From positions 1 to 64,000 of the forward strand of contig NZ_BCRT01000004.1 in the NCBI RefSeq assembly GCF_001552735.1: a DNA stretch of 64,000 bases. Direction: 5' to 3'. This document shows, in pieces, positions 1-64,000 of the stretch (positions are counted from its first letter, which is position 1; each line of letters starts with the position of its first letter). Source of the DNA: Sanguibacter suarezii NBRC 16159. Lineage in GTDB: Bacteria; Actinomycetota; Actinomycetes; Actinomycetales; Cellulomonadaceae. Position numbers and translations under genes: made by a program. Under the pieces are notes generated by a model. That model was not told the DNA's origin and did not search any database. It saw only the letters and a program-made list of their open reading frames with translations.

Positions 1-66
1 GGGCGGCGGGCGGCGGGCTGGGGTGGGCGGCGGGCGGCGGGCGGGGGTGGGGGTGGGGGGAGCGGC
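1..66. repeat. G-rich low-complexity tract before hemD
   Basis: Bases 1-60 are almost only G, broken by single C or T bases, with iterations of GGGCGGC followed by GGGGGT units. The many runs of three or more G could form a G-quadruplex. Read in the hemD frame the tract has no stop and would encode a Gly/Arg/Ala-rich linker, so it may be either intergenic or the linker of a larger upstream fusion. Confidence 0.7.
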
Positions 67-105
67 GTGCTTCTGGTGGGCGGGGATCGGGGGGACACTG
101 GGTCG

Positions 106-1200
106 GTGACCTCCACCCCTCCCGGCGCGCTGGCCGGGCTGCACGTCCTCATCCCTCGGGCCCCCGGGCGCGGCGCAGGCCTCGCCCGTCTCATCGAGGC
201 CGCGGGCGGCGTGCCCGTCGTGGCGCCGCTCATCTCCCGCCAGGCGATCGACGACGCCGAGCGCGCGGCCCTCGACGACGCGGTGGCCGGGCTGCGCGAC
301 GGCGCCTTCGCCTGGGTCGCTGTGACCAGCGTCAACGCAGTCGACGAGCTGGTCGCGTCCGCCGAACGCGTCGAGACGAGCCCCACCTCGCGCCCCGCCT
401 CGCCCCCCGCAGCACCGTCGCGCCCCACAGAGCCCGACGCCGCCGACGCCGGCACCTCTCCCCTAGGCCGCCTCGCCACCGCGGCCCGGTGGGCCGTGGT
501 CGGTCCGGCGACCGCCCGAGCCCTCGCAGCCCACGGGATCACCGCCGACCTCGTCGCCCCGCAGAACTCCGCGACCGGCATGCTCGCCGTCTGGCCCGCC
601 GCGACCGCCGCCGCCAAGCCGGGCCCCCGAGCCGCCACGCCCACCTCCGCGACCTCGTCTGACGCCCCCCGCGTCGTCCTCCCCCGCGTCCTCCTCCCCC
701 TCGGCGACCTCGCCCGCCCGACCCTCGAGCGCGGCCTGACGGCCCTCGGCTACACCCCGGTCCGGGTCACCGCCTACCGCACCGTGTCCCACCCCGCCCC
801 GGCCGACGTCGTGACCCGGTGGCGAGCGGGAGGCTTCGACGCCGTCGTGCTCACCTCCGGCAGCGTCGCCCGGGAGGTCGACGCCCAGCTGGGCTCCCGT
901 CCAGGCGTCCTGGCTGTGGCGATCGGTGAGCCGACCCGCGAGGCGGCGCTCGCCGTCGGGCAGCCGGTCGCGGCAGTGGCCGACGCCGCGACCGACGACG
1001 CGCTCTTCGCGGCGCTGCTCGCCGCGGTCGCCGCTGGAACGGGTCGCGCCCACCCAGTCGCCCGGCCCGCCGCGAGCGGCGGCCCAGCACCGGCCCCAGC
1101 GGCCCTTTTGGACCCCAGGGACGACGCCGCGATAATCGAGGAGCGGGCACACCCCGCCACCCGCACACCGGGCGCCCCTCACACACCGGAGGAACCATGA
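106..1200 (+). CDS. hemD: Uroporphyrinogen-III synthase
   Basis: Catalyses ring-D inversion and closure of hydroxymethylbilane to uroporphyrinogen III in cytosolic heme biosynthesis. The HemD fold is recognisable from LHVLIPRA near the N-terminus, through [10 protein letters not shown] and [14 protein letters not shown], to [11 protein letters not shown] and [11 protein letters not shown]. At about 364 aa it is longer than the usual 250-270 aa: Pro/Ala/Ser-rich inserts lie near residues 90-115 and 175-205, and about 50 low-complexity residues follow the fold. GTG at 106 was chosen because a GGGGGA stretch precedes it. GTG at 67 is also possible, and the frame remains open to the window edge. 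The stop overlaps the hemB start by 4 bp. Confidence 0.85.
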
Positions 1201-2177
1201 CCCGCCCACGCCGTCTGCGCGCCACTCCCGCGCTGCGCGCCCTCGTCTCCGAGACCCGCCTGCACCCGCGTGACCTCGTGCTCCCGCTGTTCATCAAGGA
1301 GGGCGCGACCGAGCCCGTCGAGATCTCCTCGATGCCCGGCGTGGTCCACCACACCGAGGCCTCGCTCGCCGAGGCGGTCCGTGAGGCAGCCGAGGCTGGG
1401 ATCGGCGGCGTGATGCTCTTCGGCGTGCCGCTCGTCCGCGACGCCATCGGCTCCGGCGCGGACGACCCGGACGGGATCCTCAACGTCGGCATCCGCATCG
1501 CCACCGAGGCGGCGGCCGGGCGGCTCGTCGTCATGGCTGACCTGTGCCTCGACGAGTTCACCGACCACGGCCACTGCGGCGTGCTCGACTCTCACGGCGG
1601 CGTCGACAACGACGCCACGCTGGACCGCTACGTCTCCATGGCCATCGCCCAGGCGAGCGCGGGCGCGACCGTCCTCGGCCTGTCCGGGATGATGGACGGC
1701 CAGGTCGCGGCCGTGCGCGAGGGCCTCGATGCCTCGACCGCGAACGACGGTGCCGGCTTCACCGACACCGCGATCCTGGCCTACTCCGCCAAGTACGCCT
1801 CCGCCTTCTACGGCCCCTTCCGCGAGGCCGTCGAGTCGACCCTGGAGGGCGACCGCCGCACGTACCAGATGGACCCGGCGAACCGCCGCGAGGGTGGCCG
1901 CGAGACCGACCTCGACCTGCTCGAGGGCGCCGACATCGTCATGGTCAAGCCCGCCATGAGCTACCTCGACGTGCTGTCCGACGTCGCCGCTCAGTCCGAC
2001 GTCCCCGTCGCCGCCTACCAGGTGTCCGGTGAGTACGCGATGATCGAGGCCGCCGCCGCGAACGGCTGGATCAACCGTCGCGCCGCGATCGAAGAGTCGG
2101 TGCTGGGCATCAAGCGCGCCGGCGCGGACATCATCCTCACCTACTGGGCCACCGAGCTCGCCGGCTGGCTCCGCTAG
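1197..2177 (+). CDS. hemB: Delta-aminolevulinic acid dehydratase (porphobilinogen synthase)
   Basis: Condenses two 5-aminolevulinate molecules to porphobilinogen in the heme pathway. The 326-aa protein has normal family length. Schiff-base lysines are visible at about K199 (SAKYAS) and K251 (MVKPAM). The metal loop reads [14 protein letters not shown], in which the middle Cys of the zinc-type Cys triad is Asp, so metal use is probably not the classical three-Cys zinc form (inference). ATG at 1197 overlaps the hemD stop (ATGA) and is preceded by GGAGGA, indicating translational coupling. hemL follows 38 bp downstream. Confidence 0.97.
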
Positions 2178-2215
2178 CCCTCCCGCGTCCCCACCCCCCG
2201 CTGATTGGACCTCAC

Positions 2216-3544
2216 ATGCACGACGACGCAGCGAACCACCTCGCTTTCGAGCGCGCCCAGGGCGTGCTGCCCGGCGGTGTGAACTCCCCGGTCCGGGCCT
2301 ACCGCTCGGTCGGCGGCGACCCGCGGTTCATCGCGTCGGCGTCGGGGCCCTACATCCGCGACGTGGCCGGCAACGAGTACGTCGACCTCGTGTGCTCGTG
2401 GGGTCCGGCGCTGCTCGGTCACGCCCACCCCGCCGTCGTGGCCGCCGTCCAGGAGGCCGCCGCGCGCGGGCTGTCCTTCGGTGCGCCGACCCTCGGTGAG
2501 GTCGAGCTGGCCGAGGAGATCCGCCGTCGTGTCCCTGCGGCCGAGCGCGTGCGCCTGGTCTCGACCGGGACCGAGGCGACCATGACCGCGGTGCGCCTGG
2601 CGCGCGGGGTCACCGGTCGGCCGCTCATCGTGAAGTTCGCCGGGTGCTACCACGGCCATGTCGACTCCCTGCTGGCAGAGGCCGGCTCGGGCGTGGCCAC
2701 CCAGGCACTGCCCGGCTCCGCCGGGGTGACCGAGGCGACCGCGGCCGAGACGCTCGTGCTGCCCTACAACGACCTGGCCGCCGTCGAGGAGGCCTTCGCC
2801 GAGCGCGGGTCGCAGATCGCCGCGGTCATCACCGAGGCGGCGCCGGCGAACATGGGGATCGTGCCGCCGGCCCCCGGCTTCAACGAAGGGCTGCGCCGGA
2901 TCACCGCCGCGCACGGTGCGCTGCTCATCCTCGACGAGGTGCTCACCGGCTTCCGGGTGAGCGCGAGCGGCTGGTGGGGGTACGAGACCTCCACGCTGGG
3001 CGCGACCTACACCCCGGACCTGTTCACCTTCGGCAAGGTCGTGGGCGGTGGGATGCCGGTCGCTGCGATCGGCGGGCCGGCCGTGCTGCTCGACCAGCTG
3101 GCCCCGCTCGGACCCGTCTACCAGGCCGGCACCCTGTCCGGGAACCCGGTCGCCGTCGCTGCCGGCCTGGCGACCCTGCAGGCGGCCGACGCGAGCGTGT
3201 ACTCCCGGGTGGACACCGTGTCCACCATCATCGGCTCGGCCGTCTCCCAGGCGCTGAGCGCCGAGGGCGTGGCCCACCGCGTGCAGTACTCGGGCAACCT
3301 CTTCTCGGTGATGTTCGGTGAGGTCGCCGAGGCCGCGGGCGTGCACTCCTACGCCCAGGTGCAGGCCTCGGACACCTTCCGCTACCCGCCGTTCTTCCAC
3401 GCCATGCTCGACGCCGGGGTCTCCCTGCCGCCGTCGGTCTACGAGGCGTGGTTCGTCTCGGCCGCCCATGACGACACGGCCGTGAGCAAGATCCTCGAGG
3501 CGCTGCCCGCCGCAGCCAAGGCGGCCGCAGCGGCGACGCGCTGA
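2216..3544 (+). CDS. hemL: Glutamate-1-semialdehyde 2,1-aminomutase
   Basis: PLP enzyme converting glutamate-1-semialdehyde to 5-aminolevulinate, the first dedicated tetrapyrrole precursor in the C5 pathway. The N-terminus [18 protein letters not shown] is typical. The PLP lysine is about K274 in [18 protein letters not shown], and [12 protein letters not shown] carries the cofactor-binding Asp. The length of 442 aa matches the family. It is the third gene of the hemD-hemB-hemL run and presumably shares its transcript. Confidence 0.97.
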
Positions 3545-3597
3545 CCAGGGGGATCTGACCGGGGGGTCTCGCTCCGCCGCGCTGAATCAGCGAGCCG

Positions 3598-3918
3598 TCA
3601 GCGTTCCGTCAGCGCTCCCGCTGGCTCCTTGAGCTCGACGATGATCGCGTGCGTCGGCGTCTGGCCGATGTTCTCCCCGGTGTGCTCCTGCGCTGACATC
3701 CAGCGCACCTCGCCGGTGCTCAGCCCCACCTCGATCGGGTGGTCGTCGGTGGAGATCCGCCGGGTGAAGTCGCTCAGCGCGCACAGCACGGCGTCGGGGT
3801 GGTGGTGCGGCTGGGTCTGGTCGCCGGGGACGTCGCGGTACTCGAGCACCCGGACTCGGTCGTTCTCGAAGAGCACGTGGTAGAGGTCGGGATTCGTCGT
3901 GGTCGGGTCGCGGTCCAT
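3598..3918 (-). CDS. Small cupin-like protein
   Basis: A 106-aa protein with a single cupin-like barrel: YHVLFENDRVRVLEYRDVPG followed by a His cluster (QPHHHPDAV) that would form the metal site, and a second half containing EVRWMSAQEHTGENIG. Its substrate is unknown. ATG at 3918 was chosen because GAGGTG lies 4 bases upstream and the cupin fold begins immediately. The frame stays open further upstream, but those residues are Arg/Ala-rich and unlike protein. It is convergent with hemL. Confidence 0.8.
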   Translation of the reverse strand: MDRDPTTTNPDLYHVLFENDRVRVLEYRDVPGDQTQPHHHPDAVLCALSDFTRRISTDDHPIEVGLSTGEVRWMSAQEHTGENIGQTPTHAIIVELKEPAGALTER

Positions 3919-4034
3919 GGTCACCTCGCAGTCGGGGCCTGGGCGCCAGGTCCTCTCATCAGCATGGCACCTCACCACCGCACCGGCGCTCCTGGTAGGA
4001 CACCGGTGCGGGTGACCTGCGGGTGAGAAGGTGG

Positions 4035-4616
4035 CTAGAGGTCGAAGGTGGCCGCGCGCTTGCCCAGGCTGCGGACCTGCAGCCCGAGGGCGACCAGCAG
4101 GACCCCGGTGATCAGCGCGAAGATGCCCACGAGCCAGATGATCGTCGTCAGCCCGGCGCTCGGCTGGGCGATGACCAGCACGCCGAAGACGAAGGACAGC
4201 AGCCCGACGAAGACTCCCCATCCCCATCCGCTGCCCGGGATCGCACGCAGCATGAAGCTCACCACGAACTGGACGATGCCCACGAGGATCGCCCAGATCG
4301 CGACGAGGTAGATGAGCACCGTGGTGGTCTTGTCCGGCCAGGCCAGCACCACGAAGCCGAAGATCAGCGTGATCACGCCCATGGCGATGCGCAGCCCGGC
4401 GCCGCCGTAGTGCCGGTGGCGGACCCCGTCGATGATCTCGACGACACCGTCGGCCACCGCGAAGACGGCGATGATCACCGCGAGCGCGATCGCCGTGGCG
4501 ATCGGTGCGACGAGGGCGATGATGCCGAAGAGGATCGCGATCACACCGCGGATGACCGGCCAGTACCAGACCTGCTTGGCGAGGGAGGAGAAGGACGGGA
4601 AGAGAGTCTCGGTCAT
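4035..4616 (-). CDS. HdeD/DUF308-family membrane protein
   Basis: A 193-aa integral membrane protein with about six hydrophobic helices arranged as repeated two-helix units, characteristic of the HdeD (DUF308) family. Each repeat pairs a helix such as VIRGVIAILFGIIALVAP with a following VVEIIDG-like segment. In enterobacteria HdeD is linked to acid resistance, but no biochemical role can be inferred here. ATG at 4616 (MTETLFPSF) has GGAGC upstream; the open frame further upstream is not protein-like. A second HdeD-like protein is encoded at 17213-18121. Confidence 0.85.
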   Translation of the reverse strand: MTETLFPSFSSLAKQVWYWPVIRGVIAILFGIIALVAPIATAIALAVIIAVFAVADGVVEIIDGVRHRHYGGAGLRIAMGVITLIFGFVVLAWPDKTTTVLIYLVAIWAILVGIVQFVVSFMLRAIPGSGWGWGVFVGLLSFVFGVLVIAQPSAGLTTIIWLVGIFALITGVLLVALGLQVRSLGKRAATFDL

Positions 4617-4703
4617 GAGGTGCTCCTGTGCCTGGTCAGGGTGCCGCCGGGTTGTTCCCCTCGATCTTGGCGCGGCTGCCCTCATTCCGCCCGGCGAGCG
4701 TTC

Positions 4704-4949
4704 TCACTGGTCACGGCGATCGCGTGACCGCTCCCGCTGTTTTGCGGCGTTGCTGCCCGCCCAGCGGAAGATCACCAGCATGACGGCGAACCACAGCACC
4801 AGGCGCACCACGGGGTTCGCCCCGGGCACCAGGACGCGGAGCAGGACGCTCACCAGGAGCGAGAGCAGCAAGGAGATGGCCACGGAGGTGCCGGGGCTCA
4901 CGCGGGTGCCGTCGTCGGACAGTCCGAGGTATGCCCTGATCGTGTTCAC
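4704..4949 (-). CDS. Small two-helix membrane protein
   Basis: An 81-aa protein of unknown function. Two hydrophobic segments (about residues 22-42 and 48-65) are followed by a strongly basic, Arg-rich tail ending RSRDRRDQ, giving a predicted membrane protein with a positively charged cytosolic end. GTG at 4949 is preceded by TAGCGT 7 bases upstream (4957-4962), the leaderless arrangement seen at many genes in this window. It lies upstream of the HdeD-like gene on the same strand. Confidence 0.65.
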   Translation of the reverse strand: MNTIRAYLGLSDDGTRVSPGTSVAISLLLSLLVSVLLRVLVPGANPVVRLVLWFAVMLVIFRWAGSNAAKQRERSRDRRDQ

Positions 4950-5014
4950 GGGTCGAACGCTACGCTCGGACGAGGAGGACCTCCAAGGGGAGGGCCGAGG
5001 TCCTAGGTGCCGGA

Positions 5015-5031
5015 ATACCCGCCGGGGGTAT
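5015..5031. promoter_or_regulatory. CsoR-type copper operator before csoR
   Basis: ATACCCGCCGGGGGTAT is an imperfect inverted repeat of the CsoR-box type (TACCC...GGGGTA), 40 bp before the csoR start. Its arrangement matches the second box at 5783-5799. Inferred role: copper-responsive autoregulation of csoR and the adjacent chaperone gene. Confidence 0.85.
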
Positions 5032-5070
5032 CGTGTTCTCTAGACAGGCAACAACACCTGGAGGTTCGCC

Positions 5071-5352
5071 ATGGCCGGATACACCGGAAGCAAAGAGGAC
5101 TACCTCAAGCGCCTGCGGCGCGTCGAAGGACAGGTCCGCGGCATCGCCAGGATGGTCGACGAGGACACGTACTGCATCGACGTGCTCACCCAGATCTCAG
5201 CGGTGACCAAGGCGCTGCAGGCCGTGAGCATCGGCCTCGTGGAGGATCACCTGGGCCACTGCGTCGTGCACGCCGCCCAGTCCTCCGACGAAGAAGGGCA
5301 GGCGAAGGTGCGTGAGGCTGCTGACGCGATCGCCCGCCTCGTCCGCAGCTGA
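5071..5352 (+). CDS. csoR: CsoR-family copper-sensing repressor
   Basis: A 93-aa all-helical metal-sensing repressor of the CsoR/RcnR family. The N-terminal helix carries the family signature RLRRVEGQVRGIARM. Cys35, His60 and Cys64 (DTYC and EDHLGHC) coincide with the Cys-His-Cys Cu(I) ligands of characterised CsoR proteins, supporting copper rather than nickel or sulfide sensing. ATG at 5071 has GGAGG upstream. The gene precedes a copper chaperone and copA, and copper-type operators lie before it and before copA. Confidence 0.93.
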   Translation: MAGYTGSKEDYLKRLRRVEGQVRGIARMVDEDTYCIDVLTQISAVTKALQAVSIGLVEDHLGHCVVHAAQSSDEEGQAKVREAADAIARLVRS

Positions 5353-5397
5353 CCTGTCCGCAGCCCATCAGCACCACCCATCCAGAAGGAGAATCTC

Positions 5398-5703
5398 ATG
5401 CCCGTCGTGACCACCCTTGGTGTCCCCGGAATGACCTGCGGCCACTGCGTCTCGTCCGTGACCAACGAGCTGGAGACCGTCGACGGCGTCGAGCGCGTGA
5501 GCGTCGAGCTGCACGCGGAGGGCGTCTCCGACGTCACGGTGCTCTCTCACTCCCCGCTCGACGAGGCCGCGCTGCGCGCAGCCATCTCCGAGGCGGGCTA
5601 CGAGGTCGCGTCCGTCGAGGTCATGGAGAACGCGGTCGCTGAGCAGGCCCGCGACCTGAGCGAGCAGCGCGAGGAGTTCGAGGCGGAGCACCCCGCGCCC
5701 TGA
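5398..5703 (+). CDS. copZ: CopZ-like copper chaperone (HMA domain)
   Basis: A 101-aa cytosolic protein with one heavy-metal-associated domain carrying the GMTCGHC Cu(I)-binding motif near residue 15. After the roughly 70-residue fold a 25-residue acidic tail (LSEQREEFEAEHPAP) is added, longer than in minimal CopZ. It probably delivers Cu(I) to the P-type ATPase encoded downstream. AAGGAG before ATG 5398 gives a strong ribosome site. It follows csoR by 45 bp and is closed by a strong hairpin at 5711-5749. Confidence 0.9.
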   Translation: MPVVTTLGVPGMTCGHCVSSVTNELETVDGVERVSVELHAEGVSDVTVLSHSPLDEAALRAAISEAGYEVASVEVMENAVAEQARDLSEQREEFEAEHPAP

Positions 5704-5710
5704 GGCTGCC

Positions 5711-5749
5711 CACAGAGCCCCGGTCGACCTCGTCGCCCGGGGCTCTGTG
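5711..5749 (+). terminator. Hairpin terminator after the copper chaperone gene
   Basis: CACAGAGCCCCGG (5711-5723) pairs perfectly with CCGGGGCTCTGTG (5737-5749), forming a 13-bp stem with a 13-base loop. There is no U-tract, as is usual in such GC-rich genomes. It separates the csoR-copZ transcript from the copA promoter. Confidence 0.8.
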
Positions 5750-5782
5750 CATTCCGTCCGGGACTGACGTCCCGGTCGTGGA

Positions 5783-5799
5783 ATACCCAGGGGGGGTAT
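5783..5799. promoter_or_regulatory. CsoR-type copper operator before copA
   Basis: ATACCCAGGGGGGGTAT repeats the layout of the box at 5015-5031 and lies 58 bp before copA. It indicates that copA has its own CsoR-controlled promoter, consistent with the terminator at 5711-5749. Confidence 0.85.
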
Positions 5800-5856
5800 G
5801 GTGGTTGGTATGAGGTACGCGCTTGATACTCGCCTCCGCGCATCTAGGGAGCAGTG

Positions 5857-8331
<2,475 letters not shown>

Positions 8332-8380
8332 CCCCGAGAGCGACCAGCTCGACGCGCCCGACGCCCGCCCTAGGAAGTGC

Positions 8381-8420
8381 GACCTCCGCCCTGTTCCCCA
8401 CCAGGAACAGGGCGGAGGTC
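8381..8420 (+). terminator. Strong hairpin terminator after copA
   Basis: GACCTCCGCCCTGTTCC (8381-8397) pairs perfectly with its complement at 8404-8420: a 17-bp stem with a 6-base loop, 50 bp after the copA stop. Confidence 0.85.
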
Positions 8421-8487
8421 GTACCCGCGGAGTGGGCGCCTCTGTCCACGCCGCAGCTCGGTCCACGAAGCGGCCGACCCCAGACCC

Positions 8488-8516
8488 TTGACGTGAGCAG
8501 CCCTTCTCCTTACTGT
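8488..8516 (+). promoter_or_regulatory. Predicted promoter of the arabinanase gene
   Basis: TTGACG (8488-8493), a 17-base spacer and TACTGT (8511-8516) form a good housekeeping-type promoter. The -10 element overlaps the left end of the perfect dyad at 8514-8546, so repressor binding there would block RNA polymerase. Confidence 0.65.
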
Positions 8517-8546
8517 CTACATCGTTGAACTACAACGATGTAGACA
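8514..8546. promoter_or_regulatory. Perfect 14+14 bp dyad operator before the arabinanase gene
   Basis: The half-site TGTCTACATCGTTG (8514-8527) is mirrored perfectly at 8533-8546 around a 5-base centre. It covers the -10 region and the expected transcription start. It differs from the CelR-type operators at the GH9 cellulase gene, so a different repressor, probably an arabinose-responsive one encoded elsewhere, is expected. Confidence 0.8.
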
Positions 8547-8583
8547 GCGGTCGACGATGACCGCGCGAGAGAACGGAACATGC

Positions 8584-10389
8584 ATGAGACAGCGTCTCCG
8601 GCGGCAGGCCGCCGCCCTCCTCACCGTCGCAGGCCTCGCGCTCAGCGCCGCTGTGGTCCCCAGCGCCGTGGCAGCAGCACCCGCAGGGGCCGCGTCGCCA
8701 GCCGCGCCGGCCCCTACCGCAACGGCCCCCGCACCGAGCGATCCCACGGGCGGCAAGACCGTCGTCGGCCAGACCTCGCCGATCCACGACCCCGCCCTCG
8801 TCATCGACGACGACGGCACCTGGTACGTGTTCTCGACCGGGCGCATCAACCGCGAGAACGGCGGCACGATCCAGATCGCGACCTCGACCGACGACGGCAC
8901 CACCTGGACCTACTCCGGGACCGTCTGGGACACGATCCCCACCTGGATCGACGACCACTACGCCGGCGGCGCTCTCCCGGAGAACCTGTGGGCGCCCGAG
9001 GTCTACGTGCACGACGGGACCTACTACCTCTACTACTCCGCCTCCCAGTTCGGGGGCAACAACTCCATCACCGCACTCGCCACCAACACCACCCTCGACC
9101 CGGCGGACCCGGACTACGAGTGGGTCGACCAGGGCCTGGTCATCTCCTCCCCGGTCACCGGGCTGCCCGACGGCAAGGACTTCAACGCGATCGACGCCGG
9201 GATCGTCGAGGACGACGCGGGCAACCCGTACATGGCGATCGGGTCGTTCTGGTACGGGATCTTCCTCGTCCCGCTCGAGTGGCCCACAGGCAAGCCGGTC
9301 GCCGACTGGCAGTCGAAGACCGTGCACATCGCCGACCGCTTCATGGCTGGCAACCCGATCGAAGCGCCCTACATCACCCAGCGCGACGGCTTCTACTACC
9401 TCTTCGTCTCCTTCGGCGCCTGCTGCCAGGGGGCCAGCTCGACGTACCAGGTGGCAGTCGGCCGCTCGACCTCCGTCGAGGGCCCCTACCTCGACCGGGA
9501 CGGGCGTGACATGTTCGGCGGCGGCGGGACGATCCTCCTCGACAAGCACGGGGCGATCGTCGGCCCGGGCGGGCAGTCCGTCGCCGGTGACTACCTGGCC
9601 TTCCACTACTACGACGCGTCGAACGCGGCTGTCCCGTACTTCCCCACGCTCGGCATCCAGAAGCTCGCCTGGGTCGACGGATGGCCGGTGACCGACCAGA
9701 GCGTCGAGCTGCCCTCGGTGACGACCGACCTTGCCGGCGCGAGCGCCGCCGCCGGGTCCACGGCAGCCTTCACACTGACCGCGACCGGCTCACCCGCCCC
9801 CGTCGCCGAGTGGGAGACCTCCTCCGACGCCGGCCTCACCTGGACCGCGGTCACCCCGCAGCCGACGACGACGCCGTCCGTCACCAGGGCGGTCGGCGAC
9901 AGCGCGACGTCGACGCTCACCCTCGCCGCCGTCACCCCTGCGCAGGACGGCTTGCGCGTCCGCGCCCGTGTGTCGAACGCTCACGGCTCGACGACCAGCA
10001 CAGTGGCGACCCTGACCGTCACGGCGATCGACCCCGGTCCCGGCGAACCGGTTGAGCCCGGCGACGGCGAGACCACAGCCCCTGGCACCGGCGAGACCAC
10101 CGACCCCGGCGCCCAGACGCCGCCGCCCGTCACCCTCCCGGGCGCGGGCACGGACGCCAGCACCCCGGCAGGAACCGGGTCGCCGTCAGCCGCAGCGACC
10201 ACTCCGCCGACCGGTCGAGAAGGACCCGCCGTCGCCAGCGCGTCCACGCTCGCTCGGACCGGCAGCGACGGGTCACGGATCCTGCAGGTTGCCCTCGCGC
10301 TCATGCTGATCGGCGGCACGGTGCTCACCGTCGTCCGCCGCCGCACCAGCACCTCCCCCACGCCGGCCGCCCAGGCTGACCCGAGCTAG
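8584..10389 (+). CDS. Wall-anchored GH43 arabinan-degrading enzyme
   Basis: A secreted 601-aa enzyme, probably an endo- or exo-1,5-alpha-L-arabinanase. A signal peptide (MRQRLRRQ, then a hydrophobic core) precedes an Ala/Pro linker. The GH43 five-blade propeller (about 60-370) shows IHDPALV (D69), FNAIDAG (D204) and NPIEAPY (E260) as candidate base, pKa modulator and acid, plus GPGGQS. An Ig-like domain, a Pro/Thr-rich stretch, LARTG, a hydrophobic helix and RRR follow, a sortase-type wall-sorting signal of the LAxTG class. ATG 8584 was chosen because the signal peptide begins there; an in-frame ATG at 8557 is an alternative. No sortase gene is in the window. Confidence 0.9.
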   Translation: MRQRLRRQAAALLTVAGLALSAAVVPSAVAAAPAGAASPAAPAPTATAPAPSDPTGGKTVVGQTSPIHDPALVIDDDGTWYVFSTGRINRENGGTIQIATSTDDGTTWTYSGTVWDTIPTWIDDHYAGGALPENLWAPEVYVHDGTYYLYYSASQFGGNNSITALATNTTLDPADPDYEWVDQGLVISSPVTGLPDGKDFNAIDAGIVEDDAGNPYMAIGSFWYGIFLVPLEWPTGKPVADWQSKTVHIADRFMAGNPIEAPYITQRDGFYYLFVSFGACCQGASSTYQVAVGRSTSVEGPYLDRDGRDMFGGGGTILLDKHGAIVGPGGQSVAGDYLAFHYYDASNAAVPYFPTLGIQKLAWVDGWPVTDQSVELPSVTTDLAGASAAAGSTAAFTLTATGSPAPVAEWETSSDAGLTWTAVTPQPTTTPSVTRAVGDSATSTLTLAAVTPAQDGLRVRARVSNAHGSTTSTVATLTVTAIDPGPGEPVEPGDGETTAPGTGETTDPGAQTPPPVTLPGAGTDASTPAGTGSPSAAATTPPTGREGPAVASASTLARTGSDGSRILQVALALMLIGGTVLTVVRRRTSTSPTPAAQADPS

Positions 10390-10410
10390 CGAGCCACGCC
10401 AGGGGCTGGG

Positions 10411-11181
10411 CTATCTGAATCGGCGGCCCTCGTCGCGGCGGTAGGCGACGACGGCGAGGGCTGCCAGCAGAGCCGTCCAGGCCAGCAGGACCGGCCAGGC
10501 CAGGGCGTAGACCGGCTCACCGGTGAGCGCGCCCACGAGGAGGTCACGTCCGGCACGGGTGGGCGTGGCCTGCGAGATGACCGCGAGCCAGTCGGGGAAG
10601 AACATCGGCGGCATGAAGAGCCCGTCCGCGAAGGCCAGCGGGAAGAGGATCACCTGGACCACCGGGAGCGCCGCCTTGGCCGAGAGCGAGTACCCGATCG
10701 CCATGCCCAGCAGGACGAAGGGCACCGAGACGACGAGCAGCACGACTATCCCGGTCAGGAGCTGCCGGCCGGTGACCGTGGCGTCGGTGAAGAGCCAGCC
10801 GATGAGGACGAGCGGCACCACGCCGAACAGGGAGAAGATCGCCCCGTTGAGCACCCGGGCGACCATCCGCGGCGTCGGTCCGGCCGGGAGGGAGCGGACG
10901 AAGGGGTCGAAGGGCAGCCCCCGGTCCTCGGCCACGCCCAGACCGTAGGTGAACAGGCTCGCTGAGCAGATGGCGAAGAGCCCGAGCGAGGCCACGGCCA
11001 TCGTCGCCATGACAGGGTCGCCGGCCACCTCCTCCTGCGGCACGACGAAGAAGAACATCGCCAGCGCAGGGAAGAGCAGGTTCCCCAGCACCGCGATGGG
11101 TACGCGCACCGTCTCGAGGAACTGGTACTTCAGGTGCAGCCAGGTCAGGCTCACGGCCGACGGGGTGACTGTGCTGGTCAT
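10411..11181 (-). CDS. ABC-2 type transporter permease
   Basis: A 256-aa membrane protein with six predicted helices and an ABC-2 permease layout: long cytosolic N-terminus (LTWLHLKYQFLETVR), helices from about residue 25, and the conserved late segment with FMPPMFFPDWL before the last helices. It forms an exporter with the ATPase encoded just upstream. Its ATG overlaps the ATPase stop (ATGA), so the two are translationally coupled. The substrate cannot be told from sequence. It is the last gene of a four-gene operon. Confidence 0.9.
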   Translation of the reverse strand: MTSTVTPSAVSLTWLHLKYQFLETVRVPIAVLGNLLFPALAMFFFVVPQEEVAGDPVMATMAVASLGLFAICSASLFTYGLGVAEDRGLPFDPFVRSLPAGPTPRMVARVLNGAIFSLFGVVPLVLIGWLFTDATVTGRQLLTGIVVLLVVSVPFVLLGMAIGYSLSAKAALPVVQVILFPLAFADGLFMPPMFFPDWLAVISQATPTRAGRDLLVGALTGEPVYALAWPVLLAWTALLAALAVVAYRRDEGRRFR

Positions 11182-12176
11182 CGTGCACCGTCCTGATTCA
11201 CTCGGTGGGACGGGGACGGGGCCGGGTCCGCGGCGGGCGGGTCGGCCGGAGCGGACCGTCGGTGCAGGTCCGCGGCAGGGTGGGTGACCATCTGCTCGAA
11301 GGCCTCCTCGAGGGTCGCCCCGCGGACCTCGAGGCCGTGGAAGACCAGGCCTGAGGTGACGATCTCGCGGACGAGCGCGTCGGCGTCGGGCGTGTAGAGC
11401 TCGTAGCGGTCGCCCTCCTGGGAGGCGCGCACGACGCCAGTCAGACGGGCGGGCACGGCGTCGGGCGCCGGGAGGCCGGTGGTGTGCAGGACGACGCGTC
11501 GCAGACCGACCCGCTCCAGGATCTGCTCCATCGTGTCGTCGGCCCGCACCACCCCCTCGTCGATGACGACGACGCGGTGCGCGAGCGCCTGCACCTCCTC
11601 GAGGTAGTGGCTGGTCAGCAGCACGGTCCCGCCCGAGGCGTGGTACTCGCGGATCGCCGCCCACAGCGTCTGCCGGCCAGCGACGTCGAGCCCGGTGGTC
11701 GGCTCGTCCAGCAGGATGATGCTCGGTCTGCCCACGAGGGACAGCGCGACCGCGAGACGGCGCCGTTGCCCTCCTGAGAGCCCGCCGGTCTGGCGTCCGG
11801 CGAGGTCCGCGAGGCCGAACTGCTCGAGCAGAACCGGCGTGCGGACCGGGTCCGGGTAATGGCCTGCGACGAAGTCGACCACCTCACGGACCTTGAGGGT
11901 CGCGGGCAGGCCGGTCTCCTGCGGCGTCAGGCCGAGGGTGGCACGGGCGGAGGCGAGCCGCGGGTCCTGCCCGCACAGCCGCACGACGCCGCTGTCGGGC
12001 TTGCGCTGGCCGGAGACGAGCGAGAGCAGCGTGGACTTGCCCGCGCCGTTGGGCCCGAGCAGTCCCACGAGCTCGCCCGGGGCGATGTCGAGGGACACGT
12101 CGTCCAGGGCGACGACGTCGTTGAAGCGACGGGTGACCCCGCGCACCGCGACCACCGGCTCGTCGGTGACGGTCAT
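11178..12176 (-). CDS. ABC transporter ATP-binding protein
   Basis: A 332-aa cytosolic ATPase energising the permease encoded at 10411-11181. Walker A is GPNGAGKST, the signature is LSGGQRRRLAVAL, and Walker B is IILLDEPTTGLD, followed by the switch His in LLTSHYLEEVQ. The roughly 90-residue C-terminal extension beyond the nucleotide domain is usual for DrrA/CcmA-type export ATPases. Both ends overlap neighbours by 4 bp. The adjacent HTH regulator suggests stress- or drug-induced export (inference). Confidence 0.92.
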   Translation of the reverse strand: MTVTDEPVVAVRGVTRRFNDVVALDDVSLDIAPGELVGLLGPNGAGKSTLLSLVSGQRKPDSGVVRLCGQDPRLASARATLGLTPQETGLPATLKVREVVDFVAGHYPDPVRTPVLLEQFGLADLAGRQTGGLSGGQRRRLAVALSLVGRPSIILLDEPTTGLDVAGRQTLWAAIREYHASGGTVLLTSHYLEEVQALAHRVVVIDEGVVRADDTMEQILERVGLRRVVLHTTGLPAPDAVPARLTGVVRASQEGDRYELYTPDADALVREIVTSGLVFHGLEVRGATLEEAFEQMVTHPAADLHRRSAPADPPAADPAPSPSHRVNQDGAR

Positions 12177-12478
12177 GAGGACCCTCCTCCCAGGAGCGCG
12201 GTCAGGGTCGCCGCGTAGGTCTCGAAGGCGAGGCGTCCACGGGGGGTGAGCTCGATGGACGTCGTCGGCCGTCGTCCCTCGTGGGCCTTGGTGACGAGGA
12301 CGTAGTCGGCGTCCTCGAGCTTGCGCAGGTGGGTGGAGAGGTTGCCCGCGGTCATGTCGAGCAGGCTCTGCAGCCGGGGGAAGGTGATGCGGTCCCCGAC
12401 CGGGAGCGCTGCGAGCGTCGCCACGACGCGCAGCCGGGACTGGGCGTGGATGATCGGGTCGAGGTCGAGGTCGCTCAC
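12173..12478 (-). CDS. Winged-helix transcriptional regulator (ArsR/MarR-like)
   Basis: A 101-aa one-domain DNA-binding protein. RLRVVATLAAL, then FPRLQSLLDMTAGNLSTHLR as the helix-turn-helix, then the wing HEGRRPTTSIELTPRG. This is the compact regulator type frequently found beside export ABC genes. It carries no obvious metal-binding cysteines. GTG at 12478 overlaps the stop of the preceding membrane protein gene (GTGA), and its stop overlaps the ATPase ATG. It probably regulates its own operon through the dyads near 13204-13224. Confidence 0.88.
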   Translation of the reverse strand: MSDLDLDPIIHAQSRLRVVATLAALPVGDRITFPRLQSLLDMTAGNLSTHLRKLEDADYVLVTKAHEGRRPTTSIELTPRGRLAFETYAATLTALLGGGSS

Positions 12479-13185
12479 CCCCGCGACCTCGCCGTGCGGG
12501 TCGTGCGGGTCGTGCGGACCAGGTGGTCCCCTAGCGCACCGAGAAGGAAGCCGCCGCCCCCGAGCACCGCCATGACGAGGAAGGCGCCGGGCAGGCCTGC
12601 GTACAGCGCGACGACGGCCACGAGAATGATCCAGATGCCGAGGATGTACTGACGGGTGTCCTGCCAGAACGTGCCGCCGGCGAGGTACATGATGCCCACG
12701 ACCAGGCAGGCGAGCGAGTTCGACATGAGGCTGACGATCTCATCGCTGGCACCCAGGTTCACGAGACCGCCGATGATGGTCCCCATGCCGGCGAAGGCGA
12801 TGAACCAGCTCCAGCCGTACATCGCCCCGGTCCGCGCGGACACCCCCCGGACGCCGGAACCGACCCGGATGCTGTAGACGATGGTGACGGCCACGGCCGT
12901 CCAGATGAGCGCGGCGAAGACGATGTAGGCCCAGGTCGCCGGGAGCAGCAGCCCGCCGGGACCGGACGAGCCGCCGGGCAGGTGCCCTTCGGCCGTGAGG
13001 TAGAGGGCGAGGTAGCCCACGAGCCACGCCACGCCCCACACACCGAAGAGGACGCGCCCATCCACCTGGGTCGCGCGGACCTTGTCAGTCTGGGCGGCGA
13101 TGATGCGCAGGCTCTCGGCCGGGTCGAGCGGGGCGTCGTCCCCCACGTCGAGCTGCGAGCTGTGCGGTGCGTCGTCGTGGGTCAT
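12475..13185 (-). CDS. Multi-pass membrane protein, first gene of the ABC operon
   Basis: A 236-aa protein of unknown function. A roughly 50-residue hydrophilic N-terminus (PLDPAESLRIIAAQTDKVRA) precedes six to seven hydrophobic helices and a basic tail (RTTRTTRTARSRG). Proteins of this type often accompany ArsR/PadR-like regulators and ABC exporters; a role in sensing or in the exporter is only inferred. ATG 13185 begins at MTHDDAPHSS; the upstream open frame is low-complexity. It heads a four-gene operon in which all junctions overlap by 4 bp. Confidence 0.82.
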   Translation of the reverse strand: MTHDDAPHSSQLDVGDDAPLDPAESLRIIAAQTDKVRATQVDGRVLFGVWGVAWLVGYLALYLTAEGHLPGGSSGPGGLLLPATWAYIVFAALIWTAVAVTIVYSIRVGSGVRGVSARTGAMYGWSWFIAFAGMGTIIGGLVNLGASDEIVSLMSNSLACLVVGIMYLAGGTFWQDTRQYILGIWIILVAVVALYAGLPGAFLVMAVLGGGGFLLGALGDHLVRTTRTTRTARSRG

Positions 13186-13203
13186 CGGGTCTCCGTCGGT
13201 TGG

Positions 13204-13224
13204 GTTTGCGGCGCAAACTACTTT
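13204..13224. promoter_or_regulatory. Overlapping dyads upstream of the regulator-ABC operon
   Basis: GTTTGCG and CGCAAAC form a 15-bp perfect dyad around one G (13204-13218). A second dyad on the same axis of sequence, GCAAA-GTAG-TTTGC on the minus strand, overlaps it and ends at about 13226. The site lies 20-40 bp before the first start codon of the operon, a plausible operator for the encoded winged-helix regulator. Confidence 0.55.
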
Positions 13225-13341
13225 GCCATTCTTGCACGGGAGCGCTCCGCTGGCAATGCCCCGTCCGCCTCGCCGCGTTGCGGGCGCCCGGGCCACCTCC
13301 CGCTTCTCCGGGCGCACAGGCGGGCGGGCTAGGGTGGAGCC

Positions 13342-13989
13342 GTGTCTTCCACTACCTTCTCCCTGGTTCCTTCGCGCCGCGGGCGCCTCGCCCCCGCTGC
13401 ACTGCTCGCCTCGCTGGTCATGGCCCTGCTCGCCGGCTTCACGATGCTCTCCGCGACGCCGGCCGCCGCGCACGACGCCATCATCTCCAGCGACCCGGCC
13501 GACGGCACAGAGCTGACCTCCAGCCCCGCTCAGATCACGCTGACCTTCAACAACGACCTGTCCACCCTCGGTGGGCAGATCCAGGTGGCCGACGCCGCAG
13601 GCGCCACGGTCGCCTCCGGTGAGCCCGCGGTCACCGGCCCGACGGCGACGCTCCCCCTCCCCGAGCCGCTCGCCAACGGCTCCTACTCCGTCACCTGGCG
13701 GGCGGTGTCCTCCGACAGCCACCCGATCGAAGGCAGCTTCGCCTTCACCGTCGCCGACCCCGCCGCCGAGGTGACCCCGGAGCCGACCGTCGAGGCCACC
13801 GAGCCCGCCTCCGCGACCGAGGCGCCGGCTGAGGAGACGCCCACCCCGATCAGCGCGACGCAGGAGGCCGACGACGCCGACTCCGACTCCGGGCTGCCGT
13901 GGACCGGGATCATCATCGGCGCGTTCATCGGCCTCGGCGTCGGGATCGTCCTCACCGTCCTGAGCAAGCGTCGCGCTCGCAAGGACTGA
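13342..13989 (+). CDS. CopC-domain copper-binding membrane-anchored protein
   Basis: A 215-aa exported protein. The signal peptide ends at TPAAA, leaving HDAIISSDPADG: the N-terminal His followed by this motif is the CopC copper-ligand pattern. SSDSHPIEGSFAFTV near residue 130 is the second CopC hallmark. A Thr/Glu/Pro-rich stalk of about 50 residues leads to one C-terminal helix and a basic tail (KRRARKD), so it is displayed outside the membrane. GTG at 13342 is placed 6 bases after TAGGGT (13330-13335), implying a leaderless mRNA. No copD lies next to it. Confidence 0.9.
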   Translation: MSSTTFSLVPSRRGRLAPAALLASLVMALLAGFTMLSATPAAAHDAIISSDPADGTELTSSPAQITLTFNNDLSTLGGQIQVADAAGATVASGEPAVTGPTATLPLPEPLANGSYSVTWRAVSSDSHPIEGSFAFTVADPAAEVTPEPTVEATEPASATEAPAEETPTPISATQEADDADSDSGLPWTGIIIGAFIGLGVGIVLTVLSKRRARKD

Positions 13990-14010
13990 CAGTCCTGCTA
14001 TAACCAGTAC

Positions 14011-14856
14011 ATGACGGACGCCGCACCCTCCGACGCGCACGGCGGCTCGGCGCCGCTCCTCCGGTCCACACCTCACCCTGAGCTGACCCGGTACGAGCGG
14101 CGCCGAATCGGCGTGGAGATCTGGATCCTGCTGGGCCTGAGCCTGGGGCAGTCCGGGGTGTACGCGGTGGTCAACATCATCGCCCGGATGACCGCGGGGA
14201 CGCCCCTGCGTGACCAGTCCGCCTCGATCAACGCCAGCCAGTCCGCCCGGCCGCTGCTCGACCTCACCTACCAGCTGCTCTCGATCACCTTCACCCTCAT
14301 GCCGGTCGCTCTGGCGCTGTACCTGCTCTCCGCGCGCGGCAAGGGCACCCTCGCACGCATCGGGCTGAACTTCGCCCGGCCGGTGCGAGACATGGGCTGG
14401 GGCCTGGCGCTGGCCGCCGTCATCGGCATCCCTGGCCTGGGCCTCTACGCCGCCGGGAGGGCGATCGGCGTCACCGTCGAGGTCCAGGCCGCGTCGCTCG
14501 ACACCCACTGGTGGACCATCCCGGTCCTCATCCTGGCGGCAGTGAAGAACGGCCTCCTCGAGGAGGTCATCGTCGTGGCCTACCTCACCGAGCGGCTCGA
14601 GGACCTGCGCTGGGGCGCGGTGAAGATCATCGTGACCAGCGCCCTGCTGCGCGGGTCGTACCACCTGTACCAGGGCTACGGGCCCTTCTTCGGCAACGTG
14701 ATCATGGGCGTGCTCTTCGCCTGGTTCTACCAGTCACGGTGGGGCCGACGCCGCGTCATGCCGCTGGTCATCGCCCACACCCTCATCGATGTGGTCGCCT
14801 TCGTCGGCTACGCCCTCATGCCCGACTCCTGGCGCAGCGCGCTCGGTTTCAGCTGA
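14011..14856 (+). CDS. CPBP-family intramembrane metalloprotease
   Basis: A 281-aa membrane protein of the CAAX-prenyl protease/bacteriocin-processing (CPBP, Abi) family. The three motifs are visible: LLEEVIVVAYL (diglutamate), SALLRGSYHLYQG (R and H), and HTLIDVVAF (HxxxD). In place of the usual EExxxR the arginine position is hydrophobic. It has about eight helices. Its substrate is unknown. ATG 14011 lies 6 bases after TATAAC (13999-14004), fitting a leaderless start 21 bp after the copC-like gene. Confidence 0.88.
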   Translation: MTDAAPSDAHGGSAPLLRSTPHPELTRYERRRIGVEIWILLGLSLGQSGVYAVVNIIARMTAGTPLRDQSASINASQSARPLLDLTYQLLSITFTLMPVALALYLLSARGKGTLARIGLNFARPVRDMGWGLALAAVIGIPGLGLYAAGRAIGVTVEVQAASLDTHWWTIPVLILAAVKNGLLEEVIVVAYLTERLEDLRWGAVKIIVTSALLRGSYHLYQGYGPFFGNVIMGVLFAWFYQSRWGRRRVMPLVIAHTLIDVVAFVGYALMPDSWRSALGFS

Positions 14857-14924
14857 GCGACGCAGCCTCGGCCACCCGCACCTCTGGCGCGCCCCAGATC
14901 TCCGAACCCCGCGATGGCCAGCGC

Positions 14925-15899
14925 CTAGAGGATGCTCGCGAGAGAGCCGAGGGCCTGGACAGGGTCGTCCCCGACCGGTTGCAGGACGACGCAGTCGGCG
15001 CCCGCAGCGCGCATCCGGGCGAGCGAGGCCCTGGCGTCGTCCCTCGTCCCGCTGACGGTGAGGGCGTCGACCCACGCGTCGGGCAGTGCCGCGACGAAGT
15101 CCGCCCGGGTGGCGGAGCGAGCCCGCAGCGCGACGATCTCGTCAGCGAAGGGCAACGGCCGCAGGTGGGCCTCCCAGCCGGGCTCAGCGATCCACTCGAG
15201 CCCCGCACGGACGGCTCGTCGGGCTACCTGGGGGTCCGCGTCGACAGCTGCTGCGTTGTAGACGACGACGCGGTGGTCGGCGGCCCCGATCTGCTGGCGG
15301 GCCTGTGCGATGTACTCGGGTGCGGAGGGCTCGGCGAGCACGGTGCCGTCGGCGACGCGTCCGGCGAGCGCGAGGGAGCGTGGTCCGCGGACCCCGGCGA
15401 GGATCGGTGGCGCGGTCCTGGGCCCTCCCTCGAGCTGCACGGCGTCCAGGTGCACGTACCGTCCGTCGACGCTCACCTCGTCGCCGGACAGCAGAGCGCG
15501 CAGCGCGGTGACATGCTCCTCGAAGGAGGTGAGGATGCTCTCCGGCCAGGCGCCCGCGCTCTGCATCCAGGCAGGCATGCCGTGCCCGATCCCGAGGTGG
15601 AGGCGGTCACCGAAGAGGTCGACGAGCGTCGCGGCCTCCATCGCCGTGAAGGCGACGTTGCGGGCCGAGGCCGGGAGGATCCCGACCCCCACCCGGATGC
15701 GTGAGGTGACCGCGAGCACCGCGGCCGCCTGCGCTATCCCGCCGCGGAAGCCGAGGTCTTCGACGACCCAGAGCTCGTCGAACCCTGCGTCGTCTGCTGC
15801 CCGGGCGAAGTCGAGGATCTGGTGGGCCGGGAGGTCCCGGGGGAGCATGATGCCGATCTCAGGGAGCGTGCTGTCCGGGGTTGCATCGTCACGAGTCAT
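14925..15899 (-). CDS. LLM-class flavin-dependent oxidoreductase
   Basis: A 324-aa luciferase-like TIM-barrel enzyme. It begins PEIGIMLPRDLPAHQILDFAR and has GFDELWVVEDL, RIRVGVGILP, ATLVDLFGDRLHLGIGHGMP and VDGRYVHLD, the strands and loops that bind FMN or F420 in this class. The substrate is unknown. It resembles the C-terminal domain of the fusion protein at 44020-45450 (shared TALRALL-GD-V-VDG and GPRSLALAGR-like stretches), so the two are paralogues. ATG 15899 is 7 bases from the minus-strand hexamer TACGCT (15907-15912), suggesting a leaderless mRNA. Confidence 0.9.
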   Translation of the reverse strand: MTRDDATPDSTLPEIGIMLPRDLPAHQILDFARAADDAGFDELWVVEDLGFRGGIAQAAAVLAVTSRIRVGVGILPASARNVAFTAMEAATLVDLFGDRLHLGIGHGMPAWMQSAGAWPESILTSFEEHVTALRALLSGDEVSVDGRYVHLDAVQLEGGPRTAPPILAGVRGPRSLALAGRVADGTVLAEPSAPEYIAQARQQIGAADHRVVVYNAAAVDADPQVARRAVRAGLEWIAEPGWEAHLRPLPFADEIVALRARSATRADFVAALPDAWVDALTVSGTRDDARASLARMRAAGADCVVLQPVGDDPVQALGSLASIL

Positions 15900-15924
15900 G
15901 GCTGCCAGCGTACCTATGCGGTCC

Positions 15925-17172
15925 CTACGACAGGGCGGTTGGCACGCTGGTGACGCTGCTCTCCGACTCCGACCGCGCCCGCGGCCGGGCAGCCGACGTG
16001 AGCAGCGAGGCGAGGGCCACGACGACGAGGACGACGACCATCGCCCCGCGGAGCCCGTAGTGCTCTCCGAGGAAGCCGAGCAGGGGCGGGCCGACGAGGA
16101 AGGCGACGTATCCGGCCGTCGCGACGGCGGCGACCGAAGAGGTCGGGTCGTCGCTGTCCCCCGCAGCGGAGAGCGTCACGGGGAACCCGAGAGCAGCACC
16201 GAGGCCCCAGAGGATGACGGCGCAGCCTGCGACGACCACGTTGTCCGCGAAGACGACGAGTGCGATGCCGGCGGCGGAGACGAGGGCACTGACGCGCAGG
16301 ACGGCGACGTTGCCGTAGCGGGCGAGCAGCGGCTCGCCCGAGAACCGGCCGATGGTCATGGCGGCGGCGAAGCCGGTGAAGATGACTGATCCGAGGGTCT
16401 CGGACATGCCGTGGCCGTCGACCATGAGGAGCGGCAGCCAGTCGCTCGCTGAGCCCTCGGCCAGGGCGAGGGCAAGGACGATCAGCCCGAGCATGAGGAT
16501 GCGGCTCTGCTTCCAGACGGAGAGCTGCTCACGCCAGGTGGACGAGGCCGCGGTCCCCTTGCGGGCGAGCCCTGTCGTCGCCGGGACCGTCGGCACGGCC
16601 CAGAGAGCGGCGGCGGCACCTGCCGCAGCGATCCCGGTGAGGTGCCAGACGACGGGGAAGTCGGCGGCGGTCAGACCGATGCCGACGCTGGCGCCGACCA
16701 CGGTGCCGAGGCTGTAGCAGCCGTGCAGCATCGGCAGGACCGACCGGCCCGAGGAGTTCTCGATGTCGGCACCCTCGATGTTGATCGCGATCTCAGACAT
16801 TCCCACGCCACCGCCGACGAGGGCGAGTCCGACGAAGACGCCCGCTGTGAGTCCGAGGCTCGACGCGATGCCCACGAGGGCGAGCCCCACGACGAGGCTG
16901 GCGCCCCCGATCGCGATGGTCCGGCGGGCCCCGTGCGCCCTGACGACGGAGGCGGACGACAGGACACCTGTCATAGAGCCGACCGAGAGCCCGAAGAGCA
17001 CGAGGCCCATCTGCCCCGTCGAGGCGTCGAGCAGGTCGCGCACGGCGGGTGTGCGGACGACCCAGGAGGCCATCGAGACGCCGACGACGAGCATGAACAC
17101 GAAGATGGCAGTCCGTCGACGGCGGAGCTCGGGGCTGAACGGCGGCCGGGCGCCGACGGAGGTGTGGTTCAT
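15925..17172 (-). CDS. Major facilitator superfamily transporter
   Basis: A 415-aa permease with about 12 helices of the MFS type related to YfmO/YbjJ-like transporters. It begins MNHTSVGARPPFSPELRRRR before helix 1 (FVFMLVVGVSMASWVV). VVRAHGARRTIAIGG is the cytosolic loop between helices 2 and 3. The substrate is unknown. ATG 17172 follows the minus-strand hexamer TACGCT (17180-17185) by 7 bases, which favours it over upstream in-frame starts. The HdeD-like gene ends 40 bp upstream on the same strand. Confidence 0.88.
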   Translation of the reverse strand: MNHTSVGARPPFSPELRRRRTAIFVFMLVVGVSMASWVVRTPAVRDLLDASTGQMGLVLFGLSVGSMTGVLSSASVVRAHGARRTIAIGGASLVVGLALVGIASSLGLTAGVFVGLALVGGGVGMSEIAINIEGADIENSSGRSVLPMLHGCYSLGTVVGASVGIGLTAADFPVVWHLTGIAAAGAAAALWAVPTVPATTGLARKGTAASSTWREQLSVWKQSRILMLGLIVLALALAEGSASDWLPLLMVDGHGMSETLGSVIFTGFAAAMTIGRFSGEPLLARYGNVAVLRVSALVSAAGIALVVFADNVVVAGCAVILWGLGAALGFPVTLSAAGDSDDPTSSVAAVATAGYVAFLVGPPLLGFLGEHYGLRGAMVVVLVVVALASLLTSAARPRARSESESSVTSVPTALS

Positions 17173-17212
17173 GCGTACGAGCGTACTGTCGGGGTCCCCC
17201 AGGCTCGTCCGC

Positions 17213-18121
17213 CTACTTCGTGGTCTCTTCGGGGCCCGTCCCGTCGCCATTCGTGACGTCACCCTCGTCCGCCTCCTCGAAGGCAGGCGGCGGCCCGGGC
17301 GCGGCCACCATCCCCGGGGTGTCCGGGAAGCCCAGCCCGGCGAGCTCGTCGTCGCTCACCCGGTCCTGAGGATCGATCTGGGCGCCGTCGATGGCACGGG
17401 CATCCGGGGCCGCGAGCGCGGCGTCGGGCCGCTCACCCTCGAGGGCCCGGGCGTCGTGGGCTGCCGTGCGCGCGGCCTTGCGGTCCACGGCGCCAGCCAC
17501 GACCAGGCTCTCCCCGCCCAGCGCCCGGTCGATCTCTTGCGCCACCCAGCGCATCGAGAACACCGACACCACGTGCACGGCGCCCATCACAAAGGCGTAC
17601 AGCCCGAAGACCACGATCACCAGGTCAAGGACGCTCGTGGCGGACTGCACCTTGGTGAGCAGCATGAGGCCGAACAGGGTCGAGATGATCCCTGTGATCA
17701 GCAACCAGGACCAGCCCAGGTCCCGGTTGCGCACGAGCGTGACCCCGCCCACGATCGACACGATCCCCAGCACCAGCGCCCACACGAGCAACAGGTAGAA
17801 CAGCACCAGCGGCGTGGGCTCTGGCCACAGGAAGATCGCGATGGAGAACACCACGTCGACCGCGCTCTGGACGAGCCACCACCGCCACCCGACCTGATCC
17901 CGGTTCACCAGCCCTTGGGCGGCCGCGAGGGCCGCATCGACCAGCAGGAACACGGCGAACAGCACGATGAGGTTGGTCAGGGTGGTCAGCGGCTCCACGA
18001 GCAGCAGCAGGCCGAGGGCGAGCAGGGCCAGCCCGCGCAGCAACGGCATCTGCCACATCGGCCGTGACAGCTTCAGCGTCGAGCCGCTGTCCCCCGGGGT
18101 CCCGCTCGTGCTCTGTGTCAT
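17213..18121 (-). CDS. HdeD/DUF308-family membrane protein with long polar tail
   Basis: A 302-aa protein. Residues 20-195 contain about six hydrophobic helices in the DUF308 repeat pattern (LLRGLALLALGLLLLVEP, FLLVDAALAAAQG). A roughly 105-residue C-terminal tail rich in Ala, Asp and Glu (RALEGERPDAALAAPDA, PPPAFEEADEGDVTNGDG) is probably disordered and cytosolic. The tail distinguishes it from the 193-aa paralogue at 4035-4616. ATG 18121 lies 6 bases from the minus-strand hexamer TAGGCT (18128-18133). Confidence 0.85.
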   Translation of the reverse strand: MTQSTSGTPGDSGSTLKLSRPMWQMPLLRGLALLALGLLLLVEPLTTLTNLIVLFAVFLLVDAALAAAQGLVNRDQVGWRWWLVQSAVDVVFSIAIFLWPEPTPLVLFYLLLVWALVLGIVSIVGGVTLVRNRDLGWSWLLITGIISTLFGLMLLTKVQSATSVLDLVIVVFGLYAFVMGAVHVVSVFSMRWVAQEIDRALGGESLVVAGAVDRKAARTAAHDARALEGERPDAALAAPDARAIDGAQIDPQDRVSDDELAGLGFPDTPGMVAAPGPPPAFEEADEGDVTNGDGTGPEETTK

Positions 18122-18236
18122 GTGGTCAGCCTAGGGTCGGCCCTGGGCAGGCGCCCGGCCAGCGGTTACGCACATGTGACCAACTCACCTCGCCCTCCCC
18201 TGCGTCCCTGCCGGTCCCGGCTCTAGAATCGCAGTC

Positions 18237-20852
18237 ATGTCACACGTCCCCCGCACCACCGCCGCGGTGCACGACGTCGGCTCCCATCACATCCCGAAAT
18301 CGGGGTCGCCCACCATGTCCTCCGGCACGGACGAGACGCAGACCGAGGCGGACCTGCCTCCTGAGGTGCTCGTCATCGACACCCCCGAGGACCGGGTGCG
18401 CCAGCCGAGCGACCTGCTCGCCCTGCTGCTCGCGCTGCTGGGCGCGACCCTCGTGCTGGTCCTCGCGGTGTACGCGCACGGCACCACCGAGGGCGTGCAG
18501 TCCGACGTCCAGAGCTTCTCCTCCATCCTGGCCCGGGTGCTGTTCATCCCGGTCGCCGTGCTCGAGGGCCTGGTCACCCTCGTGGTCCCGGTCGCCGTCC
18601 TCACCGAGATCGCGCTGCGCCGCCTGGGCCGTCAGGTGGTCGAGTGCATCGCAGCGCTCGTCCTCGGCCTCGCCCTGGCCGCGCTGGCCACATGGATGAT
18701 CGTCAACTGGGGCTCGGAGAACCTCGTCGACGGCATGTCCGTGCCCATCCGCGGCGTCCTGACGTTGACCATCCCCGGCTACGTCGCCGGCATCACCGGC
18801 CTGCTCACCGCCTCGGGCCCGCGGACGCGGCGCCGCACGGTCGCCTACTCCTGGAACCTGCTGTGGCTGTCCCTGGGCGTGGTCCTCATCACCGGTCAGG
18901 TGTCACTGCCCGGGGTCCTGTTCACGCTGCTGCTCGGCCGGGCCTCCGGGCTGGCCGTCCGCTACGTCTCCGGGGTGCGCAGCGAGCGCGCCTACGGTGA
19001 CGACCTCGTCGCCGGTGTCCGGCGCGCAGGCTTCCACCCCACCGCGCTGGTCCGGGTGCGCGACGTCGCGGACGAGGCCGAGCAGGCCGCCGTCACCGAA
19101 GAGCTCGTCGCGCACGACCTCGCCGCCGACTCCGACCTCGCCGCCGATCTCGCCGCGGAGCCGTCGACGCTGGCGATCGCCCGGGTCTCCGACAACCGGG
19201 TCTACGCCCTCTCCCAGGTCGACGGACCGCGCCTGGACGTCGTCGTGCTCGACGGCGACCGTCAGGTGATCGGCATCCTCACCCGGATGTGGCGCTCGCT
19301 GCGCATGCGCGGGATCGACGGACGCACCGCTGTCTCCCTGCGCGCCGTCGCCGAGCGCGCCGCCCTGCTCGCCTACGCCGCCCAGGCCGCCGGGGTGCGC
19401 ACACCGACCCTGGAGGGCATCGCCGAGGCGGACGACTCCATGCTGCTCATCCAGCAGCACGCGGTGGGCACCCGCCCGCTGAGCGACGTACCCACCGAGC
19501 AGCTCACCGACGCCGTGCTGCACGATGCGTGGCTCCAGCTGGAGATCGCCCACGCAGCCGGCCTGGCCCACCGCTCGCTCACCTCGGACGTGCTGCTCGT
19601 GGGCACCGGCGAGGACGGGCAGCCGGAGGTGTGGCTGACCGGCTGGGAGACCGGCGACGTCGCGTCGTCGTCCCTCGCCCAGCGGGTGGACCTCACGCAG
19701 ATGATCGCGCTGCTGGCGCTGCGGGTCGGCGCCGAGCGCGCCGTCGCCTCGGCCCTGACGGTGCACTCGACCGAGGAGGTCGCCGCGATCGGTCCGCTGC
19801 TCCAGGTGGTCGCGCTGCCGGCCAGCACCCGCGAGCAGGTCCGCGCGCAGAAGGGGGTCATCACCGACCTGCGCAAGGCCCTGGTGGCCCAGCTGCCCGA
19901 GGTCGACGTCGCACCAGTGAGCCTCATCCGCTTCGGCGCCCGCACCATCATCACCCTGGCGCTCACCATCGTCGCGGTGTCCGTGGTGGTCACCACGATC
20001 AACTTCGACGAGATCAAGGAGGCGGTGAGCAACGCCCAGCCGTGGTGGGTCGCGGTCTCCTTCGCGCTCGGGCTGCTCACCTGGTTCGGCGCCGCGGTCA
20101 CCTTCGTCGCCTTCTCCCCGGTCAAGCTGTCGGTGCTGCGGGCGACCCTGGTCCAGGCCGCGTCCTCCTTCGTGGCGCTGGCCGCACCGGCCGGGATCGG
20201 TCCGGCCGCGCTCAACCTGCGTATGCTCACCCGCCGGGGGGTCACCACCTCCCTCGCCGTAGCCACCGTGGCCCTAGTCCAGGCGTCGCAGTTCATCGTG
20301 ACGGTCCTGCTGCTCGTCCTGCTGTCGGTGGTGACCGGAGACGGCGGCGTGCTGCGCAGCCTGCCCTCGGCCACGGTGCTCGTCGCGGTGATCATCATCG
20401 GCGCCGTCGTGGCGGCGGCGTTCCTGGTGCCGCAGGTGCGCCGCTGGGTGCGAGCCAAGACGGAACCCATGTACAAGCAGATCTGGCCGCGCCTGTCAGA
20501 GATCTTGGGTGAGCCGCGCCGGATCCTCATCGGGTTGGCCGGGAACGTCGTGATGACCATGGGCTACGTCTTCGCCTTCGACGCCGCGCTGGCGGCCTTC
20601 GGGCAGAACGTCTCCCTCATCGACGTCGCGGTGGTGTTCCTCCTCGGGAACACCGCCGGTGCGCTCGTGCCGACCCCGGGTGGTCTCGGTGCGATCGAGG
20701 TCGCGCTGATCACCGGTCTGACGGTGACCGCCGGGGTCGCGGGCCCCATCGCGACCTCGGCCGTGATCCTCTTCCGTGTGGTGACCTTCTGGTGCCGCAT
20801 CCCGCTGGGCTGGCTAGCGATGCGGTTCCTGCAGAGCCGAGGCGACCTCTAG
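18237..20852 (+). CDS. Flippase-like (LPG synthase TM) protein with kinase-like domain
   Basis: An 871-aa multi-domain membrane protein. Residues about 50-260 hold several helices. A cytosolic region of about 270-570 resembles a protein kinase fold: LEIAHAAGLAHRSLTSDVLLV near residue 440 aligns with the catalytic HRD-N loop but has Ser for the catalytic Asp, and WLTGWETG sits where DFG is expected, so catalysis is unlikely. Residues 575-865 form the lysylphosphatidylglycerol synthase/UPF0104 flippase-like bundle, including PTPGGLGAIEVALI. It likely acts on a lipid-linked substrate (inference). ATG 18237 is 7 bases after TAGAAT. Its 3' end overlaps the convergent gene by 39 bp. Confidence 0.85.
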   Translation: MSHVPRTTAAVHDVGSHHIPKSGSPTMSSGTDETQTEADLPPEVLVIDTPEDRVRQPSDLLALLLALLGATLVLVLAVYAHGTTEGVQSDVQSFSSILARVLFIPVAVLEGLVTLVVPVAVLTEIALRRLGRQVVECIAALVLGLALAALATWMIVNWGSENLVDGMSVPIRGVLTLTIPGYVAGITGLLTASGPRTRRRTVAYSWNLLWLSLGVVLITGQVSLPGVLFTLLLGRASGLAVRYVSGVRSERAYGDDLVAGVRRAGFHPTALVRVRDVADEAEQAAVTEELVAHDLAADSDLAADLAAEPSTLAIARVSDNRVYALSQVDGPRLDVVVLDGDRQVIGILTRMWRSLRMRGIDGRTAVSLRAVAERAALLAYAAQAAGVRTPTLEGIAEADDSMLLIQQHAVGTRPLSDVPTEQLTDAVLHDAWLQLEIAHAAGLAHRSLTSDVLLVGTGEDGQPEVWLTGWETGDVASSSLAQRVDLTQMIALLALRVGAERAVASALTVHSTEEVAAIGPLLQVVALPASTREQVRAQKGVITDLRKALVAQLPEVDVAPVSLIRFGARTIITLALTIVAVSVVVTTINFDEIKEAVSNAQPWWVAVSFALGLLTWFGAAVTFVAFSPVKLSVLRATLVQAASSFVALAAPAGIGPAALNLRMLTRRGVTTSLAVATVALVQASQFIVTVLLLVLLSVVTGDGGVLRSLPSATVLVAVIIIGAVVAAAFLVPQVRRWVRAKTEPMYKQIWPRLSEILGEPRRILIGLAGNVVMTMGYVFAFDAALAAFGQNVSLIDVAVVFLLGNTAGALVPTPGGLGAIEVALITGLTVTAGVAGPIATSAVILFRVVTFWCRIPLGWLAMRFLQSRGDL

Positions 20853-22157
20853 CTCCGCCTCGCTCGGCGGCCCCACCTGCGGTTTGCTCGGCTGCTCGAC
20901 GGCTGGAGCGGCGAGCGTGCCGTGACCGCCGACCGCGGCCGCCGCGATCGCCGTGGTGATCGGGATGGCGAGCACCAGGCCGATCGAGCCGACGAGCGTG
21001 CGCACGACCTCCTCGGCGATCTCACCCGAGGTGAGCGTCTCCCCCAGGCCCATGTCGATCAGGCTCACCATGAGCAGCATCGGCAGGGCCGCTCCCAGGT
21101 AGGCGAAGGCGATCGTGTAGACGGTCGAGGCGATGTGGTCACGGCCGATCCGCATGCTGCGGGTGAACAGCTCGTAACGGCTCATCTCCGGGCTGACCGC
21201 ACGCAGCTCCCACACCGCGGACGCCTGGGTGATGGTCACGTCGTTGAGCACCCCGAGCCCGGCCAGCACGATCCCGCACAGGATGACCCCCCGGATGTTC
21301 ACCTCAGGGGCGTAGGCCGGCAGCATGAGGGAGTACTCGTCGGCCAGCCCCAGGATGTTGGCGGCGTCGACCGCCCACCCCGCCAGCAGCGCGGTGATCA
21401 CCAGCCCCAGGAGGGTGCCCAGCAGCGCCGTGGAGGTCCGGGCGTTGAAGCCGTGGGCGAGGTAGAGCACCACGAACATCACGGTGGTGGAGGTGAGCAG
21501 CGCCACGGCGATCGCGTTGGTCCCCACGAGCAGCGCGGGCAGCGTGAAGAGCACCACGACCCCGAAGGAGATGACCAGCCCGGCCAGGGCCGCCAGTCCG
21601 CGCCAGCGCGCGACGGCGAGCACGACGACGGCGTAGGCGATCGCCAGGATCGAGATGGGCACGTCCCGCACGAAGTCCATGAACACGTACTCGCTGCCCG
21701 AGGCGGCCGCCTGCGGGATGTGCAAGATCTTCATCGTGTCACCCGTCCCGACGCCGGTCTCCATGTACTCCGGGGGCATGTGGACGGTGATGAGCTCGTC
21801 GGTGTCGTCGAGGAGGACGGGGACGAGGTTGGTGTCCTCGATGGGCCCCACGACCGTCCCGTAGACCTTGCCCGCGGTGTCTGCGGTGGTGTCGATGCTG
21901 CCGCGGGCCGGGGCGTCGTGCGGCCAGAACAGGACGAGGCCCACGACCGTGGCGAGCAGGGCCGGGACGAGCAGCGCGGCCAGGACCAGACGGACCCGGT
22001 TCGAGGAGCGCGGCGCCGGGCCGTGAGAGTGGGAGTGGGAGTGGGAGTGAGCGTGTCCGTGGGTGTCGCCGTGGGAGCGGCTTGCCTGGTCAGGACGACG
22101 GGAAGGACGGCGGGCGGGTCGTCGGGTGGGCGGTGGCCCTGCTCGGTGTGCACTCAC
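20814..22157 (-). CDS. YibE/F-family membrane protein with His-rich N-terminus
   Basis: A 447-aa protein of the YibE/F-like family. Residues 28-46 are a His-Ser/Gly repeat (HGHAHSHSHSHSHG), a potential metal-binding segment. One helix and an extracytoplasmic domain (about 85-150) follow, then seven to eight helices including LAALAGLVISFGVVVLF, GLGVLNDVTITQASAVWELR and YLGAALPMLLM, which are conserved in this family. The function of the family is unknown. GTG 22157 is the only reasonable start. The 3' end overlaps the flippase-like gene on the other strand. Confidence 0.88.
   Translation of the reverse strand: MSAHRAGPPPTRRPARRPSRRPDQASRSHGDTHGHAHSHSHSHSHGPAPRSSNRVRLVLAALLVPALLATVVGLVLFWPHDAPARGSIDTTADTAGKVYGTVVGPIEDTNLVPVLLDDTDELITVHMPPEYMETGVGTGDTMKILHIPQAAASGSEYVFMDFVRDVPISILAIAYAVVVLAVARWRGLAALAGLVISFGVVVLFTLPALLVGTNAIAVALLTSTTVMFVVLYLAHGFNARTSTALLGTLLGLVITALLAGWAVDAANILGLADEYSLMLPAYAPEVNIRGVILCGIVLAGLGVLNDVTITQASAVWELRAVSPEMSRYELFTRSMRIGRDHIASTVYTIAFAYLGAALPMLLMVSLIDMGLGETLTSGEIAEEVVRTLVGSIGLVLAIPITTAIAAAAVGGHGTLAAPAVEQPSKPQVGPPSEAELEVASALQEPHR
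22029..22055 (-). repeat. Hexamer repeat encoding the His-Ser stretch
   Basis: GTGGGA-type hexamers repeated about 4.5 times encode the alternating His-Ser residues of the YibE/F protein on the minus strand. A similar GTGGCT hexamer repeat at 38684-38710 encodes the His-Ser N-terminus of the CDF exporter. Confidence 0.8.
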
Positions 22158-22199
22158 CCGGCGATCTTGCCAGACGTCGCCGTCGGACCCGGAGACGAC

Positions 22200-22240
22200 G
22201 AAGGCCCGGCCAGGAGCAGCTGCTCCCGGACCGGGCCTTC
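22200..22240 (-). terminator. Hairpin terminator after the HU gene
   Basis: GAAGGCCCGG (22200-22209) pairs with CCGGGCCTTC (22231-22240), enclosing a further perfect dyad GGAGCAG/CTGCTCC (22213-22226). It lies 40 bp beyond the HU stop in the direction of transcription. Confidence 0.8.
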
Positions 22241-22279
22241 GGGGTGCTGAGCTCCGCCGGGGCGGAGGTCAGCGGTACA

Positions 22280-22564
22280 TCACTTGGCGGAGACAGCCTT
22301 CTTCAGGAGGCTTCCAGCCGAGATCTTCACGCCGAAGCCAGCGGGGATCTGGATCTCCTCGCCGGTGCGGGGGTTGCGGCCGGTACGAGCGGCACGCTCG
22401 ACGCGCTCGACGGAGAGCAGCCCGGTGACCTTGACGGCCTCGCCGTTGCTGAGCGACTCGATGAGAACTTCCTGCAGGGCAGAGAGCGCAGAGTCAGCGT
22501 CCGTCTTGGTCAGACCGGACTTGCTGGCGATCGCCGAGACGAGGTCAGTGCGGTTGAGCGACAT
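22280..22564 (-). CDS. HU-family nucleoid DNA-binding protein
   Basis: A 94-aa histone-like protein that bends and compacts DNA as a dimer. The N-terminal helices (MSLNRTDLVSAIASKSGLTK) and the arm motif GRNPRTGEEIQIPA, with the intercalating Pro, are visible; VKISAGSLLKKAV closes the protein. It lacks the long Lys/Ala tail of mycobacterial HupB, so it is a short-form HU. ATG 22564 was chosen for its family-typical N-terminus and the GAAGAAGGGA ribosome site. Confidence 0.95.
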   Translation of the reverse strand: MSLNRTDLVSAIASKSGLTKTDADSALSALQEVLIESLSNGEAVKVTGLLSVERVERAARTGRNPRTGEEIQIPAGFGVKISAGSLLKKAVSAK

Positions 22565-22714
22565 GCGGATCCCTTCTTCGGTCTGGGCCGGGCAGCGGTC
22601 GCTGACCAGCACCAGACGTACTTTGCCAGTCATGTGACCGGTCTTCGTGGACAACACTAGGGAATCATCGAGCCTCCGGGCGCCATTTCAGCCGTTTCGG
22701 TTTCTCTCAACGCT

Positions 22715-22731
22715 GAAAATCGTGAATTTTC
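22715..22731. promoter_or_regulatory. AT-rich dyad in the HU/methyltransferase intergenic region
   Basis: GAAAAT (22715-22720) and ATTTTC (22726-22731) are inverted around 5 bases, inside the most AT-rich stretch of this part of the window, between the divergent HU gene and the methyltransferase gene. It may be a regulatory site or a promoter upstream element; no protein can be assigned. Confidence 0.35.
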
Positions 22732-22849
22732 GTCGTTCTGAGGGCTTCGCGAGCCCTCTGGAGCGAAAAAACTGGGCCGCTGGCCGTCGGTGGCGCCTCC
22801 CGAGGCGGCTCTCGCATGCACCGTGACCGCGGTCGGGGACACTTGTCTC

Positions 22850-24055
22850 ATGCCTGACTCACCGGAGGAGCTCGACTCTCTCTTCCACAGCCTCGACGCC
22901 CTCGGCCGGTTCCCCGGGACCGAAGGGCCCGAGCTGTCCGCCGTCGACGGGGTGGACCGCCTGCTGCTCGCCGAGGCCTATGCGGACCTGCGCAGCGACC
23001 CGGCCACCGACGGCGGCGGCGCCGGCCGCGTCGTCGTGCTCGACGACGCCTTCGGGGCGCTCACCCTGGGTGCGGTGGCCTGCGCCACCGGGGCGAGCGA
23101 CCCGGCCCGCGTCGTCGTCCACCAGGACTGGGTGACGGCCGAGCGTGCCCTCGACGTCAACGCCGAACGGCTCGGCCTCACCGACGCCTTCACCCGCCAC
23201 GACGCGCTGCGCGGCCTGGACAGCGAGCTGCTGGGACGGGCCAAGGTGGTGCTGCTGCGGCTGCCCAAGAGCCTGGACACCCTTACCGAGCAGGTCGAGG
23301 CGATCGCCCGGCACGCCCCGGCCGACGTCACCGTCTACGCGGGCGGGCGGGTCAAGCACATGACCCGTGGGATGAACGACGTGATCGCCCGCTCCTTCGG
23401 CGACGTCCGCGCGAGCCTGGGCCGGTTCAAGTCCCGGGCACTGATCGCCCGCTCTCCGCTGCCGTCCGCGCGCACCCAGGAGCCGACCTTCCCGCGCCGA
23501 GCCCACCTGGGTGAGATCGGGCTGGACGTGGTCTCCCACGGCGGCGTGTTCGCCGGCACCCGCCTGGACATCGGCACGCGGTACCTGCTCACCTTCCTCG
23601 ACGAGATGGCACCCGACGCCGCCCAGGCGATCGACGTCGGCTGCGGGTCGGGGATCCTCGCGGTCAGCCTGGCTCAGGCCCGCCCCGGCCTGCAGGTCCT
23701 GGCCAGCGACCAGTCGGCTGCGGCGATCACCTCGACGGCGGCCACCGCGCAGGCCAACGGCGTGGCGGCGGCGGTCACCACGCTGCGCGACGACGCGCTG
23801 TCTACCCTCCCCGCCGACTGCGCCGACCTCGTGGTCTGCAACCCGCCCTTCCACTCCGGGACGGCCCTGCACACCGACGCCGCGCACCGGATGTTCGCCG
23901 CCGCCGCGCGGGTGCTGCGCCCCGGCGGGGAGCTGTGGACGGTCTACAACTCCCACCTGCTCTACAAGCGCGACCTGAGCCGAGTCGTCGGGCCGACGAC
24001 GATGGCCGGGCAGAACCCGAAGTTCACCGTGACGCGGACGGTCCGCCGGGACTGA
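22850..24055 (+). CDS. RsmC/RlmG-like rRNA guanine-N2 methyltransferase
   Basis: A 401-aa SAM-dependent methyltransferase with the duplicated architecture of RsmC/RlmG: a degenerate N-terminal methyltransferase-like half (about 1-195) and a catalytic C-terminal half (about 215-401). The SAM loop is AIDVGCGSGILAVSLAQ and the catalytic motif is VVCNPPFHSG, the NPPFH signature of m2G1207/m2G1835 rRNA enzymes. Whether 16S or 23S rRNA is methylated cannot be decided. ATG 22850 (MPDSPEELDSL) is 6 bases after GACACT, consistent with leaderless translation; earlier in-frame codons lie within the promoter region. Confidence 0.88.
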   Translation: MPDSPEELDSLFHSLDALGRFPGTEGPELSAVDGVDRLLLAEAYADLRSDPATDGGGAGRVVVLDDAFGALTLGAVACATGASDPARVVVHQDWVTAERALDVNAERLGLTDAFTRHDALRGLDSELLGRAKVVLLRLPKSLDTLTEQVEAIARHAPADVTVYAGGRVKHMTRGMNDVIARSFGDVRASLGRFKSRALIARSPLPSARTQEPTFPRRAHLGEIGLDVVSHGGVFAGTRLDIGTRYLLTFLDEMAPDAAQAIDVGCGSGILAVSLAQARPGLQVLASDQSAAAITSTAATAQANGVAAAVTTLRDDALSTLPADCADLVVCNPPFHSGTALHTDAAHRMFAAAARVLRPGGELWTVYNSHLLYKRDLSRVVGPTTMAGQNPKFTVTRTVRRD

Positions 24056-24100
24056 GCCGGCGCAGGTCCGCGTCGCGGCTTCGTGCGTGCCCTGTGCGCG

Positions 24101-24352
<252 letters not shown>

Positions 24353-24404
24353 GGTGTCCTCCTGGACTGTCGTGGACGTCGGGATGTCGTGGATGTCGTG
24401 GCCG

Positions 24405-24572
24405 TCAGCGCTCCTCGCGGAAGTCGACGTGGGCCCGGACGACCGGGTCGTACTTGGTCAGCACCAGCCTGTCGGGGCTGCTGCGGCGGTTCTTCGTGGT
24501 GACGTAGGTGAATCCCGTCCCCGCGGTCGAGCGGAGCTTGATGACGGGACGCAGGTCGACGTGCTTTGCCAT
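24405..24572 (-). CDS. rpmG: Ribosomal protein L33 (C-minus form)
   Basis: A 55-aa 50S protein beginning [20 protein letters not shown] and containing [20 protein letters not shown], the L33 signature. No cysteine is present, so it is the zinc-independent paralogue. ATG 24572 has a GGAGG-type site upstream (AAGGAGGCCACC). First gene of the Zur-controlled pair with rpmE2. Confidence 0.95.
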
Positions 24573-24597
24573 GGTGGCCTCCTTGGTCGAGGTGACT

Positions 24598-24627
24598 ACT
24601 ATACGTATTGATAATCATTATCGTCAA
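24598..24627 (-). promoter_or_regulatory. Predicted promoter of the rpmG-rpmE2 operon
   Basis: On the minus strand TTGACG (24627-24622), an 18-base spacer and TATAGT (24603-24598) form a promoter. The Zur-type dyad at 24609-24623 occupies the spacer. Confidence 0.7.
24609..24623. promoter_or_regulatory. Zur box controlling zinc-independent ribosomal proteins
   Basis: TGATAATCATTATCG closely follows the actinobacterial Zur consensus (TGAnAATnATTnTCA type). It lies between -35 and -10 of the rpmG-rpmE2 promoter, so zinc-loaded Zur would block transcription. Confidence 0.85.
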
Positions 24628-24694
24628 GGGGTGTCGTCCATGCACCGTCTTCTGAGCGCCCACCCGATCTGACGCGAACTCCCAGTGAGACGAC

Positions 24695-24743
24695 GACGGC
24701 GTGGCCCGCGCCTCCCATCGGGAGGAGCGCGGACCACGCCGTC
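24695..24743 (-). terminator. Hairpin terminator after the symporter gene
   Basis: GACGGCGTGG (24695-24704) pairs with CCACGCCGTC (24734-24743), and an inner stem of GCGCCTCCC with GGGAGGAGCGC extends it. It lies 15 bp downstream of the symporter stop and can act in both directions. Confidence 0.75.
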
Positions 24744-24757
24744 AGGGTGTCTGCAGG

Positions 24758-26233
24758 TCAGACCTGAGCAGGCTGCCGCTCGGCGGCCTCGTCGACCTCA
24801 GCAGCGGGCGCCGGGGTCTCGTCGTCGGCGAAGAGGTCCTCCGCGCTCGCCGAGGCGTACTTCTCCACGTCGAGGATCCCTTCTCGCTTGGCCACGATCA
24901 CCGGGACCAGCGCCTGACCAGCGACGTTGACCGCGGTGCGGCCCATGTCGAGGATCGGGTCGATGGCCAGCAGCAGGCCCACGCCGGCCAGCGGCAGGCC
25001 GAGGGTGGACAGGGTCAGGGTGAGCATGACGATCGCCCCGGTGAGCCCAGCGGTCGCGGCGGAGCCGATGACCGAGACGAAGGCGATGAGCAGGTAGTCC
25101 GTCAGGGACAGGTCGATGTTGAAGATCTGGGCGATGAAGATCGCCGAGACGGCCGGGTAGATCGAGGCGCAGCCGTCCATCTTGGTGGTCGCGCCGAGCG
25201 GGACGGCGAAGGAGGCGTACTCGCTGGGCACACCGAGGTTGCGCTCGGTGACACGCTGGGTGACCGGCAGCGTCCCGATCGAGGACCGGGAGACGAAGGC
25301 CAGCTGGATCGCCGGCCAGGCACCGCGGAAGAAGCTGGTGATCTTCAGACCGTTGGTGCGCAGCAGCACCGGGTAGAGGACGAACAGCACGAGGGCGAGA
25401 CCGATGTAGATGGCCGCGGCGAAGGTGCCCAGCGGGGCCAGCAGGTCCCAGCCGTAGGCGGCGATGGCGTAGCCGATGAGGCCGAGGGTACCCAGCGGTG
25501 CCAGGCGGATGATCCACCACAGGACCTTCTGGATGATCTCCAGCGCGGACCGGTTGAAGGCGAGGAAGGGGTCCGCCTTGGACCCGACCTTGAGCGCCGC
25601 GATCCCCACGACGAGGGCCATGACCACGATCTGCAGCACGTTGAAGGAGATCGTGGTGGACGCGGTGATCGCACCGGCGTCACCGGTCTCCGTCGAGGTC
25701 CGGGCCGCCGCACCGAGGAAGTTCGCCGGCAGGATCGAGTCGAGGAAGTCGAGCCAGCTGCCCGTGCGACCCGCCTCGTAGCCGTCCGAGGTGTCGAGGG
25801 TGGTGTTCTCCCCCGGGCGCAGGACCAGGCCCAGCCCGATGCCGATGACCACCGAGACGAGCGCGGTGATGGCGAACCACTGCAGGGTCTTCCAGGCCAG
25901 CCGGGCACCGTTGGCCACGTTGCGCAGGTTGGCGATCGAGGCGACGATCGCGGTGAAGACGAGCGGCGGGACGATCGTGCGCAGCAGCAGGACGAAGGAC
26001 GACCCGATGGTGTCCAGCGTCGTGGTCAGCCAGTTGTCACCGCCGGACGGGCTGCCGTCGTCGACGGGACCGATGGTCAGCGCCGCCCAGCCGAGCAGCA
26101 CACCCAGGACGAGCGCCCCGATGATCTGCACGCTGAAGGACGGCATGCGCAGGCGACGGGTCTTGGCCGGCGCAGGAGTGGGCCGCGCGGAGGCGGCGGT
26201 GCCTGTCGCGAGCGAGTCAGGTGGAGTGGGCAC
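24758..26233 (-). CDS. Dicarboxylate/amino acid:cation symporter (DAACS family)
   Basis: A 491-aa membrane transporter of the glutamate/C4-dicarboxylate:Na+ or H+ family (GltP/DctA type). Helical hairpin 1 contains RSSIGTLPVTQR, followed by GATTKMDGCASIYPAV and the second hairpin TAGLTGAIVMLTLTLSTLGLP; AIDPILDMGRTAVNVAGQAL holds the substrate-binding Asp/Arg/Asn positions. The precise substrate is open. The GTG at 26233 has AAAGG 7 bases upstream; a GTG five codons earlier (26248) has no ribosome site. Monocistronic, with terminator at 24695-24743. Confidence 0.92.
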   Translation of the reverse strand: MPTPPDSLATGTAASARPTPAPAKTRRLRMPSFSVQIIGALVLGVLLGWAALTIGPVDDGSPSGGDNWLTTTLDTIGSSFVLLLRTIVPPLVFTAIVASIANLRNVANGARLAWKTLQWFAITALVSVVIGIGLGLVLRPGENTTLDTSDGYEAGRTGSWLDFLDSILPANFLGAAARTSTETGDAGAITASTTISFNVLQIVVMALVVGIAALKVGSKADPFLAFNRSALEIIQKVLWWIIRLAPLGTLGLIGYAIAAYGWDLLAPLGTFAAAIYIGLALVLFVLYPVLLRTNGLKITSFFRGAWPAIQLAFVSRSSIGTLPVTQRVTERNLGVPSEYASFAVPLGATTKMDGCASIYPAVSAIFIAQIFNIDLSLTDYLLIAFVSVIGSAATAGLTGAIVMLTLTLSTLGLPLAGVGLLLAIDPILDMGRTAVNVAGQALVPVIVAKREGILDVEKYASASAEDLFADDETPAPAAEVDEAAERQPAQV

Positions 26234-26248
26234 AGTGAGGCCTTTCAC

Positions 26249-26762
26249 AAGGATGCGGCAGCCGACCAGACCTGCGATGCAGGTGGCAGAACAGACGGGT
26301 GCACGCGGGCGTGCCGTGCGGCGGAGAGCCGCACGATCAGGGAGAGGCCCAGACGAGGGACGTCATGGGCGGAGAGGCGCCGCGCGGGGCGTGCCAGCGT
26401 CTGCTCAGACCCGGGTGTCGCGTGGGTCAGGAGTCAGGCGGGGCGGTGCCTGCGCGCAGGTGCGCCTGTGCGGGACAGGTCCTGCTCGAGGCAGGTCTGC
26501 GGGGGGCGGGGCGTCACGCGGTGACGCCGGCCTGGGTCAGCAACAGGTACGACAACAACCGGTGAGCTCCGTCATCGAGCTCGCGTGACCAAGGTCAGCG
26601 GCGCGGTGAACGGTGTTGCTCCACCCGTATGTCACAGTCTGTTCTCCTGAGATGTCGCGCGGCGAGTCCGCGTCGGTCCACTGTAGTACGAGCATTAACA
26701 TGCTGGGGAACAGACGTATTCCCCGGACGTACCCAGCTGTGCTCCTGACCGACAGGTGATCC
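26249..26762. other. 514-bp intergenic region between divergent symporter and LuxR genes
   Basis: I see no convincing gene here: the short open frames lack codon bias and domains. Bases 26249-26520 are GC-rich without clear signals. Nearer the LuxR gene are two dyads, AGCAT-TAAC-ATGCT (26691-26704) and GGGGAA/TTCCCC (26705-26724), which could be regulatory sites, and AGGTGA before ATG 26763. Promoters for both flanking genes must lie here. Confidence 0.6.
26691..26724. promoter_or_regulatory. Paired dyads upstream of the MalT-like regulator
   Basis: AGCAT-TAAC-ATGCT (26691-26704) is immediately followed by GGGGAA-8 bases-TTCCCC (26705-26724), 40-70 bp upstream of the start codon. Both are perfect inverted repeats and may be operators or an RNA hairpin in the leader. 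Confidence 0.4.
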
Positions 26763-29378
26763 ATGCCCGACCCCGCGTCTTCGCTCGGCCCCGGCCGAGC
26801 AGGACCCGCGATCCCAGGAGCTCCCGCGCCCTACCTGATCCGCCCCGAGGTCCACCGGATGCTCGACGCCGGCCACCGGATGACAGTCCTGCGCGCACCC
26901 ACCGGATTTGGCAAGACGGCAGCCGTGACGACCTGGCTCCACGGCTGCGACGCCGGACCCTGCGGGCCGGCTCCCGGCGGCCGCGCCGTCGCCTGGCACG
27001 CCCTGAGCGCCCCGCCGACCTCCTCGGCGACCTTCTGGGGCGAGCTGGCCGCGGACCTCTCCCCCACGATCGGCGACGCGGCCGATGCCGCAGACATCGC
27101 CGACCACGCCGCCTACGCGCAGGTCCGGGGCCTCGTCGCCCACCTCACCGCACCCCTGCTGCTCATCGTCGACGGGTTGGAGGCCGAGGTCAGCACCCCG
27201 ACCAGCGACCCGTCCCCGGTCGGCGACATCACCACCGAGCTCGTCGACCTCCTCCAGCTCAGCCCGCACCTCGACGTGCTGCTCGTCTGCCGGCCCTACG
27301 GCCCGCTCGCGATGGACGCGATCTTCGGTCCCGGTGCCCAGATCCTCGACTCGGCGGCCTTCACCCTCTCCGCAGCCGACACCCTGGACCTGGCCGAGGC
27401 GTCCGGGATCGCGCTCACCCTCGCCCAGGCCCACCACCTGCAGACCAAGCTGTGGGGGTGGCCCGCGCTGACCTGCGCCGTGCTGACCACCCTCGCCGGC
27501 TCCGGGTCCGGCTACGACGAGGCCACCTGGGAGTCCGCCGGTGACTTCCTGTCCTCCCTCGACCCGCAGGGCACCGACCCGGAGGTGGCCCACTTCCTGC
27601 GGCAGGTTTGCCTCCTCGACCCGCTCACCGGAGACCTCGCCAACCGCCTGACCGGGTCCGCCTATGCCAGCCGTGCCCTGGCGGACCTCGAGCGCGCCGG
27701 GATCACCCGGTCTCACCTGCACGACGGCGAGCGGCGCTACACGCTGCTCCCCGCCGTCGTCCGCGCGATCCGGACGCGCCCGGCCGCCGCCGCCGAGCAC
27801 GCCCCGGCCCACCGCCACGCCGCGAAGATGTTCCGCTCGATGCCCGAGCACGCCGTGCGCCACGCCGTCCTCGCCCAGGACTGGGACCTCGTCATCTCCA
27901 TCGCGGAGGCGGCGGTCGTCCCGCTCATCCTGGACCACCCGCGCGCGCTGTTCCGGGCGCTCGCCCAGGTCCCGGCCGCGCGGCTCAGCGACAGCCCCGG
28001 GCTGTTCGAGCTGCACGCCGTGCTCGCCCGCTTCGACAACGACATGCTCGCTCCACCGACCCGCCTCCCCCCGCCCGGCGCCCGGCTGGGCCCGGCGGAC
28101 CTGCACCGCGCCCTCACCGTGGCGACAGCGCAGGTCATCGCCCTGCGGGCCTGCCATCAGGACATGGCCGCGTGCGAGCTGGTCGACCGGTGCGCCGAGG
28201 GGCTGCTGCGCCCGGACGCCGCACCACCGGGGACGGCCGCACCGCTCTTCCTGCTGCACGCCGGGATCGCGCGGTGCCTGGTCGGTGCGGTGTCCGCGGC
28301 GATCACGGACTTCGAGCGGTGCTTCGAGCTCAGCCGGGCGGCGGGGCTGGACTCCGTGACCCGGGCGGCGGCGGAGTACAGCGCGCTCGCCCGGTCGTTG
28401 AAGGGCGACATCGCGGGAGCCCGTGCGGCGCTCAAGCGCTCTCGGGACTACTCCCACGCCCTCGTGGCGCTGCAGTTCGTCGACACCCGGCTCGACCAGC
28501 TCGTCGGCGCCCTCCTCGCGCTGGACCAGCTCGACCTGCAGACCGCGCGGCTGCTGCTGCCGCCCACGGACGAGACGCACCGGCGCGGCGTGCCGCCGGC
28601 GTGGTTCGTCGAGGCGTACGTGCGGGCGCACATCGGGCTGCTCACCGGGGACCTCTTCTCGGCCACCACGGGGCTGGGCCGGGTGCTGCGGGACCGGCGG
28701 ACCAGCCTGCGGCTCGGCACGCTGTCCTCCCAGTTGCTCACCGCCACCGCGGCGACCATCAACGTGTGGGGAGGCAACACCACCCGGGCCAAGAACATCC
28801 TCGACAGCATCCCCCGCAACCCGCTGATCAACGCGGTGCACGCCGACGTCGTCCTCCAGATGGGTGACGTGCAGGGCGCCCTGGCGATCACCGACGCCTC
28901 GCTGGCCGCAGACACCGTGCCGGACCGCCTGCGCATCGAGACGCTCATCACCCGGAGCGTGGCACGCGCCCGCCAGGGCGACCACGTCGGTTCCGAGACG
29001 GACCTGTGCCTGGCGATCGAGCTGGCCGACCCCCTGCTGCTGCGTCCCTTCCTGGTCGTGCCGCGCGGCCTGCTCGCCGACTTCGCCGAGCGGCTGCCGC
29101 CGGTGGCGGCGCTGCTGTGGCGGCTGGAGGCGAGCGGCATCACCCTGACGCCGGTCGAGCACCAGGTGCTGGTGGTGCTCACCGGCCCCGAGCAGGACCT
29201 GCTGCGCGCCCTGGACGCCGGCGCCTCGATCGACACCATCGCCACCCGCCGGGGCATCACCATCACCCAGGCGCTGACCGTGGTGGGTGACCTCTTCGCC
29301 TCCCTCGGCGTGCACGACCGCCTCGGCGCGATCGCCGCCGGCTACATGCTCGGCTACCTCGGCACGCCCAGCACGTGA
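26763..29378 (+). CDS. MalT-like LuxR-family regulator with NTPase domain
   Basis: An 871-aa STAND-type regulator. The P-loop APTGFGKT lies at residues 45-52 and the Walker B-like LLIVDGLEAE at about 135. A winged-helix segment and a long helical tetratricopeptide-like region follow. The C-terminal about 65 residues (LTPVEHQVLVVL, IATRRGITITQALTVVGDLFASLGV) align with a LuxR helix-turn-helix but are divergent, with extra residues after the first helix. It senses an unknown inducer. No target operon is adjacent except the divergent symporter gene. Confidence 0.82.
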   Translation: MPDPASSLGPGRAGPAIPGAPAPYLIRPEVHRMLDAGHRMTVLRAPTGFGKTAAVTTWLHGCDAGPCGPAPGGRAVAWHALSAPPTSSATFWGELAADLSPTIGDAADAADIADHAAYAQVRGLVAHLTAPLLLIVDGLEAEVSTPTSDPSPVGDITTELVDLLQLSPHLDVLLVCRPYGPLAMDAIFGPGAQILDSAAFTLSAADTLDLAEASGIALTLAQAHHLQTKLWGWPALTCAVLTTLAGSGSGYDEATWESAGDFLSSLDPQGTDPEVAHFLRQVCLLDPLTGDLANRLTGSAYASRALADLERAGITRSHLHDGERRYTLLPAVVRAIRTRPAAAAEHAPAHRHAAKMFRSMPEHAVRHAVLAQDWDLVISIAEAAVVPLILDHPRALFRALAQVPAARLSDSPGLFELHAVLARFDNDMLAPPTRLPPPGARLGPADLHRALTVATAQVIALRACHQDMAACELVDRCAEGLLRPDAAPPGTAAPLFLLHAGIARCLVGAVSAAITDFERCFELSRAAGLDSVTRAAAEYSALARSLKGDIAGARAALKRSRDYSHALVALQFVDTRLDQLVGALLALDQLDLQTARLLLPPTDETHRRGVPPAWFVEAYVRAHIGLLTGDLFSATTGLGRVLRDRRTSLRLGTLSSQLLTATAATINVWGGNTTRAKNILDSIPRNPLINAVHADVVLQMGDVQGALAITDASLAADTVPDRLRIETLITRSVARARQGDHVGSETDLCLAIELADPLLLRPFLVVPRGLLADFAERLPPVAALLWRLEASGITLTPVEHQVLVVLTGPEQDLLRALDAGASIDTIATRRGITITQALTVVGDLFASLGVHDRLGAIAAGYMLGYLGTPST

Positions 29379-29413
29379 CCTGACGCCAGCCCGGCCGGCT
29401 CCTCGCCGAGCGG

Positions 29414-30601
29414 TCAGGCGAGCAGCGTTGCGCCCATGCGGGTGACCGCCTCGTCGAGGATGCCGCGGCTCGTCGCGAGGTTGACCCGGAGGAACCCCTG
29501 ACCGCCCTCTCCGAAGGGAAGCCCCGAGGTGAAGGCCACCTTTCCGCGCTCGAGGAACACCCGGGCCGGGTCGTCTCCCAGCGCGCTGCCGTCGGCCGTG
29601 CGCACCGCCCGGCAGTCCACCCACGCCAGGTACGTCGCCTGCGCGGGGTGCACCACGGCGTCGGGCACGCGCTCGGCGAGCCGGGCGGTGAAGTGGGCGC
29701 GGGTGACGTCGACGCCGGCGACGACCTCGTCGAGCCAGCCGCGGGCATGGGTGAGCGCGGCCGCGTGGGCGATCGCCGCCAGGTGGCTCGCGCCGTGGTC
29801 GGCGATCTCGGCGATGGCGGCGACGTCGGGCGCCGCCTCGGGACCGCCGATCGCCAGCGCGGCCTTGAGGCCGGCGAGGTTCCAGGCCTTGGACGCGGAG
29901 ATGACGCTGATCGCGTTCTCCGCCCCCGGCACCGTGACGATCGGGGTGAACACCGGCCGGCCGAGCTCGCGCGCGGCGGCCGGAGAGGTGATCGGGGCGT
30001 GGATCTCGTCCGCGACGATCCGCACCCCGTGGCGCCGGGCCAGCTCGGCGAGAGCGGCGAGCTCGTCCGGGGTGTGCGCCGTGCCCGTCGGGTTGTGCGG
30101 GTTGCACAGCAGGAAGACCGTGGCCCCCACGAAGGCCTCGTCGAGGGCGGCGAGGTCGAGGCGGTTGTCAGCGGTGAGCGGCGCGGCGCGCACCACGCGG
30201 TCGGTGTCCCGGACGAAGTCGTAGAACGGCGGGTACACCGGGGTGTTCACCACGACCGTGTCCCCCGGCGCGGTGAGGACCTTGAGCACGTCGGTGACGG
30301 CGATCATCACGTCCGTGAGCATGCGGGCGCGGCCCGGGTCCAGCTCCCAGCCCCAGCGGTCCGCGGCGAAGCCTGCGAAGGCCTCGGCGTACCCGCGCCC
30401 TCCCGGATAGCCGGTGTCACCACGGCGCAGCGCGTCGGTGACCGCGGCGATGACCGGCTCGGACTGGGGCACGTCCATCTCCGCGACCCACAGCGGCAGC
30501 ACGTCCGGGGCGTAGTAGCGCCACTTCTCGCTCGTGCGGGTGCGCAGCTCGTCGAGGGAGAGCGTGTCGAAGATGGTCGCGGCGGACTCCGGTGCGTTCA
30601 C
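29414..30601 (-). CDS. MalY/PatB-family PLP aminotransferase (putative C-S lyase)
   Basis: A 395-aa fold-type I PLP enzyme. KWRYYAPDVLPLWVAEMDV near the N-terminus is characteristic of MalY/PatB cystathionine beta-lyase-like proteins; LCNPHNPTGTAHTPDEL, RIVADEIHAPI and the PLP lysine motif SASKAWNLAGLK are clear. The likely activity is C-S bond cleavage or transamination. GTG 30601 overlaps the stop of the preceding deaminase gene (GTGA), so the two are coupled. Confidence 0.9.
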   Translation of the reverse strand: MNAPESAATIFDTLSLDELRTRTSEKWRYYAPDVLPLWVAEMDVPQSEPVIAAVTDALRRGDTGYPGGRGYAEAFAGFAADRWGWELDPGRARMLTDVMIAVTDVLKVLTAPGDTVVVNTPVYPPFYDFVRDTDRVVRAAPLTADNRLDLAALDEAFVGATVFLLCNPHNPTGTAHTPDELAALAELARRHGVRIVADEIHAPITSPAAARELGRPVFTPIVTVPGAENAISVISASKAWNLAGLKAALAIGGPEAAPDVAAIAEIADHGASHLAAIAHAAALTHARGWLDEVVAGVDVTRAHFTARLAERVPDAVVHPAQATYLAWVDCRAVRTADGSALGDDPARVFLERGKVAFTSGLPFGEGGQGFLRVNLATSRGILDEAVTRMGATLLA

Positions 30602-31611
30602 TCTTCGACGGTACCGTCTCGCCACCGCTCCACCTCGGCGAGCAGCACCTGACGGCGGTCGTCGGTCAGGAACGAGGACCGCACGGAGTTGGTGGCCAGC
30701 CGGGCGAGGTCGTCCGCGGTCAACCCCAGCGAAGCCACGAGCGCACGCAGGTTGTCGTCGACGTACCCGCCGAAGTAGGCGGGATCGTCGGAGCTGATGG
30801 TGACGTTGAGGCCTGCGTCGAGCATCTGCGGCAGCGGGTGCTCGGCCAGGGTGTCCACGGCCCGCAGCCGGACGTTGGACAACGGGCAGATGGTCATCGG
30901 GACCTGGTCCCGGACCAGGCGGGCGACCAGCGCGTCGTCCTCCATGCACCGGATCCCGTGATCGATGCGGTCGACGTGCAGCAGGTCGAGCGCCTCCCAG
31001 GCGTAGCTCGGCGGGCCTTCCTCGCAGGCGTGCGCGACGCACCGCAGGCCCGCGGCCCGAGCGCGGGCGAAGAGCGCCACAAAGCCCGACGGCGGGTTGC
31101 CCACCTCCGCGGAGTCGAGGCCGATGCCGATGATCGGCGCGTCCATGCTCAGCAGGTCGTCGAGGACCTGCAGGGCCTCTTCCTGCGGGCGGTCCCGCAG
31201 GAAGGCGGCGATGAGCGAGGTGCTCACGCCGTAGTCCGCCTCGGAGGTGCGCAGCACCGAGGCGATGCCGTCGATGCAGGTGGCCAGCGGGATCCCGCGG
31301 GCCAGGTGGGCCTGGGGGTCGACCATGATCTCGGCGTGACGGACCCCGGCGGCGGCGGCTCGGGCGAGGTACGCCCGGGTCATGTCCGCGAAGTCCTCCG
31401 CGGTCTGGAGCACCGCCATGTTGGCGTAGTACAGGTCGAGGAAGGACTGCAGGTCAGCGAAGGTGTAGCGCTCGAGCAGCTCGGCGGGGCTCGCGTAGGG
31501 CAGGTCGATGCCGTTGCGGGCAGCGAGCCGGAAGACGAGGTCAGGCTCGAGGGTGCCCTCGATGTGCAGGTGCAGCTCGGCGGTCGGCGGCAGGAGGACA
31601 GGGGTGGTCAC
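30598..31611 (-). CDS. Adenine deaminase of the adenosine-deaminase fold
   Basis: A 337-aa metal-dependent purine deaminase. AELHLHIEGTLEP (H14, H16) provides metal ligands; SSDDPAYFGGYV holds the late metal Asp. GIGLDSAEVGNPPSGF and YAWEALDLLHVDRIDHG match the subgroup shown in Pseudomonas and yeast to act on adenine rather than adenosine, forming hypoxanthine. The catalytic H-A-G-E motif reads HACE (H194-C196-E197), with Cys for the usual Gly. GTG 31611 has AGGA 7 bases upstream. It is translationally coupled to the aminotransferase gene. Confidence 0.85.
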   Translation of the reverse strand: MTTPVLLPPTAELHLHIEGTLEPDLVFRLAARNGIDLPYASPAELLERYTFADLQSFLDLYYANMAVLQTAEDFADMTRAYLARAAAAGVRHAEIMVDPQAHLARGIPLATCIDGIASVLRTSEADYGVSTSLIAAFLRDRPQEEALQVLDDLLSMDAPIIGIGLDSAEVGNPPSGFVALFARARAAGLRCVAHACEEGPPSYAWEALDLLHVDRIDHGIRCMEDDALVARLVRDQVPMTICPLSNVRLRAVDTLAEHPLPQMLDAGLNVTISSDDPAYFGGYVDDNLRALVASLGLTADDLARLATNSVRSSFLTDDRRQVLLAEVERWRDGTVEE

Positions 31612-31693
31612 AGAGCGGTCCTGGGGGCGCAGACGATGAGGTGCGTGGTATTCATGGGGCCCAAATTTACGCGATCGGGCGCAGAGTGAGTCC

Positions 31694-32593
31694 ATGGACG
31701 CGATCACCATCACCGGGCTGACCAAGTCGTTCGGAGGCACGCGTGCCCTCGACGACCTCGACCTCACCGTCGCCACCGGCGAGGTCCACGGCTTCCTCGG
31801 CCCCAACGGCTCCGGCAAGTCCACCACCATCCGGGTGCTGCTGGGGCTGCTCAGCGCGGATGCCGGCACTGTGAGGCTGCTCGGCGGGGACCCCTGGCGC
31901 GAGGCGACGACGCTGCACCGGCGCCTCGCCTACGTCCCCGGCGACGTCACCCTGTGGCCGTTGTTGTCCGGCGGGGAGGTGATCGACCTCATGGGACGTC
32001 TGCGCGGGGGGCTGGACCAGCGGCGTCGGGCTGACCTCATCGAGCGCTTCGAGCTCGACCCGACCAAGCGGGGTCGTAGCTACTCCAAGGGCAACAAGCA
32101 GAAGGTGGCGCTCGTGGCGGCCTTCGCCTCCGACGTCGAGCTGCTCATCCTCGACGAGCCCAGCTCGGGCCTGGACCCCCTCATGGAAGCGGTGTTCCAG
32201 CAGGTGGTGGCCGAGGAGAAGGACCGCGGGCGCACGGTCCTGCTGTCCAGCCACATCCTGTCCGAGGTCGAGGCGCTGTGCGACCGGGTGTCCATCGTGC
32301 GCGCCGGGCACGTGGTCGACTCCGGCTCGCTCACCGAGCTGCGGCACCTGACCCGGACCTCGCTCACCGCAGTGGTGGCCGCCGTCCCGCCCGGCCTCGG
32401 CCAGCACGCCGGCGTCCACGACCTCGCGGTGACCCAGCGGACCGGCGGCCCCGCCACGCTCCGCCTCGACGTGGAGGCCTCCTGGCTGGGCGCAGTGCTC
32501 ACCGTGCTGGCCGGCTCCGGTCTGCAGTCCTTGACCAGCCAGCCGCCCACCCTGGAGGAGCTGTTCCTGCGCCACTACCAGGCGCACCCGTGA
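31694..32593 (+). CDS. ABC transporter ATP-binding protein (antibiotic-exporter type)
   Basis: A 299-aa ATPase. Walker A is GPNGSGKST; Walker B is [12 protein letters not shown]. The signature region reads [15 protein letters not shown], a divergent form of LSGGQ found in tetronasin/polyketide-antibiotic exporters and their relatives. The switch His is in [13 protein letters not shown]. It pairs with the permease gene that begins in its stop codon (GTGA). It is divergent from the deaminase operon across 82 bp. Confidence 0.92.
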
Positions 32594-34245
32594 CCGCCTC
32601 CGCCCGCGCCGCCGCCCGTCCTCGCGCCCTTGCCGGGACGGGCACGCTGCTGCGCCTCGCCCTCGGCCGGGACCGGCTGCGGTTCGCCGGCTGGATCGCG
32701 GGGGTGGTGCTGCTCGCGGCCTCGAGCTACCTCGCCTACGACACCGTCTTCCCCGACCCCGCCACCACCGCCGAGCTCACCGCCTCCTTCAGCTCCAACA
32801 CCGCCTTCACCCTGTTGCTCGGTGAGGTCCACGACCTGGGCACGCCGGGGGCCTTCACCACGTGGCGCTCGCTGGGGCTCTCGAGCGTCGCCGTCTCGCT
32901 CATGGCGATCTTCACCGTGGTGCGTCACACCCGCGCCGAGGAGGACTCCGGCCGCGCCGAGCTCGTCGCCTCCGCGGTCGTAGGCCGCCACGCGGCGCTG
33001 ACCGCGGCGACCCTGCTGGCGGCCTCCGCCTGCCTGGCCGCGACCGTGGCCGTCACCCTCTCCCTCCTCGCCGCCAGCCTGCCCGACGGCGCCCCTGACC
33101 TGGGCGGGGCCCTCGCCCTGGGCGCGGCGATCGGGGCCACCGGCCTCGTCTTCACCGGCGTCGCGGCGGTGACCGCCCAGCTCGGGTCCTTCTCCCGCAC
33201 CGCGAACGCGCTGGCCGGGGCGCTGCTCGCGGTGACCTACGTGCTGCGCGGGTGGGGGGCGGCGACCTCCGGCGCGGAGTGGGTGGTGTGGCTCTCACCC
33301 TTCGGCTGGGGCGAGCAGGTGCTGCCCTACCTGGAGAACCGGTGGGTGGTCCTTGCGCTGCCGCTGGCCGCGACCGGCGTCGCGCTGGTGGTGGCGCACC
33401 TGGTGCTGGCCCGCCGCGACCTGGGCTTCGGTCTCCTCGGTGCGCGGCCGGGGCCGGCGACGGCGGCCCCGCGGCTGGCAAGCGTGTGGGCGCTGTCATG
33501 GCGGTTGGGCCGGGTGTCCGTCGCCGGGTGGACGGCCGCCTTCGTGCTGCTCGGGGCCCTGTACGGGTCGGTGACGGCGTCCATCGGGGACATCTTCCGG
33601 GACAACCCGGCGCTGGAGCAGATTCTCCAGGAGACCGGGAGCAGCGGCGCCGCCGAGGACCTCACGCTCGTCTTCCTCGGCTCCGTCCCCACGATCCTGG
33701 CGCTGGTGGCGACCGTGCACGGGGTGCAGCGCGTGCTGCACGGGCGCACCGAGGAGCTGGAGGGACGCGCCGAGCCGTTGCTGGCGACCTCGACCTCACG
33801 CACCGCCTGGCTGGCCAGCCACGGGGTGGCTGGGCTCGTCTCGGCGACCCTGGTCTACGCCGCCGGGATGGTGGCCTTCGCCCTGGTCACGGTGGCGACC
33901 ACGGACCCGGGCACGGTCACGGTCGCGCGCCTGCTGGTGGCCGGCCTGGTCCAGGTCCCGGCCGTCTGGGTCGTGGTGGGGGTGGCCGTCGTGCTGCTGG
34001 GCGCCGCACCGCGGTTCCTGCCGGTGGCCTGGGTGGTGGTCGCGGTGACCTTCGTCCTGACGATCTTCGGCCCCGCCCTCGGCCTGCCCGACGCCGCGCT
34101 GGACCTCTCCCCCTTCACCCACGTCCCGGAGTACCTCACCGAGGGCCTGCGAGCGGTGCCGTTGGTGGTCCTGACGGTGGTGGCCGCGGCGCTGCTGGCG
34201 ACCGGCTTCGTCGGCGTGCGGCGTCGTGACCTGGAACAGCACTGA
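32590..34245 (+). CDS. ABC exporter permease, 12-helix tetronasin type
   Basis: A 551-aa membrane protein made of two similar six-helix halves, the layout of tetronasin-type export permeases. Helix 1 follows [14 protein letters not shown]; the second half starts near [39 protein letters not shown] and [19 protein letters not shown] are matching cytosolic loops in the two halves, supporting the duplication. GTG 32590 overlaps the ATPase stop. Substrate unknown; drug or lipid export is inferred. Confidence 0.9.
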
Positions 34246-34294
34246 GGCTGCGGCCCGGCTCCACCGGTGCTGCCGGGAAGATACTGTGGCCCCC

Positions 34295-35992
34295 GTGATG
34301 ACGGCAGGATCAACGACAGACCAGCGCACGGACGGGCGGCGACGCGGCTCGACCGGGACGCGGGCACGGAGCAGCGCGCCCCCGCGCGGCCCGCAGATCA
34401 ACCGCGCCGTCACGCTCAACCAGCTCCTCTTCGGCTCAGCGGTCCTGGCGCTGGTCATCTCCCTGCAGTGGTTCAGCCCGGAGCGTCTCACCTCCCCGGT
34501 GGTCTTCGTCGGGGTGGTGCTGGCCTTCGTGGCCTCCGGCGTCTCGCTGCTCGTGCCGTGGAACCGCCTGGACAAGCGGTGGATCGCGCTGCTGCCGATC
34601 GCGGACATGCTCGTCATCTTCTTCCTGCGCCTGGGCGTGCCGGAGGTCGGCCTCGGGGTGCTGTGGGCGCTCCCGGTCATCTGGCTCGCGACGTACTTCG
34701 GCCTGCCGGGGACCATCTCCTCGATCGTGCTGCTCCTGGCCGGCAGCTGGGGCGTGCTCCTGCTGCGGGCCGAGCCGATCGACCTGCCCTCCATGACGCT
34801 GCTCGTCCTGCTGCCGCTGGCCCTGACCTTCGTCGCGGCCTCGACGTACCTCAGCGCCCGGCGTGACAAGGCCCAGCGCGTGCTCATGCGCAAGCAGTCC
34901 GCCCTGCTCGCGGACGCGCTGCGCTCAGCGAACCAGCACGAGCGCCTGCTCGTGGAGGTGCTCAACACGGTGACCTTCGGCGTCGCGCGCTTCGACCGGG
35001 ACGGCCAGATCACCCTCATCAACCGCGCCCACAAGGCGATGCACCTGCGGTCGGGCGGCACCGCCGACCATCCGGTGATGGACGTCGTCTACCAGAGCGA
35101 CCGGGTGACCCCCTTCCGGGAGGCGGACCGTCCCTTCGCCCGCGCCCAGCGCGGTCAGTCCTTCGACGGGGTGCTCATCTGGACCGGGGAGCCTGACGAG
35201 GAGCGTCACGCCTACCTCGTCACGGCCCGGCGCCTCTACGACGGCGACGGCGCCTTCGACGGCACGATCCTCGTCTCCGGCGAGGTCACCTCCGAGCTCA
35301 AGGCCATCGCTGCCCGCGACGACCTCATCTCCTCGGTCTCCCACGAGCTGCGGACGCCTCTGACCTCGATCCTGGGGTACCTCGACCTCGTCATCGAGCG
35401 GGACGACCTGCCCGACGACGCACGCGCCTGGCTGGGCATCGTCGAGCGCAACAGCACCCGTCTCCTCGACCTGGTCTCGGAGATCCTCACCTCGTCCTCC
35501 CACGCGTCCAAGCCGCTGGAGATCTCTCCCGTCCCGATGGACATGGGTGAGGTGGTGCTGCAGTCGGCGGAGTCGCTGCTGCCCCGCGCGGCCGAGCGGT
35601 CGATCACGGTGGACACCTCGGCCGTGGAGAACAGCCTCGCCGTCGCCGACCCGTTCCGGATGCGGCAGGTGGTGGACAACATCCTGTCCAACGCCATCAA
35701 GTACAACCAGGAGCAGGGCAGCGTCATGGTGACCCTGAGGCGCGACGGTGACCGGCTGCTGCTCGTCGTGGCGGACTCGGGCATCGGCATCTCCGCCGAC
35801 GAGGTCCCCCAGCTCTTCGACAACTTCTTCCGGTCGCACGCTGTGCGGAACACCGGTGTGCACGGCAGCGGGCTCGGTATGGGCATCGCGCGCGAGATCG
35901 TCCGCAAGCACGGTGGAGAGCTGAGCGTGGAGAGCACGCTCGGTGAGGGCACGACGGTGACGATCGACATCCCGACGAAAGCAGGCGTATGA
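34295..35992 (+). CDS. Membrane sensor histidine kinase with PAS-like domain
   Basis: A 565-aa sensor kinase. About five helices span residues 43-190; a coiled stretch leads to a PAS-like domain (VLNTVTFGVARFDRDGQITL, about 215-330). The phosphoacceptor is His350 in SHELRTPLTSILGYL; the ATPase domain has DNILSNAIKYNQ, ADSGIGIS and GSGLGMGIAREIVRKHGG. GTG 34295 lies 7 bases after TACTGT (34282-34287), implying a leaderless transcript. The stop overlaps the start of the degenerate GGDEF gene by 4 bp. A receiver gene is convergent just beyond. Confidence 0.93.
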   Translation: MMTAGSTTDQRTDGRRRGSTGTRARSSAPPRGPQINRAVTLNQLLFGSAVLALVISLQWFSPERLTSPVVFVGVVLAFVASGVSLLVPWNRLDKRWIALLPIADMLVIFFLRLGVPEVGLGVLWALPVIWLATYFGLPGTISSIVLLLAGSWGVLLLRAEPIDLPSMTLLVLLPLALTFVAASTYLSARRDKAQRVLMRKQSALLADALRSANQHERLLVEVLNTVTFGVARFDRDGQITLINRAHKAMHLRSGGTADHPVMDVVYQSDRVTPFREADRPFARAQRGQSFDGVLIWTGEPDEERHAYLVTARRLYDGDGAFDGTILVSGEVTSELKAIAARDDLISSVSHELRTPLTSILGYLDLVIERDDLPDDARAWLGIVERNSTRLLDLVSEILTSSSHASKPLEISPVPMDMGEVVLQSAESLLPRAAERSITVDTSAVENSLAVADPFRMRQVVDNILSNAIKYNQEQGSVMVTLRRDGDRLLLVVADSGIGISADEVPQLFDNFFRSHAVRNTGVHGSGLGMGIAREIVRKHGGELSVESTLGEGTTVTIDIPTKAGV

Positions 35993-37200
35993 CGCTCGAC
36001 CAGCAGACTCTCTCCATCATCACCGGCCTCGTGGTGCTCACCGCGGGGACGATCTTCGTCCTGGAGACCCTCGTCAACCGGGACAGCACCACGAGCCGAT
36101 TGTGGTCCCTTGCCTACCTCGCGGGGATCCTCACCGCCGTGTCCTACGCGCTGTGGGCCACGATGCCGGACGCCTGGTGGACCGTCGCCGTCGGCAACGG
36201 TGCCTTCGTGATCAGCGCCGGGGCGATCTGGAGCGGCTGCCGGTCCTTCAACAATCGGCGCAGCATGCTGTGGGTGGTGATCCTGGTCGGGGTGCTGGTG
36301 TCTGGCACGGTCGTCGTCGAGGGCACTGGCGGCGGAGACTGGGCGGGCGCACCCGCCTGGCTGCTCGGGGTGGGTGTCTTCTCGGCCCTCGGGGCCATCG
36401 AGACCTTCAGCCGCTCGATGGGCTCCGACGCCAACGCTCGCGGCCTCTCGATCGTGCTCATCATCGAGAGCGCACTGTTCCTGACACGCTTCGTGGTGCT
36501 GGCGGTGTGGGGGTCGGAGCACATCGCCTTCGACACGTACCTGGGGACCGCGACGACGTCGATCGCGACGATCGTCCTCATGATCGTCGCGGCCGTGACC
36601 ATGTCCGTCATGCGCGCTGACGCGGCTTCGCCCGTGCGGGCGGGCGCCGGCACACGGCTGTTCTCCCGTCGAGGTCTTCTCGGCCACGACTCCTTCGACC
36701 AGGTGCTCACCGACCGCCTCGCCCGCTCGGCCGAGCACGAGGACCCGGTGGCCCTCCTGCACGTGCTGATCGACGACGTCGACGAGATCGCCGTCGCCTT
36801 CGGCCGCTCCGCCGCCGACCACGTCCTGGGCGAGTTTGTGGCGACCGTCCGGTCCGAGGTCCCCACGACCGCCATCATCGGCGAGGCAGGAGCCGGGCGC
36901 ATGGAGATCGCGGTCTCTGGCATGCCGCCCGGTGAGGACGTCGCCCTGGCGACCGCGCTGCGCCGGGCGGTGCTCACCATCGACATGGCCGACGTCCCCG
37001 GGATCAGGCTCACCACGAGCATCGGCACGGCAGCCACGCACCGCAGCGGGTACAGCACCTCCGCGCTGACCCGGGCGGCGCGTGTCGCCTGCGAGGAGGC
37101 GGTGACCCAGGGCGGCAACCGGGTGGTCAGCGCCGCGATCTCGGGTGACGTGACCGGGGCGGGCGCGCTGGCGGCGTCGGGCACGGGCCCGCGCGTCTGA
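35989..37200 (+). CDS. Membrane protein with degenerate GGDEF domain
   Basis: A 403-aa protein. Six helices occupy residues 10-205 and a cytosolic GGDEF-like domain 230-385. Where diguanylate cyclases carry R-x-GGDEF, this protein has GAGRMEIAV (AGRME at about 302-306), so it lacks the catalytic metal-binding Asp/Glu and should not make cyclic-di-GMP. ITSIGTA-like text (LTTSIGTAATH) keeps the fold recognisable. ATG 35989 overlaps the kinase stop (ATGA), implying a shared pathway. It may act as a nucleotide sensor or partner protein (inference). Confidence 0.82.
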   Translation: MTLDQQTLSIITGLVVLTAGTIFVLETLVNRDSTTSRLWSLAYLAGILTAVSYALWATMPDAWWTVAVGNGAFVISAGAIWSGCRSFNNRRSMLWVVILVGVLVSGTVVVEGTGGGDWAGAPAWLLGVGVFSALGAIETFSRSMGSDANARGLSIVLIIESALFLTRFVVLAVWGSEHIAFDTYLGTATTSIATIVLMIVAAVTMSVMRADAASPVRAGAGTRLFSRRGLLGHDSFDQVLTDRLARSAEHEDPVALLHVLIDDVDEIAVAFGRSAADHVLGEFVATVRSEVPTTAIIGEAGAGRMEIAVSGMPPGEDVALATALRRAVLTIDMADVPGIRLTTSIGTAATHRSGYSTSALTRAARVACEEAVTQGGNRVVSAAISGDVTGAGALAASGTGPRV

Positions 37201-37202
37201 GG

Positions 37203-37607
37203 CTAGTGGTCGGCGACCGTGACCTCGGCGGGCTCTCGCCCCCGGAGCGCGTTCGCGATCCGCGCCCGCAGCTCGCGGGGGCGGAAGGGCTTGGTGAGGT
37301 ACTCGTCGGCGCCGGCCTCCAGGCCGCGGCGCGCGTCGGAGTCCTGCGAGGCGGCGCTGATGATCACCAGGTGCGTCGGGCTGAACTCTCGGATGCGGCG
37401 GGCGGTCTCCAGCCCGTCGATCCCCGGCATGGAGACGTCCAAGGTCGTCAGGACGGGGGCGTTGTCGCGGACCGCCTCGATGCCGTCGAGGCCGTTGTTC
37501 GTGGCGACCACGCGCAGGCCCGCCTCGCTGAGCACCGACACCAGGAGCTGGCGGATGTCGTCGTCGTCTTCGATGATCACCGCTGCGCGGCGTTCGGTCG
37601 ACTCCAT
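37203..37607 (-). CDS. Single-domain response regulator
   Basis: A 134-aa receiver with no output domain. Acidic pocket E13/D14 (IIEDDDD), phosphoacceptor D57 (TLDVSMPG), and the switch Lys in YLTKPF are present, so phosphorylation is expected. It ends 2 bp from the convergent GGDEF-like gene. Its likely partner is the kinase at 34295-35992. ATG 37607 sits 5 bases after GGAGAGG; a GTG two codons earlier overlaps that ribosome site. Confidence 0.9.
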   Translation of the reverse strand: MESTERRAAVIIEDDDDIRQLLVSVLSEAGLRVVATNNGLDGIEAVRDNAPVLTTLDVSMPGIDGLETARRIREFSPTHLVIISAASQDSDARRGLEAGADEYLTKPFRPRELRARIANALRGREPAEVTVADH

Positions 37608-37783
37608 CTTCACCTCTCCGCCCTCAGAACCCGTGCGGCTCCTCGACCTCGACCGGCAGGATCCGCGACGAGCACCTCGCCGCGGACGTCACGGCTGGTC
37701 TCGCGACCATACCTGCGGTTCACAGCGGGGTCGAATGCTCGGTGCGGTGATCAGGACGAATCGCCTGTGGGGCTCGACACGCC

Positions 37784-38716
37784 CTAGTCGTGCACCCCGT
37801 GCTCGTGCCGGCTGTGCGAGGGCGGTTCGATCTGGAAGGTGGAGTGCTCGATGTTCACCTCGAAGTGCCCGGCGACGCAGGCCTGGAGCGCGTCGAGGAT
37901 GCGGGGCACGTGACCGTCGTGGAAGCACTCCTCGTCCACGACGATGTGCGCGGTGAGCACCGGCAGGTTCGAGGCGATCTGGGTGGCGTGGAGGTCGTGC
38001 ACGCCGCGGACCAGGTCCACGCCGAGCAGGTGCTCGCGGACGTCGTCCAGGTCGAGGCCGCGCGGGGTGGACTCGAGCAGCACCTCGAGGGTCTCGCGCA
38101 GCAGTCGCAGCGTGCGCGGCACGATGAGCGCGCCGACGAACAGCGCCGCGATCGCGTCTGCCCCGGCCCAGCCGGTCGTCGCGATGACGATCGCGGCGAC
38201 GATCACCGCGACCGAGCCGAGCGCGTCGTTGGCCACCTCGAGGAAGGCGGCGCGCAGGTTCATGTTGTCCGAGCGGCTCGAGGCGAGGACGGCGAGGGAG
38301 ACGATGTTCCCCACGAGCCCGATCACCCCGAACACCAGCAGCTCGGTCGAGGGCAGGTCCGGGGGCGCAGCGAGGCGCTGGACGGCTTCGACGATGACGT
38401 AGACGCCGACCGAGAGCAGGATGGCCGACTGCGCCAGGGCGGCGATGACCTCGGCGCGCTGGAAGCCCCACGTCCGCTTGGCGGTCGGCGGGCGCATCGT
38501 GAGGTTGGTGGCCAGCAGCGCCAGGGCGAGCCCGCCGGCATCGGTGAGCATGTGCGCGGCGTCGACGAGCAGGGCGAGGCTGCCGGTCCAGATCGCCCCG
38601 ACCACCTCGACGACGAGGATGGTCGTGGTGATGGAGAAGGCGATGGCCAGCTGGCGGCGGTGGCCGCGTGCCGTCGCGTCGCCGTGGCTGTGGCTGTGGC
38701 TGTGGCTGTGCCCCAC
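37784..38716 (-). CDS. Cation diffusion facilitator (zinc/cobalt-type efflux)
   Basis: A 310-aa CDF exporter. It starts with a His-Ser repeat (GHSHSHSHSHGD), then six helices; the transport-site motifs are HMLTDAGGLALALLA in helix 2 and ANDALGSVAVIVAA in helix 5 (H-x3-D and N-D-x3 type). The C-terminal cytosolic domain (about 205-295) ends in a further His cluster (HSRHEHGVHD). The His-rich ends and the ArsR neighbour support Zn2+/Co2+ efflux. GTG 38716 lies 1 bp after the ArsR stop, so the genes are coupled. Confidence 0.93.
   Translation of the reverse strand: MGHSHSHSHSHGDATARGHRRQLAIAFSITTTILVVEVVGAIWTGSLALLVDAAHMLTDAGGLALALLATNLTMRPPTAKRTWGFQRAEVIAALAQSAILLSVGVYVIVEAVQRLAAPPDLPSTELLVFGVIGLVGNIVSLAVLASSRSDNMNLRAAFLEVANDALGSVAVIVAAIVIATTGWAGADAIAALFVGALIVPRTLRLLRETLEVLLESTPRGLDLDDVREHLLGVDLVRGVHDLHATQIASNLPVLTAHIVVDEECFHDGHVPRILDALQACVAGHFEVNIEHSTFQIEPPSHSRHEHGVHD
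38684..38710 (-). repeat. GTGGCT hexamer repeat at the start of the CDF gene
   Basis: About 4.5 copies of GTGGCT encode the alternating His-Ser residues of the CDF exporter. Repeat slippage here could change the number of His residues. Confidence 0.8.
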
Positions 38717-38717
38717 G

Positions 38718-39089
38718 TCAGGCCTCGTCGACGGTGTGGTGGTGCAGCCGGGGCGCCCCGTCGAGGGCGTGCTCGGCCTGGTAGATCGCGTCGGTGACGA
38801 GCTGGCGGATGTGGTCGCTGGCGAGGCGGTAGAACACCCGTGTGCCGTCCTGGCGGGTGGTCACCATCCGCGCCAGGCGCAGCTTGGCCAGGTGCTGGGA
38901 CACCGCGGACGGCGACTTCCCTACGAGGCGCGCGAGGTCGTTGACCGGCAGCTCACCGTCGCGCAGGGCGAGGATGATCCGCAGCCGCGTGGCGTCGGCG
39001 AACATGGAGAACACCTCGACGGCGAGCTCGACGAGGTCGTCCTCGTGACCGGCTCGGTCGTCGAGTCGAATGTTCATATCTGCATCCAT
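38718..39089 (-). CDS. ArsR/SmtB-family metal-responsive repressor
   Basis: A 123-aa winged-helix regulator. FADATRLRIILALRDGELPVNDLARLVGKSPSAVSQHLAKLR is split between the dimer and recognition helices (SAVSQHLAKL is the recognition helix). The C-terminal helix SDHIRQLVTDAIYQAEH aligns with the alpha5 zinc site of CzrA-type sensors but keeps only some of its ligands. The tail LHHHTVDEA may add metal ligands. It probably represses itself and the coupled CDF gene. ATG 39089 or ATG 39077 (MNIRLDD) are both possible; the dyad overlaps the first. Confidence 0.9.
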   Translation of the reverse strand: MDADMNIRLDDRAGHEDDLVELAVEVFSMFADATRLRIILALRDGELPVNDLARLVGKSPSAVSQHLAKLRLARMVTTRQDGTRVFYRLASDHIRQLVTDAIYQAEHALDGAPRLHHHTVDEA

Positions 39090-39097
39090 ACGCAGAT
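39078..39097. promoter_or_regulatory. Dyad operator at the ArsR-CDF operon start
   Basis: ATCTGC (39078-39083) and GCAGAT (39092-39097) are inverted around 8 bases, spanning the first possible ArsR start codon. The spacing suits an ArsR-family dimer. Confidence 0.6.
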
Positions 39098-39169
39098 TCT
39101 CGCACAGTGTGGTGGGAGCGCGCGAGAGGGAACGCCGGTCAGCGCGGCCGCTGGGGGCCGCATGCAGGA

Positions 39170-39397
39170 TCAGACGGCCGGGCGGGCGACCAGGTCGTGC
39201 GCGGCGACGATCTCCGCGTCGTCGGCGTCGACGACGTCGGTCTGGTCCAGCGCCGTGAGCAGGTCGCGCAGCGCCTGGCGCTGGCTCTCGTCCTCGACGG
39301 GCACGTCGTCCAGGTCCACCGTGGACAACCAGAAGTGCAGCACGAGCGCATCAGCCCGCCACAGCGGGAGATTGATGACGGGAAACCGGGTGTCCAT
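39170..39397 (-). CDS. Small acidic protein of unknown function
   Basis: A 75-aa protein, MDTRFPVINLPLWRADALVL..., with no recognised domain. It starts with a hydrophobic, Trp-containing stretch and continues with a strongly acidic, probably helical C-terminal half (VEDESQRQALRDLLTALDQ, VVDADDAEIVAAHDL). Codon-position GC bias is consistent with coding. ATG 39397 was taken as start; an ATG four codons earlier is possible. It lies alone between the ArsR gene and the small gene at 39564. Confidence 0.55.
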   Translation of the reverse strand: MDTRFPVINLPLWRADALVLHFWLSTVDLDDVPVEDESQRQALRDLLTALDQTDVVDADDAEIVAAHDLVARPAV

Positions 39398-39563
39398 GCC
39401 AGTCAGCATCCACCCCAGAACGGGGCAATGCCAACTAGAACGGGCGCTGCTGGCGACAAACACACATGGTCCTCACAGGTACTCCCCCGTCACGCCCGGG
39501 TGGATGGTGTCGATGGGTCGTGCGGACCGCCCGGTCCCGACCTACCACCAGAGAGGACCTCAC

Positions 39564-39761
39564 ATGGAGATCACCACCTCGTCAGCCGTCACGACGGCGC
39601 AGGCAACCTACGACAAAGACGTCAAGGCCTTGGCCCAGCACCAGCGAGAGAAGGCGAGCGAAGCCGTCCTCGCCGCCGACCGCGCCACCATCCAGGCCGA
39701 CCAGCTCGCCCTCGCGGCCGCCAAGGTCGCCGCAGCCGGCTCGCTGGACGTCACCGTCTGA
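39564..39761 (+). CDS. Small Ala-rich helical protein
   Basis: A 65-aa protein, MEITTSSAVTTAQATYDKDV..., rich in Ala, Lys, Asp and Gln with heptad-like spacing, predicted to be one long amphipathic helix or coiled coil. No family recognised. GAGAGGACC before ATG 39564 gives a good ribosome site. It ends 12 bp from the convergent PBP gene. The genome-wide conservation of such proteins is unknown to me. Confidence 0.65.
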   Translation: MEITTSSAVTTAQATYDKDVKALAQHQREKASEAVLAADRATIQADQLALAAAKVAAAGSLDVTV

Positions 39762-39773
39762 CCGGCGGGCGGG

Positions 39774-41684
39774 TCAGCGCGGGAGGTTGGTGAGGAAGGA
39801 CTTGAGCAGGGGACCAGCGGTCGTGGACCCGTAGTCGCCGGTCTCGACGAAGACGGCGACGGCGAGGTCGTCCTGGATCGCGATGACCCAGGCGTGGTTG
39901 GTGGACCCGTCGCCGTACTGGGCGGTGCCGGTCTTGACCGCCGTGTCACCTCCGGGCACGCCCTGGATGAACGTCCCGCCGCCGTCGGTCACCACGGCGC
40001 GCATCATCGCCTTCAGCGCCGCCGCCTCCTCGGCGGTCAACGCCGTCTCCGGCGCGTCCGGGAGGTCGGAGTCCGGGGCGTCGCCCGGCTGGGCGAGCAG
40101 CGTGGGGCGGACGGTGGTGCCGGCCGCGACCGACGCCGCGACACCGGCCATGGCCAGCGGAGACGCCTGGATCTTGCCCTGGCCGATCATCGAGGCGGCG
40201 TGCTCGGTGCCGGCGGCGTCGGCGGGGACGGAGCCGGTGAACACGCCAGGGCCCGCCTGCTGGGCCAGGCCCAGCCCGAGGGACTGGGCGGCCGAGACCA
40301 GGTCAGCCTGGGAGACGTCACCGGCCGCGTTGATGATCGCGGTGTTGCACGAGTTCGCGATGACGTCGCGCAGCGTGATCGAGCCAAGACGGTTCGCGGG
40401 GTAGTCCGGGTAGTTGGTGAAGGACCGGCCGTCCACCACGGTCGTGGGCGAGCAGTCCATCATCGTCTCGGGCGTGGCTCCGCTGCGCAGCAGCGCGAGC
40501 GCGGTGACCACCTTGAAGGTCGAGCCCGGGGCGTACATCCCGGTGGTCGCCGTGGACAGCCCGTTGCTCGCAGGTGAGTTGGCCGAGGCGAGCACGGCGC
40601 CGGTGGACGGGCGGATCGCCACGAGGGCGGCCGGCACGGTCTGATCGGCCAGAGTGGTCTCTGCCAGCATCTGGACCTGAGGGTCCAGGGTCAGGCGCAG
40701 CGGTTCGCCGGGCACAGGATCCACCCGGAAGGCGTCGCGCAGCGTGGCGCCGTCCGCACCGACGATCTCCACAGCCAGGCCAGGGGTGCCCCGCAGCTGG
40801 CCGTCGTACTGACGCTGCAGCCCGGAGAGCCCCACCTCGTCGCCCGCCACGATCGCGCCGTCAGAGGACTCGACGAGCTCCGCGGTCGCCTCCCCAGCCC
40901 GGCCGAGGATCTCGCTGGCGAACTGACGGGTCGGTGCCAGCGGCAGGGAGTCGTCCAGGAGGAGGGCTCCGGGGGATGCGGTGATCGCCGTCCAGTCGTA
41001 GGCGCCCTCTGCGCGCAGGGTGACAGCCTCGACGAAGGCCTTCTCCCCCGCGCCAGCGACCTTGGCGGCGTAGGTCTCCGCGTCGATCCCTGTCGCTGTG
41101 GCGAGCGCGCGGGCTGCGCCGTCCCACTCCGTTGCGGGCAGGCGGGTCTTGTCCAGCCCCACCCGCTTGACCGGCCGCTCGGTCACCAGGACGACGTCCC
41201 CGGCCCCGAGGACGTCCGCCCGCGGCGCGGCGGTCCGGCTGGTCTGCAGCCGCTCCCCCATCGCCAGGTCAGGCACGAGCAGGTCCGGTGACCAGGTGAC
41301 GTGCCAGACGTCCTCGACGAGGGTCATCGGCGCGGTCGTGGAGTAGCTCCACGGCGTGCCGCCCACCACCCAGTCGTAGTCGAGAGTGGCGGTGGCGGTC
41401 TCGCCGTCCTCAGCGAGGACGACGTCGCCCACTGCCACGGTGCGGGTCGCGTCCGCGAGGGGCTCCAGGACGGTGTCGCGGTGGGTGGTCGCGTCGGTCG
41501 CGCTGGCCCCGTCGAAGACCACGGAGCTGAGGTCCCCGCCGGCCATCCCCGTGGCCAGGGCCGTCGCGGCGGCCTCGGGGTCGGGTGCCTGCGAGCCACA
41601 GGCCGCCAGGCCTCCGGTGACCAGGGCGAGCACGACGGCGAGCGCGCCGGATCGTCGGGTCAGGACGCGGCGTCGGGCAGGCAT
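39774..41684 (-). CDS. Lipoprotein penicillin-binding transpeptidase with MecA_N-like domain
   Basis: A 636-aa exported cell-wall enzyme. The signal ends in the lipobox GLAAC (Cys29), so it is probably lipid-anchored. An NTF2-like MecA_N domain (about 32-145) and a dimerisation domain precede the transpeptidase domain with S388-T-F-K391 (PGSTFKVV), the SCN triad motif (NSCNTA) and K584-T-G (KTGTAQYGDG). The layout is like staphylococcal PBP2a and other low-affinity class B PBPs, so reduced beta-lactam affinity is possible (inference). ATG 41684 gives a normal signal; ATG 41726 is an alternative. Confidence 0.92.
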   Translation of the reverse strand: MPARRRVLTRRSGALAVVLALVTGGLAACGSQAPDPEAAATALATGMAGGDLSSVVFDGASATDATTHRDTVLEPLADATRTVAVGDVVLAEDGETATATLDYDWVVGGTPWSYSTTAPMTLVEDVWHVTWSPDLLVPDLAMGERLQTSRTAAPRADVLGAGDVVLVTERPVKRVGLDKTRLPATEWDGAARALATATGIDAETYAAKVAGAGEKAFVEAVTLRAEGAYDWTAITASPGALLLDDSLPLAPTRQFASEILGRAGEATAELVESSDGAIVAGDEVGLSGLQRQYDGQLRGTPGLAVEIVGADGATLRDAFRVDPVPGEPLRLTLDPQVQMLAETTLADQTVPAALVAIRPSTGAVLASANSPASNGLSTATTGMYAPGSTFKVVTALALLRSGATPETMMDCSPTTVVDGRSFTNYPDYPANRLGSITLRDVIANSCNTAIINAAGDVSQADLVSAAQSLGLGLAQQAGPGVFTGSVPADAAGTEHAASMIGQGKIQASPLAMAGVAASVAAGTTVRPTLLAQPGDAPDSDLPDAPETALTAEEAAALKAMMRAVVTDGGGTFIQGVPGGDTAVKTGTAQYGDGSTNHAWVIAIQDDLAVAVFVETGDYGSTTAGPLLKSFLTNLPR

Positions 41685-41851
41685 GGCTGCGGGGGACGGG
41701 ACGGACGCGCACGCGGCGGGATGCATGGCACCAAGAGAACGCGGATTCGACCGGGATGTCCAGCCTGACCTGCGGTGTGGCCGGGGAGATTGCGTGAATA
41801 CGCGGGTGGGGGCTTGAGGATGATTCGGTCCGCATGCCCTAGGTTGGCCGC

Positions 41852-42076
41852 ATGAGGATTCGTTGGGGGTGGGCGGCGGCGGCGATCACCGCGCTCGTCG
41901 CCACCCTGCTGGTCGCCCTGACCCGCAGCGGGAGCTGCGCGTCGAGGGTAGCCGGCGTGATCGACGACAGCTGCCAGTCGCAGCCGGTCGGTGGGTGTCC
42001 CACCATGGTCGTCCTCGTGGTCGCCGGGGTGGTGCTCAGCGTCGTCTGCGCGCGGCTGGCCGTGCGCCACAGGTGA
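41852..42076 (+). CDS. Small membrane protein with two helices
   Basis: A 74-aa protein of unknown function. Two hydrophobic helices (about 7-23 and 50-68) flank a short extracytoplasmic loop with three Cys (SGSCASRVAGVIDDSCQSQPVGGC), which could form disulfides. ATG 41852 lies 6 bases after TAGGTT (41840-41845), a leaderless arrangement that supports its reality. Confidence 0.55.
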   Translation: MRIRWGWAAAAITALVATLLVALTRSGSCASRVAGVIDDSCQSQPVGGCPTMVVLVVAGVVLSVVCARLAVRHR

Positions 42077-42132
42077 GGGATCCGGCGCGGTCGACGGGGC
42101 ACGACCAGTCAGCGCCCTGGCAGACTGGATCT

Positions 42133-42558
42133 ATGACCTCCACCCGGCCCAGCGTCCTGTTCGTCTGCGTCAAGAACGGCGGCAAGTCCCAGATGGCCGC
42201 GGGCCTCATGCGCGCCGCGGTGGGTGATCGCGTCGAGGTGCACTCGGCGGGGACGGTGCCCGGCGGCTCGCTCAACGCCCAGTCCGTGGAGTCCCTGCTG
42301 GAGGTCGGCGTGGACATCCGCGACGAGCACCCTCAGCCGATCGACCCCGACCTGCTCTCCCGGGTCGACGTCGTGGTGACGCTGGGCCGTGAGGCCAGCG
42401 TCGAGCACGTCCCGGGCCCGCGCTTCGAGAGGTGGGACACCGACGAGCCCTCCGCCCGCGGGATCGAGGGCATGGAGCGGATGCGCCTCGTCCGCGACGA
42501 CATCGCCCGACACGTCGACGCGCTGGTCACGACCATGACGGGCACACCGTCCGCCTAG
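42133..42558 (+). CDS. Low-molecular-weight phosphatase-fold protein, ArsC-like
   Basis: A 141-aa protein of the LMW tyrosine phosphatase/arsenate reductase fold. The P-loop reads CVKNGGKSQMA, with Lys in place of the usual Arg; this form occurs in actinobacterial arsenate-mycothiol transferase-like proteins. DTDEPS near residue 100 carries the general-acid Asp. There is only one Cys, so any arsenate reduction would need an external thiol such as mycothiol/mycoredoxin (inference). ATG 42133 follows CAGACT by 6 bases. Confidence 0.8.
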   Translation: MTSTRPSVLFVCVKNGGKSQMAAGLMRAAVGDRVEVHSAGTVPGGSLNAQSVESLLEVGVDIRDEHPQPIDPDLLSRVDVVVTLGREASVEHVPGPRFERWDTDEPSARGIEGMERMRLVRDDIARHVDALVTTMTGTPSA

Positions 42559-42593
42559 CCGGTTCGCCGTACACCTCCCGCTATGGTCGGCCC

Positions 42594-44015
42594 ATGGCAG
42601 AGACGGCAGACCTTCCTGATCCCGTTCGGACTGAGGCGTTCCTCGATGCGGTCACCGAGTTCCTCGGGGTGATCACCACGCACGAGCACCGCAAGCGCAC
42701 GCGAGCCATCCCGACGTTGGCCACCGCGCTCACGGAGCATCTCGGCGTGGACGCGCGCCAGCTCTCGGTGCTCAGCGAGACGGTGAGCACGTTCCGCGCC
42801 GTCGACGCCGACGTCGCCGTGGAGGTCGTGGTCTCGCGGGCGGGCGGCGGGCGCCTGGTCGGCATCGGTGGCGGCGAGCACCGCCACCACGCGTCGCTCT
42901 CGGAGCTGATCGAGTCCTCGGCCATGATCGGCCACCACCCCATCGGTGCCGTGGACTACGAGTCCAGCTCGGTGGGTCCTGACACCGAGCGACGTGTGGT
43001 CGCCTTCGGCCTGCACCTCTTCCACCACAGCGGAGTCCCTGTCGCACTGCTGGAACGTGCGCCCCGCGCGAGCGCCGGGATGGACGGGCGGCTGGAGGTG
43101 GTCTCGACGGATGACGAGGTCACCGCAGCGGTTCTGGCGGAGATCCGCGCGACGATGCTCAGTCACAGCGTGCTGCGCGGTCAGGTCATCAGCTTCTCGG
43201 TGAGCCCCTACACGGCGTCGAGCGGTGGGGTCACCTTCTTGCGTCGCACATCCATCCCTGCTGAGGACGTGGTGCTCCCTGACGGCGCTCTCGAGCGCGT
43301 CGAGCGTCAGGTGCTCGGCGTGGCCAAGCACCGCGAGCGTCTCCTCGCAGCCGGCCAGCACCTCAAGCGCGGCGTGCTGCTCTACGGCCCGCCCGGGACA
43401 GGGAAGTCTCACACCGTGCAGCATCTGCTCGGCGCGGCACCGGAGGTGACGGCCATCGTCCTGGCCGGCCACGCCCTGTCGCTCGTCCGCCTCGCGACCG
43501 AGACGGCGCACGCGATGCAGCCGGCGATCGTCGTGCTCGAGGACTGTGACCTCATCGCCGAGGACCGGTCCTTCCACGACGGACCGCAGCCGTTGCTCTT
43601 CGAGGTGCTCGATGCGATGGACGGCCTGGGGCGTGACGCCGACGTCGCCTTCGTCCTCACCACCAACCGCGCCGATCTGCTCGAACGAGCACTCGCCCAG
43701 CGTCCCGGCCGTGTCGACCTCGCCGTGGAGATCCCCCTGCCCGACGCCCAGGCCCGACGCCGGCTCTTCCGGCTCTACGCAGCCGACCTGCCGTTCTCTG
43801 CCCGGGCTCTCAAGGACGCCGCGGACCGCACAGCCGGGGTCACCGCCTCCTTCGTCAAGGAGGTCATCCGCCGCGCCGTCCTGCTCGCCGCGGAGGCCGC
43901 TCGCGAGGTGGACGACGCAGCCCTTGAAGAGGCCGTCGCCGAGCTCGACGGCGACACGCAGCGGATCACCCGGTCCCTGCTCGGGACAGATGCAGGCACC
44001 TCGCCTCTACGCTGA
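42594..44015 (+). CDS. AAA-family ATPase
   Basis: A 473-aa protein. The N-terminal half (1-240) is unrecognised. The AAA module has Walker A GPPGTGKS (about 265), Walker B IVVLEDCDLI with Glu-Asp order instead of Asp-Glu, sensor-1 VLTTNRADLLERAL and the arginine region QRPGRVDLAVEIPLP, followed by a helical lid. It resembles proteasome-ATPase/BCS1-like AAA proteins. The target is unknown. ATG 42594 lies 6 bases after TATGGT (42582-42587). The Gpx-LLM fusion gene starts 4 bp after its stop. Confidence 0.88.
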   Translation: MAETADLPDPVRTEAFLDAVTEFLGVITTHEHRKRTRAIPTLATALTEHLGVDARQLSVLSETVSTFRAVDADVAVEVVVSRAGGGRLVGIGGGEHRHHASLSELIESSAMIGHHPIGAVDYESSSVGPDTERRVVAFGLHLFHHSGVPVALLERAPRASAGMDGRLEVVSTDDEVTAAVLAEIRATMLSHSVLRGQVISFSVSPYTASSGGVTFLRRTSIPAEDVVLPDGALERVERQVLGVAKHRERLLAAGQHLKRGVLLYGPPGTGKSHTVQHLLGAAPEVTAIVLAGHALSLVRLATETAHAMQPAIVVLEDCDLIAEDRSFHDGPQPLLFEVLDAMDGLGRDADVAFVLTTNRADLLERALAQRPGRVDLAVEIPLPDAQARRRLFRLYAADLPFSARALKDAADRTAGVTASFVKEVIRRAVLLAAEAAREVDDAALEEAVAELDGDTQRITRSLLGTDAGTSPLR

Positions 44016-44019
44016 CCTC

Positions 44020-45450
44020 ATGACTTTTCCCGACTTCGCCCTGCGCACCCTGGCCGGCACCGACGCCGCGCTGTCTGACTTCGTCGGCAAGGCACTGCTC
44101 GTCGTCAACACCGCCTCCCGGTGCGGTTTCACCCCCCAGCTCGCTGGTCTGGAGACGCTGTACACGACATACCGCGAGCGCGGCCTGGTCGTCCTGGGCT
44201 TCCCGTCGAACCAGTTCGCCGGCCAGGAGCCGGGTACGGTCGACAAGATCGCGGAGTTCTGCGAGCGCACCTACGGCGTGACCTTCCCACTCTTCGACAA
44301 GACGGACGTCAACGGTCCCTCCCAGCACCCGCTGTTCGCCCGCCTCACCCAGGCGCCCGACGCCGAGGGCACGGCCGGGGACGTCACCTGGAACTTCGAG
44401 AAGTTCCTCATCACCCCTGACGGTCAGGTGAGCCGCTTCCGCTCTGGGGTCGCCCCGGACGACCCCGCCCTCGTCGCGGCCATCGAGGCGGCCCTGCCCG
44501 ACGCCGCCCGCCCCCCGCGCATCGGCGTGCGCTTCGAGCCGGACTGGGCGCCCGAGGAGCTCCCGGCCTTCGCCCGCTGGGCCGAGGAGACCGGCTTCGA
44601 CGAGATCTGGTTCAGCGAGGACCTGCCGTGGGCTGGCGGCATCGCGATGGTCGCCACGGCGCTGGCCTGCACCGAGACCATCTCGGTGGGCATCGGTCTG
44701 CTGCCGGCGGTGACCCGCAACGTCGCGACGACGGCCATGGAGATCGCCGCGCTGGCTCGGATCGCCCCGGGCCGTCTGATCGTCGCCCTCGGTCACGGGA
44801 TCCCGTCGTGGATGGATCAGATCGGTGCGGGCACCCCGCGCCGGTTCACGGCGCTGGAGGAGACCACGACGGCGCTGCGGGCGCTGCTCGCCGGGGACAC
44901 TGTCACGGTGGACGGCTTCCACGTCCACCTCGACGGCATCCGTCTCGGCTTCCCGCCGGCGCAGGTGCCGCCGATCCTGCTCGGCACCACCGGTCCCACC
45001 GGGCTGGCCATCACCGGTCGCAGCTCGGACGGCGTGGTGCTCCCCGAGATCGCCCCGCCCGCTGCCGTGCGCTGGGCCCGGGAGGAGATGGCCGCGAGCG
45101 GCCCCGCCGCCACGACGGTGCTGTTCGCCATGACGAGCCTGGGCGACGACCGCGACAAGGCCCTGGCCCCGCTGCGAGCCCGGATGCAGCGCCTCGTCGA
45201 CTTCCGGGTCTTCGACCGGCTCACGGAGATCGCCGGCGTGGGGGCCGACGGCAGCGGAGAGCTGACCGACGCCATCCTGCAGTCCATCACCGTCGGTGGG
45301 ACCCCGGCCGACGGCGCCCGCGCGATCCAGGACTGGGCCGCCGCGGGGACGGATACCGTCGTCCTGGTCGCGGGGGCCGACGACCCTATGGAGAGCTACC
45401 GGCGCTTCGCCGCTGACGTGTTCCCGCTCATCGGGCGCACCTCCCGGTAA
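44020..45450 (+). CDS. Glutathione peroxidase-LLM oxidoreductase fusion
   Basis: A 476-aa two-domain protein. Residues 1-160 are a complete thiol peroxidase of the glutathione peroxidase family: Cys35 (ASRCGFT), Gln69 (NQFAGQEPG), resolving-type Cys81 (EFCERTYG), Trp124-Asn125 (DVTWNFEKF). After a linker of about six residues (DAARPP) the frame continues into a full LLM-class flavin oxidoreductase (167-476: RIGVRFEPDWAPEEL, GFDEIWFSEDL, ISVGIGLLP, LIVALGHGIP). No stop or plausible start codon separates them. The Gpx half would reduce peroxides with thioredoxin or mycoredoxin; the LLM substrate is unknown. A terminator follows. Confidence 0.88.
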   Translation: MTFPDFALRTLAGTDAALSDFVGKALLVVNTASRCGFTPQLAGLETLYTTYRERGLVVLGFPSNQFAGQEPGTVDKIAEFCERTYGVTFPLFDKTDVNGPSQHPLFARLTQAPDAEGTAGDVTWNFEKFLITPDGQVSRFRSGVAPDDPALVAAIEAALPDAARPPRIGVRFEPDWAPEELPAFARWAEETGFDEIWFSEDLPWAGGIAMVATALACTETISVGIGLLPAVTRNVATTAMEIAALARIAPGRLIVALGHGIPSWMDQIGAGTPRRFTALEETTTALRALLAGDTVTVDGFHVHLDGIRLGFPPAQVPPILLGTTGPTGLAITGRSSDGVVLPEIAPPAAVRWAREEMAASGPAATTVLFAMTSLGDDRDKALAPLRARMQRLVDFRVFDRLTEIAGVGADGSGELTDAILQSITVGGTPADGARAIQDWAAAGTDTVVLVAGADDPMESYRRFAADVFPLIGRTSR

Positions 45451-45453
45451 CCA

Positions 45454-45502
45454 CGACCGCCGCTGCCACCGCGCCGGTCAGGCGTGGTGGCAGCGGCGGT
45501 CG
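45454..45502. terminator. Bidirectional terminator between the fusion gene and the ene-reductase
   Basis: CGACCGCCGCTGCCACC (45454-45470) pairs perfectly with its complement at 45486-45502: a 17-bp stem and a 15-base loop, 3 bp after one stop and 30 bp from the convergent one. Confidence 0.85.
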
Positions 45503-45532
45503 CTGCGACTGGCTCTCGGCCTGAGGCTGAGG

Positions 45533-46609
45533 TCAGGCGCCGACGAGCGTCGGGTAGTCGGTGTAACCCTGCGGGCCCGCGCCGTAGAAGGTCGTGGCGT
45601 CGGGGGTGTTCTCCGGAGCCTCCTGCGCCCACCGCTCGGCCAGGTCGGGGTTGGCGATGACCATGCGGCCCACCGCGACGGCGTCGGCGTGGGCGTTCTC
45701 CAGGACTGCGACCGCCTCGGCGCGGGTGGTCACCGCGCTGAACCCGGAGTTGACGATGAGGCCGCCGTCGAAGCGTGCGCGCAGGTCCTGGACCAGCTCG
45801 CCCGCCGGCTCGGCGTGCAGGACGGACAGGTAGGCCAGGCCCAGCCCGCCGATCCCGTCGAGCAGGGCGGCGTAGGTGGCGCGGACGTCGTCGGCGTCCT
45901 TCTCGCAGGCGTCCTGGATGTTGTGCTCCGGGGACAGGCGGATGCCGGTGCGCCCGGCACCGATCGCCTCGCTGATCGCCTGGGTGACCTCGATGACGTA
46001 GCGCGCGCGGTTCTCGGGGCTGCCGCCGTAGGAGTCGTCACGGACGTTCGCGCCCGGGGACAGGAACTCGTGGAGCAGGTAGCCGTTGGCTCCGTGGATC
46101 TCGACGCCGTCGAAGCCGGCGCGGATGGCGTTGCGAGCTCCGGCGACCAGGGCGTCCTTGGTCGAGGCGAGCTCGTCGAGGGTCAGGGCGTGCGGGACCG
46201 GGTAGGCCACCTTGCCCTGGGCGGTGTGCGCCTGGCCGTCGATGGCGACGGCGCTGGGGGCCACGATGCGCTCGGTCCCGGTGATGAAGGGGTGGCTGAC
46301 GCGCCCGCCGTGCATGAGCTGCAGGACGATGACGCCGCCTGCGGCGTGCACGGAGTCGGTGACGACCTTCCACCCTGCGACCTGCTCCTCGGTCTCGATG
46401 CCGGGCTGGCCGGGGAATGCCTTGGACTCCTGGAGCGGGTACGTGCCCTCGGTGACGATCATGCCCAGGCTGGCGCGCTGGGTGTAGTACTCCACGAGGA
46501 GGTCGCCGGGGATGCCGTCGTCGCCGGAGCGCATGCGGGTCAGCGGTGCCATGGTGAGGCGGTTGGCGAGGCGCAGGTCGCCGAGGGACAGCGGGGAGAA
46601 CAGGTCCAC
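45533..46609 (-). CDS. Old Yellow Enzyme-family alkene reductase
   Basis: A 358-aa FMN TIM-barrel enzyme reducing activated C=C bonds with NAD(P)H. NRLTMAPLTRMR holds the FMN-contacting Thr, LQLMHGGRVSHP and FDGVEIHGANGYLLHEFL the flavin/substrate His-Asn type residues, NVRDDSYGGSPENRAR the family signature, and DAVAVGRMVIANPDL the phosphate site. It resembles NemA/xenobiotic reductases. GTG 46609 has AAGG upstream. The two SDR genes are upstream on the same strand with an 86-bp gap. Confidence 0.93.
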   Translation of the reverse strand: MDLFSPLSLGDLRLANRLTMAPLTRMRSGDDGIPGDLLVEYYTQRASLGMIVTEGTYPLQESKAFPGQPGIETEEQVAGWKVVTDSVHAAGGVIVLQLMHGGRVSHPFITGTERIVAPSAVAIDGQAHTAQGKVAYPVPHALTLDELASTKDALVAGARNAIRAGFDGVEIHGANGYLLHEFLSPGANVRDDSYGGSPENRARYVIEVTQAISEAIGAGRTGIRLSPEHNIQDACEKDADDVRATYAALLDGIGGLGLAYLSVLHAEPAGELVQDLRARFDGGLIVNSGFSAVTTRAEAVAVLENAHADAVAVGRMVIANPDLAERWAQEAPENTPDATTFYGAGPQGYTDYPTLVGA

Positions 46610-46695
46610 GAGGGAGCCTTTCGATCGAGAATGGGCGTGCTCGGGCTAACCCTCGGGTGCGGTGACGGTATTCCCGACCGGGCCGCGCTCCGCTC

Positions 46696-47529
46696 TCAGC
46701 GCAGGAAAGTCCGGGCCACGACGAGGTCGAAGGCGCGGTCCGGGAGGATCTTGCGAGCAGCCAGGATCGTCGCCGCCCCCTTACCAGCGGCGTACCGGGC
46801 CCGCGGCCGTCGCGCCGTCGCCGCCCGCCGGATCACCTGCGCGACGACGCCGGGCCGGGTCCCGGTGCGCGGGTCGTCGGCGGCGGTCAGCGTCCGCGCC
46901 ACCGAGCGCGCCTGTCCCTCGTACGCCGTGCCGGCCGAGGAGGCGAGCATGCTCTCGCGCGCGAGGGCGTTCCACTCGGTGAGGATGGGCCCGGGCTCGA
47001 CGATCACGACGCGGACCCCGAATTCCGCGAGCTCGACCCGCAAGCAGTCGCTGAGCCCCTCGACGGCGAACTTCGTCGCGTGGTACCAGGCGCCGAGCGG
47101 TTCGTAGATCTTGCCGCCGATGGAGGAGATGTTGATGATCCGTCCCTGGTGGCGCTCGCGCATGCCCGGGGTGACGAGCTGGACGAGGCGGGCCAGACCG
47201 AAGACGTTGACCTCGAACTGCCGCCGAGCCTCGGCGAGCGGCACGTCCTCGACCGCGCCGAAGGACCCGTAGCCCGCGTTGTTGACGAGCAGGTCGATGC
47301 GCCCGGCCTCGCTCAGCACCCGCTCCACGCCCGCGGTGATGGTCGCGTCGTCGGTCAGGTCCATCGCGAAGGTGCGGATGCCGCGGGAGGTGAGGTCCGC
47401 CATCCGCTCGGTGCGCCGAGCGACCGCGTAGACGGTGTAGCCGGCGTCGCGCAGGGCCAGCGCGGTCTCCGCGCCGATGCCCGACGACGCACCGGTGACC
47501 AGGGCGACCATGCCAGCATGAGAAGTCAT
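46696..47529 (-). CDS. Short-chain dehydrogenase/reductase
   Basis: A 277-aa classical SDR: cofactor motif TGASSGIG, NNAGYGSFG, active-site Ser in INISSIGG, and the catalytic YHATK. DRTERM-type residues after strand 2 (ARRTERM) suggest NADP(H). The C-terminal extension of about 50 residues is typical of the DltE/retinol dehydrogenase-like subgroup. The substrate is unknown. Confidence 0.9.
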   Translation of the reverse strand: MTSHAGMVALVTGASSGIGAETALALRDAGYTVYAVARRTERMADLTSRGIRTFAMDLTDDATITAGVERVLSEAGRIDLLVNNAGYGSFGAVEDVPLAEARRQFEVNVFGLARLVQLVTPGMRERHQGRIINISSIGGKIYEPLGAWYHATKFAVEGLSDCLRVELAEFGVRVVIVEPGPILTEWNALARESMLASSAGTAYEGQARSVARTLTAADDPRTGTRPGVVAQVIRRAATARRPRARYAAGKGAATILAARKILPDRAFDLVVARTFLR

Positions 47530-47574
47530 GGAGCCAGTGTGCCCGCAGGTGCGGCGTCGGGCTGGGTGGGGCGC

Positions 47575-48360
47575 TCAGTTGTAGAGCATCCCGCCGTCGA
47601 CGAGCAGGACCTGGCCGGTGACATAGTCGGAGTCCGGGCCGGTGAGGAAGGACACGACCTTGGCGACGTCCTCCGGCGTCTCGATCCGCCCCAGGGCGAT
47701 CGACTCGACGTTCTCCTTGAGGTTCTGCCCGATCGGCTTGCCGTTGACCTTGCTCAGCTCGGCGTCGATCAGGTCCCACATGCTCGTCCCCACGATGCCG
47801 GGACCATAGGCGTTGACCGTGATGCCTCGAGGCGCGAGCTCCTGCGCGGCAGTCTGCACGAGCCCGCGGACCGCGAACTTGGTGCTCGAGTAGGCACCGA
47901 GGATCGGGAAGCCCTGGATCGCGGCGATCGACGCCGCCGAGACGATCTTGCCGGGGTGCCCGAGCTGGTCGAACTTGGCGGCAGCCGCCTGGATCCCCCA
48001 GACGACCGAGTGCACGTTGACCCGGTAGATCGTCTCCAGATCCTCCTCCGTGATCTCGAGGAAAGGTCTCACCTGAGCGATGCCGGCGTTGTTGACCATG
48101 ACGTCGAAGCCGCCGAGGGAGTCGACCGCCTGGTCGACCGCAGCGAAGACGTCGTCGCGCCTCGACACGTCCCCTGCGACGAAGATCGCTTTGCGGCCGA
48201 GGTCGTGAATCTCCTGGACGACCTCCAGCCCCTTGTCCTCCTGGGTGGCGAGGTCCACGACCGTGACGTCGAACCCGTCCTGAGCCAAGCGCAGCGCGAT
48301 CCCTCGTCCGATCCCCTGGCTGGCGCCGGTGACCAGAGCAACTCTTCCTTCACCTGACAT
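47575..48360 (-). CDS. budC: Acetoin/2,3-butanediol dehydrogenase-like SDR
   Basis: A 261-aa SDR closely following BudC/ButA meso-butanediol dehydrogenases: VALVTGASQGIGRGIALRL, GGFDVMVNNAGIA, VNVHSVVWGIQAA, YSSTKFAVRGLVQTAA, PGIVGTSMWDLID and the end TGQVLLVDGGMLYN. It interconverts diacetyl, acetoin and 2,3-butanediol with NAD(H). Catalytic Ser/Tyr/Lys are in place. It precedes the second SDR by 45 bp. No acetolactate synthase or decarboxylase gene is adjacent. Confidence 0.85.
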   Translation of the reverse strand: MSGEGRVALVTGASQGIGRGIALRLAQDGFDVTVVDLATQEDKGLEVVQEIHDLGRKAIFVAGDVSRRDDVFAAVDQAVDSLGGFDVMVNNAGIAQVRPFLEITEEDLETIYRVNVHSVVWGIQAAAAKFDQLGHPGKIVSAASIAAIQGFPILGAYSSTKFAVRGLVQTAAQELAPRGITVNAYGPGIVGTSMWDLIDAELSKVNGKPIGQNLKENVESIALGRIETPEDVAKVVSFLTGPDSDYVTGQVLLVDGGMLYN

Positions 48361-48518
48361 CTTCGACTCCTTGCATGGGAGGTCGACGCCCAGGTCCTGA
48401 GCGCGAGATGCCTTAGCGCTGCACAGTGCAGCTCGCCGCAGGCGCGTACGGCACCTTCATCCATCGTGACAGCCATGCCCGACGCCGCAAGGCGGCATCG
48501 TGGAGCCACGCGAGGGCG

Positions 48519-49502
48519 CTACCGAGCGTAGCGGTCGAAGGCCTCGCGGAGCTCGTCTCCCGCCAGACCCACTCCGAGCAGCAACGCCAACAGCAGCCGC
48601 GCCTTGACCGGTGAGAGCATCCGAGCCGGGATGAGCCCGCGGCCCAGCAGGTCGATCTCCCCGCCCGGGTACCCGTAGGTGGCGGTCGGCGCCGGGCCGA
48701 TGCCGATCCGGCTGCACAGCACCACCGGCAGCTCCGCGGCCACCCGCTCCACCTGCGCGACGGCGTCGGCTGCCACGTGCCCGCCACCCACCCCGGCGAG
48801 CACCACGCCGTCGTACCCGGCGCCGGCCAGGCCGGAGAGCAGCGAGAGGTCGTCGGAGATCCCCGCGCTGACCAGGGCGATCCGCGCCGACGCGTGCGCT
48901 GGGGCGGCGAGCATGGGCCGCGGACGGGGGCTGAGCTCGAGGTGCGCGCGCGCCTCGCTGATCAGGCCGACAGGCCCGAGCGGGTCGGAGCTGAAGGCGT
49001 CCACGTGGAAGGTGCTCGCCTTGCGCACCCAGCGCGCGGCGTGCACCACGTCGGCGAACTGGACGAGTACGCCCAGGCCCCGGGCGTCCGGGCTCGCGGC
49101 GACGAGCACCGCGGCGACGAGGTTGGCCGGACCGTCCGGGCCCGCGCTCGCGCGGTTGCGCATCGCACCGGTGACCACGACCGGCCGCCGCGCGGCGGCG
49201 CCGAGCACGTCGAGGACGAAGGCCGTCTCCTCGATGGTGTCGGTCCCCTGGGAGACGACCACGGCGTCGACGTCGGGCGGCAGGGCCGCGATGAAGGCGG
49301 TGAGCTCGAGGAGGTCGGCCAGGGCGATCGATGCCGAGGGCAGCAGCCGGAACTCGTGGGCGACCAGGTCCACCTCGGGGACCCAGGCCTGGATCTCCTG
49401 GCGCAGCAGGTCGGCGCCGGTCACCGGCACCACACCGGGGCCGGCGGCGGTGGACTCCGAGCTGATCGTCCCACCGAGGGTGATGAGGGCGATGGTGGTC
49501 AT
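48519..49502 (-). CDS. L-asparaginase (bacterial type)
   Basis: A 327-aa amidohydrolase converting asparagine to aspartate. The nucleophile motif is LITLGGTISS near the N-terminus, and SQGTDTIEETAF carries the second catalytic Thr-Asp pair. VVTGAMRNRASAGPDGPANL is the next conserved block. There is no signal peptide, so a cytosolic type-I-like enzyme is expected. ATG 49502 has GAGAGG-type spacing upstream. It is on its own transcript, divergent from the chemoreceptor gene. Confidence 0.93.
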   Translation of the reverse strand: MTTIALITLGGTISSESTAAGPGVVPVTGADLLRQEIQAWVPEVDLVAHEFRLLPSASIALADLLELTAFIAALPPDVDAVVVSQGTDTIEETAFVLDVLGAAARRPVVVTGAMRNRASAGPDGPANLVAAVLVAASPDARGLGVLVQFADVVHAARWVRKASTFHVDAFSSDPLGPVGLISEARAHLELSPRPRPMLAAPAHASARIALVSAGISDDLSLLSGLAGAGYDGVVLAGVGGGHVAADAVAQVERVAAELPVVLCSRIGIGPAPTATYGYPGGEIDLLGRGLIPARMLSPVKARLLLALLLGVGLAGDELREAFDRYAR

Positions 49503-49660
49503 GAGAGGGTCCTCTCCTCAAGCTTCCCGGGCAGATGCATCTGGCCTGCGGGAAGCCCCATGACCAAAGACTCATCATAAGCAGGCCGCTGCGCCCGATC
49601 TACATCGATGTCCCCCGGCCCACGGGCTCCCGCCCGCCCGCCGTACCCATCGGAGATCTC

Positions 49661-51268
49661 ATGCGCGCCCGCTCCCTGTTGTCCTTCATCAAGAACCAGA
49701 ACATCCGGCCCAAGATCTTGGCCACCGTCACCATCGCCGCGCTCGTGGCGGTGATCGTCGGGACGCTGGGGGTCACGTCCCTGGCGACGGCGACCTATAC
49801 GACGCGGACGCTGTATCAGGTCAACCTGCTGGGCACGGCGTACGCCGCCGACATGGAGATCGCCGTGGACAACATGAGGCTCACCGTCCGCGACGCGCTC
49901 ATCGCCGCCGACCCCGCCGAGACCCGGGCGGAGCTGGCGACCCTCGACGAGATCGAGGCGACCTTCGACGAGGCCACCGCGAACTACGGGGCGATCGCGC
50001 TGGACGACACCCGGGCGAAGGCTCTGGAGGAGCTGCACCTGACCATCGACGACTACCTCGCCCTCCAGCGCGGGGCGCTGGCCTCTCACGCGATCGCCAA
50101 CAACATCGAGTCGTGGTCCACGGTGAACGCCGACCAGGGTGAGCCGCTGACCACGCGCATGAGCGAGCTCATCGCCATCATCAAGGACGCCGAGACCGCC
50201 AGCGGCCAGGACGCCGTGGACGCCTCCGAGAACGCCTTCCAGGACCAGCGCAAGCTGTCCATCGCCATCCTCGTCGTCGGTGCGCTCGCACCGCTGTCCC
50301 TCGGCTGGTACGTGGCGAGCGGCGTGTCACGGCGCACCGCGCAGGTCGAGACCGTCATCGAGCACATGGCCGAGGGCGACCTGACCCACTCGACGGGCCT
50401 GACCACGCAGGACGAGATCGGGCGCATGGGGGCGGCGCTGGACCGCGCCCTGATGCAGTTCCGCTCGGTCATGACCACGGTGGCCCGGTCCTCCCACGCC
50501 GTCGCTGCGGCGTCGGAGGAGCTCTCAGCCACCACCAACCAGATCTCTGCCGGCGCGGAGGAGACCGCCGCCCAGGCCGGGGTGGTCTCCGCCGCCGCCA
50601 TGCAGGTCTCCACGAACGTGCAGACCGTGGCCGTCGGCGCGGACGAGATCGGCTCCTCGATCCGGGAGATCTCCAGCTCGGCGACCGAGGCGGCGGGCGT
50701 CGCGGCCTCCGCCGTCGGCGCAGCCGAGGAGGCCACCGAGACCGTGGCCAAGCTGGGCACGTCGAGCCAGGAGATCGGCAACGTGGTCAAGGTCATCACC
50801 TCGATCGCCGAGCAGACCAACCTCCTCGCCCTCAACGCCACCATCGAGGCGGCCCGGGCGGGCGAGGCCGGCAAGGGCTTCGCGGTCGTGGCCTCCGAGG
50901 TCAAGGAGCTCGCCCAGGAGACCGCCCGGTCGACGGAGAGCATCGCGCGGCTGGTCGAGGCCATCCAGTCAGACACCGCCGGCGCGGTCGGCTCGATCGG
51001 TCAGATCTCCCGCGTCATCGCGGTGATCAACAACCACCAGCTCACCATCGCCTCGGCGGTCGAGGAGCAGACGGCCACCACGAACGAGATGTCCCGCAAC
51101 GTCACCGAGGCGGCCACCGGCGCAGGGCAGATCGCGGAGAACATCACCGGCGTCTCCGACGCCGCCCGCTCCACGACGGAGGCGCTGACCCAGGCGAGCT
51201 CCGCGATCAGCGACCTCTCCCAGATGGCGGCCGACCTGCGCACGGCGGTGGGCACCTTCACCTACTGA
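49661..51268 (+). CDS. Methyl-accepting chemotaxis protein
   Basis: A 535-aa chemoreceptor. Helix 1 (about 20-43), an extracytoplasmic four-helix-bundle-like sensor (45-190), helix 2 ([21 protein letters not shown]), a HAMP domain (about 215-265), and the long signalling hairpin with the tip [20 protein letters not shown]..., continuing [40 protein letters not shown]-type segments are potential methylation regions. Its presence implies motility. GGAGAT precedes ATG 49661; the upstream in-frame ATG (49535) has none. Confidence 0.95.
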
Positions 51269-51285
51269 TCGCAGGACGGGCTCGT

Positions 51286-51308
51286 GGCCGGGGACGTGCG
51301 CCCCGGCC
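51286..51308 (+). terminator. Possible terminator after the chemoreceptor gene
   Basis: GGCCGGGG (51286-51293) and CCCCGGCC (51301-51308) form an 8-bp GC stem with a 7-base loop, 18 bp after the stop. Confidence 0.5.
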
Positions 51309-51370
51309 GTGGGCCGCTCCCCTGCGGATCCCCTGCGGCATGTCCGGCTGGTCCCATCCGTCCCAGAACA

Positions 51371-51399
51371 TTTGAAACATCAAACGTTTGCCGTAGAAT
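51371..51399 (+). promoter_or_regulatory. Promoter with overlapping palindromes before the MarR gene
   Basis: TTGAAA (51372-51377), a 16-base spacer and TAGAAT (51394-51399) form a promoter whose predicted start lies at the ATG. TTTGA-AACA-TCAAA (51371-51384) and the perfect 10-bp palindrome CAAACGTTTG (51381-51390) fill the spacer, likely a MarR autoregulatory site. Confidence 0.65.
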
Positions 51400-51406
51400 A
51401 GAGCCC

Positions 51407-51922
51407 ATGAGCGCCGACCCCGCCCCCCTGGACGCCCCGCGCTGGCTGAGTGCCGACGAGAACGAGACCTGGCTGCAGTTCTCCGAGATCATGATCCGCA
51501 TGCCGTCCGCGCTCGACGCCCAGCTCCAGCGCGACGCAGGCCTGAGCTTCTACGAGTACATGGTGCTGGCCATGCTGTCCGAGCAGTCCGACCGGACCCT
51601 GGGCATGGGCCAGCTGGCCAAGCTCACCAGCGGCTCCCTCTCGCGGCTCTCCCACGTGGTCAAGCGCCTGGAGAAGCAGGGGTTCGTCACCCGCGAACCG
51701 AGCCCGCACGACCGCCGCCACACCAACGCGATCCTCACCGACACCGGCCTGGCCAAGATCGTCGAGGCCGCCCCCGGTCACGTCGCCAACGTCCGGCGCC
51801 TTGTCTTCGACGCCCTCGACCCCGACCAGTCCGCCCACCTGCGTGAGGCGTGCTCGGTCATCAAGACGCAGATCGACCCGAGCGGCGAGTGCGACATCTC
51901 CGCCAACGCCCCCCGCGGCTGA
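51407..51922 (+). CDS. MarR-family transcriptional regulator
   Basis: A 171-aa winged-helix dimer. The recognition region reads LGMGQLAKLTSGSLSRLSHVVKRLEKQGFVTREPSPHDRRHT, given here as consecutive motifs: LAKLTSGSLSRLSHVVKRLE and the wing DRRHTNAILTDTG. FYEYMVLAMLSEQ is typical of actinobacterial MarR proteins. The ligand is unknown. No target gene is adjacent except itself; the palindromic promoter suggests autoregulation. TAGAAT lies 7 bases before ATG 51407, a leaderless start. Confidence 0.92.
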   Translation: MSADPAPLDAPRWLSADENETWLQFSEIMIRMPSALDAQLQRDAGLSFYEYMVLAMLSEQSDRTLGMGQLAKLTSGSLSRLSHVVKRLEKQGFVTREPSPHDRRHTNAILTDTGLAKIVEAAPGHVANVRRLVFDALDPDQSAHLREACSVIKTQIDPSGECDISANAPRG

Positions 51923-51957
51923 CGCTCGCGCCTCCGACGACACAGGCCCACGACGCA

Positions 51958-51992
51958 GCAGAGCCCGCCCCGGCATCCGGGGCGGGCTCTGC
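51958..51992. terminator. Strong bidirectional terminator between marR and csbD
   Basis: GCAGAGCCCGCCCCGG (51958-51973) pairs perfectly with CCGGGGCGGGCTCTGC (51977-51992): a 16-bp stem and a 3-base loop between two convergent genes. Confidence 0.88.
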
Positions 51993-52021
51993 GCGTCGTC
52001 AGCGCGTGAGCGCTGTCGTCA

Positions 52022-52195
52022 TCAGTCCTTGAAGGCGTCCTTGGCCTTCTCGCCGGCCTGCTTGAGATCAGCCTTGCTCTGATCGACCTTGCCCTCGGCC
52101 TCGAGCCGCTCGTTCCCGGTCGCGCGTCCAGCGGCCTCCTTGGCCGTGCCCTTCGCGTCCTCGGCGGCGTTCTTGATCTTGTCTCCGATGCCCAT
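52022..52195 (-). CDS. CsbD-family stress-associated small protein
   Basis: A 57-aa hydrophilic protein, MGIGDKIKNAAEDAKGTAKE..., with AAGRATGNERLEAEGKVDQ and ADLKQAGEKAKDAFKD, the CsbD pattern. In Bacillus CsbD is part of the general stress response; its molecular role is unknown. A near-perfect AGGAGG lies before ATG 52195. Confidence 0.9.
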   Translation of the reverse strand: MGIGDKIKNAAEDAKGTAKEAAGRATGNERLEAEGKVDQSKADLKQAGEKAKDAFKD

Positions 52196-52352
52196 GGATC
52201 CTCCTAGTGCTCGGTTGGCGGTGCCGCACGGTCGTCGCGCGGTTCCATTCGACCGTACGTCGACCCCGACGCACCCGCATCCGGAACGTCAGCCCCGCCC
52301 CTCCCGGCACCAACGCCCAGACCTGGGAAGACACCCCCGGAGACCGCCCTCG

Positions 52353-53450
52353 TCACCGGCTGGAGGAGGGTTCCCCACCGGCGGCGGGCGCCGAGTCACG
52401 GACCACCAGGCGGGTGGGCAGGATGATCGGGCTCGGGCTCTCGCCCTCCATGAGGCGCAGCAGCATGGTCGCCATCTCGTGACCCAGGGAACGGATCGGC
52501 TGGCTGATCGTCGTCAGCGCCGGTGAGGTCTGCTGGGCGATGCTGAGATCGTCGAAACCGACGACCGCCACGTCCTCGGGCACGGACCTCCCGTGGGCCT
52601 GCAGGGCACGGATCGCACCGGCCGCCATGTTGTCCGAGCCGACGAACACGGCGTCGAGGTCAGGGTGAGCGGACAGCAGCGCGGTCATCGCCTGGACGCC
52701 ACCGGCGTGCGTGAAGTCCGCGTGGGCTACCCGGTCCACGCTCAGGCCCGCGACCGCCATGGCGTCGGTGAAACCGCGGTGCCGCGCGACGGCGGCCTCC
52801 TGGTCCATCGGTCCGGTGATGGCCGCGATGCGCCGACGCCCGGATGCCAGCAGGTGCTCGGTCCCCTGACGCGCGCCGCCTCGGTTGTCGACGTCGACAT
52901 ACCAGCGCGGCTCACCGGTCATCGGGCGACCGCAGTGGACCACGGGCAGGCCCGTGGTCTCCGCGACGCGGTTCAGCGGGTCGTCCCCCCGCAAGGCCAT
53001 GAGCATCACCCCGTCCGAGCGACGAGACCGCAGCAGCCGCTCCAACCGGGCCCGGCTGGCGGGCGAGGAGGCGAGCATCAGCGTCAGGTCCAGCTCCGAG
53101 CGCTCCAGGGCGGTGGCCACCCCGACCATGACCTGGGAGAAGAAGGGATCACCGAAGAAGTCCGGGTCCTCGTTCACGACGGCCAGGACCACCGACCCGG
53201 CCTTGCTGGTCGCCAGCGCGCGCGCCGTCGCGTTCGGGACGTAACCCAGCTCCCGGGCGGCCCGCTCGACAGCCTCGCGCTTGGCGGGGCTGACGTGGCG
53301 GGTGTTGTTCATCGCCCGCGACGCCGCGGAGCGCGAGACGCCGGCTCGGCGCGCCACCTCGTCGAGAGTCGGACGGGCATGGGGATCGTCCGGGGCCGGC
53401 CGGGGTGCGCTCTCGGGGGCACGCTCTGGACCGTCCGTGGGGTCTTGCAT
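52353..53450 (-). CDS. celR: LacI-family regulator, probable CelR-type cellulase repressor
   Basis: A 365-aa repressor. The helix-turn-helix (TLDEVARRAGVSRSAASRAM) and hinge (VPNATARALA) are at about 30-85, followed by a periplasmic-binding-protein-like sugar domain (GSVVLAVVNEDPD, MLMALRGDD, RRIAAITGP, FVGSDNMAAGAIRAL, VVGFDDLSIA). A Pro/Ala/Asp-rich extension of about 28 residues precedes the HTH. It lies just downstream of the GH9 cellulase gene, whose promoter carries two operators matching the CelR consensus, so it is the likely cellobiose-responsive repressor (inference). ATG 53450 is 7 bases from the minus-strand hexamer TAGGCT. Confidence 0.85.
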   Translation of the reverse strand: MQDPTDGPERAPESAPRPAPDDPHARPTLDEVARRAGVSRSAASRAMNNTRHVSPAKREAVERAARELGYVPNATARALATSKAGSVVLAVVNEDPDFFGDPFFSQVMVGVATALERSELDLTLMLASSPASRARLERLLRSRRSDGVMLMALRGDDPLNRVAETTGLPVVHCGRPMTGEPRWYVDVDNRGGARQGTEHLLASGRRRIAAITGPMDQEAAVARHRGFTDAMAVAGLSVDRVAHADFTHAGGVQAMTALLSAHPDLDAVFVGSDNMAAGAIRALQAHGRSVPEDVAVVGFDDLSIAQQTSPALTTISQPIRSLGHEMATMLLRLMEGESPSPIILPTRLVVRDSAPAAGGEPSSSR

Positions 53451-53536
53451 GGCTGGAAGCCTACCGCCCCTCCTCCTCCACCAGCCGTGGGGGACATCGG
53501 AGGAGGAGCGGCAGGCACGCCGCACCGTGGAGCGGG

Positions 53537-56500
53537 CTACTCCGGCCTGGAGCGACGGGTCAGGTGGGTGACGGCGCTGCCCGCGGCGAGCAGCAGCGCG
53601 CTGGCCAGCACGATCCAGCGCACCTCCCCGCCGGTGGTGGGCAGCCTGCCCGGTCCCGCGGTGACCACCGGCGGGGACTGTGCGGGGGTCGAGGGCAGCG
53701 GCGCTGGGGCGCTCGGCTCAGGGGTCACGACCTGCGCCGGGCGCGGGGTGACTGTGAGAGCCGCCGGGTCGGTGAAGTAGGCGCCGAACTCGTTGGCGAA
53801 CACCGCCCGGTACGCACGGCCGTCGTCACCCGAGCGGGCTGCGAAGGACAGCGTCGGTGACGTCGCCCCGGCGAGGTCCGCCCAGACGCCGTCCACGCGC
53901 TGCTGCCAGCGCACCACCGGGGCGGAGTCGCCCGTCGCCTCGGCGACAAAGCTGACCGTCGCGCCGTCGACGGCCGTGGCGTCGTCGGGGTGGGCGAGGA
54001 CCTGGACCACCCGGCCCGCTCCCGACCGGTCCCCGTCGCCCTGGTCTGCGACGAAGGACGCGACCCAGGAGAGAGCGGAGTTCCAGTTCACGGTGATCTC
54101 GTTCGTCGACCACGACTGGATGTCGTCGACGTAGCAGAGCTGGGGAGCGCACATGGCGTCCGCGCTGTACCGCATCTTGATGACGTCGTCCCAGGTGCCG
54201 GCGTTGGAGTTGGGGCCACCGGAGACGGACCCGCGGGGTGGGTTCGGCAGCGAGGGCTCCAGGGAGTTGGCGAACCACCGGCTGTGCTGGTTCTTGGAGT
54301 ACACGTGGCCGTAGCCGGTGATGTAGGAGTTGTTCAGGGCGTTGCGGCCGAGCAGGTAGTCCATGGCCTCCAGCACGCCGTCGGCGAACCGCTGGTCGCT
54401 GGTCAGGTCGAAGGCCGTGCCGATGACCACCTGGTTGTTGAGGATCGCACTGTTGGAGCCCCAGTCGTAGATCCCGTCGGCGCCGGGGTAGGCGGTGCCG
54501 AAAGGCTGGGACTGCTGCCAGCCGAGGTACCGCTCAGCCGCTGCGATCACGGACTGGCGGATCTGGTCACGTCCGGGGATGTCGGACTCGACCGTCGCCA
54601 GGTTCATCCGCCCCAGCGCCGCCGTCTCGAACCAGTTGAAGCCACCGGCCGTCCAGATGTCGGCGGTGTTGTACTCGCTCGCGAGCACGTGGTCCTCGAA
54701 CTCCTGCGCACCGGTGGTCAGGAAGAGCTCGGCCGCCGCCCAGTAGAACTCGTCACCGACCGAGTCGTCGTTGTACGGGCCGCTGCCCGGGCTCGGGTCG
54801 GCGTTGGGCGCCGGCGTGTACAGGTCCGGCGTGGCGACGGCCGCGTCCCAGGCGACCTGGCCCGCAGTGAGCAGGTCTGCCGCGAACTCCGGGTCGTACT
54901 CGGCCCACAGCCGTGCGCCCTGGGCCGCGACGGCGGCGAAGTTCAAGGTCGCCGCCGTGGAGGGGCGGTGCAGGTAGCGTTCCTGCGTGCTGTCGGAGGG
55001 CAGCAGCGGGAGGCCGGTCCAGTCGGCGTCAGCCACCTTGTGGTGGACCATGCCCGCGTACATGTCTGCGTCAGCGGGGACCTGCATGGCCATCATCCAC
55101 TCGAGCTCCCAGCGGGCTTCGTCCAGCGGGTCGGGGACGCCGTTGGCGCTCTCGTCGAGCGGGATGTTCAGGCTGCCGTCGCCGAGGTCCGCACCGGCCC
55201 CGGTGGGGCTGTAGAGGGTCCGCTCGTAGGTGCTGAGGATCTGTGCCACCGCGATGCCGCCGTTGACCACGTACTTCCCGTGGTCTCCAGCGTCGTACCA
55301 GCCGCCGCTGACGTCGGCGGTGTAGTTGCAGGTCCAGTCCCCGTACATCCAGTACTCGCCCTCGGTGGCCGGGGTGAGGCACGCGACGTCCACGTCGCCC
55401 TGGTTGGGGCCGTCGCCGGGACGGCTGACGTGGCCCGCGGGGCGGGTGAACTCGTGGGCGTCCGGCTGGCCGACCATGACCGACCCGTCGATCGCGATGC
55501 CGCTGCGCACGGGGTAGAAGTAGTTGAGCGCGTCGTGGCGCAGCTGCTGGTAGATGTCGGCGTCGATGGTGAAGGTGTAGCTCGTCTCGCCGTCGGCGAC
55601 GAGGGTGTAGGTGCCGCGCGCGGTGACGGCGCTGAAGTCGATCGTGTGGACGTTCACGCCGGCGGTCGGGTCGACCCCGGCCGGCGTCGTCTGCCCGGAG
55701 GTCACCGGCGTGCCGGCGGCGTCCTGGAGCTCCCAGCCGATCGGCTCGGTCTTCTCGGTGACGAGGGTTGCGCGCTTGGGACCCTGGGGGAGGTAGCCGA
55801 CCTGGTTCACCCGGACCCGGGGACCGGTCTCGGGGACGTAGGGACCGGCCGACGTCCCGCTCCGCAGGGACACGTCGTCGAGGCAGAACGTCCAGGCCTC
55901 GGTCGCGCCGCCCACCTGGAAGCCCAGGTCACCGCTCGGCGGGGTCTCTCCGGGTGTCTGCGGGAAGCCCGCAGAGGCGGTGAAGGTGTACGAGTACGCC
56001 GTCATCGTGGAGGTGAGCGGCGGATTCTGCTCGAACAGCACCCCGTAGGGGGGGTCGTCGTCACCCAGGACCAGGCGGATCGGCCGGTCGGTCGAGGCGC
56101 TGGCGCGGAAGGAGACCGTGTAGGTGGTGCCCGGCTCGAGGACGACGCCGCCGTAGCCGATGATCTGGTCCCAGCGGTTGGTGGTGCCGGGCTCGAGAGC
56201 CGTGCACAGGACGCCATCGGTCACCGACGCCGTGACCCCGGGGCCCGTCGCGTACAAGGGCGCGATCGTGCCGTCCTCGAAGTCACCGCCCACCACCTGC
56301 TCCGGGGTGGGCGACGGCGGCGTGGTGGGAGGCGTCGTGGGAGGCGTGGTGGGTGGTGTGGTGGGCGGCGTGGTGGTGCTGGTGACCGCGACGTTGTCGA
56401 AGCAGAAGGTGTACGGCGCCGCCTGGGCGCCCAGCTGGAAGGAGATGGTCCCGGTGTCCGTCGTCGTCCACGACTCCTCCAGTGGGGAGGCCGGGTCCTG

Positions 56501-56956
56501 CGCCTTGGTGGGCCACTGTGCCGGCGAGAAGGTGAAGCTCACGCGCTGCGGCGTCGACGTGCCGTCCAGCGTGACGGTGTGCCCGAAGGCTGCGGGGTAC
56601 CCCGCACCGCCCTGCATCGGGATGCTGACCGGGCTGTCCGCGTGGGCGTCGAAGGACACCGAGTAGGTGGCGTCGCGGTCGTAGGTGACGTCGTCGAGCT
56701 GGGCCGCGATCTCCCACGGGACGCTGCCCCCTTGAGCCACGACGCAGAACTCCCCGTCGGTGGCGGAGGTGCTGACGGTGCCGGCGTTCGCGTACGCGAA
56801 CCAGCCGTGCGTGTCGCCGCCGGTGAAGTCGTGCACTGAGGTGAGGGGTGCCGCTGCCGCGACGGGAACCACTGCGACGGCGAGCAGGAGGGCTGATGCC
56901 GCCGCTCCCGCCACTGGGCCGGTGCGCGCACGGAGCGCCTGACGAAGGGAAACCAC
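53537..56956 (-). CDS. Wall-anchored GH9 cellulase with two CBM domains
   Basis: A 1139-aa secreted endoglucanase. Signal peptide; CBM4/9-like domain (about 40-190); a TTPP-repeat linker; a second CBM4/9-like domain (about 215-370); an Ig-like CelD_N domain (PRVRVNQVGYLPQGPKRATLV); the GH9 catalytic domain (about 465-975) with GGWYDAGDHGKYV supplying the catalytic Asp pair and STNEITVNWNSAL the acid Glu; an Ig-like domain; then LPTTG at about 1105, a hydrophobic helix and RRSRPE. It is therefore displayed on the cell wall. GTG 56956 has GGAG 5 bases upstream and begins a normal signal peptide; ATG 56971 lacks a ribosome site. Expression is probably controlled by two CelR-type operators. Confidence 0.94.
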   Translation of the reverse strand: MVSLRQALRARTGPVAGAAASALLLAVAVVPVAAAAPLTSVHDFTGGDTHGWFAYANAGTVSTSATDGEFCVVAQGGSVPWEIAAQLDDVTYDRDATYSVSFDAHADSPVSIPMQGGAGYPAAFGHTVTLDGTSTPQRVSFTFSPAQWPTKAQDPASPLEESWTTTDTGTISFQLGAQAAPYTFCFDNVAVTSTTTPPTTPPTTPPTTPPTTPPSPTPEQVVGGDFEDGTIAPLYATGPGVTASVTDGVLCTALEPGTTNRWDQIIGYGGVVLEPGTTYTVSFRASASTDRPIRLVLGDDDPPYGVLFEQNPPLTSTMTAYSYTFTASAGFPQTPGETPPSGDLGFQVGGATEAWTFCLDDVSLRSGTSAGPYVPETGPRVRVNQVGYLPQGPKRATLVTEKTEPIGWELQDAAGTPVTSGQTTPAGVDPTAGVNVHTIDFSAVTARGTYTLVADGETSYTFTIDADIYQQLRHDALNYFYPVRSGIAIDGSVMVGQPDAHEFTRPAGHVSRPGDGPNQGDVDVACLTPATEGEYWMYGDWTCNYTADVSGGWYDAGDHGKYVVNGGIAVAQILSTYERTLYSPTGAGADLGDGSLNIPLDESANGVPDPLDEARWELEWMMAMQVPADADMYAGMVHHKVADADWTGLPLLPSDSTQERYLHRPSTAATLNFAAVAAQGARLWAEYDPEFAADLLTAGQVAWDAAVATPDLYTPAPNADPSPGSGPYNDDSVGDEFYWAAAELFLTTGAQEFEDHVLASEYNTADIWTAGGFNWFETAALGRMNLATVESDIPGRDQIRQSVIAAAERYLGWQQSQPFGTAYPGADGIYDWGSNSAILNNQVVIGTAFDLTSDQRFADGVLEAMDYLLGRNALNNSYITGYGHVYSKNQHSRWFANSLEPSLPNPPRGSVSGGPNSNAGTWDDVIKMRYSADAMCAPQLCYVDDIQSWSTNEITVNWNSALSWVASFVADQGDGDRSGAGRVVQVLAHPDDATAVDGATVSFVAEATGDSAPVVRWQQRVDGVWADLAGATSPTLSFAARSGDDGRAYRAVFANEFGAYFTDPAALTVTPRPAQVVTPEPSAPAPLPSTPAQSPPVVTAGPGRLPTTGGEVRWIVLASALLLAAGSAVTHLTRRSRPE
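56319..56378 (-). repeat. 12-bp tandem repeat encoding the TTPP linker
   Basis: Five imperfect copies of GGCGTGGTGGGA encode TTPP units in the linker between the two carbohydrate-binding domains of the cellulase. Confidence 0.85.
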
Positions 56957-56975
56957 GATGTCTCCAGACATTTCA

Positions 56976-56989
56976 TGGGAGCGCTACCA
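56976..56989. promoter_or_regulatory. CelR-type operator near the cellulase start
   Basis: TGGGAGCGCTACCA differs by one base from the published Thermobifida CelR site TGGGAGCGCTCCCA. It lies 20 bp upstream of the chosen GTG start, downstream of the predicted promoter. Confidence 0.8.
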
Positions 56990-57031
56990 CGCGTGAGGGG
57001 ACGGCGCTCGCCGCTCGATGAGGTGCTCCGT

Positions 57032-57060
57032 AGTAAACACTAGTCTGCACGACTGGACAA
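57032..57060 (-). promoter_or_regulatory. Predicted promoter of the cellulase gene
   Basis: On the minus strand TTGTCC (57060-57055), a 17-base spacer and TTTACT (57037-57032). The two CelR-type operators lie just upstream and downstream of it. Confidence 0.5.
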
Positions 57061-57064
57061 GGGC

Positions 57065-57078
57065 TGGAAGCGCTTCCA
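57065..57078. promoter_or_regulatory. CelR-type operator upstream of the cellulase promoter
   Basis: TGGAAGCGCTTCCA is a perfect 14-bp palindrome, two symmetric changes from TGGGAGCGCTCCCA. With the site at 56976-56989 it flanks the promoter, which could allow cooperative or looping repression. Confidence 0.82.
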
Positions 57079-57154
57079 GTTCTGGGTGCGACGATCGGTC
57101 GCCTCCCGAGCCCGAGCTACCGGGCCAGGAGCAGAGCAGCGCGCAGGGGGACGC

Positions 57155-57709
57155 TCAGCGCGAGTCGGCGACGAGCTCGATGATCCGCGTGATGACGAGC
57201 TGGTCGGCGTGGGGCCGGACCGAACCGATGAGCGCGTGCAGGTAGAGCCCGTCCCCCACGAGCTGGACGAGCCGGGCCAGCGTCGGGTCAGGGATCTCCC
57301 GGGCGATCACGGCGTACCAGAACTCGAAGGTGTCAGCGAGCGCCTGCTCCACGTCCACCTCCTGGACACCGACCAGGCGCAGCGCCGCCAGGACGGACCG
57401 GGTACCGGGGTCGTCGGGGACGGTGGAGACGTCGAGGTAGGCGGCGATCGGACCCTGCGGAGCCGTGCGGGTGCGCTCGGCATCCTCCTGCGCGTGGGAG
57501 CGCAGCCGGGCGAGGAAGCCCTCGTAGAGCGCTTCCTTGGAGCCGAAGTGATAGAGCAGCCCGCCCTTGGAGACGCCGGCGCGGGCGGCGACCGCCTCGA
57601 GGGTGGCCGCCGACGACCCACCCTCCAGGAGCAGCGCCTCCAGCGCGTCCAGGATGAGGTCACGGGTGGCCGGGGGGCGGGTGGACGAACGCCTGGTGGT
57701 GGAAGACAC
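57155..57709 (-). CDS. TetR-family transcriptional regulator
   Basis: A 184-aa repressor with the HTH ATLEAVAARAGVSKGGLLYHF at about 35-57 and a C-terminal ligand-binding helical domain. It is divergent from the QacA-like drug efflux gene and probably represses it. GTG 57709 lies 6 bases from the minus-strand hexamer TAGGAT (57716-57721), a leaderless start. A dyad operator sits between the two genes. Confidence 0.92.
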   Translation of the reverse strand: MSSTTRRSSTRPPATRDLILDALEALLLEGGSSAATLEAVAARAGVSKGGLLYHFGSKEALYEGFLARLRSHAQEDAERTRTAPQGPIAAYLDVSTVPDDPGTRSVLAALRLVGVQEVDVEQALADTFEFWYAVIAREIPDPTLARLVQLVGDGLYLHALIGSVRPHADQLVITRIIELVADSR

Positions 57710-57729
57710 AGCCTCATCCTAGGTCAACA

Positions 57730-57747
57730 GTACCGTCCAGCCGGTAC
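57730..57747. promoter_or_regulatory. TetR operator between the regulator and efflux genes
   Basis: GTACCG-TCCAGC-CGGTAC is a perfect 6+6 dyad with a 6-base centre in the 75-bp intergenic space. It should control both divergent promoters. Confidence 0.75.
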
Positions 57748-57784
57748 AGTAGTCCGCGGCCCAACTCACGAAGGAGGCGAAGCC

Positions 57785-59386
57785 ATGCCCGACACCCAGT
57801 CCCCCACCACCGCGCCGCGCCCTGCCCACAGCGCCGCGACCAGCACTGCGGAGCACACCCCCGCACGCGCCGGGAAGCGCGCGTGGCTCGCTCTCGCAGT
57901 ACTCATGCTGCCGGTGCTCCTGGTCAGCATCGACAACACGGTGCTGTCCTTCGCCATCCCTCAGCTCAGCCTCGCGCTCTCCCCGAGCGCCACCCAGCTG
58001 CTGTGGATCGTCGACATCTACCCGCTCATGCTCGCCGGCCTGCTCGTCACCATGGGCACCCTCGGCGACCGCGTCGGACGCCGTCGCCTGCTGCTCCTGG
58101 GCGCCGCCGGATTCGGCGTGGTCAGCGTGTACGCCGCCTTCGCCGCAGACGCCTCCCACCTCATCGCTGCCCGCGCCCTGCTCGGCTTCTTCGGCGCGAT
58201 GCTCATGCCCTCCACCCTGTCGCTGCTGCGCAACCTCTTCATCGACGACAACCAGCGCCGCCTGGCGATCGCCGTCTGGGCGTCTGGGTTCTCCGCCGGG
58301 GCGGCCCTCGGCCCGATCGTCGGCGGCTGGCTGCTCGAACACTTCTGGTGGGGCTCGGTGTTCCTGCTCAACGTCCCGGTGCTGGTCGCCCTGCTCGTGG
58401 CCGCACCGTTCCTCATCCCCGAGTCCCGCAACCCCCTCGCCGCCCGGCTGGACCCGCTCAGCGTCGTGCTGTCCATCTCGACGATGCTGCCCTTCGTCTT
58501 CGGCATCAAGACCGTCTCCACCCACGGAGCCACCCCGCTCGCCCTGGCCTCGCTGGCCACCGGCGTGGTCCTGGGGATCGTCTTCGTCCGCCGCCAGATC
58601 GGGCGCTCCGACCCGCTGCTCGACATCCGCCTCTTCCGCAGCCGGGTGTTCTCGGCGTCGGTCACGGCGAACTTCATGGCCGTCTTCGCCTTCTCTGGCC
58701 TGGTCTTCTTCGTCTCCCAGTACCTCCAGCTCGTCCTGGGGCTCTCGCCCATGACCGCCGGCTGGTACCTGCTGCCCGGCGCGGTGGCCTCGGTCGTCAT
58801 GGGCCTGGCCGCGGTCGCCCTGGCCAAGATGGCCCCGATGTGGGTCCTCGTCCCGGCCGGTCTGCTGCTGGCCGCCGGGGGCTACGCCGTGGGCACCACC
58901 ATCACCGGGTCCTCCTCGGTCGGCGTCATCGTGGCGCTCTTCGTGCTGGTCGGGAGCGGGGCGGGGCTCGCCGAGACGCTCACCAACGACGCCATCCTCG
59001 CCTCGGTGCCGCCCGAGCGCGCCGGTGCGGCGTCGGGCATCTCCGAGACTGCCTACGAGCTCGGCGCCTCCCTCGGCGTCGCGGTGCTCGGCAGCGTCCT
59101 CGCGGTGTTCTACCGCACCCACCTGGAGCTGCCTGCCGGGCTCGACGCCGCCACGACCGACGCCGCCTCCCAGACCCTGGGCGGGGCGGTGCACGTGGCT
59201 GAGAGCCTCCCCTCCGGCGTCGCCGGTCCCCTCGTCGACGCCGCGCGCGACGCCTTCTCCCAGGGTGTCGTGGCGACGTCGGGCATCGGGTTGGCGCTCA
59301 TGGTCGCCGCGGCGCTCGGCGTCGGGCTGGCCCTGCGCTCCGGCTCGCGCCGGGCGACGGCCACCGTCCCCGCGCCTGAGCGCTGA
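57785..59386 (+). CDS. MFS multidrug efflux transporter, DHA2 (QacA/SmvA) type
   Basis: A 533-aa 14-helix drug:proton antiporter. Motif D1 region LVSIDNTVLSFAIPQLS in helix 1, the loop TMGTLGDRVGRRRLLLLGA (motif A), and FSAGAALGPIVGGWLLEHFWW (motif C) identify the family. It is expected to export cationic drugs or biocides. GAAGGAGGC-type sequence precedes ATG 57785. It is divergent from its likely repressor and is followed by a 15-bp-stem terminator. Confidence 0.94.
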   Translation: MPDTQSPTTAPRPAHSAATSTAEHTPARAGKRAWLALAVLMLPVLLVSIDNTVLSFAIPQLSLALSPSATQLLWIVDIYPLMLAGLLVTMGTLGDRVGRRRLLLLGAAGFGVVSVYAAFAADASHLIAARALLGFFGAMLMPSTLSLLRNLFIDDNQRRLAIAVWASGFSAGAALGPIVGGWLLEHFWWGSVFLLNVPVLVALLVAAPFLIPESRNPLAARLDPLSVVLSISTMLPFVFGIKTVSTHGATPLALASLATGVVLGIVFVRRQIGRSDPLLDIRLFRSRVFSASVTANFMAVFAFSGLVFFVSQYLQLVLGLSPMTAGWYLLPGAVASVVMGLAAVALAKMAPMWVLVPAGLLLAAGGYAVGTTITGSSSVGVIVALFVLVGSGAGLAETLTNDAILASVPPERAGAASGISETAYELGASLGVAVLGSVLAVFYRTHLELPAGLDAATTDAASQTLGGAVHVAESLPSGVAGPLVDAARDAFSQGVVATSGIGLALMVAAALGVGLALRSGSRRATATVPAPER

Positions 59387-59389
59387 GGA

Positions 59390-59424
59390 CGGTGCGCCCT
59401 CCCCGCGACGGGGAGGGCGCACCG
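59390..59424 (+). terminator. Hairpin terminator after the efflux gene
   Basis: CGGTGCGCCCTCCCC (59390-59404) pairs perfectly with GGGGAGGGCGCACCG (59410-59424); 15-bp stem, 5-base loop, 3 bp after the stop. Confidence 0.88.
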
Positions 59425-59521
59425 ATCTACGCTGGCCATGCGACGACGCTGGTGTCGACGCCGCTCCCCCGGCCAGACGCCGGCCCGGCTCCGGTGAGCG
59501 CAGCCCGACGGAGAGACCGCC

Positions 59522-60298
59522 ATGCCCACTCGTGAGTCCGCGCCCCTGGGTGCTCCCTGCTGGATCGACCTGGCCACCTCCGACCCGTCCCGGGCGACCG
59601 CCTTCTACGGCGAGATCTTCGGCTGGGACGCCGTCGACGCCGGCCCCGGTTACGGCGGGTACATCACGTGCTTCCGCGGTGGCCTGCCGGTCGCGGGGAT
59701 GATGCAGAACGCGGCCGGGTCCGGCCACCGCGACGCGTGGACCACCTACCTGGCCACCCCCGACGCCGCAGCCACCACCACCGCGGCGCTGGCCGCCGGC
59801 GCGCAGGTCCGCGTCGACCCGATGCAGGTCGGCACGCAGGGCACGATGGCCGTCCTCACCGACCCCTCCGGCGCGGAGATCGGCGCGTGGCAGGCCGTTG
59901 AGCACACCGGGTACCGGGTCCTGGAGGAGCACGGCGCCCCCGTGTGGCACGAGCTGCACACCACGAGCTACACCGAGGCGGTCGCCTTCTACCGCCGGGT
60001 CTTCAACTGGGACACCCAGGTCATGGGCGACTCCGACGACTTCCGCTACTCCGTGCTGCTCGTCGACGGCGTCCAGCGCGCGGGCATCATGGACGGCTCG
60101 GCCTGGCTGCTGCCCAGCGGCGCCCCCTCCGCCTGGCAGGTCTACTTCGGTGCCGAGGACGTCGCAGCCACGCTCGAGCAGGTCACCTCGCTCGGCGGGA
60201 GCGTGGTGCAAGAGCTCGAGGAGACGCCCTACGGGCAGCTGGCCACGGCGGCGGACCCCACCGGCGCCAAGTTCAAGCTCAAGTCCCTGCCGTCCTGA
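59522..60298 (+). CDS. VOC/glyoxalase-superfamily protein, two domains
   Basis: A 258-aa protein made of two vicinal-oxygen-chelate modules: 8-120 (CWIDLATSDPSRATAFYGEIFGWD) and 130-252 (VWHELHTTSYTEAVAFYRRVFNWD). The repeated FYxxxFxWD phrase marks each module. Members of this subgroup are hypothetical proteins linked in some species to hydroxylase-like functions; no reaction can be assigned. GGAGAG precedes ATG 59522. The FAD oxidoreductase gene follows after 115 bp. Confidence 0.88.
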   Translation: MPTRESAPLGAPCWIDLATSDPSRATAFYGEIFGWDAVDAGPGYGGYITCFRGGLPVAGMMQNAAGSGHRDAWTTYLATPDAAATTTAALAAGAQVRVDPMQVGTQGTMAVLTDPSGAEIGAWQAVEHTGYRVLEEHGAPVWHELHTTSYTEAVAFYRRVFNWDTQVMGDSDDFRYSVLLVDGVQRAGIMDGSAWLLPSGAPSAWQVYFGAEDVAATLEQVTSLGGSVVQELEETPYGQLATAADPTGAKFKLKSLPS

Positions 60299-60413
60299 CC
60301 TTCTCCTCCCCGCTCCCGACCCTCTCCCCCACCAGGCCCCTCGGGCTGCGCCGCCGCCCTCAGGGACCGACGATGGAGACCAGAGCGGAACAGGCACGAG
60401 ACCAGGGAGCACC

Positions 60414-61931
60414 GTGAACGCAACGAGCGACCAGACCTTCGACGTCGTCGTCATCGGCGCCGGTGCGGTGGGTGAGAACGCCGCCGACCGTGCCGGGCGC
60501 ACCGGGCTGAGCGTCGCGATCGTGGAGGAGGCGCTGGTCGGCGGCGAGTGCTCCTACTGGGCGTGCATGCCCTCGAAGGCGCTGCTGCGCCCAGGGGCCG
60601 TGCTGGCTGCGGCGCGCGGCGTCCCCGGGGTCGCGGAGATGGTCGCCGGGACCCTGGAACCCGAGCCCGTCCTCGCCCGGCGTGACAGCTTCACCTCGCA
60701 CTGGCACGACGACAGCCAGGTGAGCTGGCTCGAGAGCGCCGGGATCACGCTGGTCCGCGGCCGCGCCCGCTTCACCGGACCGCGGACCATGTCCGTGACG
60801 ACCGACCCGGACGGCGCCTGCACCACGCTCACCGCCCGGCACGCGGTCATCCTGGCCACCGGCAGCACACCGGTCATCCCCTCCGTCCCCGGCCTGGACG
60901 CCAGCGAGGTGTGGACCAGCCGCGAGGCGACCTCCGTCGCCGCGGTGCCCCCGTCCCTGGCGATCATCGGCGGCGGGGTGGTCGCGGTCGAGATGGCGAC
61001 CGCCTTCACCGACCTCGGCAGCCGCGTCACCGTCGTAGCCCGGGGGGACCGGCTGCTCACCGGGGCCGAGCCCTTCGCCGGGGAGGCGGTCGCCGCGTCC
61101 CTCACCGACCTCGGCGTCGACGTCCGCCTGGGCACCGAGGTGACCCGCGCGAGCGACGACGCGCCACCGGCGTCGGACGGCTCGGCGAACACCACCCGCC
61201 TGCACCTGAGCGACGGCTCGACCCTCGACGTCGCACGGGTCCTGGTCGCGACCGGCCGCCGTCCCGCCACCACCGGGGTGGGCCTGGACCACGTGGGGCT
61301 GGACCCGCGGGTGCCGCTCGCGGTCGACGACGCGATGGAGGTGCTCGTCGAGCCCGGCGGAGCCGGGACCGGGTGGCTCTTCGCCGTCGGGGACGTGGCC
61401 GGGCGGGTCGCCACGACGCACCAGGGCAAGTACGAGGGACGGGTGGCCGGCGACGTCGTCGCCGCGCGCTTCGGCCCGACGCCGGCCGAGGGGCCTGGGC
61501 CCGTGGGCACCGACGCCCGCGCGCGCGAGCAGGCCGCCGGACCGTGGAGCAGGTTCCGGGCGACCGCCGACCACGGCGCCGTCCCGCAGGTGGTCTTCAC
61601 CCGACCCGAGGTCTCCAGCGTCGGGCTGACCGCGCAACAGGCGCGCGACGCCGGCCTCGACGTCCGCACGGTCCGCTACGACATGGCCTCGGTCGCCGGG
61701 GCCTCCCTGCTGTCCGACGACTACGCCGGGACCGCCCAGCTCGTCGTCACCACGGACACCCGACTCGTCGTGGGCGCCACCTTCGTCGGGCCGGAGGCCG
61801 CGGAGCTGCTCCACGCAGCCACGATCGCCGTCGTCGGCGAGGTGCCCCTGGAGCGGCTCTGGCACGCCGTCCCCGCCTACCCGACCGTCTCCGAGGTGTG
61901 GTTGCGCCTCCTCGAAGAAGCGGGCCTCTAG
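60414..61931 (+). CDS. FAD/NAD(P) disulfide oxidoreductase, class I
   Basis: A 505-aa flavoprotein of the lipoamide dehydrogenase/mercuric reductase class. FAD site VVVIGAGAVGENAADRAG; redox disulfide C46/C51 in GGECSYWACMPSKALL; NAD(P) site LAIIGGGVVAVEMATAF; second FAD contact WLFAVGDVAG. The C-terminal dimer motif is PAYPTVSEVW: the His that acts as base in lipoamide dehydrogenase (HPTxSE) is Tyr here, so lipoamide is unlikely to be the substrate. Low-molecular-weight disulfides, quinones or metals are possible. GTG 60414 has GGGAG 5 bases upstream. Confidence 0.9.
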   Translation: MNATSDQTFDVVVIGAGAVGENAADRAGRTGLSVAIVEEALVGGECSYWACMPSKALLRPGAVLAAARGVPGVAEMVAGTLEPEPVLARRDSFTSHWHDDSQVSWLESAGITLVRGRARFTGPRTMSVTTDPDGACTTLTARHAVILATGSTPVIPSVPGLDASEVWTSREATSVAAVPPSLAIIGGGVVAVEMATAFTDLGSRVTVVARGDRLLTGAEPFAGEAVAASLTDLGVDVRLGTEVTRASDDAPPASDGSANTTRLHLSDGSTLDVARVLVATGRRPATTGVGLDHVGLDPRVPLAVDDAMEVLVEPGGAGTGWLFAVGDVAGRVATTHQGKYEGRVAGDVVAARFGPTPAEGPGPVGTDARAREQAAGPWSRFRATADHGAVPQVVFTRPEVSSVGLTAQQARDAGLDVRTVRYDMASVAGASLLSDDYAGTAQLVVTTDTRLVVGATFVGPEAAELLHAATIAVVGEVPLERLWHAVPAYPTVSEVWLRLLEEAGL

Positions 61932-62091
61932 ACCCGGCGTGCTGCCGGTCCACCGGGCCGGACGTCCCGCCACGGTCCCACCAAGAACGGTACAATCGCG
62001 GATTGAAGCGGAATCCGATGCCACCCGGACGCAGCGCGTTCATACCCGTTGCCCGGGGGCGCCACTCACCATGTGAAGAAGTGAGAGCCCG

Positions 62092-63291
62092 ATGACCGAC
62101 AGCGTGTCCCTGACGCCCCCCAGCGCCTCCCTCGTGCTCCAGGCCCCAGCCCCGGTCGCCGCAGTGCAGCCGACCCAGGTCGAAGGGATGCTGCCGGTCG
62201 AGGACGCCCGCAAGCAAGAGCTCACCGCGACCGCCACCGCGTATGCGGCCGAGCTCGCGACCATGACTCCCAACAGCCCCGAGCTGCAGGCCAAGATCAC
62301 CGAGATCACCAACCTCGGTCGCACCGAGATCTCCGCGGCGGCCAACGCCTCCAACCGGATGCTCGAGCGTCCGGCCTCCGCGCTGGCCGCGGCCAAGGGC
62401 AACGGCGACGGCGGAGACGCCCAGGCGCGGGTCGCCAAGACCCTCACCGACCTGCGGTTCCAGGTCGAGGAGCTCACGCCCAACCGGGCTGACCTCACCG
62501 GCGCCCGCAAGATCCTCGGCTTCATCCCCGGCGGGTCCAAGATCGCCCGGTACTTCGAGAAGTACAAGTCCGCACAGTCCCAGCTCGACTCGATCACCCG
62601 CGCCCTGGAGGCCGGCCAGGACGAGCTGCGCAAGGACAACGCGAGCATCGAGCAGGAGAAGGTGAACCTGTGGAACACCATGGGGACCCTCTCGGAGTAC
62701 GCGATCCTGCTCTCCAACCTCGACCGCGCCGTCGAGGCCAAGATCACCGAGGTCGAGGCCACCTCGCCGGAGAAGGCCACGGCCATGCGCTCCGACGTGC
62801 TCTTCGCCGTCCGCCAGCGCCACGAGGACATCCTCACCCAGCTGGCCGTCTCCGCCCAGGGCTACCTCGCGATGGACATGGTCCGGGCCAACAACGTCGA
62901 GCTCATCAAGGGAGTGGACCGGGCTCGCACCACGACCCTCTCCGCGCTGCGCACCGCGGTGATCGTCGCTCAGGCGCTGACCAACCAGCGGCTCGTGCTG
63001 GACCAGATCACCGCGCTGAACAAGACCACGAGCGACCTCATCGCCTCCAACGCCGAGATGCTCAAGACGCAGTCGGCTGACATCCACCGTCAGGCCGCCG
63101 CCTCGACGATCGAGGTCGAGAAGCTCGAGAAGGCCTTCCAGGACGTCTTCGCCACGATGGACGCGATCGACACCTTCCGCGCCGAGGCCGCCACGTCCAT
63201 GGCCACGACGATCACCTCCTTGCAGGGCCAGATCGAGCGGGCCCAGCCCTACCTCGAGCGGGCGCAGTCCCGCAACGAGATCACGCCCTGA
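62092..63291 (+). CDS. telA: TelA-family toxic anion resistance protein
   Basis: A 399-aa cytosolic protein of the TelA/KlaA family, mostly long helices (predicted coiled coils from about 100 onward). SKIARYFEKYKSAQSQLDSI, DNASIEQEKVNLWNTMGTL, DMVRANNVELIKGVDRARTTT and ALTNQRLVLDQITALN are conserved blocks. Family members are linked to tellurite and other toxic-anion tolerance and often sit with TerD genes, as here. A 160-bp leader precedes it with TACAAT at 61991-61996 as a candidate -10. Confidence 0.93.
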   Translation: MTDSVSLTPPSASLVLQAPAPVAAVQPTQVEGMLPVEDARKQELTATATAYAAELATMTPNSPELQAKITEITNLGRTEISAAANASNRMLERPASALAAAKGNGDGGDAQARVAKTLTDLRFQVEELTPNRADLTGARKILGFIPGGSKIARYFEKYKSAQSQLDSITRALEAGQDELRKDNASIEQEKVNLWNTMGTLSEYAILLSNLDRAVEAKITEVEATSPEKATAMRSDVLFAVRQRHEDILTQLAVSAQGYLAMDMVRANNVELIKGVDRARTTTLSALRTAVIVAQALTNQRLVLDQITALNKTTSDLIASNAEMLKTQSADIHRQAAASTIEVEKLEKAFQDVFATMDAIDTFRAEAATSMATTITSLQGQIERAQPYLERAQSRNEITP

Positions 63292-63352
63292 CCCAGCGGG
63301 CACCGGGCACCACTGACCGCACCGCGCACGCGACTGACGAGGAGGGGAGACC

Positions 63353-63808
63353 ATGAGCTGGCTCTTCGGACGCTTCAAGGCGCCCGCAGCCCCGGTCCCC
63401 CCACCCTCGCCGCCCGCCCCGGAGCGGTCCTTCCACGAGGACATGACCGAGCGGGTCCGCGCGCTCGTGGCATCGACCCGTCGCAGCGGCGGGCAGCTGC
63501 CCGTCCAGGCCTCGATCCAGCTCTTCGCCATGCTCGACCACCTGACCGAGCTGCTCGATCACACCGTGGTGGCCCCGCCCACGGTGGAGGAGCAGATCGC
63601 GATCGAGTTCATGCTCAAGGACTACATCCCCTCCACGGTCAACGCCTACCTCGCCTCACGGGCCGCGCCCGAGGTCAAGGACGCTCAGCTCGTGGCGCAG
63701 CTCCAGCTGCTCCTGGACCGGGCGCACGCGATGGCCGAGGCGGTCTACGCTCACGACAGCGCACAGCTTGAGATCAACGGCCGTTTTCTCCGCGAGAAGT
63801 TTGGGTGA
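63353..63808 (+). CDS. Unknown protein between telA and terD
   Basis: A 151-aa protein with no recognised domain. It starts MSWLFGRFKAPAAP, then a Pro-rich stretch to residue 25, and continues as an all-helical acidic protein (FAMLDHLTELLDHTVV, EFMLKDYIPSTVNAYLAS, LLLDRAHAMAEAVYAHD). GGAGGGGAG before ATG 63353 is strong. It lies 61 bp after telA and its stop overlaps the TerD start by 4 bp, so it is part of the same operon and a candidate partner of TelA. Confidence 0.8.
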   Translation: MSWLFGRFKAPAAPVPPPSPPAPERSFHEDMTERVRALVASTRRSGGQLPVQASIQLFAMLDHLTELLDHTVVAPPTVEEQIAIEFMLKDYIPSTVNAYLASRAAPEVKDAQLVAQLQLLLDRAHAMAEAVYAHDSAQLEINGRFLREKFG

Positions 63809-64000
63809 GCGAAGCACACATGTCTCCAGTCACACTCGTCCGAGGTGCGAACGCCTCGGTCACCAACCTCCTCCCGGCGGTCTCCCAGGTCACTGTCGGC
63901 TTCTCCTGGACCGTGGTCCAGAGCAACGGACCGGCCACCGAGGTGGTCGCCTGCGCCATCGTCTGCGGCCAGGACGGCAAGGCCGTCTCTGGTGAGCACG
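63805..64000 (+). CDS. TerD-domain protein, truncated by the window end
   Basis: Only the first 65 codons are present. The frame reads MSEAHMSPVTLVRGANASVT..., then VTVGFSWTVVQSNGPATEVV and CAIVCGQDGKAVSGEH, the N-terminal half of a TerD calcium-binding stress domain. GTG 63805 overlaps the preceding stop (GTGA); ATG 63820 is an alternative start. It is the third gene of the telA operon. Confidence 0.8.
   Translation, partial: MSEAHMSPVTLVRGANASVTNLLPAVSQVTVGFSWTVVQSNGPATEVVACAIVCGQDGKAVSGEH

Follow-up and report, generated by a model that had tools for sequence, protein, structure and literature searches.

The frame at 44020-45450 on the plus strand of the window (the whole stretch of 64,000 nucleotides of DNA analysed here) joins a Cys-type glutathione peroxidase (GPX) to a luciferase-like (LLM) oxidoreductase. 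It is a true, selected and rare domain fusion; both families are known, and beyond a second copy in the same genus the architecture was not seen in the collections searched. The best explanation of the whole is a real fusion in which a thioredoxin-type peroxidase lies beside a flavin-dependent LLM site, and to this reading we give a probability of about 0.45. That the gene makes one functional fused protein is, judged by itself, highly probable.

Domains and active-site residues

The gene is a single uninterrupted frame of 476 codons plus stop. An earlier note on this DNA had described an in-frame GPX-LLM fusion of that length, and the description is borne out by the profile searches and by an uninterrupted copy in a second genome (G002); the product mass of 51 kDa given there becomes 50.3 kDa when calculated for the 476 amino acids. 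In the Pfam search, PF00255 (GSHPx) matched residues 5-109 with an E-value of 5.7e-32 and 110 bits (curated cut-off 27), and PF00296 (Bac_luciferase) matched residues 178-445 with an E-value of 9.9e-37 and 127.4 bits (cut-off 27.9). From these matches, the invariant residues, the solved chains and an AlphaFold model, the N-terminal Cys-glutathione peroxidase domain was placed at residues 1-162 (44020-44505, plus strand). A linker of about residues 163-166 (44506-44517, plus strand), delimited by comparison with G002 and by inspection for start codons, has no in-frame start codon, and the C-terminal LLM domain follows at 44518-45447 (plus strand), as judged from PF00296, the match to Mer and free-standing orthologues.

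The catalytic tetrad of glutathione peroxidases consists of Cys or Sec, Gln, Trp and Asn, and the fusion has Cys35, Gln69, Trp124 and Asn125. Together with Cys81 these residues, which the earlier note had listed as a complete set, are invariant across 31 aligned rows, ie the fusion and 30 of the best 80 GPX loci from a scan of species genomes. The second cysteine of thioredoxin-type 2-Cys enzymes is also present, as Cys81 precedes YGVTFP in both fusions; we take its position to be that of the resolving cysteine, and Cys35 to be peroxidatic. Cys35, Cys81, Trp124-Asn125 and NQF at 64-66 are common to both copies. The nearest solved structures of the GPX half are 26jk and yeast HYR1/Gpx3 (PDB 3cmi). 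Like these Cys-type (non-selenium) enzymes it has the whole domain with Cys35, Gln69, Trp124 and Asn125, and its Cys81 aligns with the HYR1 cysteine before YGVTFP.

Within NCBIfam, the GPX equivalogs scored below their cut-offs (PRK10606, 166.5 vs 270; Gpx7, 94.3 vs 207.3), as did all the LLM models listed (for example 90.9 vs 213.65), including the F420 subfamilies TIGR03841 and TIGR03555; the nearest LLM models were PRK02271 and TIGR03841. Since every model is below cut-off for either half, neither can be assigned to a named equivalog, and membership of the GPX family at large rests on PF00255. AlphaFold ten-residue block means were 70-96 over residues 1-160, the GPX half being well folded in the model, and 23-67 in the LLM half, which the prediction failed to fold from an alignment that had no LLM relatives. 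The best solved match of the LLM half is Mer (1z69, 8qq8; E = 4.6e-25), with which it shares the whole PF00296 domain by profile, and from this homology a TIM-barrel fold is predicted. Unlike Mer and the LLM family, the LLM half lies inside a fusion without its own start codon, in a host without CofD. The sequence shows a 2-Cys-type glutathione peroxidase followed by an LLM oxidoreductase, both of them intact, within a single frame that is under selection.

A second copy in the same genus

Six genomes of the genus were searched, and one other than the window's own (G000) has the same protein: G002 matches over residues 1-474 with 85% amino-acid identity (404 of 476 aligned residues) and no stop. 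Between the two copies dN/dS is about 0.19 overall. For GPX codons 1-158 the pair of values is 0.126/0.435 (about 0.29) and for LLM codons 168-476 it is 0.067/0.462 (about 0.15), ratios which indicate purifying selection on both halves. The linker of G002 is two residues longer, by a 6-nt indel which keeps the frame.

An assembly or sequencing artefact, in which neighbouring genes were run together by erroneous loss of a stop, might be suspected because the sequence around the junction is rich in GC and contains a run of C. A diverged second genome has the same fusion with a different in-frame linker length, however, and for that reason a sequencing slip is rejected and the fusion is judged genuine; lost-stop readings are rejected on the strength of the uninterrupted G002 copy. 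The GPX and LLM genes are, moreover, not neighbours in the relatives examined, so loss of a stop alone would not create the fusion, and we regard an artefact as extremely improbable. Separate adjacent genes with a stop at the junction, which the earlier note had named as the case against a fusion, were sought and not found in the loci examined.

Distribution and origin

No third protein spanning both domains was among the matches listed in searches of 221 genomes of the family, 396 of the order, 394 of the class and 396 of the phylum. These sets overlap, the cut-offs were increasingly strict (1e-20, 1e-58, 1e-62 and 1e-66, respectively), scoring was limited to the best 4 to 7 of each genome's candidates, and a fusion whose LLM half had diverged strongly could appear as two hits and escape. 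In the scan of 84,980 species genomes the best 80 loci all matched the GPX part only. In total 109 loci with GPX were examined, ie five records of the two fusions and 104 others (the best 80 of the species-genome scan, 20 of the family and four more). Unlike the fusion with its C-terminal LLM domain, all 104 free-standing Cys-type GPX loci stop at query positions 160-186, near the end of the GPX domain, and no LLM relative at E ≤ 1e-10 was present in their 2.3-8.6 kb of DNA. LLM relatives were found in 22 loci: five are records of the fusions, and the remaining 17 correspond to 12 places, none of which had a GPX near the free-standing LLM gene within the locus DNA examined. An adjacent, unfused gene pair as ancestor was thus not found in these loci. 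Likewise, the LLM orthologues of G479, G345, G020 and G188 have no convincing GPX within 9.5-16 kb; a hit in G479 (28% over 68 residues, E = 0.001) was discounted. Some GPX rows of the family search ran past stops to query residues 210-233, mimicking a following LLM domain, but in three of these loci (L107, L112 and L121) the LLM query gave a best E-value of only 0.35 and the extension is therefore a matter of chance.

No mobile source came to light: none of 227 matched plasmid records and none of 14 matched phage records covered 80% of the query in one place, and two scans of viral contigs confirmed no relative. No description of the GPX-LLM architecture was found in searches of the open-licence full-text literature. 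Within the genus, a GSHPx match occurs in exactly the two fusion bearers among the six genomes, one in each, and the fusion is that sole match. The earlier note knew of no comparable architecture, and beyond the G002 copy none was seen in the collections searched. The gene fusion is genuine and looks lineage-restricted, having been met in only two species of a single genus so far.

In the GPX tree the fused GPX lies outside a clade of 20 proteins from the same family (clade support 97/93) and beside G693, a long branch from another family of the class (92/95). The bootstrap was unsettled, and the larger group around the fused GPX and G693 is weak. Free-standing LLM orthologues show 60-71% identity to the LLM half, which is closer to those of G479 (71%) and G345 (65-66%), members of other families of the order, than to those of its own family, in a branch order that is unsettled. 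Most simply, the two halves would have entered from outside the genus, or would have been lost elsewhere in it, and a single event would have joined them.

Start codons, promoter and neighbouring genes

There is no ATG, GTG or TTG between codons 138 and 169 of the fusion. The first candidate start for the LLM half is a GTG at codon 170 (codon 172 in G002), which lies inside the conserved first LLM strand and has no Shine-Dalgarno sequence. A separate product from an internal LLM start is thus judged unlikely. Ahead of the fusion ATG itself a Shine-Dalgarno sequence is also absent, and TACGCT (44008-44013, plus strand) stands six bases before it, with TAGGCT at the same spacing in G002. Both are of the type TANNNT, which we take to be the actinobacterial -10 element. 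Upstream of 86 GPX starts (from 106 loci, 20 having been dropped because the match did not reach the start, the start codon was a different one or too little upstream DNA was available) TANNNT occurs at exactly six bases in 22 and at seven in four, both fusions being among these 26, and at the remaining spacings from 4 to 11 bases in none; the background in the same loci is about 0.0008 per position. A Shine-Dalgarno-like stretch precedes 36 of the 86. A general scan for sigma-70 promoters and terminators found nothing. The box suggests a leaderless mRNA for the fusion, which probably has its own promoter although an upstream frame ends only four bases before the ATG. Over the whole set, the 26 boxes suggest that leaderless GPX mRNAs are common.

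That upstream frame encodes an AAA ATPase (42432-44015, plus strand) which is absent beside the fusion in G002, where an AbiEi/AbiEii type IV toxin-antitoxin pair (L127:10793-12299) takes its place, with the AbiEii gene as the upstream frame. The differing upstream genes argue against a conserved operon, and an operon with a conserved upstream partner was rejected; the position immediately ahead of the fusion varies between the two genomes. Downstream and convergent is a gene of the NADH:flavin oxidoreductase/old-yellow-enzyme family (PF00724; 45533-46609, minus strand), syntenic in G002 and matched in five of the six genus genomes. An empty site was sought around it in G001, G003 and G004, and the other flanking genes were missing there, bar one 172-residue match in G001. 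No pathway shared with the fusion is apparent from the neighbouring genes. The window also contains, as the earlier note had reported, an LLM paralogue without a peroxidase (14925-15899, minus strand), which matches PF00296 and is 41% identical to fusion residues 156-465. It too has a TACGCT, seven bases before its ATG.

Cofactor of the LLM half

According to a passage in PMC6279831, the LLM superfamily includes FMN and F420 enzymes, the latter thought to derive from an FMN-dependent ancestor. The capacity for F420 synthesis was assessed by profile searches for Cof proteins in 13 genomes, matches being counted at E ≤ 1e-3. CofD was matched in eight of the 13, among them three other members of the genus, and was without a match in G000, G002, G005, G018 and G479. 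Strong CofH matches were confined to G003, G004 and G345, all below the model cut-off; G000 has a 19-bit fragment, and the other nine have none. CofE is present in all 13 genomes, above its cut-off in 12. For the set taken to mark F420 synthesis (CofD, CofH/FbiC and CofE), the host thus has CofE, no CofD and a mere fragment of CofH, and in G000, G002 and G005 no CofD lies within 14-16 kb of CofE. It is therefore probable that the fusion hosts do not use the known pathway to make F420.

CofE without a CofD match is seen in G002 and G005 as well as in G000, where it adjoins an LLM protein of the F420 glucose-6-phosphate dehydrogenase family, with no CofD nearby (G000:C15:214947-216674, corresponding to L141:7948-9674). 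In G001, G020, G023, G184 and G188, CofD and CofE are above their cut-offs and CofH has no match at E ≤ 1e-3, as if FO were imported or made by an unrecognised enzyme.

Our best guess is that the LLM half is flavin-dependent, with FMN more likely than F420, because the superfamily holds FMN enzymes and the hosts probably lack the known F420 route. The earlier note had allowed F420-linked reduction coupled to peroxide removal. In such an F420-linked enzyme the LLM domain would use F420 as hydride donor or acceptor and couple it to peroxide or hydroperoxide metabolism. The homology to Mer suggests F420, F420 enzymes account for all six solved chains matched by the LLM half at E ≤ 1e-10, and F420 LLM models give partial matches, all below cut-off. 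The host LLM protein beside CofE scores above the cut-off for the F420 family TIGR03557, and the LLM orthologue bearers G345, G020 and G188 have CofD; with CofE and an F420-family LLM retained in the host, F420 could come from outside. Neither CofD nor a convincing CofH is found, however, in G000, G002 or G479, the last of which bears the 71% LLM orthologue, the host CofE has no CofD near it, and the LLM protein beside it scores best with the FMN-dependent model TIGR03885, though below its cut-off. The F420-linked reading is thus disfavoured and appears unlikely.

Proposed function

The preferred reading, a peroxidase beside a flavin site, would work as follows. A leaderless mRNA would be translated into a single polypeptide. 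Its GPX half would reduce H2O2 or organic hydroperoxides through Cys35-SOH, after which a Cys35-Cys81 disulphide would form and be reduced by thioredoxin; such thioredoxin-type peroxidase activity, predicted from the residues, is likely. The LLM half would act as an oxidoreductase, probably with FMN. The fusion would place the peroxidase beside a flavin site able to leak H2O2 or, alternatively, beside a hydroperoxide or alcohol substrate common to both sites. Scavenging of H2O2 from the flavin domain, which the earlier note had suggested and with which the sequence is compatible, or the passing of a hydroperoxide or alcohol, would be plausible, and direct functional coupling of the two sites can be put forward only tentatively. 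Natural peroxidase fusions exist, for example peroxiredoxin-glutaredoxin hybrids. Like those hybrids, the present protein links a thiol peroxidase covalently with a redox partner; unlike them, its partner is an oxidoreductase of flavin or deazaflavin type and no thiol reductant.

The two enzymes may instead keep separate, unrelated jobs and be merely co-produced from a leaderless GPX-type promoter. Each half is complete, the second follows the first end to end, and free-standing relatives exist for both. Since only two genomes bear the fusion, it may have been fixed by chance, with no functional coupling. Against such a neutral fusion, the frame has been kept under selection while the copies diverged to 85% amino-acid identity, and we consider it a serious contender at somewhat less than even odds. 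A bolder proposal, which seems improbable at present, is a new class of two-domain enzymes whose thioredoxin-type peroxidase and flavin-dependent LLM oxidoreductase would act as a single catalytic unit, eg with a (hydro)peroxide made by the LLM site converted to an alcohol at the GPX site, so that one chain would be a net oxygenase/reductase.

A fusion is often a sign that two enzymes cooperate. In this genus GSHPx is without a match in four of six genomes and occurs in the other two only as part of the fusion. If the two sites are coupled, the fusion would offer a natural solution to the leakage of peroxide from flavin monooxygenases, and would give a hint to the role of this LLM subfamily, testable through its free-standing members plus GPX.
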